Made by a program: the position numbers and the translations under genes. A DNA stretch of 37,093 bases from an uncultured bacterium (GTDB lineage: Bacteria; Cyanobacteriota; Vampirovibrionia; Gastranaerophilales; Gastranaerophilaceae): NCBI GenBank assembly GCA_949291445.1, contig CASEVT010000047.1, positions 1-37,093 of the forward strand, in the 5' to 3' direction. This document shows, piece after piece, positions 1 through 37,093 of this stretch; the first letter of the stretch is position 1, and each line of letters opens with the position of its first letter. The notes beneath the pieces are model-generated. The model was not told the DNA's origin, made no database searches, and was given only the letters and a program-made list of their open reading frames with translations.

Positions 1-380
1 GTAAAGCTAATCCGTCACCACCGGTTGGTCCTGCATTGGGTCAACATGGGGTTAACATCATGGATTTTTGTAAACAATTTAACGCAAAAACCGAATCACA
101 AGCAGGTTATATTATTCCTGTTGTTATTGATGTATATGAAGACAGAAGTTTTTCATTCGTAACCAAAAGCCCACCGGCTGCAGTATTAATCAAGAAGGCA
201 CTAAACCTCCCTAAAGGTTCTGCTGCATCGAATAAAACCAAAGTCGGTACAATAACCAGAGCACAATTGGAAGAAATAGCAAAGGTTAAAATGGAAGACT
301 TAAACGCGACAACTCTTGAATCAGCAGTAAGAATGATTGCCGGTTCTTGCAGAGCAATGGGCGTAACAGTAGAAGAATAA
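1..380 (+). CDS. rplK: 50S ribosomal protein L11, 5'-truncated by window edge
   Basis: L11 of the large subunit, which with 23S rRNA forms the GTPase-associated centre and supports factor binding. The reading frame is open from base 3 and starts inside the gene with [20 protein letters not shown], the highly conserved proline-rich N-terminal segment of L11. It ends with the RNA-binding C-terminal domain ([19 protein letters not shown], then [19 protein letters not shown]). About 125 codons are visible; the full protein is normally about 140, so only some 15 residues are missing upstream. It is followed after 93 nt by rplA, the usual L11-L1 order. The family assignment is secure from sequence; only the start lies outside the window. 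Confidence 0.97.
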
Positions 381-384
381 CAAT

Positions 385-460
385 ACGTGGAAGGGGATGC
401 CCGTTATAATACCTTAAAGTAACAGGTAAAATAAGAGCTAAATTACCCCGCTAGACCACA
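385..460 (+). promoter_or_regulatory. Structured RNA between rplK and rplA, probable L1 autoregulatory site
   Basis: The 93-nt gap between rplK and rplA can fold. GTGG at 387-390 pairs with CCAC at 456-459, GGGG at 393-396 pairs with CCCC at 446-449, and TACCT at 410-414 can pair with AGGTA at 424-428 inside. The rplA ribosome site (GAAAGGGA, 461-468) lies just 3' of the closing stem. L1 is known to repress its own mRNA by binding a structure that mimics its 23S rRNA site, so an L1-binding role is the likely reading. The function is inferred from position and pairing only. Confidence 0.45.
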
Positions 461-473
461 GAAAGGGAAAAAA

Positions 474-1196
474 ATGAGTAAATTAACAAAAAGACAGAAA
501 AAAATGGAAGAACTTCTGGAAGGTTTCACTCAACCTTCATCAGCGGTTGATGCCATAAATAAGTTAAAAGAAATATCCGAAGCTGTTTCAAAGTTTGATG
601 AAACAGTGGAATGCCACATGAGACTTGGTATAGATGTAAAACGTGCAGAACAACAGATTCGTTCAACCACAGTTTTGCCAGCAGGACTCGGAAAAGAAGT
701 AAGAGTATGTGTTATAGCAAAAGGTGCAAAAGCTACTGAAGCAAAGGAAGCTGGAGCAGATGAAGCAGGCGCAGAAGAAGTAATTGAAAAAATCTCAGGC
801 GGCTGGTTTGAATTTGATACATTGATTGCAACTCCTGACTGTATGGGTATGTTAGGTAAACTGGGTCGTGTTTTAGGACCTAAAGGTTTGATGCCGAACC
901 CAAAAACCGGAACAGTTACAATGGATGTAGCTTCTGCTGTTAAAGATGCTAAAGCAGGTAAAGTTGAATTCAGAGCAGACAAACAAGGTATGATACACGT
1001 GCCTATTGGTAAAATTAAATTTTCAGCAGAAGATTTAATGAAGAACTATTCGACACTGGCTGATGCAATTTTAAGAGCAAAACCTTCATCAGCAAAAGGT
1101 ACATATCTCAAGTCCGTATTTTTGACAACAACAATGGGTCCAAGCATAAAACTCGATCCTAAGAATGTTGCAGCAGAAATAAAAGAGCATGTATAA
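474..1196 (+). CDS. rplA: 50S ribosomal protein L1
   Basis: L1 forms the mobile L1 stalk that guides deacylated tRNA out of the E site, and in many bacteria represses its own operon. The 240-residue product matches the family length (about 230). It contains the hallmark segment [18 protein letters not shown] in its middle and the C-terminal [19 protein letters not shown]. The ATG at 474 follows a purine-rich ribosome site with suitable spacing and gives the normal N-terminus [10 protein letters not shown]. It is co-transcribed with rplK but is followed by an intrinsic terminator rather than by rplJ and rplL. Confidence 0.97.
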
Positions 1197-1213
1197 ACGA
1201 ATTATTCGTTAAA

Positions 1214-1250
1214 GAAAAAAAGCCCCTCAATTTTTTGAAGGGCTTTTTTA
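1214..1250 (+). terminator. Rho-independent terminator of rplK-rplA
   Basis: Stem AGCCC (1221-1225) plus TCAA (1227-1230) pairs with TTGA (1235-1238) plus GGGCT (1240-1244), with one internal C/A mismatch and a four-T loop, followed by a run of T. It sits 18 nt after the rplA stop, so the ribosomal transcript ends here. Confidence 0.9.
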
Positions 1251-1275
1251 TTTGAAGATAACTAAACATAAAAAA

Positions 1276-1316
1276 ATAAAAAAAGAGAGAAATGAATTCT
1301 CTCTTTTTTTTATTTA
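1276..1316 (-). terminator. Terminator of the RpaB-like regulator gene
   Basis: GAGAGAA (1285-1291) pairs with TTCTCTC (1297-1303) across a 5-nt loop, flanked by A7 and T8 tracts. It lies just beyond the stop of the minus-strand regulator at 1335. Because of the flanking A/T tracts it could work in both directions. Confidence 0.85.
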
Positions 1317-1334
1317 AATTGAGACTAATTATAA

Positions 1335-2084
1335 TTAAGAAATTCTTTGAAACATGTAGCCAATACCGCGAGCAGTCAATATCAATTCAGGATTAGCCGG
1401 ATCCGTTTCGAGTTTAGAGCGCAATCTTGAAATATGCACATCAACAACTCTTGTATCGATACGATGATCAGGCGGATAAGCCCATACATATTGAAGGATT
1501 TCGTTGCGGGAATAAGCCTGACCAGAATTGTTAACGAGCAATTCAAGCAAACTAAACTCCATACCTGTAAGTCTAATTCTTTCATTCTTACGAAAAACTT
1601 GACGTCTTGCGGTATCAATTTTGATATTACCGGTAGTGATAACATTTTTAGTAACCTTACCGGTAGCAGGCGCAATTTCGCGATTAGTAGTTCTTCTCAA
1701 AATTGTTTTTACGCGAGCTTCCAACTCTTTGGGGCTAAATGGTTTAACTACATAGTCATCGGCACCCAGCTCGAGCCCTGTAATTCTTTCAGAAACATCA
1801 CCGAGAGCAGTAAGAATAATAATCGGGACATCGGAAGTTCTTCTTACTTCTCGACAAACGCCATATCCGTCCATTTTAGGCATCATGACGTCCAGAATGA
1901 TCAAATCGGGATTTTCTTTATTAAACATTGCGACGGTTTCTTCACCATCAGCAGCCGTAACGACATCATAACCGATCATACCCAGTCGAGTTTCGAGAAT
2001 TCTTCTAATACTGGCTTCATCATCGGCAATCAAAATTTTTTGTTTTGCTTCTGTTTGTTCTTGAACTTCACTATTTGGGCTCAT
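1335..2084 (-). CDS. rpaB: OmpR-family response regulator, RpaB/Ycf27-like
   Basis: Two-domain DNA-binding response regulator of 249 residues. The receiver (about 16-130) has the acidic pair D21/D22, the phospho-acceptor D65 in LDVMMPKMDGYG, T92 and K114 (VVKPFSP). The C-terminal winged helix (about 150-249) ends HISRLRSKLE...ARGIGYMF, typical of OmpR/PhoB. The receiver is strikingly similar to cyanobacterial RpaB, as I recall it, including ASIRRILETRLGMIGYDVVTAADGEE split around its helix 1. In cyanobacteria RpaB controls high-light and stress genes with the kinase NblS. Here no photosynthesis gene is visible, so its targets must differ. No histidine kinase gene is adjacent. The 14-residue N-terminal extension before KILIADD is low-complexity. 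Family certain, orthology probable. Confidence 0.88.
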   Translation of the reverse strand: MSPNSEVQEQTEAKQKILIADDEASIRRILETRLGMIGYDVVTAADGEETVAMFNKENPDLIILDVMMPKMDGYGVCREVRRTSDVPIIILTALGDVSERITGLELGADDYVVKPFSPKELEARVKTILRRTTNREIAPATGKVTKNVITTGNIKIDTARRQVFRKNERIRLTGMEFSLLELLVNNSGQAYSRNEILQYVWAYPPDHRIDTRVVDVHISRLRSKLETDPANPELILTARGIGYMFQRIS

Positions 2085-2113
2085 CTTAAAAAACCTATCT
2101 TTCTTTATCAGCT

Positions 2114-2141
2114 AATATAGTAACGCCGGCCTATTTCTTAA
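2114..2141 (-). promoter_or_regulatory. Putative sigma-70-type promoter of the RpaB-like gene
   Basis: Read on the minus strand: TTAAGA (2136-2141), a 16-nt spacer, then TATATT (2114-2119), about 30 bp upstream of the ATG at 2084. Predicted by eye only. Confidence 0.45.
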
Positions 2142-2215
2142 TCCAAAGATTACAGCCTATTAACAATATTACAAATTATTTATTTTCTTTAAATTATATT
2201 ACAAGAAATATTAAA

Positions 2216-2295
2216 TTGCAATAGATTTTTGTAGGTGATATAAAGGTAGTATGGGAATAACATCCCCCAGACAGAAATCACAAGGTTGGTGATTT
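2216..2295 (+). promoter_or_regulatory. thrS promoter and hairpin-containing leader
   Basis: TTGCAA (2216-2221), a 17-nt spacer and TATAAA (2239-2244) make a near-consensus promoter. The start would be near 2251, giving a leader of about 70 nt. The leader holds a short hairpin (GGGA 2253-2256 with TCCC 2263-2266) and a stronger one (AAATCAC 2275-2281 with GTGATTT 2289-2295) that ends 24 nt before the ATG. No T-box signature was recognised, and no U-tract follows the second hairpin, so translational control is more plausible than attenuation. Confidence 0.5.
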
Positions 2296-2319
2296 ACAAA
2301 TGGAAGAGAGGAAGAACAA

Positions 2320-4260
2320 ATGTCAAACATTGAGGTAATTTTACCGGACAATTCAAAATTAACACTTGAGAATGGTAAAACCGGTATGGATCTAGCAAAA
2401 GGTATTAGCGAAGGACTTGCTAAAAATGCGGTCGCAATTGAGATTAACGGCACGGTAAAGAGCCTCACAACGACATTAGAAAATAACGACAGAGTAAGAA
2501 TTATAACAACAAAAGATCCGGAAGCACTTTCAGTACTGAGGCATTCGACCTCACACATTATGGCTCAGGCGGTGATCTCTCTGTTTCCCAATGCAAAATT
2601 AGCAATCGGACCGGCGATTGAAAACGGTTTTTACTATGATTTTGATCTTGACGGGCACTCATTTACGGAAGATGACTTAAGAAAAATTGAAGATGAAATG
2701 AGAAAAATCATCAAAGAAAATCATACTTTTGAAAAGTACGTTATTCCTGACGTTGAGGCGCAAATCAAAGAATTTAAAGAGCAAGGTGAGATTTATAAGG
2801 CGGAATTGTTAGAAGAACACAAACATCACAACCCGACGTTATACATAACTAAAGATAAAGACGGAAAAGCTTGTTTTAACGATTTGTGTGCCGGTCCGCA
2901 CCTGCCTAATACATCATTCATCAAGGCATTTAAGCTTTTAAAAGTTGCAGGTGCTTACTGGAGAGGCAATGAAAAAAATAAAATGCTTCAAAGAATATAT
3001 GCTACAGCATTTTTGACAAAAGAGGATTTAGACGATTATTTACATTTTCTTGAAGAAGCGGAGAAACGCGATCACAGAAAGCTCGGTTCGCGCTTGGATT
3101 TGTTCTCGGTAAGAGAAGAGATTGGGGGAGGTTTGGTATTGTGGCATCCAAACCTTGCAACCGTGAGGGAAGAAATAGAAAACTACTGGAGAACTGAACA
3201 CAGAAAACGCGGTTATGTTATCGTAAACACTCCGCACATTGCAAAATCAAGACTTTGGGAAATTTCAGGGCACGCAGATCACTATAGGGAGAATATGTTC
3301 TTTGTTGACAACGATGGTGAAGAGTTCGTCCTCAAACCGATGAACTGTCCTTTTCATATTATGATATACCAAGCAAACAGACACTCTTATCGTTCTTTAC
3401 CATTGAGAATGGCAGAATTGGGAACTGTTTACAGAAAAGAAAAATCAGGAGCACTCTCGGGACTAACCAGAGTACAAGGTTTCACACAAGATGATGCGCA
3501 TATATTCTGTACGCCGGAGCAACTTATAGATGAAATTAATGCAATCATAGACTTTGTTGCAGATACATTGGCAATATTCAAGATGGAATTTGCTGTGGAA
3601 TTGTCTACAAGACCGGAAAGCTATGTTGGAGAGATTGAAAACTGGAACAGAGCTGAAGCCGGACTCAAAGAAGCCATGGATCGCCGAGGAATGAAATATG
3701 AGATCAATGAAGGTGACGGCGCTTTTTACGGACCGAAAATCGATTTTAAGATAAAAGATGCAATCGGACGAACCTGGCAATGTGCAACCATTCAACTCGA
3801 TTTCAACTTGCCGGAACGTTTTGAGTTGAAATATCAAGACAAAGACGGCGCACTAAAAACTCCTGTTATGTTGCACAGAGTAATATTCGGTTCAATGGAA
3901 CGATTCCACGGTATCTTAATAGAACATTATGCCGGAGCATTTCCGCTATGGCTTGCGCCGACACAAGTCTCTGTCGTTCCTATTTCAAACGAAAAACATA
4001 CGGATTACGCGGAAAAAGTCTATAAAACACTTAAGGATGCAGGCATTAGAGCTTCACTCGATGACCGCTCTGAAAGCATGAACTATAAGATACGAGAAGC
4101 TCTGCAAGATAAGAAAATACCATATGTAGTGGTTGTAGGAGACAAAGAAATTGAAACAAGCTCAGTTGCTATCAGAAAACGCGGCGAAGGTCCAATCGGT
4201 TCACTCTCTGTCGATGAGTTCAAATTGCAACTTCTTAACGAAATAAAAAATAGATTGTAA
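2320..4260 (+). CDS. thrS: Threonine--tRNA ligase
   Basis: Cytosolic class II synthetase charging tRNA-Thr. The 646-residue length is normal (E. coli about 642). Domains in order: N-terminal TGS domain (about 1-62), editing domain with the HSTSHIMAQAV metal motif (about 63-240), catalytic core, and anticodon-binding domain (about 545-646). The three catalytic-zinc ligands are visible as C343 (PMNCPFH), H394 (QDDAHIFC) and H519 (MLHRVIFGS). The start at 2320 follows AGAGAGGAAG. The gene is monocistronic, with its own promoter, leader hairpins and terminator, and is divergent from the response-regulator gene. Confidence 0.97.
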   Translation: MSNIEVILPDNSKLTLENGKTGMDLAKGISEGLAKNAVAIEINGTVKSLTTTLENNDRVRIITTKDPEALSVLRHSTSHIMAQAVISLFPNAKLAIGPAIENGFYYDFDLDGHSFTEDDLRKIEDEMRKIIKENHTFEKYVIPDVEAQIKEFKEQGEIYKAELLEEHKHHNPTLYITKDKDGKACFNDLCAGPHLPNTSFIKAFKLLKVAGAYWRGNEKNKMLQRIYATAFLTKEDLDDYLHFLEEAEKRDHRKLGSRLDLFSVREEIGGGLVLWHPNLATVREEIENYWRTEHRKRGYVIVNTPHIAKSRLWEISGHADHYRENMFFVDNDGEEFVLKPMNCPFHIMIYQANRHSYRSLPLRMAELGTVYRKEKSGALSGLTRVQGFTQDDAHIFCTPEQLIDEINAIIDFVADTLAIFKMEFAVELSTRPESYVGEIENWNRAEAGLKEAMDRRGMKYEINEGDGAFYGPKIDFKIKDAIGRTWQCATIQLDFNLPERFELKYQDKDGALKTPVMLHRVIFGSMERFHGILIEHYAGAFPLWLAPTQVSVVPISNEKHTDYAEKVYKTLKDAGIRASLDDRSESMNYKIREALQDKKIPYVVVVGDKEIETSSVAIRKRGEGPIGSLSVDEFKLQLLNEIKNRL

Positions 4261-4295
4261 TACGCTTAGAATTATAATTTAAATACTTATAAGAG

Positions 4296-4325
4296 CAGAA
4301 AAGGAAGGTTAATCCTTCCTTTTTG
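4296..4325 (+). terminator. Terminator after thrS
   Basis: AGGAAGG (4302-4308) pairs with CCTTCCT (4314-4320) over a 5-nt loop and is followed by a T run. A-rich flanks mean it could also end the convergent minus-strand transcript of the decarboxylase gene, whose stop is about 150 nt away. Confidence 0.85.
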
Positions 4326-4474
4326 CTTGAGTAAAATGTTAATATTTGCGACTGCGAGAAAATCGTAAACTGTTTTAAACAGAGCGTTTCAGTCACCATA
4401 CGTATTTTACAAGTCAACCTTCACCCCGGACAAAGCGGTCAGTGAGACTCAAGCCGAGAGAAGTGAATCAGAAC
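4326..4474. other. Non-coding gap between convergent thrS and decarboxylase genes
   Basis: No credible gene in this 149-bp stretch. It holds nested complementarity: GACTG (4350-4354) with CAGTC (4390-4394) enclosing CGA/TCG (4355-4357/4363-4365) and CTGTTT/AAACAG (4370-4375/4377-4382), which would form a three-way junction. No tRNA consensus fits. It is probably the long 3' UTR of the minus-strand gene. Confidence 0.3.
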
Positions 4475-5836
4475 TCAAACGTCATCAATAGTTTTAACCG
4501 CATTTTTAGTAACAAAACGCATAATATCAGCATCAATCTTTTCACCCGGCATAAGAACAGGGATCCCGGGAGGATACTCCAAAACCGGTTCAGCCGCAAT
4601 TTTATCACAGACCTCAGAAATAATATTGAATGACTTAGGTCTGCTAAATGCTTCTTTTGGGGACATAAGCTGTTGTGGCAACTTATATTCAGCAAAGATA
4701 TCCTCTATAATCTCATCTTCAGGCAAATCCATCTTAGCCAAAGCCCAGAATAGTTTAAACAATTTCCACTTAGAAGTACCGATACCGGTAATAAAAAGCA
4801 TAGATTTAGAATTTGAATATTCTTCCTCAATATTAAGAGAATTATTCAGGTAATTAGCAGCGCGCAGACCGGACACCCCATCGACCTTAAATAAAATCTT
4901 AGTAGAATCATTATTGCCGTCATATATTTTTAGACGATTATTTTTCAAAAATGATTTAGAATAATCCTTAATATTTTTTTGCAATCGCCTGATATAAGCT
5001 CTGCCCTTTTCAGAATTCAGATACAAAGCAGTAGCTTCAACGGAAACCATTAAAGGATAAGACGGTGAGGTTGTATTGAGAATATTCAATGCCTCTTGAA
5101 TATCTTCAGGTTGAACCGAAGAGTAGGGTCTAATATGCAACAACCCTGCAGGAGTAAGAGAGCCCGCCGTTTTATGAAGTGAATTCACTGAAACATCAGC
5201 ACCCAGTTGAATAGCAGGAAGGGATTTAAAATTGCCAAAATTAAGCAGTGCACCATGCGCCTCATCAACTATCAATTTGATACCTGCAGATTGAGCAACA
5301 TTCGCAATACCCTTTATATCAGAGAAAATGCCGTCATATGTCGGACTGGTTATAATTATCGCCTTAGCATCGGGGTTTTGAGCAACTGCCTCTTGAATTG
5401 ACTCCACAGTAACTTCCTCAAAAATACCCCATTCTTGATTATACTTTGGCATAACCCAAACAGGCTTCGCACCGGTTAATATAAGTCCGTTACACACGCA
5501 TACATGACAATTTCTCGCAACAATTACTTTATCATTTTCTTTCAAAGTAGCAATCATTGCAGCAAGCATGCCGGAAGAAGACCCGTTAGTCAGAATAAAA
5601 GTAGCCTTGGATTTATAGATCCAGCTTAATTTTTCATACAAATCTTTAATAATACCGGAAGGCTCTCTTAGATTGTCAAAACCATCAATTTCAGAGAAAT
5701 CACATCTAAAAACCTTCGTACCCAAAAAATTTTCAGAAACATCCTCAATAAACTCACCTTGAGAATGTGTAGGGGTGGTGAAGAACAGCTTATTTGACTT
5801 TTTTCTGTGGTTTAAGATTTTTCTTAACAAACTCAT
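4475..5836 (-). CDS. Orn/Lys/Arg decarboxylase family PLP enzyme
   Basis: Fold-type I PLP enzyme of the short, Gram-positive/cyanobacterial type (453 residues; B. subtilis SpeA and YaaO are about 480-490). It would decarboxylate arginine, lysine or ornithine to a polyamine precursor in the cytosol. Visible features: TNGSSSGMLA (phosphate-binding loop), DEAHGALLNF (PLP-ring Asp, about residue 191) and NSLHKTAGSLTPAG with Schiff-base Lys near residue 222. The long form's N-terminal wing found in E. coli CadA/SpeC is absent. The ATG at 5836 is chosen because GGAG lies 10 nt upstream; an upstream TTG (5857) would place that GGAG inside the gene. Substrate cannot be read from sequence. Convergent with thrS and divergent from ligA. 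Confidence 0.88.
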   Translation of the reverse strand: MSLLRKILNHRKKSNKLFFTTPTHSQGEFIEDVSENFLGTKVFRCDFSEIDGFDNLREPSGIIKDLYEKLSWIYKSKATFILTNGSSSGMLAAMIATLKENDKVIVARNCHVCVCNGLILTGAKPVWVMPKYNQEWGIFEEVTVESIQEAVAQNPDAKAIIITSPTYDGIFSDIKGIANVAQSAGIKLIVDEAHGALLNFGNFKSLPAIQLGADVSVNSLHKTAGSLTPAGLLHIRPYSSVQPEDIQEALNILNTTSPSYPLMVSVEATALYLNSEKGRAYIRRLQKNIKDYSKSFLKNNRLKIYDGNNDSTKILFKVDGVSGLRAANYLNNSLNIEEEYSNSKSMLFITGIGTSKWKLFKLFWALAKMDLPEDEIIEDIFAEYKLPQQLMSPKEAFSRPKSFNIISEVCDKIAAEPVLEYPPGIPVLMPGEKIDADIMRFVTKNAVKTIDDV

Positions 5837-5920
5837 AATTTTAACACTCCGACTCAATAGCCATTGAAAGATTAGTGACAGTAAAAATTTTGTTGTAAAA
5901 TAATTTTTGATAGCTTATAG

Positions 5921-7944
<2,024 letters not shown>

Positions 7945-7945
<1 letters not shown>

Positions 7946-8343
7946 TGAACAAAAAATTTAATGTTATAAAATTATCCGGATTTAAGGGGTTACTGCTGGT
8001 TCTGTTTTTGATTGGCTGCCTCGGTGCGGGCTTCCTCATTTTTCCCGGATGGATCTGCATGAATGTTTGGAACTTTATTTCTTCATTCGCTGCATCGTAT
8101 ATGTACGAAATCCCGAGAATGAACATGACACACGGGATTATGCTTTGGGCTATTATCGCCTTGAGTGCCTATGCGCTTAATAAAAACAATTTCTGCATAT
8201 CGTTTAAATCTTTTTCTCCAAGCGAAGAACGTTTGCAAAAATTGATCAGCAGAGAATCCAAAGAGATCTCTAAGGAAATTTTACTCAATAAAAATGATTT
8301 TTCTGAAAATTTTAAAGACGAAAAAGATAAAATTACTAAATAA
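7945..8343 (+). CDS. Small two-helix inner-membrane protein, unknown function
   Basis: 132 residues, not recognised. Two hydrophobic stretches are clear: roughly 15-36 (LLLVLFLIGCLGAGFLIF) and 62-80 (MLWAIIALSAYALN region). A charged, lysine- and glutamate-rich C-terminal tail (about 90-132, SPSEERLQKLISRESKEIS onward) is probably cytoplasmic and helical. The ATG overlaps the last base of the ligA stop codon (TAATG), indicating translational coupling, and the next gene begins about 26 nt later. Its place between ligA and a periplasmic SIMPL protein gives no firm functional clue. Confidence 0.75.
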
Positions 8344-8369
8344 AAAATAAAATGAAAGTCGGTGGAAGA

Positions 8370-9092
8370 ATGAAAAGATTGGTTATAGCAGCATTAATGC
8401 TTACATTTTTTGCATTACCTACGAGTGCATTTACCGTTACACAAAAAGAAGCTGGATATATCTCGATTTCAACCACAGCAGAAAAAGAGATAGCACCTGA
8501 TACCGCATCAATCTCTTTCTCCGTTGAAACCCACGCAAAAGATTCTAAAACCGCAGCAGAAAAAAATAAAGAAATTACTTCAAAACTGCTAAGCGAAATA
8601 AAACCACTTTTAGCACTTGATAAAAACGATACATTACAAACAAAAAATTTGAGCCTGCATACTGACTATTCATATGAAAAAGGAAAAAAGAATCTTTTGG
8701 GCTACACTATGAACAACACTATCACGGTTAAAACAAAAGATTTAGCAAATGTTTCAAAAATAATAGATACAGCTATCGAAAATAAAGCTACTGAGTTAAG
8801 TGAATTGAAATTATACGTGGAAAACGAGAATGAATACAAGGGTGAACTGACTAAAGAAGCAACTGAAAATGCAAAAAATATTGCCAATCAGACAGCAACC
8901 TCCCTCGGACAAAAAGTTGCAGGCGTGAAAAATATTTCTGTAAACTGGACTCCATCCTACGAATCGTACGAAAACGTTAAACTTTTGACTGCAACAAAGT
9001 CCTCCAACGGAATAGATACAAAATCCACACAGATTGAATCAGGAAAAGTCAAAATTAAAGCTAACGTCTACGCGCAATTTTACGTAAAATAA
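8370..9092 (+). CDS. Secreted SIMPL (DUF541) domain protein
   Basis: Exported protein of about 240 residues. The start at 8370 (preceded by GGTGGAAG) gives a classical signal peptide MKRLVIAALMLTFFALPTSA, with cleavage likely before FTVT; an earlier ATG at 8352 would add six residues and has no ribosome site. The mature part begins with ISISTTAEKEIAPDTASISF, the typical opening of SIMPL/DUF541 proteins such as E. coli YggE and Brucella BP26, and continues with the alternating alpha/beta pattern of that family. Periplasmic; homologs are linked to stress tolerance and can form oligomeric rings, but the exact role is unknown. Operon member, 2 nt before hisC. Confidence 0.85.
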   Translation: MKRLVIAALMLTFFALPTSAFTVTQKEAGYISISTTAEKEIAPDTASISFSVETHAKDSKTAAEKNKEITSKLLSEIKPLLALDKNDTLQTKNLSLHTDYSYEKGKKNLLGYTMNNTITVKTKDLANVSKIIDTAIENKATELSELKLYVENENEYKGELTKEATENAKNIANQTATSLGQKVAGVKNISVNWTPSYESYENVKLLTATKSSNGIDTKSTQIESGKVKIKANVYAQFYVK

Positions 9093-9094
9093 AT

Positions 9095-10846
9095 ATGCTG
9101 CAACCCAAAGAAACACTAAAGAATATAAACATAGATGTATTCACAAACGAAGAATATAAACATCCCCTGTTAATGAAGTTGGATGCAAATGAGAACTATC
9201 TGGGTCCTTCACCAAAGGTTTTAAATTCTTTGGAACGGATTAACGTAAAGGACTTGTCACTATATCCGTCTTATGGTGAATTATACAAGAAGATTGCGGA
9301 AATTAACGACGTAAACACAGAAAACATAGCACTCACAAGCGGAACAAATGATGCAGTTAGAGCATTAATCTGTGCTTATATGAATACGGAAGATAAACTT
9401 CAAATCGCAACGCCTACTTTTTGGTCTCCTGAAATTTATACAGAAATAGAAGGAGCAAGCTGTGTAAAAGTCCCCTACACAGAAAAATGGATATTTCCGG
9501 AATCGGACTTTCTGCAAACAATAGATGACAAAACAAAAATAATACTGCTGACAAATCCGAATGATCCCACAGGAGAACTGATTAATCAGGAGTTTATAGA
9601 AAAACTTCTACAACTCCACCCGCAAAAGCTTATCATTATAAATGAGGCATACACAACTTATGCGAATGAATCATTCTGTAAAAATATAAATAAATATGAT
9701 AATGTAGCAATAATTCGTTCATTTTCAAAAGACTACGGACTTGCCGGTTTACGAATAGGTTACATATTAGCCAATGAAAACATTGTTGATAATGTAAAAA
9801 AGATACTTGCGCCCTATCCGGTAAACAACATCGCAACAATCGCCGCAATTGAAGCAATGAACGATAAAAGATATATGGAGTTTGTAAAAAAAGAAACAGA
9901 ACGTTCAAAACAAATACTGACTCTCGGACTTGAAAAATTAAAAGTAAAGGTTTTCAAATCTTACGCAAACTTTATTCTTGCAGACTTTGCTGAAAAAGTC
10001 GGAGAAGTTTATAACCTTTTCAAGGAAAATAATATTTTAGTAAAAAATTTTTTTAATAACGATGAGCTGAAGAGTTGTCTGAGAATCACAATACCGTCAG
10101 TAAATGCAACAAGAGAATTGCTCCGGCTCTTAACGCCCAAAGACACACTCGTGTTTGATTTGGACGGCGTACTTGTTGATGTTAATAACTCATCACTAAA
10201 TGCAGTAAAACAAACTTACGAAAATTTTACCGGACAAACTCTGTCCTATGCGGAAATACAAAATATAAAAAGCCAGAGTGAAATTGACAACAATTGGAAT
10301 CTTACACACCATCTGATTTGCTCCGCCGGATTTTATATGCCGTATGAAAGGATCGTTGAAGAATTTCAAAAGCTCTATTGGAATAATGGTCAGGGTCTGA
10401 TCAACAACGAAGAATTACTCGTCGACAGAGCACTGCTCAATAACCTCTCGAAAAAATACACCCTTGCAATATTTACTGACCGTACAAAACAAGAAACTGA
10501 GTTTACACTTGATAAATTTAAACTGAAACAATATTTTTCAATAGTAATTAGCGCAAACGACCTTCCAAAAGACCGGCAAAAACCTGACACGCTCGGATTG
10601 GATATTATAAAAAAAGAATTATGCCCCCTAAACATGTACTATCTAAGTACAACGACGGGCAGTGTGATTTGCGCAAAAAATTACAATATATTTTCCGTAG
10701 GCGTTCTCCCGCCATCAGATAAATCTGACGGACTAAAAGATATTTTCTATGTCAGCGGCGCAGATTATGTCATAAATAATATAAATGAAATAGAAGCCGC
10801 AATTTGCCAACAAAATGAAAAAAGACAAACTAATTCGCCCTACTAA
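9095..10846 (+). CDS. hisC: Histidinol-phosphate aminotransferase fused to a HAD-like domain
   Basis: 583 residues, far longer than HisC (about 350-360). Residues 1-347 are a class II aminotransferase of the HisC type: LDANENYLGPSP, LTNPNDPTGE, and PLP lysine K212 in SFSKDYGLAGLRIGY. It would convert imidazole-acetol phosphate to histidinol phosphate in histidine synthesis. From about 350 follows a haloacid-dehalogenase-type domain: motif I FDLDGVLVD (D355, D357), motif II Thr in LAIFTDRT, motif III Lys in RQKPDT. Motif IV, normally GDxxxD, reads MYYLSTTTGSVICAK (514-528) and has lost its acidic residues. The next pathway step is histidinol-phosphate phosphatase, so the fusion is logical, but the lost motif makes activity uncertain. 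Last gene of the ligA operon; no other his gene is near. Confidence 0.88.
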   Translation: MLQPKETLKNINIDVFTNEEYKHPLLMKLDANENYLGPSPKVLNSLERINVKDLSLYPSYGELYKKIAEINDVNTENIALTSGTNDAVRALICAYMNTEDKLQIATPTFWSPEIYTEIEGASCVKVPYTEKWIFPESDFLQTIDDKTKIILLTNPNDPTGELINQEFIEKLLQLHPQKLIIINEAYTTYANESFCKNINKYDNVAIIRSFSKDYGLAGLRIGYILANENIVDNVKKILAPYPVNNIATIAAIEAMNDKRYMEFVKKETERSKQILTLGLEKLKVKVFKSYANFILADFAEKVGEVYNLFKENNILVKNFFNNDELKSCLRITIPSVNATRELLRLLTPKDTLVFDLDGVLVDVNNSSLNAVKQTYENFTGQTLSYAEIQNIKSQSEIDNNWNLTHHLICSAGFYMPYERIVEEFQKLYWNNGQGLINNEELLVDRALLNNLSKKYTLAIFTDRTKQETEFTLDKFKLKQYFSIVISANDLPKDRQKPDTLGLDIIKKELCPLNMYYLSTTTGSVICAKNYNIFSVGVLPPSDKSDGLKDIFYVSGADYVINNINEIEAAICQQNEKRQTNSPY

Positions 10847-11097
10847 AATATCCCCATAACTAAAAGCTCTACTGAAAAAGCCCCAACAACGAAAATTTGC
10901 ATTAAAAAAGGCAAGACAGCCGACTTTTAAACCAAACCAAAAAGCTTTTTTTATCGCAACCCCGAAAAACGTGCTTGGAGTCAACAGCCTTACCAATCTT
11001 ATTATGAGCAATTTTTCAAGTGATTTCACCACCCAAAAGAATAATTTATTTTATAGTAATAAATATTATACTATTCTCTTGAATTAGTACACAAGAA

Positions 11098-12177
11098 TTA
11101 TGCAATTACCTCTTTAGCAATCAAGTCGCCCATTTGAGTAGTGCCGACCTTTTGCATGCCGTCGACGTAAATATCAGGAGTCCTATAACCGGACTTAAGA
11201 ACAGATTTTACGGCAGACTCGACATCACATGCCGCCTGATCCATGCCAAAACTATACTTAAGCATCATTGCAGCAGAAAGTATAGTCGCAATGGGATTAA
11301 CGGTATTTTTACCCTTTAAATCGGGTGCAGAACCGTGAATCGGTTCATACATGCCCAAGGCGGAATCAGAAAGGCTTGCACTGGGCAACAATCCTAACGA
11401 CCCAGGAAGCATTGACGCCTCATCCGACAAAATATCACCGAAGATATTTCCTGTCACGATTGTATCAAACTGTTTCGGAGCACGAATTAACTGCATTGCC
11501 GCATTATCTACGTACATGTGAGAAAGTTCAACCTCCGGATACTCTTTTGAAACCTCAATCACAATCTCACGCCACAATCTTGAAACATCAAGCACATTTG
11601 CCTTATCAACCGAACAAAGTTTTTTTGAACGTTTCATTGCAGTTTTAAAAGCAACGTGCGCAATTCTTCTTACCTCATCTTCGGTATAAATCATATTGTT
11701 AAATCCGGTCCTAATCCCATCACGGACTTCAACACCCTTTGGTTGACCAAAATAAACATCTCCCGTAAGCTCACGAATAATCATGATATCAACACCGCTA
11801 ACCAACTCGGGTTTTAAAGGCGAAGAAGATACAAGTTCCTCAAAAACTTTCGCAGGACGCAAATTTGCAAACAGATTCAAAGCCTTTCTAATACCGAGCA
11901 AAGCCCGCTCAGGCCGTACTTCAGGCGGCAGCGTATCATACTTCCAATCACCGACAGCACCCAAAAATACGGCATCTGAAGATTTTGCAGCACTAACCGT
12001 AACATCCGGCAGCGGTGTCTTATACTGCTCATAAGCCGCGCCACCGATTAACTCTTCTTCATACACAAAATCTACACCATACTTTTGCCCGACAGCGTTG
12101 AGTACCTTAACCCCCTCAGCAACGACATCAGGACCTGTACCGTCACCACCCAGCAATGTAATATTAAAACTTTTCAT
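11098..12177 (-). CDS. leuB: 3-isopropylmalate dehydrogenase
   Basis: Oxidatively decarboxylates 3-isopropylmalate in leucine synthesis, NAD+-dependent, cytosolic. 359 residues, the normal length. Start [17 protein letters not shown] is the family's N-terminal signature, [18 protein letters not shown] is the substrate/cofactor loop, and [20 protein letters not shown] is the Asp-rich metal/NAD site. [10 protein letters not shown] matches the NAD-binding helix of LeuB rather than isocitrate dehydrogenase. The ATG lies 5 nt after the leuD stop, with a GGGAG ribosome site inside the leuD end, so the two are coupled. No clear terminator was seen downstream. Confidence 0.96.
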
Positions 12178-12182
12178 TTTTT

Positions 12183-12683
12183 TTAAACTCCCATCTTTGC
12201 TTTAGTATAATTTATCAATCCGCCCTGCTTGATTAAGTCTTGGATCTCAACAGGAAATTTTGCACATTGATAAGTTTTGTTTTTGGTTAAATTTTTCACC
12301 ACACCGGTATTCAAATCAACTTCAATTTCATCACCCTTGTCGGTCTCATCAGGCAATATAGGATGCTCTAAAATAGGAAGACCGATATTAATTGCATTTC
12401 TGAAAAAGATCCGCGCAAATGATTTAGCAATAACTACAGATACACCGCATGCTTTTATTGCAATAGGAGCATGTTCTCTTGAGCTGCCGCACCCAAAGTT
12501 TTCACCTGCTACAATAATATCACCTACTTTTACAGATTGTGAAAACGATTTGTCAATATCTTCCATACAATGAGCAGCAAGCTCCTTTTCTTCAGAAGTG
12601 TTCAAATACCGCGCCGGTATTATAACATCAGTATCAACGTTATTTTCATACTTCCAAGAAAATCCTTTTTTTAGATGATTCAT
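12183..12683 (-). CDS. leuD: 3-isopropylmalate dehydratase small subunit
   Basis: Swivel-domain subunit of isopropylmalate isomerase. 166 residues is the short LeuD type shared with archaeal and clostridial enzymes rather than the about 200-residue E. coli form. Hallmarks: [15 protein letters not shown] near the N-terminus, [14 protein letters not shown] (about 60-73) and [23 protein letters not shown] ribosome site precedes the ATG. It is the first gene of a leuD-leuB pair. The large subunit leuC, usually directly upstream, is not in this window, so it must be encoded elsewhere. The short form can also belong to homoaconitase-like isomerases, but adjacency to leuB supports leucine synthesis. 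Confidence 0.94.
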
Positions 12684-12781
12684 AGCTATTCTCCATTTAC
12701 AAATCCGAAATTTTATACTATATATAATAATATAAAATTATTCAATTAGGTACCACCATTTAAGAAAGAAGGAGATTGAAG

Positions 12782-13000
12782 ATGAATTATTACATTGGCG
12801 AAGCAGCTGGAAAAGTTTACGAATTTTTGGCAGACCAAAAAAACAACGAAGCTACTATTTCTAAGCTGGAAAAAGAATTGGATTTGAATGAAAACTTTGT
12901 ATCTATGGGTATTGGCTGGTTAGCTCAAGAAGGTAAAGCTGATCTTTCAGGTAAAGGTGCTAGAACAAAAGTTAGATTAATCGAAGATTCTAATAATTAG
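12782..13000 (+). CDS. Small winged-helix protein (DUF2582-like)
   Basis: 72-residue protein, start at 12782 chosen because AAGGAG ends 7 nt upstream. IGEAAGKVYEFLADQ, then ISKLEKELDLNENFVSMGIGWLAQEGK fits the DUF2582/winged-helix family, small proteins made of one wHTH domain, found scattered in anaerobes and Bacteroidetes. Likely DNA-binding or a protein-interaction module; targets unknown. Monocistronic: an A/T-rich promoter region shared with divergent leuD lies upstream, and a perfect palindromic terminator follows. The strong ribosome site and G/A-ending codons suggest good expression. Confidence 0.8.
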   Translation: MNYYIGEAAGKVYEFLADQKNNEATISKLEKELDLNENFVSMGIGWLAQEGKADLSGKGARTKVRLIEDSNN

Positions 13001-13018
13001 TTTAAGTAAAAAAAAAAC

Positions 13019-13049
13019 AAAAACCGGCTTTTAAAAGCCGGTTTTTTAT
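13019..13049. terminator. Bidirectional terminator between the winged-helix gene and lgt
   Basis: The perfect 20-bp palindrome ACCGGCTTTTAAAAGCCGGT (13023-13042) has an A tract on one side and a T tract on the other, so it can end both convergent transcripts. Confidence 0.92.
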
Positions 13050-13840
13050 TTATCTTTTTTGAATGAAAAATTAAATATTAATAAGCAACTTATACTAACA
13101 CAAAGAACTAATATTGAAACAATTTGCGCAACTGGTATTGAACAAATATTCAATACACTATCCAATCTGATATACTCAATAAAAAATCGCCCAACCGAAT
13201 AAAAAGTTAAATATAAAAAGAAAATACTACCCTCTTTAAGTTTTTTGCATTTTCTAAATATATAAAATAACAAACAAAAAGAAATCAAATTCCAAACGGA
13301 TTCATACAAAAAAGTAGGATGAAAATATTCATACTGAAAATATTCTAAAGGACGATGGGATTCAGGGATATATAATTTAAACGGTAAATCGCACGGTTTG
13401 CCAAAAGCCTCACAGTTGAAATAATTACCAAATCGTCCCACCGCCTGACCGATTAATAACCCAAATGAAAAAATATCAGCATACTTAAAAAAATTAAATT
13501 CCATTTTTTTTGCCAGTATAATTCCGCAGACCACTCCGCCGATTAAAGCCCCATGTATAGAAATACCGCCCTGCCAGATTGCAAAGATCTCCATTGGATA
13601 CTTTGAATAATATGAAAAATCCATCAATACATAGTACAGTCTGGCACCAAAGAGCGCACTTATAATTATAATCGGCAAAATATCCAAAAGAGTCTCGACA
13701 CTTATATCTTTACAATATTTTTTTGCAATCAAAAAAATAACGGCAATCCCCAAAAGAATTGCAAAAAACATAATCAAGCCGTAATAGTGAAAATCAAAAT
13801 TTCCAATTGAAAAAATAATTGCAGAATCAGGAGACTGCAT
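13046..13840 (-). CDS. lgt: Prolipoprotein diacylglyceryl transferase
   Basis: Integral inner-membrane enzyme that attaches diacylglycerol from phosphatidylglycerol to the lipobox cysteine, the first step of lipoprotein maturation. 264 residues with about seven hydrophobic segments. Recognised by FHYYGLIMFFAILLG at the N-terminus, WQGGISIHGALIGG (essential His of the HGGL-like motif) and the family signature VGRFGNYFNCEAFG with its conserved Arg, Asn and Glu. FHPTFLYESVWNL follows as usual. Its ATG overlaps the stop codon of the upstream TPR gene (TAATG), so both are translated together. Confidence 0.95.
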   Translation of the reverse strand: MQSPDSAIIFSIGNFDFHYYGLIMFFAILLGIAVIFLIAKKYCKDISVETLLDILPIIIISALFGARLYYVLMDFSYYSKYPMEIFAIWQGGISIHGALIGGVVCGIILAKKMEFNFFKYADIFSFGLLIGQAVGRFGNYFNCEAFGKPCDLPFKLYIPESHRPLEYFQYEYFHPTFLYESVWNLISFCLLFYIFRKCKKLKEGSIFFLYLTFYSVGRFFIEYIRLDSVLNICSIPVAQIVSILVLCVSISCLLIFNFSFKKDK

Positions 13841-14487
13841 TACTCAATCACTTCATCACTGTTAGCATGTTCAGATCCAGTCTCAGTACCTGTTTGAGCA
13901 TCCATATCCAAACTATACTTTTTTATCTCTTTAGATAAATATTCAATCTGATCGGAAACCTTGTCTTTATCTTGAGCATCAGGCTTTTTAGATAAATATT
14001 TATTATAATTGTCTATTGCAGAATTCAACTTTTCGACAATCTCAGTCTTATCAGAATCAGTAACATTAGCTGCATTTTCATCCATATATTCTGAAGAAAT
14101 ATCCTGAACATCATCAGACTGTTCAACAGAATCATCTTTCTTCTCTGGATTAGCAAGCTCGAATGCCTGTTCCTGAAGAGCAAGACCCAAAGAATAATAC
14201 GAATCGGCAAAATCAGGTTTCAAATTGATAGCATTTTCCAAAGACTTTTGAGCTTCTTTATAATCCTTAACCTCAATCAGGGCAACGCCGAGGTTATAGT
14301 GAGTTTCATAGATATTCGTATCCAAATCAATACTGGAGCGCAATCTGCAAATGGCTTTTTCTACATCGCCCGCTGCCATATATTCTTTTGCCTTAGAGTT
14401 CAATTCTTGAACGGCTAAATTGTTTATACAAGCTGTACTTATAACAGATACAAATAACACGGTGATTAACAGAATAACTTTTTTCAT
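13840..14487 (-). CDS. TPR-repeat lipoprotein
   Basis: 215 residues. The N-terminus MKKVILLITVLFVSVISTAC is a signal peptide ending in a cysteine; STAC is an imperfect lipobox (Ser rather than Leu at -3), so lipidation is likely but not certain. Residues about 29-105 form two to three tetratricopeptide repeats (ETHYNLGVALIEVKDYKEAQ, then DSYYSLGLALQEQAFE). The C-terminal half is acidic and low-complexity with a coiled-coil-like stretch (IVEKLNSAIDNYNKYLSKK). It is translationally coupled to lgt, the enzyme that would lipidate it. Role presumably a periplasmic or envelope scaffold; partner unknown. Confidence 0.8.
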   Translation of the reverse strand: MKKVILLITVLFVSVISTACINNLAVQELNSKAKEYMAAGDVEKAICRLRSSIDLDTNIYETHYNLGVALIEVKDYKEAQKSLENAINLKPDFADSYYSLGLALQEQAFELANPEKKDDSVEQSDDVQDISSEYMDENAANVTDSDKTEIVEKLNSAIDNYNKYLSKKPDAQDKDKVSDQIEYLSKEIKKYSLDMDAQTGTETGSEHANSDEVIE

Positions 14488-14626
14488 ATCCCGGCTATCG
14501 CTCCCTTATTGCTCTCTTATCAAAATACTAGTTTCCTACATAATAAACAAAATAAAAATATTTGGCAACAATATAAAAATAAGATACAATAGATGAAGTA
14601 GTTAATGATAATAAAAGGTTTTACGT

Positions 14627-14902
14627 ATGTCAGATGATGAAAAAGTTGTTTCTTTGAATAGCAGAAACAAAAAACATGATAACGAACTAAGCAACGAACA
14701 CGATGAGCATAAAGAACAAGAATTGGTATATTGCAGCTTTTGCGGACGCCCCAACACACAGGTGGTAAAAATGGTTCAAGGTCCCGGTGTCAGCATTTGC
14801 TCCGAATGTACAATGATTGCCGTACAATATCTGATACTTGAAGATAAAATGCCAACCGGCGAAGCACAAAAAATTCTTGACGCATTTTGGAGAAATGTAT
14901 AA
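14627..14902 (+). CDS. Stand-alone ClpX-type C4 zinc-finger protein
   Basis: 91 residues. Residues 1-32 are charged and probably disordered. Residues 33-90 match the N-terminal zinc-binding domain of ClpX: C36 and C39 in YCSFCGR, then VVKMVQGPGVSICSEC with C58 and C61. In ClpX this domain dimerises and recruits substrates and adaptors; here no AAA+ domain follows. AAAAGG precedes the ATG. It begins an operon, 3 nt before the helical-repeat gene and then ruvX and a DUF1292 gene. It could be an adaptor that mimics or hetero-dimerises with the ClpX domain; that is inference. Confidence 0.82.
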   Translation: MSDDEKVVSLNSRNKKHDNELSNEHDEHKEQELVYCSFCGRPNTQVVKMVQGPGVSICSECTMIAVQYLILEDKMPTGEAQKILDAFWRNV

Positions 14903-14905
14903 GCA

Positions 14906-16516
14906 ATGACCGAATCCAAATTACAAATCAGAGCAAAAGTGCTTTCTGCGATTGTTGATTTGCAAAAACCGGCAAATAGAAATCCTCAATCTATTACAAA
15001 TATACTTGGAACGCTTGCTGAAATTTCAGATAAAAATACCATACTTGAAACAGTCTTGAAAGAATTAAAAACAGAAACAACAGATGACAAACAGCACATT
15101 CTGTTCTTCATCATAAGTGAGCTGCTCGACAAAAACAAGGTAGAAGAAGCTTTTTTGAAAGAGCTGGCTAACCCATCAGTATCCGACAGCATCAAAGCCA
15201 ATCTGATAAATATTTTGCGAGGACTCGGAAATCACTTGAATTATGACGATTACTTAAATTACCTGAAAAATCCCGAAGAAATTATTGACGCCGACACAAC
15301 AAGACTCCTGTCCAATGCCATAGTAAACCCTGAGGCTCAAATAGATTTTTTGGATTTTATAAACGCATTACCGGAGACAGAAGCGGGCATGCTTTTAGAG
15401 TCATTGAATTCAGATTATGACGGAGATAATCTTGCCAATATACTGTCCCCGTTGATTCTTTCAAAACCACGTTCAGAGCTGGGACTGCAAGCCATAAAAA
15501 ATATTGGCGCATCAAAATCACAACTTGCTTTGAGTACATTAAAAAACGTAATAGATAATGTTGATGATTTAAAGGTTCAAGCTGCAGCACAAAAAAGCAT
15601 AAATTTGCTAAAATTGGCGGGAATAAAGGAAGAGAATACGGATGAATTTTACAAAAATATCCTGTCTTCATCACCGGTCTTTAAGTGCTACACGAACCTG
15701 CCTGACGGTCAGGGCAATTTGGGGATCATTTTCTCAAGAAAAACTAAATATGACTATATACAAATGTTTGCCCTTGTCATAAACGATTTAGACGGGATTG
15801 TGGATTGTTTTGGATTTAATGAGATATCTGAACCGGAGTTTGAAAGGATTGTCGCAAAATTCTTTTCTGCAGATCAGATAACCGAAGTTGATGCGGAATT
15901 TTGCAAATATATGCTCATTAATGCTGAAAAAATAACCCGACTTTTCTATGATGAAATTCCCTATGAATATATTGCCTGGAAAACGATTATCAATGATATT
16001 CCTTATAAGGAATTGAACTTGACAGAAAATGCCAAACTCATCGGATTAAACGAATTTTTGCTGAAACAAATCTATAAAACCGGTTATTTCGATAAATGGT
16101 TTTTTGACTCTAAGAGTTTGTTAGGAGATTTTTTCCGCAATATCGAAAAGAACAAAGATTTAAATTCTGTTTTTGAGATGAATCTTGACAGATTATTAAA
16201 CGAACAAATCACTGAATCATTATGCTATAGATTAGTACTCACCTCTTATTTATTGAGAAGAGAGGGACACTCAATTAATGCGGATATCGTCTATTCTTTA
16301 AGCTTTGATTCACCCATCAGAAATATTTTCTTTGAAAATATAATTAAAAAGAGTATATATGAGTACTTTTTGAACAGAAAAGAACAGTACTATTCTACTG
16401 AAACCGCAAAATCTATTTTTACAAGAAAAAAAGAAGAAGAAAGAAAAAAAATAGATATCAATTTTGTAGAAACGGTTTTAAAAGAGATTGAAGAAAAGTG
16501 GGTTGAAAATGAATAG
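14906..16516 (+). CDS. Helical-repeat (HEAT-like) protein, unknown function
   Basis: 536 residues, not recognised as a named family. The N-terminal half (about 1-235) is a run of amphipathic helix pairs with HEAT-like spacing, e.g. ADTTRLLSNAIVNPEAQIDF and LGLQAIKNIGASKSQLALST. The C-terminal part (about 250-536) is a mixed, mostly helical domain without catalytic motifs I can name, ending in a charged helix (FTRKKEEERKKIDINFVETV). No signal peptide or membrane segment, so cytosolic. It sits between the ClpX-type zinc-finger gene (3-nt gap) and ruvX (8-nt overlap), which implies co-expression. Likely a scaffold. Confidence 0.7.
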   Translation: MTESKLQIRAKVLSAIVDLQKPANRNPQSITNILGTLAEISDKNTILETVLKELKTETTDDKQHILFFIISELLDKNKVEEAFLKELANPSVSDSIKANLINILRGLGNHLNYDDYLNYLKNPEEIIDADTTRLLSNAIVNPEAQIDFLDFINALPETEAGMLLESLNSDYDGDNLANILSPLILSKPRSELGLQAIKNIGASKSQLALSTLKNVIDNVDDLKVQAAAQKSINLLKLAGIKEENTDEFYKNILSSSPVFKCYTNLPDGQGNLGIIFSRKTKYDYIQMFALVINDLDGIVDCFGFNEISEPEFERIVAKFFSADQITEVDAEFCKYMLINAEKITRLFYDEIPYEYIAWKTIINDIPYKELNLTENAKLIGLNEFLLKQIYKTGYFDKWFFDSKSLLGDFFRNIEKNKDLNSVFEMNLDRLLNEQITESLCYRLVLTSYLLRREGHSINADIVYSLSFDSPIRNIFFENIIKKSIYEYFLNRKEQYYSTETAKSIFTRKKEEERKKIDINFVETVLKEIEEKWVENE

Positions 16517-16907
16517 AATTATGGGATTGGATGTCGGTACAAAACGCATTGGAATCGCATTGAGCATTCTTAGCACTGCTCAACCGCTTGAAACCATATC
16601 CAGATTACCTGAACAAGATGCAATCCAAAAAATTGTCTCGATCTGTAAGCAAAATAATATTAAAAAAATTGTAATAGGACTGCCTAAGAACATGAATGGA
16701 ACAATTGGCCCTCAGGCAGAGGATTGCATTAATTTTGCAAACTTGTTAAAAAATGATTTTGAGATTATATTTGAAGACGAAAGATTAACCAGTAAACAAG
16801 CAGAATCTATCCTAGCTTTGCAAGGTAAAAAATACACAAAAGATAAAGGCCTTGTTGACTTAAAAAGCGCCTGCATAATCTTACAACAATATTTGGATCG
16901 AACATAG
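16509..16907 (+). CDS. ruvX: Putative Holliday junction resolvase RuvX / YqgF
   Basis: RNase H-fold nuclease-like protein of 132 residues (family about 135-140), implicated in pre-16S rRNA 5'-end processing and possibly junction resolution. Key elements: catalytic Asp in MGLDVGTKRIGIALS, IVIGLPKNMNGTIG, and FEDERLTSKQAESIL with its acidic residues; a final Asp lies in GLVDLKSACIILQ. The ATG at 16509 overlaps the preceding stop by 8 nt; an alternative ATG at 16521 would trim four residues. Followed after 14 nt by a DUF1292 gene, the same neighbour order as ruvX-yrzB in Firmicutes. Confidence 0.93.
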   Translation: MNRIMGLDVGTKRIGIALSILSTAQPLETISRLPEQDAIQKIVSICKQNNIKKIVIGLPKNMNGTIGPQAEDCINFANLLKNDFEIIFEDERLTSKQAESILALQGKKYTKDKGLVDLKSACIILQQYLDRT

Positions 16908-16921
16908 AAAGCGAGATTACA

Positions 16922-17203
16922 ATGACAAGACCCGAAGAACTTGATGAACAACTTATTGAAACCATCGACGAAGATGGCAATGTTGTTAATTTTGAACTAC
17001 TTGACATTATAGTGTTTGAAGAAAAAGAATACGGACTTCTTTTACCCAAAGACGAAAACACAGATGACAACGAAGTCGTCTTAATGCGACTCTCTAAAGA
17101 AGGTGAGGAATATATATTTGAAGTTATCGAAGATGACGATGAATTTAATTCCGTAGTTGAATATATTGATTCACTTGAAGATGACGAAGAATCTGAGCTT
17201 TAA
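16922..17203 (+). CDS. DUF1292 (YrzB-like) acidic protein
   Basis: 93 residues, very acidic. The segment ETIDEDGNVVNFELLDIIVF, followed by EKEYGLLLPKDE and EYIFEVIEDDDEFNSV, fits the DUF1292 family, small cytosolic proteins found next to ruvX in many Firmicutes. Function unknown; the genomic link to RuvX suggests a role around rRNA processing. Last gene of the operon; the next intrinsic terminator on this strand is at 17365-17388. Confidence 0.85.
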   Translation: MTRPEELDEQLIETIDEDGNVVNFELLDIIVFEEKEYGLLLPKDENTDDNEVVLMRLSKEGEEYIFEVIEDDDEFNSVVEYIDSLEDDEESEL

Positions 17204-17291
17204 TGGACTATTACAAATTCATTAATATTAAGTCCTTGCTTTACAATTCTTAATATTTATTCCTAAATTTGTCAATTATTTCTTCGATATA

Positions 17292-17388
17292 TTGTTTATA
17301 TATATACGAGGAATAAAATTAGAGATAGAGAAATTACCACACAACGAGGAAAAAATGCAATTTTAAGACCGCAAGGTCTTTTTTTTTG
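17292..17388 (+). ncRNA. Possible short transcript: promoter, 3-codon ORF, strong terminator
   Basis: A promoter-like pair TTGTTT (17292-17297), 16-nt spacer, TAAAAT (17314-17319) would start RNA near 17326. The RNA has a good ribosome site (GAGG) 5 nt before ATG CAA TTT TAA (17355-17366). The terminator AAGACC-GCAA-GGTCTT (17365-17380) with a GNRA loop and eight T follows at once. The product would be about 60 nt. It may equally be only the 3' end of the upstream operon, or a leader of the acyltransferase gene. The terminator is secure; the transcript start is not. Confidence 0.4.
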
Positions 17389-17453
17389 CCCAAAATACTG
17401 TTAATATTAAAAACCTATTGAGATATATTGTTATTGATAGTAAAATTGATATT

Positions 17454-18110
17454 ATGTTTAAAAAGTATAAAAAACAACAGGTCGGTATACTATCATTTCT
17501 TGTTAAATATTTTTACAAGTTCGAAAGTTTTTTTTATAACGTAAAGAATATAAATTATCCGAAAGTAAAACCGGCAATATTTGCACTCTGGCACGCACAC
17601 CAATGTATGCTGTACGCAAATGAGGACAGAGAAAACCTCAACGTTATGATAAGTAACTCCAACGACGGAGATATAATAGCAGCAGCCACAGAGTTTATGG
17701 GAATAAAAACAATCAGAGGCTCTCATAACAGAAAAGGAGCGAGTGCCACTTTAGCAATGCTTGAAAAGCTTGAACAAGGTGAGAGTGCAGCTATTACGAT
17801 CGATGGACCAAGAGGACCCAAATATGTCGTAAAAGAAGGCGTAATCAATATTGCTAAAATATCGCAAGTCCCGATCGTCCCTATGGTATGGTATTCTCCG
17901 TCAAAATTATTATTGAAATTTAAAACGTGGGATGAATTTAATTTTCCGTTCTTAGGTCCGAAAATTATTGCCGTATACGGAGAGCCGATTTATGTACCGG
18001 AAGACTTAACAAAAGATGATGTTGAGTTCTACAGAAAAAAACTTGAAGATGAACTTCACAACCTATATAAATATGCGCAAGAAAATTATAATGATTTAAT
18101 AAAAAAATAA
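17454..18110 (+). CDS. DUF374 / lysophospholipid acyltransferase family protein
   Basis: 218 residues from the ATG at 17454; an in-frame TTG at 17418 would add 12 residues and neither has a clear ribosome site. Matches the DUF374 family of PlsC-like fold: LWHAHQCM (the HxxxxD-like first motif), SNDGDIIAAATEFMGIKTIRGS, and AAITIDGPRGPKYVVKEG, which is diagnostic. Family members occur with lipid A and Kdo genes and are thought to transfer acyl groups to a lipid at the cytosolic face of the inner membrane. No lipopolysaccharide gene is adjacent here, so the substrate is open. Confidence 0.85.
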   Translation: MFKKYKKQQVGILSFLVKYFYKFESFFYNVKNINYPKVKPAIFALWHAHQCMLYANEDRENLNVMISNSNDGDIIAAATEFMGIKTIRGSHNRKGASATLAMLEKLEQGESAAITIDGPRGPKYVVKEGVINIAKISQVPIVPMVWYSPSKLLLKFKTWDEFNFPFLGPKIIAVYGEPIYVPEDLTKDDVEFYRKKLEDELHNLYKYAQENYNDLIKK

Positions 18111-18135
18111 AAAGCGGACATTAAGTCCGCTTTTT
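18109..18135. terminator. Bidirectional terminator between acyltransferase and rubrerythrin genes
   Basis: GCGGAC (18114-18119) pairs with GTCCGC (18125-18130) over a 5-nt loop, flanked by A and T tracts, between two convergent genes. Confidence 0.92.
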
Positions 18136-18155
18136 ATTAGTAAGAAAACTATTAA

Positions 18156-18704
18156 CTAGTAATTAGCGTTTTGAATAAAGAAATAAGCTCTCGGATGTTT
18201 GCAAACAGGACAAATTTCAACAGAATTCGTACCTACATGGGAGAAACCGCAGTTTGCACATTCCCAGACAACAGTCTCATCTTTTTCAAATACCTTGCCT
18301 TCCTTGATATTGGCGAGCAATTTTTTATATCGTTCTTCGTGGTGTTTTTCGATAGAGCCAACTTTTTCAAAAAGAAAAGCAATATCATTAAACCCTTCCT
18401 CTTTAGCCTCTTTAGCGAATCTGGCATACATATCAGTCCATTCATAATTTTCACCGTCAGCAGCATCTGCAAGATTCGTCATAGTATCGGCTATACTGCC
18501 GCCATGTAAAAGCTTAAACCAAATTTTTGCGTGTTCTTTTTCGTTATTCGCAGTTTCTTCAAATATTTTAGATATTTGAACGTAACCGTCTTTTTTTGCC
18601 TGAGAAGCGTAATACGTATATTTATTACGTGCTTGAGACTCACCGGCAAAAGCTTCCATTAAATTCTTTTCAGTTTTAGTTCCTTTTAAATTTTTATTAT
18701 CCAT
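18156..18704 (-). CDS. rbr: Rubrerythrin
   Basis: Non-haem diiron peroxidase that detoxifies H2O2 in anaerobes, taking electrons from rubredoxin. 182 residues. The N-terminal four-helix domain has both EXXH-type iron motifs: [15 protein letters not shown] with [11 protein letters not shown], then [15 protein letters not shown]. The C-terminal rubredoxin-like domain has two Cys pairs (ECANCGF and [11 protein letters not shown]). AAAGGAG precedes the ATG. Last gene of the perR-rubredoxin-rbr operon, 33 nt after rubredoxin. Confidence 0.96.
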
Positions 18705-18737
18705 AATTTACTCCTTTGGGCACAAATTAACAATTTC

Positions 18738-18878
18738 TTATGCTTCTTCTTCAAATTGATCCTTACCAACACCGCATAAAGGGCAAGCATATTCTTCAGG
18801 CAATTCATCGAACGGCACATTACCGTTTTCAGCGGGATCATATACATAGCCGCAAACAGTGCAAACAAATTTTTTCAT
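18738..18878 (-). CDS. Rubredoxin, short form
   Basis: 46 residues (typical 52-54). Fe(Cys)4 centre: [12 protein letters not shown] and [13 protein letters not shown]. The loop between the knuckles is shortened (the usual GIPPGT segment is missing) and the usual Trp before the second CP is Tyr. The start at 18878 has AAGGAG at good spacing and lies 2 nt from the perR stop. It most likely feeds electrons to the rubrerythrin encoded next. Confidence 0.93.
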
Positions 18879-18879
18879 T

Positions 18880-19332
18880 TTAACTCTCCTTATTTTTCTT
18901 ACATTTGTTGCAAACTCCACGAATTTGCAAATTCATATCTTTTATATCACCGAATTTTGAAGTATTTTTCGGAATAGAAAGCATCTCCCCCTCTTCAAGA
19001 AACACATCAAAAACCTCATTACATTTTACGCAAATAAAGTGATGATGTGGTGTCTTATCAGCATCAAATCGGGCTTTTGGCAACTGATTATCAACTCGGA
19101 ATATCAAACCAAGCTCCTCCAAAGAAGCCAATGTTCTATAAACAGTATCAAAAGATATACTGGGTATACGTTTTTTTACTGCTTGAAAAACAGTTTCTGC
19201 ATCAGGGTGCTCACACGACTTAACAACCTCTTCAAAGATAATAATTCTCTGCTCAGTCACCCGCATGCCGGTAGAATGGCATACTTTTTTCAGATCCTCA
19301 ATTCTTCTATCTATTGTTTCTTTAGTGTGCAT
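18880..19332 (-). CDS. perR: Fur-family peroxide-sensing repressor, PerR-type
   Basis: 150-residue metal-dependent repressor. N-terminal winged helix (about 12-85) includes [15 protein letters not shown] and [18 protein letters not shown]. The five regulatory-metal ligands of B. subtilis PerR (H37, D85, H91, H93, D104) appear at a constant +5 offset as H42, D90, H96, H98 and D109, and the four structural-zinc cysteines at C101, C104, C141 and C144. The Asp at 109 is the PerR-type residue (Fur usually has Glu). It would sense H2O2 by His oxidation and derepress its operon. Co-transcribed with rubredoxin and rubrerythrin. Confidence 0.93.
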
Positions 19333-19345
19333 CAGATTTCCTTAA

Positions 19346-19396
19346 TAAGAATCATTCCTAATAATTTAAGTATATCAGATCGCACAAGATTTGCAA
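19346..19396 (-). promoter_or_regulatory. perR operon promoter with PerR/Fur box over the start site
   Basis: On the minus strand: TTGCAA (19391-19396), 16-nt spacer, TATACT (19369-19374). The 7-1-7 inverted repeat TAAGAAT-C-ATTCCTA (19346-19360) lies right at and after the expected start, the PerR/Fur box format, with 6 of 7 positions symmetric. This placement would let PerR block its own operon. Confidence 0.65.
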
Positions 19397-19414
19397 GTAG
19401 TAACTTATAAGAAC

Positions 19415-19585
19415 TTAACAAAGATTAGGAAAAGGAATAATATAGCCAGAAAGTAGCAGATGAAAAATAAATATTAAGTAGAATGAAAACAAAAACAAAA
19501 CAAATTAAGATTGAGAATGTAAATCCTCAACTCTTCTGATTGCTTGTACTTAGTGCTCACCCCTTCAAGGAAGGGGTTTTTTTTA
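19415..19585 (+). ncRNA. Candidate small RNA gene with own promoter and terminator
   Basis: TTAACA (19415-19420), a 17-nt spacer and TAATAT (19438-19443) predict a start near 19450. A strong terminator follows: CCCCTTC (19560-19566), AAG, GAAGGGG (19570-19576), then eight T. The T tract is only on the plus strand, and no gene upstream on that strand could use it because perR runs the other way. The transcript would be about 135 nt. It contains an 18-codon ORF (19483-19539, MKTKTKQIKIENVNPQLF) without a strong ribosome site, and a TTGAG/CTCAA stem (19511-19530). It matches no known RNA I can name. Confidence 0.5.
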
Positions 19586-21391
19586 TATATTATTTAGGAA
19601 TTTTTGAGCTTTAGCCTCCGCAAGATCAGCCTGTCTAAGCACGGCGTCGATCTGTGCGCTTCTTGAAGCTACAGGGTCATCAACGGTCTCCTGCCCTAAT
19701 ATAGGGCTTGGGATGTATGTTCTTTTGAGTTCGGAAGCCGGTATTGAAGAATTCAGAGATTGAGAGGGTATTGTGTTAGATGACAAAGTTTGAGAGCCTA
19801 TTGTTTGAGGCAATTTACCTTGATTTAAGCGCATTTGAGTAAGAAGATTACCCTCTTGATATTTTATTGCAGGATTATATGTTGGTTGAATTTGAGTTTG
19901 TGAATTTTTGAGCTGTTCTTCCAATTGGGACTTAACTGCAGCATCAGGCGCATTCGTTTCAGCAGACTGTTTTTCACTTGAGGTTTCATCCGGTTCTTTG
20001 TCCAGAATAGATTTTTGAGGACGACCGAAAATTTTGTGGCTAATCTTAACTGCAGTATCAGTAAACAAGGACATTACAGTTGTTGCAATAAACAAGAATC
20101 TGCCGACATATCCAAATCCAAGCTTGGCCGCATACGGAGCAAGTTTTAAGCTGTTTAATAATCCTGCCCCGAGTTTACCTGCAGCAGAACCGGATTTGCT
20201 GACATTGCTGAGCGGACGAACAGTTTCTTTAATTCTGCCCCAGCTCAATATGTTACCAATCCATTTAAACGGTTTTTGATATAATTTTACGTTTTTATTG
20301 GCTTCTTTTTTAATAGCATTAAGTTGAGATTTCAAAGCATCATAAGCAGCCTTGTCACCATCTATAGCAGCACCGTTTATACGTTCAATCAGGCTATGAT
20401 ATTTTTTGTAATCTTCGGGCTTCATACCAATAAATTTAAGACCTGCAGCAGCGTTAAAGACTCTTAGCTGCAATCCCATGGTTAGCATCATTGCCATAAA
20501 ACTTGCCATAGACTCGGCAAAAGTTTTGAACTTGTCACCCTTTGGCGCATCAATAGATTCTTTCAAAGATTGAGCAAGGAAAAATGCTTGCAACAAAACA
20601 GCTACCTTACCGGCAGCCATACCGTTTGACAGAGCTTCTAATGAACGGAAAGTTGCACCGGAAAGCTTTGCCCCGAGCGGACGCGACAAATCCTTATAAT
20701 TCTTCGTCAAATGAACCTTATTAATAAGCTCACCAAAAGTAGTACCCTTGGACAAAAATTTGGGCATCCACCATAATGACTTATTCATAATCTCATTTTT
20801 AACATGCGGATTCTTGTTGATAATATCAATCATCTCGTCTACATATTTATGAGAATCTTTTTTTGATTTTTCAATAATATCTTTGAATATTGAAGTACCG
20901 TGTTGTTTATCATAAAACTCCATATATTCGCGAATAGAATTAGAAATATGACCCAAAGTACCTGCAGCCTGACCTTGTACCATATTACCGCCGATACTTG
21001 GTTTAGTTTTCATGCTATTAAGAATTTCAGATTTCGAAATTATATTCGTATTAACCCAAGAACCGAGATTCTTTAAAAATCCGCCTACAGCACTTACAGA
21101 ATTTTTATTACCAACATCATTGCCCCATTTTTCAATCTTCCCAAACAGTGTCTTATCATAATCACCCTGAAGTTGTTTATTGAGCAAAGAAGTAGCCCAG
21201 AGCAGTGCAGCCCCAAACCCTGCAGTACCTGCAATCAATACAGCAGGATTATCCTGTGTTTTCTGTGCCTGTTTTAATAAAGTATTATCCTCCAGCTTTT
21301 GAGCACCGGAAGTAATGGCCTGTCCATTCGGGTAAGCTTGAAAATTAGGCTGTTGCGGTGTTATATATACAGGGTTAATATTTGATTGCAT
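19583..21391 (-). CDS. Lineage-specific membrane-associated protein, unknown function
   Basis: 602 residues, not recognised. No classical signal peptide: the N-terminus is polar (MQSNINPVYITPQQPNFQAY), then one hydrophobic stretch near 50-68 (AVLIAGTAGFGAALLWATSL). Around 245-320 is a hydrophobic, alanine- and methionine-rich block (e.g. AESMASFMAMMLTMGL), and a further likely membrane segment near 425-450 (YVGRFLFIATTVMSLF). The last 140 residues are Gln/Ser/Pro-rich and probably disordered. The overall plan, polar N-terminus then several membrane helices then a disordered tail, suggests an envelope or secreted protein. The stop sits in the T tract of the candidate small-RNA terminator. Confidence 0.65.
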   Translation of the reverse strand: MQSNINPVYITPQQPNFQAYPNGQAITSGAQKLEDNTLLKQAQKTQDNPAVLIAGTAGFGAALLWATSLLNKQLQGDYDKTLFGKIEKWGNDVGNKNSVSAVGGFLKNLGSWVNTNIISKSEILNSMKTKPSIGGNMVQGQAAGTLGHISNSIREYMEFYDKQHGTSIFKDIIEKSKKDSHKYVDEMIDIINKNPHVKNEIMNKSLWWMPKFLSKGTTFGELINKVHLTKNYKDLSRPLGAKLSGATFRSLEALSNGMAAGKVAVLLQAFFLAQSLKESIDAPKGDKFKTFAESMASFMAMMLTMGLQLRVFNAAAGLKFIGMKPEDYKKYHSLIERINGAAIDGDKAAYDALKSQLNAIKKEANKNVKLYQKPFKWIGNILSWGRIKETVRPLSNVSKSGSAAGKLGAGLLNSLKLAPYAAKLGFGYVGRFLFIATTVMSLFTDTAVKISHKIFGRPQKSILDKEPDETSSEKQSAETNAPDAAVKSQLEEQLKNSQTQIQPTYNPAIKYQEGNLLTQMRLNQGKLPQTIGSQTLSSNTIPSQSLNSSIPASELKRTYIPSPILGQETVDDPVASRSAQIDAVLRQADLAEAKAQKFLNNI

Positions 21392-21552
21392 TTTATACCT
21401 ACGCTAACATCACTTACATAAATAAAAACAAACAAACCGGCTAATTTGACCATTTGTTAATAATTATTAAGTAAGATGATTGTAATAATTGATTAAATTG
21501 TTCACAAAATAAAACAATATAAATTGCAAACAGAACAATTACTCTAAGAGAG

Positions 21553-21585
21553 AAAAAAGGCACCCGAACAGGACGCCTTTTTTAA
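21553..21585 (-). terminator. Terminator of rplI
   Basis: On the minus strand AAAAAAGGCGTCC, a TGTTC loop and GGGTGCCTTTTTT form a stem with two G-U wobbles and a U tract, about 25 nt after the rplI stop. Confidence 0.85.
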
Positions 21586-21609
21586 TAATATTAAATACAA
21601 TCAAAAAGC

Positions 21610-22110
21610 TTACTCAGCAGAATTTTCTTCAACTTCTTCAACGATCTCGTCTTTAATTATTTCAGAAGCGCTAACCTTAACAGAAAGCTCAGTTTTAACT
21701 TTTGATGTAAGTTTAATAAGCATTTTATATTCACCAATATGGTTGATAGCTCTATCAAGAGAGATATTTTTTCTGTCAACTTCAGCACCGAGTTTTGCAT
21801 TCAATTCTTCGGCGAGTTTCTTAGTAGTGATTGTACCGAACAGCTTGCCGCTTTCACCTGCTTTAGCAGTCAATTCAATCTGTCCTAACTCTTCAATTTT
21901 CTTAGCCAGTTCTAATGCTTCATTATGAAGTTTTTCTTGTTTAATTTTAATTCTTTGAAGATTTTGCTCTCTATTCTTGATAGCACCCTTAGTAGCTACT
22001 TCAGCATAATTTTGAGGAATCAAAAAATTTCTTGCATAACCATCTTTTACATTGACCATATCGCCTTGTTCACCAAGGTTTTGAACATCTTTTCTTAAAA
22101 TTACCTGCAT
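21610..22110 (-). CDS. rplI: 50S ribosomal protein L9
   Basis: L9 binds 23S rRNA near the L1 stalk and helps maintain reading frame. N-terminal domain signature: MQVILRKDVQNLGEQGDMVN with VKDGYARNFLIPQNYA, then the long connecting helix (about 40-75) and the C-terminal domain (GKLFGTITTKKLAEELN). 166 residues against the usual 148; the excess is an acidic tail (EIVEEVEENSAE). AAGGAG precedes the ATG. It is alone, not with rpsF, ssb and rpsR, and has its own terminator. Confidence 0.96.
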   Translation of the reverse strand: MQVILRKDVQNLGEQGDMVNVKDGYARNFLIPQNYAEVATKGAIKNREQNLQRIKIKQEKLHNEALELAKKIEELGQIELTAKAGESGKLFGTITTKKLAEELNAKLGAEVDRKNISLDRAINHIGEYKMLIKLTSKVKTELSVKVSASEIIKDEIVEEVEENSAE

Positions 22111-22224
22111 TATATTTCTCCTTAATTAGATATTAATTACACATTTTTACAAAGTTACAAATTAAGAATAATAAAAACATACTCAAAAGTCACCTGTTTT
22201 TCAATATTTGTGTATAATTTTGTA

Positions 22225-24018
22225 ATGAAAGATAAACAAACTGAACAAAGAAAAGTTGAATTACTTGCACCGGCAAAGGATAAGGCATGCGCATACGCGG
22301 CGATAAACGCAGGTGCAGACGCTGTTTACATTGGTGCATCACAGTTCGGTGCTAGAAAAAAAGCCGGAAATACGCTTGATGACCTTGCAGAAATTATAGA
22401 ATACGCACACAAATTCAATGTAAAAATATACATTACAGTAAACACAATACTTTATGACAACGAACTAAAAAGCGTTGAAAAGCTTATACACGACTTATAC
22501 AATATTCAGGCAGATGCAATAATAATACAGGATATGGGGATACTAAAAATGAATTTGCCCCCGATACCCATTCATGCCAGCACTCAATGCAATAATAATG
22601 AAATCGAAAAAATCAAATTTTTAGAAAGCTGCAATATAGAAAGAGTAGTTCTTCCCCGAGAATTTTCGATAAAAGAGATTGAGCAAGTAAGAAGAGCAAC
22701 AAACGCGGAAATAGAAGTTTTTGTCCACGGCGCATTATGCGTATGTTATAGCGGACAATGCTACCTGAGCGCATCAATTGGCGAAAGAAGTGCAAACAGA
22801 GGCGAATGCGCACAACCTTGCAGAAAAAAATACAGTCTTATAAATGAAAACGGAGAAAAATTAGCAACTTCCAAATATTTGCTTTCAATGAAAGATTTTT
22901 CGCTCGCAAACAAACTAAAAGAACTAATAGAAGCAGGTGCGGATTCATTGAAAATTGAAGGCAGGCTCAAGGATGAAGACTATGTCAAAAATGTAGTATC
23001 GTACTACAGAAAAATGCTTGACGATATAGACATAAATCTTCGCACCTCAGACGGAATACTGGTAAATAACTTTGAGCCGGATGTAAATAAAACATTTAAC
23101 AGAGGATATACTGAATTTAATATAGACGGAAAATGCAGCTCTTTAACAGAAATGAAAACTCCAAAATTCCTCGGCGAAAAAATCGGCAAAGTGCTGAAAA
23201 TCAAAGGAAATAAATTTGTAATATCAAAAGGAGAAAACCTTGCAGTCTCAGACGGTATTGTCTTTTTTGATAAAAATAAAGAATTAAGAGGCACAACGGT
23301 TACCCAAGTTAATAATAATGAAATATCCGCGCTCAACACGTCAGGATTGATAACCGGCACGATTATCTATAGAAACAGAGATTCAGAATTTATTAAAAGG
23401 CTGAACCAAACAAAATTTGAACGAAAAATACCGCTGGAAATAAAAGTATCAAATAATAATGACAGTCTGAATATTTTGCTTAATAATGAATTTTTAAAAA
23501 GCTTTCCAAATGAGTTTGAACAAGCTAAAAATAAGAAAAAAGCAAGAGAGAATCTCATCGCTCAATTTAAAAAAAGTGCGGAATTTCTGGTAGACAGAAT
23601 CGAATTAGACAAAAATTTCGACCTATTTATTCCGATATCAAACCTAAATGAAATACGAAGAGATTTTCTTGAATCATACAGACAATATAAAAAAAACAAC
23701 TACCAAAGAAAACTCAGAACAGTTGCGTACACCCCGCAAAAATATCCCAAAAAAGAACTTGATTACACCTACAACATTTCTAATAAAATGGCAAAAGAAT
23801 TTTATGAGTCTTGCGGAGCAAAAGTTATTCAGCAAGCATTTGAAAAAGGCGGAGCCGGAAAATGTCTGATGCAAAGCAAGCACTGCATCAGAAGAGAATT
23901 AGGAATTTGTTTAAAAAATACAAAGCCTGAAAAGCTGTTTCTGGTTGACGAACAGAACAAAAAATATCCACTGGAGTTTGATTGTAAAAATTGCATAATG
24001 AAAATTAATCGGGAGTAA
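22225..24018 (+). CDS. U32-family protein (RlhA/TrhP-like)
   Basis: 597 residues from ATG 22225. U32 'peptidase' family; experimentally studied members (RlhA, TrhP) are iron-sulfur proteins acting in 23S rRNA or tRNA hydroxylation. Core: VELLAPAKDKACAYAAINAG and AVYIGASQFGAR at the N-terminus, IEVFVHGALCVCYSGQCYLS, RGECAQPCRKKY with the conserved cysteines (about 160-205), then SLKIEGRLKDEDYV. The C-terminal third is the extra domain of the long RlhA/YhbU-like forms, ending with CIRRELGIC and FDCKNCIMKI. A perfect TATAAT (22213-22218) ends 6 nt before the ATG and no ribosome site is visible, so the mRNA is probably leaderless. Followed 1 nt later by the next gene. Confidence 0.9.
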   Translation: MKDKQTEQRKVELLAPAKDKACAYAAINAGADAVYIGASQFGARKKAGNTLDDLAEIIEYAHKFNVKIYITVNTILYDNELKSVEKLIHDLYNIQADAIIIQDMGILKMNLPPIPIHASTQCNNNEIEKIKFLESCNIERVVLPREFSIKEIEQVRRATNAEIEVFVHGALCVCYSGQCYLSASIGERSANRGECAQPCRKKYSLINENGEKLATSKYLLSMKDFSLANKLKELIEAGADSLKIEGRLKDEDYVKNVVSYYRKMLDDIDINLRTSDGILVNNFEPDVNKTFNRGYTEFNIDGKCSSLTEMKTPKFLGEKIGKVLKIKGNKFVISKGENLAVSDGIVFFDKNKELRGTTVTQVNNNEISALNTSGLITGTIIYRNRDSEFIKRLNQTKFERKIPLEIKVSNNNDSLNILLNNEFLKSFPNEFEQAKNKKKARENLIAQFKKSAEFLVDRIELDKNFDLFIPISNLNEIRRDFLESYRQYKKNNYQRKLRTVAYTPQKYPKKELDYTYNISNKMAKEFYESCGAKVIQQAFEKGGAGKCLMQSKHCIRRELGICLKNTKPEKLFLVDEQNKKYPLEFDCKNCIMKINRE

Positions 24019-24019
24019 T

Positions 24020-24616
24020 ATGAAAAAAATAAATATTAAAAGCTACAAAATGCAGATTATACTTCCGGCTGTTGTATACGGCATAATACTCATATTCTTG
24101 TTGTTGTCGGGAGAATACTTTATGAGTGAAATACTATTTTTCACCGTTGTAATTACACATGCTACAGTGTTATTTTTTCAATATAAATATCAAAAAGATT
24201 ATGCAGACTATTTCTTGTACAATGAAACAGAATTTGGATTTGAACGGAACAAACAAATTTTAACCTTTGAATACAATAACGTAAAAGAAATAAGTTTCTA
24301 CTGCACAACCGTGCCGGGGTGCTGGGCACTGAGACGCGGGGAACTATACTTTGATATAACAATTTTACAAGAAGATAATACCTCTGTAGTCATAAAGATT
24401 ACAGACAGAAAGCTTTATTGGATTTTACCCGTATTATTAGAAAGAAAAATTCCCTTTTATTCAACACAAAAAGACGTCAACAATTACCTGTTGAATCTGC
24501 TGAAAAATACACCAGAAAGCAGAGAAAAAACACAGACAATTATTATAACAATTTTTGTTATTTATATATTTCTGCTAACATTGCTTTTCTATTTAAAAGG
24601 AATGCAGTATTTTTAA
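24020..24616 (+). CDS. Membrane protein, unknown, possible bacterial PH-like domain
   Basis: 198 residues, not recognised. Two N-terminal hydrophobic helices (about 11-30 IILPAVVYGIILIFLLL and 36-53) and one C-terminal helix (about 172-192 TIIITIFVIYIFLLTLLFY). The 55-165 soluble part alternates short beta strands (FLYNETEFGFERNKQILTF, YFDITILQEDNTSVVIKIT), the pattern of YdbT-type bacterial PH domains. This is a shape argument only. Starts 1 nt after the U32 gene, so co-translated, and ends at a terminator. Confidence 0.65.
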   Translation: MKKINIKSYKMQIILPAVVYGIILIFLLLSGEYFMSEILFFTVVITHATVLFFQYKYQKDYADYFLYNETEFGFERNKQILTFEYNNVKEISFYCTTVPGCWALRRGELYFDITILQEDNTSVVIKITDRKLYWILPVLLERKIPFYSTQKDVNNYLLNLLKNTPESREKTQTIIITIFVIYIFLLTLLFYLKGMQYF

Positions 24617-24650
24617 AGAAAAAGCCGGAATATAAACTCCGGCTTTTTCT
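24617..24650. terminator. Bidirectional terminator between the membrane-protein gene and nusA
   Basis: AAAAAGCCGGA and TCCGGCTTTTT form an 11-bp stem around an 8-nt loop, flanked by A and T tracts, between two convergent genes. Confidence 0.92.
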
Positions 24651-24656
24651 ATTTTA

Positions 24657-25895
24657 TTATTCGTTTTCAGAATTTTCATCCGTTTCAGATTCAGGTATTT
24701 CATTGATAACATCTTCTTCATCAATACCATACTCTTCTTCAATGATATTATCTTCATCCTGCTCGGCAGAAGGAAGTTCCTCATAAGAGTCTTCTTCTTC
24801 AACAACAGGTTCTTCATAGCTGCGGGAAGCCTCAGCCTGTTCAGCCTGAGAAGCACTCTTTATATCTATTTTCCATCCGGTAAGTTTATGAGCAAGTCTG
24901 ACATTTTGCCCTTCTCTGCCTATTGCAAGGCTTAGCTGGTCGTCAGGAACAACAACAAGAGCCTCTTTAGAGGTTTCATCATCAGCTAGAATATCTACAG
25001 AAATAATTCTTGCAGGAGATAGAGCATTTACAATGTACTCAACCGGATCTTCAGACCATCTAACAATATCAATTTTTTCATTTTTCAATTCACCGACAAT
25101 AGTCTGAATTCTGCTTCCTCTTGGCCCGATACAAGCACCTACCGAATCAATTTCAGGGTCATTACTGTGAACTGCAAGCTTTGTTCTGTAACCGGCTTCT
25201 CTGGCAATCGATTTTATTTCGACAATTCCGTCTTCAATTTCAGGAACCTCGAGCTCAAACAACTCTCTGACAATTTCCGCATGCGCATGTGAAACTATTA
25301 CCTGAGGAAGTCTGTTAGTTTCTTTTACATTCAAAACAAAAACTCTTATTCTGTTACCGGGTTTGTAATACTCACCGGGAATCTGCTCTTTATAAGGAAG
25401 AATTGCATCGGTTTTTCCAATATTAACAAACACGTTTCTGTTCTCTACACGTTGTATAATACCGGTAGTAAGAGTACCTTTTTTATCCATAAATTCATCG
25501 AGAACAAGTTTTCTTTCAGCCTCTCTGATTCTTTGAGTAATAACCTGCTTAGCAGATTGAGCAGCAATTCTACCAAAATTTTCCGGAGTAACTTCAATCT
25601 TTACTTCATCTTCTAATTCAACTTCATCATCAATTTCCTTTGCATCTTCGAGAGAGATTTCAGTATTTTCATCCTCAACTTTTTCAACAACAAGTTTTGT
25701 TCTGAATACACCAATCTCACCGGTAGTTTCATCAAGGATAGCTTCAACATTAGGAGCATCTTTAACTCTAATATGTTTTTTATAAGCAGCAACTAATGCG
25801 TCACACAATGACGCAATAATAACTTCTTTTGAAATTCCTTTTTCTCTTTCCAACTGTTCAGTAGCTTCAAAAAGAGCTGTTCCGATTTTAATCAT
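24657..25895 (-). CDS. nusA: Transcription termination/antitermination factor NusA
   Basis: Cytosolic RNA-polymerase-binding factor. 412 residues: N-terminal domain (1-about 125), S1 domain (GTLTTGIIQRVENRNVFVNI, about 135-205), KH1 (HSNDPEIDSVGACIGPRGSR) and KH2 (DDQLSLAIGREGQNVRLAHK). The tail (about 350-412) is a long Glu/Asp-rich stretch without the acidic repeats seen in E. coli. A 10-nt gap separates it from rimP upstream, the conserved rimP-nusA order. infB does not follow; the transcript meets a terminator instead. Confidence 0.96.
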   Translation of the reverse strand: MIKIGTALFEATEQLEREKGISKEVIIASLCDALVAAYKKHIRVKDAPNVEAILDETTGEIGVFRTKLVVEKVEDENTEISLEDAKEIDDEVELEDEVKIEVTPENFGRIAAQSAKQVITQRIREAERKLVLDEFMDKKGTLTTGIIQRVENRNVFVNIGKTDAILPYKEQIPGEYYKPGNRIRVFVLNVKETNRLPQVIVSHAHAEIVRELFELEVPEIEDGIVEIKSIAREAGYRTKLAVHSNDPEIDSVGACIGPRGSRIQTIVGELKNEKIDIVRWSEDPVEYIVNALSPARIISVDILADDETSKEALVVVPDDQLSLAIGREGQNVRLAHKLTGWKIDIKSASQAEQAEASRSYEEPVVEEEDSYEELPSAEQDEDNIIEEEYGIDEEDVINEIPESETDENSENE

Positions 25896-25905
25896 CTTTA
25901 TCTCC

Positions 25906-26397
25906 TTATTCTATTTCTAATTGTGCACGCACGATGTTCTCTTTGGGTATAGTAAACACTGACTCATCATCAATTTTTAAAACAGTAAGCCCTTGCGATT
26001 CGCTAAAATCAAGAATCTTACAAACAAATTGTTTTATTTCAGTACCATCCAAAGGTTTTTTAAGTTTCAAATTTATAGTCTTACCATTGAATATGGTGTA
26101 CTCTTTATCTGATTTAATTTTTCTATCTAACCCCGGAGAACTGACCTCCAGATAATATTTAACCGGAATCAATTCATCCAAAAAATCACTCAAACTTCTT
26201 GAAACATGTTCACAATCATCCAGCGTTACGCCGTGATCGTATGAATACAAGAAAATTCGTAAAAACCACTTGCCAGATTCTTTTGAAAAATCAATCTCTA
26301 TAGGAATCAAATTGTACCGCATAGCAGTATTTTCTATTAGTGGCGTTACTTTCTCGATAATCTCAAATTTGTTTATATGCTTATGTTCCATATACAT
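25906..26397 (-). CDS. rimP: Ribosome maturation factor RimP
   Basis: Needed for 30S assembly. 163 residues; family about 150. Central features are PIEIDFSKESGKWFLRIFLY, the DDCEHVSRSLSDFLDE helix, and YYLEVSSPGLDRKIKSDKEY, the RimP hallmark. The start at 26397 is chosen because TGC-TATATT, an extended -10 box (26405-26413 read on the minus strand), ends 7 nt upstream and no ribosome site is seen, which favours a leaderless mRNA; a second ATG lies two codons in. First gene of rimP-nusA. Confidence 0.94.
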   Translation of the reverse strand: MYMEHKHINKFEIIEKVTPLIENTAMRYNLIPIEIDFSKESGKWFLRIFLYSYDHGVTLDDCEHVSRSLSDFLDELIPVKYYLEVSSPGLDRKIKSDKEYTIFNGKTINLKLKKPLDGTEIKQFVCKILDFSESQGLTVLKIDDESVFTIPKENIVRAQLEIE

Positions 26398-26444
26398 CTT
26401 TCAAAATATAGCATTGTCTCAAACATAGCGGTTTATAAAGAAAA

Positions 26445-26468
26445 AAGAAACGGCTGACCGTTTCTTTC
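26445..26468 (-). terminator. Terminator of the 26543-26785 gene
   Basis: GAAACGG, a CTGA loop (read from the plus strand) and CCGTTTC form a 7-bp stem; on the minus strand it is followed by a T-rich tract, so it ends the upstream minus-strand gene. It also isolates that gene from rimP. Confidence 0.75.
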
Positions 26469-26542
26469 CTTTACTAAATTTATAATAACATTAAATAACT
26501 TTTTTTCAAGATAATATACAAAAATTGATACAATTGTGAAAG

Positions 26543-26785
26543 CTAAGAGGCGAAATAATCGCTTATTTTTTTCTCTTTTTCAGACTTGAAAATATGCGCA
26601 ATCTTCTTAATCAAAGGTTTTTGAATATCATCTAATTCTTTTTTCAAAATTGCCTTTTGTAAAAGAATTTTATTGTACTTAACATTAACATATTCCGAAG
26701 AATCAAGTTTTGGTTGCAAACGCAGTAATTCAGTGTTGTATTTCAGAATTGACTGACGAATTTGGGATACTCGTTTATTAGTCAT
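26543..26785 (-). CDS. Small coiled-coil protein, unknown function
   Basis: 80 residues, not recognised. Highly charged and helical throughout, with heptad-like leucines (SILKYNTELLRLQPKL, KAILKKELDDIQKPL). No signal peptide, no cysteine. AAAGGA lies 8 nt before the ATG. Own promoter region and terminator, so a free-standing small gene. The shape suits a small adaptor or coiled-coil dimer. Confidence 0.7.
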   Translation of the reverse strand: MTNKRVSQIRQSILKYNTELLRLQPKLDSSEYVNVKYNKILLQKAILKKELDDIQKPLIKKIAHIFKSEKEKKISDYFAS

Positions 26786-26993
26786 AAATGGGGTCCTTTA
26801 AACATTTTTTGTATTAATTTATTGTCGCGACGATTTTCAACTTTCATATAATATAAATTTTTTCAAAAACATGAATCCACTAAAAAATGTATTCTTTGTA
26901 AATTTTCTTTACAGCCGCTTAAAAATTTTCAAATTTCGACTAAAAGTTGTATAATAAATAGGATTATTTCTAACATTGCAAATAAATAACCAA

Positions 26994-28907
26994 ATGGATA
27001 TATTCTCAAAAATAAAAGACTTCGTAAAACAGGTCAACGAAATTGAATACAGCATCTCAAACAATAAGCGGGAATTTCTGGAGATATACGAAAGAAATCT
27101 GGCACTTGAGCAAGAGATTCTGGAGCGCACCCAGGAATTAGATCAGGCAAATAAAGCCTTCTTAACCCTGAAACACGTTTGGGACTTAATGAATTCATCC
27201 CAACCTCTGACTACCGTTCTTGATAAGCTGGTCAACTCATTACACGGTGAAATGGGTTATATAAACAGTACAATACTGAAACTTGATGAGGATGAAAACG
27301 GAAAATATTTTACGATTAAGGCTTTCTCAATGAGTCCTATCTTCAAAAAGCTTTTGGACTACTCAAACGGTCAATTACAAGACAGCCGACTCTTTTATGA
27401 CAAAGATTCAACACTCGCAAGATGTCTTGAAGAACAAAAAATCCTCTGCACAAAAGAATACCTCACCAATATAAATTGTCTTTTAAAGGATTTTACGCTT
27501 GAACAAATTCAAGAGATTAATAAGCTTGGAATAAGCCGCCACTTGATATCAATCCCGCTGTATCAATCACAAAAACCGTTCGGGGTCATGCTGGTATTCT
27601 CACCCCGTGACAGCGTAACGGATAAAGAGCTAAACTTTCTCAGCCTATTTGCAAATCAGGTTGAAATGGCAATAACAATTGCCAACCTCTTTGAAACAAT
27701 CCGAAAAGAGGCAGTAACAGACGGTCTGACAGAGTTATACAACAGACGCTATTTTAATGAAGAACTAAGAAAAGAAGCAGACCGTGCAAAACGATTGAAC
27801 CAACCTTTTACGATCATAAGTCTTGATTTAGATTACCTGAAAAAAATAAACGATACTTACGGGCATGCAGCAGGTGACATAGCAATCAAAGCCATAGCAG
27901 ACGTGATGAAAAAGAATGCACGTTCAATAGATATCCCTGCACGTCTTGGCGGAGAAGAATTTTGCATATTGCTGCCGGGTATCGATTCAAAAGGCGGAAT
28001 GATTGCAGCAGAAAGAATTCGCTCGGCTATTGAATCATATGAAGTCGATGAAATTGGCAAAATTACAGCAAGTATCGGTGTAGGTACATATCCTGAACAT
28101 TCTCAAAACCTTGACGAACTACTGGAAATGACAGATCAGGCAATGTACAGATCGAAAATTAACGGCAGAAACAGAGTTACACTTGCCAAAAACGCAGAGG
28201 ACGAAAGCTGGCATACAATTGCATTCGGAGCCTTTGTTGACATAATCAACAAAAAAAGAATACCTATCCCCGATACACTTGCCGAAAATATAAGCACAAA
28301 GCTTGAATCAATGAAAAACGATTCTCTTAAAACAAGAGAAGCTAAAGATACTTTATATTCAATAGTGGATATGATGGCACAAACCTACAATCCGTCAATA
28401 AATATCGGCTCTACTAAGGAAAAAATTGCACTAGGAATAAAACTTGCACAGAAATTAGAAATTTCAAAAGAAGAAATAGACAAGTTAAAAATTGCAATGC
28501 TGCTCTATGACATCGGAAATATAATGATTCCAGAGGAAATATTTAACAAAAAATCACCACTGACCGAAGAAGAAAAAAATAAAATCCATGAACATCCGAT
28601 AATCGCAGCCAGAGAAATTCTTCAACCTATAAGTTCAATTACCGACATAATCCCCATTATCGAAAACCACCACGAAAACTGGGATGGCTCGGGATATCCA
28701 AATAAAAAATCCGGCAGCGAAATTCCTATTACATCACAAATCATACTGCTTATAGACGCATATACGGCAATGAGCCAAGATCGCCCGTACAGAAAAGCCT
28801 TACCGGTTGAAGAGATTATCAAAGTTATACAAAAAGATTCCGAAAAAAAATGGAACAAAGAAGTTGTTGACGTATTTGTAGGATTATTACATGAGCTTAT
28901 CCGCTAA
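26994..28907 (+). CDS. GAF-GGDEF-HD-GYP signalling protein; HD-GYP degenerate
   Basis: 637 residues, cytosolic. Order: coiled coil (about 5-60), GAF-like sensor (about 60-230), GGDEF (about 240-395), HD-GYP-like (about 440-637). The GGDEF domain looks active: DLDYLKKINDTYGHAAGD and GGEEF at 319-323, with an inhibitory RxxD site at R310-D313. It should make c-di-GMP with product inhibition. The HD-GYP half keeps HHE (559-561) and DGSGYP (564-569), but its HD dyad is YD (505-506) and the following Lys is Asn (YDIGN). A TTG at 26976 is an alternative start; TATAAT (26950-26955) supplies a promoter. It overlaps the next gene by 17 nt. Confidence 0.88.
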   Translation: MDIFSKIKDFVKQVNEIEYSISNNKREFLEIYERNLALEQEILERTQELDQANKAFLTLKHVWDLMNSSQPLTTVLDKLVNSLHGEMGYINSTILKLDEDENGKYFTIKAFSMSPIFKKLLDYSNGQLQDSRLFYDKDSTLARCLEEQKILCTKEYLTNINCLLKDFTLEQIQEINKLGISRHLISIPLYQSQKPFGVMLVFSPRDSVTDKELNFLSLFANQVEMAITIANLFETIRKEAVTDGLTELYNRRYFNEELRKEADRAKRLNQPFTIISLDLDYLKKINDTYGHAAGDIAIKAIADVMKKNARSIDIPARLGGEEFCILLPGIDSKGGMIAAERIRSAIESYEVDEIGKITASIGVGTYPEHSQNLDELLEMTDQAMYRSKINGRNRVTLAKNAEDESWHTIAFGAFVDIINKKRIPIPDTLAENISTKLESMKNDSLKTREAKDTLYSIVDMMAQTYNPSINIGSTKEKIALGIKLAQKLEISKEEIDKLKIAMLLYDIGNIMIPEEIFNKKSPLTEEEKNKIHEHPIIAAREILQPISSITDIIPIIENHHENWDGSGYPNKKSGSEIPITSQIILLIDAYTAMSQDRPYRKALPVEEIIKVIQKDSEKKWNKEVVDVFVGLLHELIR

Positions 28908-29244
28908 AATTGACGATATTATAACAAAACTATATAACTGGTGCACAACATATAAAGATCAAACCCTAATAAGAGACGTAACCAAACTTAGCAATACAAA
29001 GTTCGATGCCTACGTGGAAAGCTCAATTGCAACACCACTATCATTTACCGTTTTTGAACTGAGTGAAAAAGGCGAGCTTATAATAGATAAACAACAACGG
29101 GTTTTAGAAAGTCAGGCAGCGTTTTTTCTTTTTGTTAACCCGAAAACCGGCTGGATCTTCGCCATAAAAAACACTCTGGAAAATCAAAGAAAATTACTCA
29201 GCGCGCAACCGCTTCAAAACTTTAAGATTAAAATTCACGACTAA
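28891..29244 (+). CDS. Small protein coupled to the GGDEF/HD-GYP gene, unknown
   Basis: 117 residues, not recognised. Begins MSLSAKIDDIITKLYNWCTTY, followed by a mixed alpha/beta region (FTVFELSEKGELIIDKQQR, AFFLFVNPKTGWIFAIKN). No signal peptide. Its ATG lies 17 nt inside the end of the GGDEF/HD-GYP gene, so the two are translationally coupled and may be functional partners. It overlaps the convergent nucleotidyltransferase gene by 17 bp at its 3' end. Confidence 0.68.
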   Translation: MSLSAKIDDIITKLYNWCTTYKDQTLIRDVTKLSNTKFDAYVESSIATPLSFTVFELSEKGELIIDKQQRVLESQAAFFLFVNPKTGWIFAIKNTLENQRKLLSAQPLQNFKIKIHD

Positions 29245-30013
29245 TCAATTCATATAAATGCTTAATCAACAAATCAAGATACGTGAGCTTCATTGAATAA
29301 TCTGCACATAAAACAGCATTTACATCTTTTTCAAAATCTTCAGGAATAGCTCCGCACAAATCAAGAACAAAACGGACCAACCTTTTTTCACCAGGATGAT
29401 AAACCCTGTTATAAGCAAATAAAATATCAAAATAACTTGCAAAAAACGCACTTAAACGGTGATTTACACTCACGTAATCATTTCGAGAGATTGCATTAGA
29501 AATTTGTGAATAATAAGAAGCGTATTTTTTATCCTTTAATAGCGGTAAATTTTTCTCAATAATTCGTTTTGCCAATTCATCAGGATAAGATTTAATACCG
29601 GATTGCAAAGAAAGAAACCAACCGCTAGGATCATAAAGGATTTTCGAATTAATAATATTGAACAAAAAGCAAGTAGTATAACCCAAAGAAGCATGATGTT
29701 CTTGATAAACATTATGAACAACAGACTGAATCCACGCAGGAGCGCGATACATAATATCAAGTGGAATCCCACTATCTGCAATTCTCATTTCATCACCGAG
29801 TTCCCAATACCTGTTATCCAATGAAAGCTCTTTTGCATACCTGACAAATATGTTTTTTCTGTAGTCCAAAGGTATTTCATCATCAGTATAAACGTACATA
29901 TCAATATCCGATAACTCATCTGAAACTCCGCTAAGATTTGATCCGGCAATAACAATTGCGCTCACAGAGTCGACAGCAGATAGTTCGTTTACAATATCTT
30001 CAAAATCTGTCAT
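29228..30013 (-). CDS. Nucleotidyltransferase-fold protein, substrate unknown
   Basis: 261 residues. The N-terminal part has the polymerase-beta-type nucleotidyltransferase signature: AIVIAGSNLSGVSDELSDIDMY, giving GS, then an 11-residue gap, then D-x-D. A third acidic residue is plausible in IPLDIMY. The rest (about 110-261) is helical, as in DUF4037- or aminoglycoside-adenylyltransferase-like enzymes. Start at 30013 is chosen because GGAGGG precedes it by 5 nt; an in-frame start seven codons upstream lacks this. It could nucleotidylate a small molecule or a protein. Divergent from the TolC-like pair. Confidence 0.75.
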   Translation of the reverse strand: MTDFEDIVNELSAVDSVSAIVIAGSNLSGVSDELSDIDMYVYTDDEIPLDYRKNIFVRYAKELSLDNRYWELGDEMRIADSGIPLDIMYRAPAWIQSVVHNVYQEHHASLGYTTCFLFNIINSKILYDPSGWFLSLQSGIKSYPDELAKRIIEKNLPLLKDKKYASYYSQISNAISRNDYVSVNHRLSAFFASYFDILFAYNRVYHPGEKRLVRFVLDLCGAIPEDFEKDVNAVLCADYSMKLTYLDLLIKHLYELISREF

Positions 30014-30078
30014 ATTTACCCTCCAATAATACAAGAATAAATTTTTGTGTGATATATATATGATTATAGGATATAGAT

Positions 30079-30936
30079 ATGAAAAAAAATATAGCTATAT
30101 TATTAATACTGATTTTTTGCATAAGTCCGGCATTTGCTGATGAGATAGAACTTAAGGGTGTAGAAAAAAATAAAATTAAAATGACACCCAAAGTCGTTAG
30201 AGACGAAAAGAGCCTTGCCATAGACGAAGAAACGGCAATGAAAGGCATTATCTCATTACAGCAGCAAAAGGATATTGAAGACATAGAAGGTCTGTGGACC
30301 GCAACAGTTGAAAACAATAGCATAATCAAATTTGCGATGAAAAAACTTTCAATCCCTCCTGAGCAGCAGCGTGTACACTCCTCAATTATGGCGAAATCAC
30401 TCTCAGCGCTGGTTAGCGGTGCATCGTTTATTCCGGCAATGTTTGGTGCAGACTATATGGTTCAATCAGCCTCCTACGCAACGGGTAGGCTGGCTAATAA
30501 TTACCTCAACCGTAACAACATGCCCAAAGAAACCCCGCTTACGGATACAGAACTGATAGAACTTGCAGGAATGATAGAGTCGCTGCAGGATTCAATAATA
30601 AATTCTTACTACAACTACAAAGCAGCACTTACACAAATTAAAGAAACACGTCAACAGCTTGTGTTGTACAACAAAAATTACTCTGAAGCTCTTAAAAATA
30701 AAGATGATATGGAGATTCTAGTCTCATCATCAATGTATGACGACCTTTTATACCAAGAATACAAATTAACTCAAGAAGCAAAAAAGTACTACATGGATCT
30801 GCAAAGGCTTGCAGGTAAAAAAGCCGTAGAAAATTTGAATCTGTATCAGTACGCATTTAAAGATGAACTCTACTCAACAAAATCAATAATAAACAAGAAC
30901 ATGCCGGTACAAAATAAGAAAGGTGCTACTAAATGA
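30079..30936 (+). CDS. Exported coiled-coil protein, first of a paralogous pair
   Basis: 285 residues. Signal peptide MKKNIAILLILIFCISPAFA, cleavage before DEIE. A middle hydrophobic, Gly/Ala/Ser-rich stretch (about 96-135, SLSALVSGASFIPAMFGADY) is flanked by helices. About 145-260 is a long helical hairpin (TELIELAGMIESLQDSIINS, YYNYKAALTQIKETRQQLVL, YQEYKLTQEAKKYYMDLQRL), reminiscent of one TolC half. It is too short for a full TolC and lacks its beta strands. It shares about the same plan and scattered identities with the next gene. AGGA precedes the ATG. Envelope or periplasm; function unknown. Confidence 0.72.
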   Translation: MKKNIAILLILIFCISPAFADEIELKGVEKNKIKMTPKVVRDEKSLAIDEETAMKGIISLQQQKDIEDIEGLWTATVENNSIIKFAMKKLSIPPEQQRVHSSIMAKSLSALVSGASFIPAMFGADYMVQSASYATGRLANNYLNRNNMPKETPLTDTELIELAGMIESLQDSIINSYYNYKAALTQIKETRQQLVLYNKNYSEALKNKDDMEILVSSSMYDDLLYQEYKLTQEAKKYYMDLQRLAGKKAVENLNLYQYAFKDELYSTKSIINKNMPVQNKKGATK

Positions 30937-31811
30937 TAAAAAAACTTGCATACGCAATTATGCTCAGCAGCATTATCATTAGCCCATCACTGGCGATCTC
31001 TGTTGAAGATGTGACAGAGCCGATTTGCCCGTCATATCGACTAGGAACGGGAAGTGTACCGGAAAAGATATACAAAGTAGTTGAGACAAAAAAACAAATC
31101 CCGACAAGAGATACGACATATAATGCACAAAATGCCGTAAAAGACCTGACTTATGCTGATTTAAGCTTAAAAAAAATCTCAAAAGAGATCTCTGATGATC
31201 TGGAACTGGAATCTGAACAGACACTTAACGACATAAAACTCCTCTGGGTCGGTGCAGCACAAAAAAGTGAGACAATAAAATTCATAATCTACAAACTTGC
31301 AAATCCGGATGAAGAGAAACCCAATTCCAGTGTAGTAAAAAAGATCATTAAACCAATTGCAACCGCAGGAAGTCTTGCCGGAATCGGAGTAGGCAACCCT
31401 ATTGCCGCAGTATCTGCCATCATGGGCAGCAGCGTGCTTGGAAATTTATCTGTTGATGAAAAGGAATTAAACTACAAATTTTCAAAAGTTAACGATGCAG
31501 ACATGGTTGTACTCATAAGAAAAGTAGAAGAATTACAAAGAAAAATTGTAAACTACTATTTTGACTATATGGCCTCAAGAGCCGCACTTATAAAAACCGA
31601 TGAAATAGTAAACAAACGCAAAAAAATATTCTCAGCAACACAAAATAAGTCAAAAGAACAAATCCTCATGGCAGATTCATTTTACAGAGAAGCTTTGCAA
31701 CTTCAAAACAAAGCAAAAGCGGATTTCTTATCAAAACGTTCTGCCCTTGAACAAATAGTCGGACTTGACACAATGATGGACTTTGAAGAAATGCTTTCAC
31801 AAAGAAAGTAA
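30933..31811 (+). CDS. Exported coiled-coil protein, second of a paralogous pair
   Basis: 292 residues, overlapping the previous stop by 4 nt (ATGA). Signal peptide MIKKLAYAIMLSSIIISPSLA. Matching blocks with its neighbour: DIKLLWVGAAQKSETIKFII versus DIEGLWTATVENNSIIKFAM; a Gly/Ala hydrophobic middle (TAGSLAGIGVGNPIAAVSAI); then a helical hairpin (EELQRKIVNYYFDYMASRAA, DSFYREALQLQNKAKADFL). It carries a longer N-terminal insert with two Cys-free Pro-rich stretches. A hetero-oligomeric envelope complex is a natural guess. Convergent with the serine hydrolase gene, 10 nt apart. Confidence 0.72.
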   Translation: MIKKLAYAIMLSSIIISPSLAISVEDVTEPICPSYRLGTGSVPEKIYKVVETKKQIPTRDTTYNAQNAVKDLTYADLSLKKISKEISDDLELESEQTLNDIKLLWVGAAQKSETIKFIIYKLANPDEEKPNSSVVKKIIKPIATAGSLAGIGVGNPIAAVSAIMGSSVLGNLSVDEKELNYKFSKVNDADMVVLIRKVEELQRKIVNYYFDYMASRAALIKTDEIVNKRKKIFSATQNKSKEQILMADSFYREALQLQNKAKADFLSKRSALEQIVGLDTMMDFEEMLSQRK

Positions 31812-31821
31812 TATTGAATCA

Positions 31822-32976
31822 CTATATCCCCATCATATGTGCATAAATTAGTGAAGAAGCCTTAACAATAAACTCTTTGCCCAAAGGCGAGTTATAAGGA
31901 CGGTTAACAAGAATAACAACAATGTATTTTTTGCCATTAGGGGTATAGACAATACCTGCATCACCAAGCATCTTGCCAATGTCACCTGTTTTATGAATAA
32001 AAAGTGCTTCAGGAGGCAACCCTGCCTGAATTAGCCTATTATTATGAACATGGCTCATATAGTCAACTATTTTTTCGCGAGAATTCAAAGACAAAAAGCT
32101 GGGATTGTCGATATTATAGAGCATTCGACCCATTTCTTTAGCAGTAGTCACGTTTGTACCGGCAAGATCAGGCAACCAGTCATTTATTCGTGTATTTTTG
32201 AGCCCCCATTCTCTTAGCCCATTATTAACATCGTTCATCCCGCCAATTGCCGACATAATCATGTTTGTAGCGGAATTATCCGACTCAGTAATCATCACAC
32301 GTGCAAGTTCATCAATAGTATAAGATTTCTTCAACCCCTTAAACTGCAAACTGCCAGAACCCTCAGATTTATAAAATTCTGTCATCGGAATTCTTGTATC
32401 AAGCGTTACTTGACCTGCTTCAATGGATTTAAACAGTCTAATCAATACGGGGATTTTAATTATACTTGCAGCAGAATAAATTTTATCAGCATTAAAATTC
32501 GCATACCTACCGGACTCGTAGTCCCATACGTAAACTGACGGACTTAATGAAGGATATAAATTCGAAAGATTTGTCAATTTTGCATCAAGCAGGGGCATTT
32601 CGTACGTTTCATACAAATTTAGCATTTGAGGTTTTGAAGTTTCGGTCGGGCGAAGCATATTTACGCCTAAAAAGTGAGAATTGTTCAAGTACAAAGAAGT
32701 TGGACTGTACAATTTAGCATAATCTGTCTTAACGGCAGGATACTTATCCGCCTTCATAAACAGCGGACGAGTAATATTATCAATATAATGAGGAGCAACA
32801 ACTAAAAGCATTAACACAAAAACCGCAATTTTAACTGCAACTACAAAAATATTAGCTTTTTGCGATTTTTTCTTCGTATAAGGACGGGTTAAAGCAGGTC
32901 TTACATTCGATGCATATCTGTGCGATGTGCCGTAATAATCGTACTTTATTTCTGGTTTGTACGCCGGTTTTGCCAA
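31822..32976 (-). CDS. Class A beta-lactamase-fold serine hydrolase, membrane-anchored
   Basis: 384 residues. Cytosolic basic tail (1-40), one membrane helix (about 43-62, IFVVAVKIAVFVLMLLVV), then a periplasmic penicillin-recognising domain. Motifs: SxxK S171-K174 (AASIIKIPVL), SDN S232-N234 (ITESDNSATN) and KTG K329-G331 (FIHKTGDIG). The omega loop reads NDWLPDLAGTN where TEM enzymes have DRWEPELNE, so the deacylating Glu166 is replaced by Leu (L268) and the loop is shortened. It is probably a cell-wall peptidase or transpeptidase relative rather than a true beta-lactamase; the latter reading is inference. Confidence 0.85.
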   Translation of the reverse strand: MAKPAYKPEIKYDYYGTSHRYASNVRPALTRPYTKKKSQKANIFVVAVKIAVFVLMLLVVAPHYIDNITRPLFMKADKYPAVKTDYAKLYSPTSLYLNNSHFLGVNMLRPTETSKPQMLNLYETYEMPLLDAKLTNLSNLYPSLSPSVYVWDYESGRYANFNADKIYSAASIIKIPVLIRLFKSIEAGQVTLDTRIPMTEFYKSEGSGSLQFKGLKKSYTIDELARVMITESDNSATNMIMSAIGGMNDVNNGLREWGLKNTRINDWLPDLAGTNVTTAKEMGRMLYNIDNPSFLSLNSREKIVDYMSHVHNNRLIQAGLPPEALFIHKTGDIGKMLGDAGIVYTPNGKKYIVVILVNRPYNSPLGKEFIVKASSLIYAHMMGI

Positions 32977-33248
32977 ATTTACCTCTCCCTAATCAAAGAA
33001 ATTGCTCTGTTTTTATATATTCATAATACGGCAATCTGCTCTTTGTTACATGGTACATATGGTGTAGATACAAAACACTGTAACATTACATTTGTAGTTT
33101 TTTCAAGCGGTTTTACAATTTTTTACAGCAAAATAGAACGTATTGCACTCAAAGTTTTTTATTACTTGCCTTCATTCATATAAATTATGTACAACAAAGA
33201 CAACATTTGATATTATTAATAATATTATTATTTGATAAGGACAAAAAT

Positions 33249-34127
33249 ATGAGAAATGTTGTAATTTTTACGGATAAGGATTCAAGCAATATTGAGCACC
33301 TGATTGCGCAAAATGAGGAATTGAATGTCAGAGTCAAAGGTATTGATGAGCTGAAAGATGCACTGACCTTCAATCCGTCTGTAATTGTTTTAAACTGTAA
33401 TGAAGAAAAACTAAAAGAAGTGTCAATGGTAACAAAACTTGTTGCACCGGCATTGATTATTTCAGAAAAATTTATTGATGAACTTCTATTCAGAGGTGAT
33501 TCATATGATTTTGTTACAGCACCGATTGATGAAAAGGAATTACAGTTAAGACTCAAAAACTTGTTAAAAATAAAAGAATTGAAAGAAACTATAGATACGG
33601 TATCAACGACAGACAGCTTAACAGGACTTCACAACAGAAAATATCTGCATGAGCGCCTTGAAGCCGAAATTTCACGTTCAAAACGCTATGATACGAAATT
33701 GTCCTGCTTACTGTTAGACATCGATTTCTTTAAGGTCGTTAACGATATGTACGGATACGATTGGGGCGATGTTCTTCTGAAAAAAATTGCGGAAATGCTT
33801 AAGGGATTTGTCAGAAAAGAAGACATTTTGACAAGATATGGTGATGAAGAGTTTATCGTAATTCTTCCGAACACTCCCGAAGAAAATGCATTCCTTTTTG
33901 CCGAAAGATTCAGAAGAGATATCGAAAAAATGGAATTTATTCCTGCAGGCGAAGAAGAAAAACACCCCATCACTATATCAGGTGGCATAGCATCATTCCC
34001 GTTTTTGCAAAATGTTGATGAAGATGCAAATACCTTGATCAGATACGCTGAACACGCTTTGTATAACGCAAAGAAAAGAGGTAAGAACAAAATTGTTCAG
34101 TTTTCACAAATTAATATTGAATACTAA
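33249..34127 (+). CDS. Pseudo-receiver GGDEF protein
   Basis: 292 residues, start at 33249 with AAGGA upstream. The N-terminal about 115 residues have a CheY-like alternation, but the phospho-acceptor position is Asn (VIVLNCNEE, N49) and the conserved Lys-Pro is Ala-Pro (FVTAPIDEKEL). The C-terminal GGDEF domain keeps LLDIDFFKVVNDMYGYDWGD and an RxxD site (R189-D192), but the signature is GDEEF (198-202) instead of GGDEF. It may be weakly active or act as a c-di-GMP-binding receptor. It is divergent from the serine hydrolase gene and ends in a terminator. Confidence 0.85.
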   Translation: MRNVVIFTDKDSSNIEHLIAQNEELNVRVKGIDELKDALTFNPSVIVLNCNEEKLKEVSMVTKLVAPALIISEKFIDELLFRGDSYDFVTAPIDEKELQLRLKNLLKIKELKETIDTVSTTDSLTGLHNRKYLHERLEAEISRSKRYDTKLSCLLLDIDFFKVVNDMYGYDWGDVLLKKIAEMLKGFVRKEDILTRYGDEEFIVILPNTPEENAFLFAERFRRDIEKMEFIPAGEEEKHPITISGGIASFPFLQNVDEDANTLIRYAEHALYNAKKRGKNKIVQFSQINIEY

Positions 34128-34148
34128 AAAATAAATTGTTAATACGAA

Positions 34149-34175
34149 AAAAGAAGCACCTAAAGTGCTTCTTTT
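34149..34175. terminator. Bidirectional terminator after the second GGDEF gene
   Basis: AGAAGCAC (34152-34159) pairs with GTGCTTCT (34165-34172) over a CTAAA loop, flanked by A and T tracts; it sits between the convergent GGDEF and TOPRIM genes. Confidence 0.9.
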
Positions 34176-34176
34176 T

Positions 34177-35181
34177 TTACAATGTTCGTATTTCATCTAT
34201 AATTTCAATAATTTCATCAGTTAGATCGTTTTTGCCTGAAATATTATTTGACACAGCCTTAGCAAAATCTGCTTTTTGAAAATCACCCAGATTGTTAACT
34301 CTAAAATAATCGCTTAAAACCCTTGTCATTGGTTGCTCACTCTTAAAATCACTTACGCAGCACTGAATAATATTTTTATACGTGTTGTTGATAGTCCGTT
34401 TTACCAAAAAGAGAGAAAAAAGGTCCTCAAACTCACCGTGATGAATCAAATGTAGTTTATCAATCTTTCTAATCATGCCGGATATAATTCGTGAAGTCTC
34501 AACTGCATCAAGATCAAGCAATATAAAAATCGGAAGCTTCAATTCATTTTTCAGCTCGCAATAAAGCTTAGCGACCTGATTTTTACCGCCGGCACCAATC
34601 AGATGGATACCACAAGCGTTGAAATCGACACCATAATGCGCGGCAAAACACGGTAACAATATTTCTTCGGTAATCCCCTCACACAGAACAACTTTTTCTA
34701 CCGGAAATTTTAATCCCAAATTTTTTCTTAAAGTAATTTTATCAAGCTTGAAATTTTTAAGGCAAATTAAACGTCGCAAGTTGAGCGGTAGGGACTGTTC
34801 AGTCTGGATTAAATTAAGAACTCCGTCATAATTCAACTTGTTATCAATAAGCAGCTTCAATTCATCAGACAAATTATAAGAAGCAAATTCCTCCTCTTTA
34901 AGCACCTCATTAACAAAAAAAGACTCCGGCTCAGAACCTGTATAGTTTTTAACAGAGCCGTTCCATACTGTCTCAATCAAGCATTTGTAAATATCCGTAT
35001 CAAGACTAAGAAGCTGCTGCTTGCTAAGCCTTGGCAAAACAAGATATTTTGATAAAATATCATTAAACACACGATAATACTTAAATTCGGGATACTTAAA
35101 CCGCGTAAGACGATCCAGACCAAGCACCAAATCAGCAGGTGATACAGGCTTAAATTTTATATCTTTCAAACTTTTTCTCAA
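34177..35181 (-). CDS. Stand-alone OLD-like TOPRIM protein
   Basis: 334 residues. Residues about 160-260 show a TOPRIM domain of the OLD/RecF-associated type: VVLCEGITEEILLP (E168, E172, E173), HLIGAGGKNQV, and IFILLDLDAVE with the D-x-D pair D223/D225. These residues bind metal ions in OLD-family nucleases. Unlike OLD proteins (about 500-700 residues), no N-terminal ABC ATPase is present: no Walker A or signature motif was seen in residues 1-155, which are instead helical and unrecognised. The C-terminal about 75 residues are also unassigned. A metal-dependent nuclease acting alone, or with an unlinked partner, is plausible. It starts 94 nt from the divergent peptidase gene. Confidence 0.72.
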   Translation of the reverse strand: MRKSLKDIKFKPVSPADLVLGLDRLTRFKYPEFKYYRVFNDILSKYLVLPRLSKQQLLSLDTDIYKCLIETVWNGSVKNYTGSEPESFFVNEVLKEEEFASYNLSDELKLLIDNKLNYDGVLNLIQTEQSLPLNLRRLICLKNFKLDKITLRKNLGLKFPVEKVVLCEGITEEILLPCFAAHYGVDFNACGIHLIGAGGKNQVAKLYCELKNELKLPIFILLDLDAVETSRIISGMIRKIDKLHLIHHGEFEDLFSLFLVKRTINNTYKNIIQCCVSDFKSEQPMTRVLSDYFRVNNLGDFQKADFAKAVSNNISGKNDLTDEIIEIIDEIRTL

Positions 35182-35275
35182 CTTATAATCCTAGCTTAAC
35201 AATACTTATAAATATATATTAAAAAAAGCAATTTTTAAAATTTTTAGTTTTTATAAAGATACAGGTGGGAAAATT

Positions 35276-36679
35276 GTGCTAAGTATTTCAAGAATTAACA
35301 ATATTAATATAAACCAATCAAACAGGCTGCAAACAGTTACTAATGTAGTGCAGCCGACCGGCACATCTGCACTCAACAGCCATCTTGAAACCCAAACGGA
35401 ATACAAACCCCAATTCAATCCCTCCTTTGGACTGTCAAAAGTCAGAACAACGTTAACTACAAAAGAAGAGAAGGAAAAATATAACACAATACTCACCATG
35501 CTCGATAAGAAGAGTAAAAAAGAGATTAATGAGCTTCTAAAAACAGGAAAGCTGCTCAATTCCAACTCTAACGACAATTCAACCGTTCTGGATAACCTGT
35601 TTAAAATAGCCACAACAAAACGTGTTGAAGGTTTGCAGAGTGAAAAAATATTAAAGGAAGTAATAGAAAAAATACATAGCCCATATACGATTACCCAAAA
35701 ATTCGGAGATATTCCCGATAAAGTCGCCGATGAAATTGTAGGAAAAGAGAATCTTCTCTCAGTTAATAAAATTTCAAAAAGCGATCTAAACGTTCATTCC
35801 AGCACCTGCCCTGCAGCAAGTATAGAATTTAATCTTGCACACAAAATGCCTGCAGAGTTTGCCAGAATAGCAGAAGGACTGACGTCTGAGAGCATCAGTG
35901 TGATAAAAAATCTTAAACTGAGTAACCTTTCACAAAATACTATGGACGTGTTGTGGCTGCTCAATGAATTTAAAATCCCGCATAAATTAAATAATTGGGA
36001 CGATCTCACCGTGCTTTTAAAACCGGATAGAAACGCAATAATAAGAGCACGAGTTCAAAATACATATTTTGACAAGGGAGAACGCTCCGCACTTGATGTA
36101 CTAATGCAATCGACATTTATGAACATCGGCGCACAAAACACCTATAATACATTGACAGACAAGCGAATACCCAAATATAACGATGATGATGGCGGATTAA
36201 CTGATATAGAGAAGAACTTTGCTGAAGAGATTGCGACCGGCAAAGGAAGGGTCTGCGTCACTTATCAAAAAATTGAATACACCGACGATTCACTGAATCA
36301 GAGCGGAAAACTCGTAGGCTATGAGTGCAAACCCGAAGAAACACTCCAACATATAGAAGAAACATTGAAGGGCGGAGACAATGTCATAATTGGTTATATC
36401 TATACCGATGATCAAAATAATGTCGTCGGCGGGCACGAAATTACAATCACCGGAATCGAAAAAGATAAAAGCGGCAATAAATACTTCATTTGCAACGATA
36501 CGGACGACGGAATAGACGCACCTATCAAATATAGCGTCAATGAATTTTTGCCCAAAATCCACCATGCCGGCATCCCCATCGATGTTCTTGATGGAAAAGT
36601 TGAATTTGTAGAGGGATGGAGAGAACTTATGCAATATTATAAGGAATCAAAAACTAACCAGTATTATAAAACTGCATGA
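35276..36679 (+). CDS. Candidate papain-fold (C39-like) cysteine peptidase
   Basis: 467 residues starting at GTG 35276, with GGTGGGA 5 nt upstream. The N-terminal 55 residues are Asn/Gln/Thr-rich (RINNININQSNRLQ) and end in PQFNPSFG; no signal peptide. A helical region follows (about 60-135). A probable papain-like triad: C178 at a helix start (VHSSTCPAASIEFNLA), H387 in VVGGHEITITGI, and N407/D408 in KYFICNDTDDG, with the strand layout expected of C39-like enzymes. The sequence is otherwise unfamiliar. Substrate and location are unknown; the lack of a signal peptide but presence of a disordered leader could suit a secreted effector. Confidence 0.6.
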   Translation: MLSISRINNININQSNRLQTVTNVVQPTGTSALNSHLETQTEYKPQFNPSFGLSKVRTTLTTKEEKEKYNTILTMLDKKSKKEINELLKTGKLLNSNSNDNSTVLDNLFKIATTKRVEGLQSEKILKEVIEKIHSPYTITQKFGDIPDKVADEIVGKENLLSVNKISKSDLNVHSSTCPAASIEFNLAHKMPAEFARIAEGLTSESISVIKNLKLSNLSQNTMDVLWLLNEFKIPHKLNNWDDLTVLLKPDRNAIIRARVQNTYFDKGERSALDVLMQSTFMNIGAQNTYNTLTDKRIPKYNDDDGGLTDIEKNFAEEIATGKGRVCVTYQKIEYTDDSLNQSGKLVGYECKPEETLQHIEETLKGGDNVIIGYIYTDDQNNVVGGHEITITGIEKDKSGNKYFICNDTDDGIDAPIKYSVNEFLPKIHHAGIPIDVLDGKVEFVEGWRELMQYYKESKTNQYYKTA

Positions 36680-36706
36680 AGTAATGTACATTTTTAATCT
36701 TTTTTG

Positions 36707-36735
36707 TATAATATAATTTGTGAGTCCCAACTCAC
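36707..36735 (+). promoter_or_regulatory. Ferredoxin promoter -10 and 5' hairpin
   Basis: A perfect TATAAT (36707-36712) predicts a start at about 36719. The mRNA would begin with the hairpin GTGAGT-CCCA-ACTCAC (36720-36735), a likely 5' stabiliser, 30 nt before the ferredoxin start. The -35 is not clear. Confidence 0.55.
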
Positions 36736-36765
36736 ATTAAATGATTATGATAAAAGGAGAAAGAA

Positions 36766-36945
36766 ATGAAAGTAAAAATTGAAGAAGGCTGCATTGCTTG
36801 CGGTGCTTGCGAATCGGTTTGTGAAGCTGTATTTTCAATAGAAGACGTTGCAGTTGTTAACCAAGCAGCTGTTGCTGATAATGAAGATTGCGTTAAGGAA
36901 GCTGCTGAATCTTGTCCTGTTGGCGTAATCAAAGTTGAAGAATAA
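36766..36945 (+). CDS. Monocluster [4Fe-4S] ferredoxin
   Basis: 59-residue protein. GCIACGACESVC provides C9, C12, C15 and C19, and SCPVGVIKVEE provides C50. By analogy with Thermotoga and Desulfovibrio single-cluster ferredoxins, C9, C12, C15 and C50 bind one [4Fe-4S] cluster, while C19 and C42 could form a disulfide. AAAGGAG precedes the ATG. Very acidic, low-potential electron carrier in the cytosol. Codon choice (GCT, GTT, GAA) suggests high expression. Own promoter and terminator. Confidence 0.93.
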   Translation: MKVKIEEGCIACGACESVCEAVFSIEDVAVVNQAAVADNEDCVKEAAESCPVGVIKVEE

Positions 36946-36962
36946 TTTTTGATTATTAGAAC

Positions 36963-36997
36963 AAAAGCTGTCCTTAAAAACAGGGACAGCTTTTTGT
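36963..36997 (+). terminator. Terminator after the ferredoxin gene
   Basis: GCTGTCC (36967-36973) pairs with GGACAGC (36984-36990) over a 10-nt loop, followed by five T, 18 nt after the ferredoxin stop. Confidence 0.9.
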
Positions 36998-37012
36998 TAT
37001 CGTATAAGTGTG

Positions 37013-37093
37013 ATGAAAAATATAGATATAATCGTTGAAAAATTAAAAAAAGCAAATTTAGCACAGTCTGACTTTGTAAAATTAATGGAAACA
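37013..37093 (+). CDS. 5' end of an unidentified gene, cut by window edge
   Basis: 27 codons open to the window end, starting MKNIDIIVEKLKKANLAQSD. No ribosome site is visible; a TATAAG (37003-37008) sits 4 nt before the ATG, which could mean a leaderless start, but the -35 is unclear. Too short to assign. Confidence 0.45.
   Translation, partial: MKNIDIIVEKLKKANLAQSDFVKLMET

Follow-up and report, generated by a model that had tools for sequence, protein, structure and literature searches.

The closest described counterparts of the gene pair reported here are the outer membrane factors of the TolC/OEP family (PF02321; TolC, OprM, CusC), whose protomers consist of two structural repeats that arose by gene duplication, with a C-terminal motif that may be ancestral (PMC8277102). 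The pair, genes A and B, lies in a 37,093-nucleotide stretch of DNA, called the window below, from an uncultured gut bacterium of the order Gastranaerophilales in the cyanobacterial class Vampirovibrionia. As in a TolC/OEP repeat, each product has an N-terminal helix with an NP-like motif, an inter-helix segment and two long helices ending in glycine, in a repeat of ~181-187 aa (~181 residues from the LW helix to the LAG/VG glycine in A and B; 187 positions in the OEP model). The pair holds two such repeats, each with a long, presumably periplasmic, helical hairpin in the models. Unlike TolC/OEP proteins, A and B carry one repeat per protein in most lineages and are found in one chain only in family f3, their inter-helix segment is hydrophobic and Gly/Ala-rich and lacks a beta-hairpin signature, and their genes do not stand beside efflux genes.

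Two other systems invite comparison. The HlyD/AcrA adaptors (PF16576) also have a long periplasmic helical hairpin, but no lipoyl or beta-barrel domain was matched in A or B, their domain order is different, and no adaptor domain is among the Pfam matches listed for A, B or their relatives. The ClyA/HBL/AHL proteins resemble A and B as helical proteins with a hydrophobic hairpin and a multi-component layout; the order of the helices, however, appears different, and the A/B family is conserved class-wide.

The overlapping genes and their products

The first-pass annotation of the window described two overlapping genes encoding signal-peptide proteins, and the open frames and Sec-type signals agree with it (Table 1). 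Genes A and B share an ATGA at 30933-30936, and their signal peptides mark both products as proteins exported by Sec. Does the overlap imply equal production of the two proteins, as had been proposed? The start of gene A has a Shine-Dalgarno-like TAGGAT 6 nt upstream, and AGAAAGGTG, also Shine-Dalgarno-like, lies 7 nt 5' of the ATG of gene B. Because B has this site of its own, the overlap permits coupling but does not prove equal dosage, and the proposal is not supported.

Table 1. Position of genes A and B and of their parts in the window
Feature	Position	Strand	Basis
Gene A: exported OEP-like protein with one repeat, 285 aa	30079..30936	+	ORF; conserved order-wide
A, predicted Sec signal peptide, residues 1-20, ending ...SPAFA before DE	30079..30138	+	sequence; model helix 3-14
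A, LW...IKF block, residues 72-85; putative counterpart of OEP first helix with NP-like motif	30292..30333	+	
A, Gly/Ala/Ser-rich hydrophobic segment, residues 99-142, at the place of the OEP beta hairpin	30373..30504	+	alpha periodicity
A, helical hairpin, residues 156-207 and 210-245, ending LAG	30544..30813	+	AlphaFold2; aligned with OEP long helices
Gene B, Shine-Dalgarno-like AGAAAGGTG, within the end of gene A	30917..30925	+	read from sequence
Gene B: exported paralog of A, 292 aa, overlapping it by ATGA	30933..31811	+	ORF; BLASTP; pair adjacency
B, predicted Sec signal peptide, residues 1-21, ending ...SPSLA before IS	30933..30995	+	sequence; model helix 2-15
B, LW...IKF block, residues 104-117	31242..31283	+	
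B, Gly/Ala-rich hydrophobic segment, residues 132-172	31326..31448	+	periodicity and hydropathy
B, helical hairpin, residues 188-238 and 241-276, ending VG	31494..31760	+	AlphaFold2; top profile match OEP repeat 2

A and B share a layout in which LWTATVENNSIIKF and LWVGAAQKSETIKF are followed by a Gly/Ala-rich stretch and then by a helical hairpin. This common plan of LW...IKF block, Gly/Ala stretch and hairpin had already been recognized in the first reading, and we find it conserved across the class. Residues L72, W73, N80, I83 and F85 of A are invariant. Over the entire family set, the first-block LW, the hairpin Y..Y and the closing glycine vary little or not at all. AlphaFold2 models, built with 67 and 68 sequences, uphold the TolC-like hairpins claimed earlier, with pLDDT mostly 84-93 in the hairpin block of A and 77-93 in that of B; the Gly/Ala region of both proteins is modeled at low confidence (pLDDT below about 55).

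Sequence comparison identifies A and B as anciently duplicated paralogs. BLASTP aligns them at E = 2e-14 over 168 residues. A lack of similarity between the two in profile comparison had been named as a result that would refute the first reading; the A-family and B-family profiles match at 99.7% over 192 columns. A tree of 48 sequences puts the two in separate groups (support 95/90 and 97/92), and the duplication therefore predates the sampled order. A scan of genome contigs found both genes present, co-directional and adjacent at 80 of 80 loci, separated by -26 to +8 nt, and adjacent pairs also occur outside the order, in families f46, f50 and f51. Four genomes of family f3 have the A and B domains fused in one open frame of 522-573 aa. 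Family f8, also outside the order, has a single gene instead of a pair, next to recA: in five of five genomes (L189-L193) the single-copy homolog lies directly upstream of a recA-like gene.

Similarity to the TolC/OEP repeat

A clear match to a known family, which would have spoken against an undescribed system, did not emerge from the Pfam and NCBIfam scans of A and B: no model rose above cut-off, and these scans, like that of PHROGs, returned chance-level matches only. With E-values up to 10 admitted, OEP was not among the Pfam matches of A or B, the best match of a PDB sequence search with the A or B profile had E = 0.96, and an Rfam scan of the whole window was empty. With no clear family match and a two-gene unit that is conserved, and fused in f3, the earlier suggestion of an undescribed paired exported system is supported. 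Across the wider family, PF02321 is matched more often than any other Pfam family by B members (6 of 36) and by distant members (5 of 34), and it matches one of 34 A members; the best E overall is 4.4e-4, in a distant member. The Pfam gathering score of PF02321 is 22 bits, which no family member reaches; L288, a lipid-anchored paralog, scores 15.8 bits. Against a home-made OEP HMM, five single-gene f8 homologs gave negative scores.

In profile-profile comparison, the OEP score rises as the profiles deepen. About 86 comparisons were made, covering same-genome OEPs, adaptors, OmpH and ~40 neighbor families, plus all reversals, with only mature regions (lacking signal peptides) compared between OEP and A/B. 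OEP came first in every test run. With A and B alone its lead over adaptors is small, and for the single-family profile of A it is narrow (OEP 25.3, adaptors 24.4), so no conclusion is based on single-family profiles; the top match of the single-family profile of B is OEP repeat 2. A merged profile of A, B and f8 gave 35.0 for OEP, 29.0 for adaptors and 23.7 for the next decoy; adding class-wide members raised OEP to 45.0 (64.9%) and adaptors to 35.9, with the next decoy at 23.3. The strongest profile probability, 76.4%, was obtained between the class-wide profile and a single-repeat OEP profile, with adaptors second. Both OEP repeats match the class-wide profile in register (45.0 and 42.8), the LW...N..I.F block aligning with the NNP helix, YYNYKAAL with YYNLLFAM and LQRLAG with LNNAMG. 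Reversed-profile controls scored 11-15.

How much of this signal reflects ancestry? The OEP score rises with added relatives while most decoys stay flat, as common descent predicts. The adaptor score rises too, so part of the OEP signal is generic to hairpins, and the score of 58.9 between the OEP and adaptor profiles indicates that hairpin similarity alone can be strong. On balance we think it probable that A and B share descent with OEP, a conclusion that the profiles support short of proof. The profile search against TolC called for at the outset thus has a mixed outcome: OEP ranks first, but below the gathering score and at a probability of 76% at the strongest. Likewise, the remark that each protein is too short for TolC holds for length, which fits that of a single repeat because TolC comprises two such repeats in one chain; as a sign that the proteins are unrelated to TolC it probably fails, given the OEP match. 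Foldseek searches with the model of A returned CusC at a probability of 0.99 (E = 0.16) and OprM-type proteins at 0.96, while B gave mixed matches to F-BAR, AcrA and NodT, as well as AhlC at 0.41; E-values for both were 0.03 or worse.

The adaptor scores and the matches of B raise another explanation, in which A and B form a class-specific periplasmic or membrane-attached coiled-coil scaffold (a tether, or an adaptor-like or chaperone-like protein) and resemble OEP by convergence. Adaptor hairpins are the second-best profile match, AcrA and F-BAR appear among the Foldseek matches of B, occurrence in nearly the whole class points to a general function in the envelope, and no transporter consistently adjoins the pair. 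Against convergence, OEP outscores adaptors consistently over the whole repeat, the NP-like N-terminal helix included, and it is the OEP match that grows with profile depth while most decoys do not. We therefore regard such a scaffold as rather unlikely, though a serious contender.

The hydrophobic segment and a proposed assembly

The OEP beta hairpin has a recognizable signature, and the segment that occupies its place in A and B lacks it by every sequence measure applied. Beta periodicity exceeds alpha periodicity in 26-27% of windows in A and B versus 55-64% in same-genome OEPs, for which the hydrophobic-moment control region was set by landmark sequence. Aromatic residues make up 8% of the segment in A and 1% in B versus 15-16% in the same OEPs, and mean hydropathy is +0.7 to +0.95 versus about -0.5. 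AlphaFold2 places no strands in either model, although the Gly/Ala region is of low confidence. The claim that the proteins lack beta strands accords with periodicity, composition and AlphaFold2, none of which makes a strand evident, and the Gly/Ala segment is probably helical. Because the beta-barrel feature is missing from the sequence measures, we do not file A and B as OEP members.

Measured by landmark, the inter-helix segment is near constant in length (69-72 residues) and hydrophobic in all families, with median best 19-residue KD means of 1.0-1.66, which is borderline for membrane helices. A paralog of 604-681 aa (L286-L289), which occurs chiefly in the large-genome family f45 and has one representative in f49, shares the LW motif (in most members) and a YYRY...AG hairpin with A and B. 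It differs from them in its lipobox cysteine, its long Pro-rich (Pro/Gly-rich) linker, its C-terminal Ig-like/DUF4352-like domain and the lack of the hydrophobic segment; its inter-helix segment in f45 is 39 residues long and hydrophilic (n = 3 measured). That a lipobox-bearing paralog does without the hydrophobic segment suggests that this segment may be the membrane contact of A and B.

The explanation that we favor, at even odds, takes A and B for divergent TolC relatives of one repeat each, which assemble together in the envelope with the hydrophobic segment contacting a membrane. A and B would be produced from one transcript and exported by Sec. Each would represent one OEP repeat, composed of the LW...N..I.F helix, the inter-helix segment and the long periplasmic hairpin ending in glycine, with a hydrophobic, Gly/Ala-rich and probably helical hairpin taking the place of the OEP beta hairpin. 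The long hairpins of A and B may then co-assemble in the periplasm into a TolC-like bundle or barrel of helices, which the hydrophobic segments would hold in or at an envelope membrane, either touching or crossing it. The hetero-oligomer, its membrane insertion and any channel function are conjectural parts of this proposal. For filament formation, which the first-pass annotation had also entertained, nothing was found. If A and B are derived from TolC, an outer membrane factor can have its two repeats as separate or fused partners and its beta part is replaceable, and the pair would bear on the origin of TolC by duplication of a single repeat.

Could the pair form a complete exit duct? A TolC-derived hetero-oligomer with an alpha-helical glycine-zipper barrel, not a beta barrel, as its outer-membrane part would be an outer membrane factor with a swapped membrane fold, near-universal in one class; we consider this improbable. 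It is a poor prospect that A and B are instead very divergent but true beta-barrel OEPs, each contributing one beta hairpin so that three A and three B make a TolC channel: the pair has the repeat number of TolC, a fused form exists and the inter-helix segment is of a length that could accommodate two strands, but periodicity, aromatics and hydropathy are all unlike those of same-genome OEPs and AlphaFold2 gives no strands. Alpha-helical pore formers of the ClyA/HBL/AHL type, in which two soluble components insert a hydrophobic hairpin into a target membrane, are a very improbable model despite the hydrophobic Gly/Ala hairpin between helices, the weak Pfam HBL match in two of 34 A members (best 0.016) and the AhlC match of B, since all such matches are sub-threshold, neither A nor B of the window matches Pfam Bacillus_HBL, few helices precede the hydrophobic part, and the occurrence of the family in nearly all of the class's genomes favors a housekeeping role in the envelope.

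Distribution and gene neighborhood

Gene A has matches in 37 of 39 close relatives, 35 of which show two side-by-side matches. Distribution in relatives had been proposed as a check on the pair, and with a joint profile the family is detected in 372 of the 382 Vampirovibrionia genomes and in 95 of the 97 genera. A phylum-wide draw of 244 genomes contained 113 with matches, all within the class; 131 had no match, and the 20 of these listed with their kinship are outside the class. A family that has neither a name nor a Pfam or NCBIfam model is present in almost all genomes of a non-photosynthetic cyanobacterial class, and the genomes sampled elsewhere in the phylum Cyanobacteriota gave no match to it. 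None of the literature searched describes it. For gut Melainabacteria, the family offers a handle for experiments on the envelope.

In the window, a nucleotidyltransferase gene (DUF4037) lies upstream of A on the opposite strand. Downstream of B, at 31822-32976 (-), a PF13354 beta-lactamase-family protein with an N-terminal hydrophobic segment is encoded, which may be either a true beta-lactamase or an enzyme acting on peptidoglycan. Of the 80 loci L040-L119, 50 have a lipoate-protein-ligase-like gene after B on the same strand, often with a slight overlap, and 58 have a TPR-like gene divergently upstream of the pair; both kinds of gene were named by eye. At three loci of f46 and f51 (L291, L292 and L298), the pair is near LptA/LptD_N-, LptB- and LptF/LptG-like genes. 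A partner based on neighborhood was rejected: neighbors vary by family (lipoate ligase, TPR, Lpt genes, recA, miaA-like), so we claim no functional partner, and among the loci examined no efflux gene is consistently beside the pair.

The 1.8 Mb genome G000 encodes about seven full two-repeat OEP proteins (15 OEP matches), many for its size, on contigs C5, C35, C67, C87, C88, C104 and C122. Elsewhere in the window, an ORF of 117 aa at 28891-29244 (+), which has no Pfam match, overlaps the end of a GGDEF protein gene. A 583 aa frame at 9095-10846 (+) seems, by eye, to be a fusion of a HisC-like aminotransferase and a HAD-like phosphatase domain.
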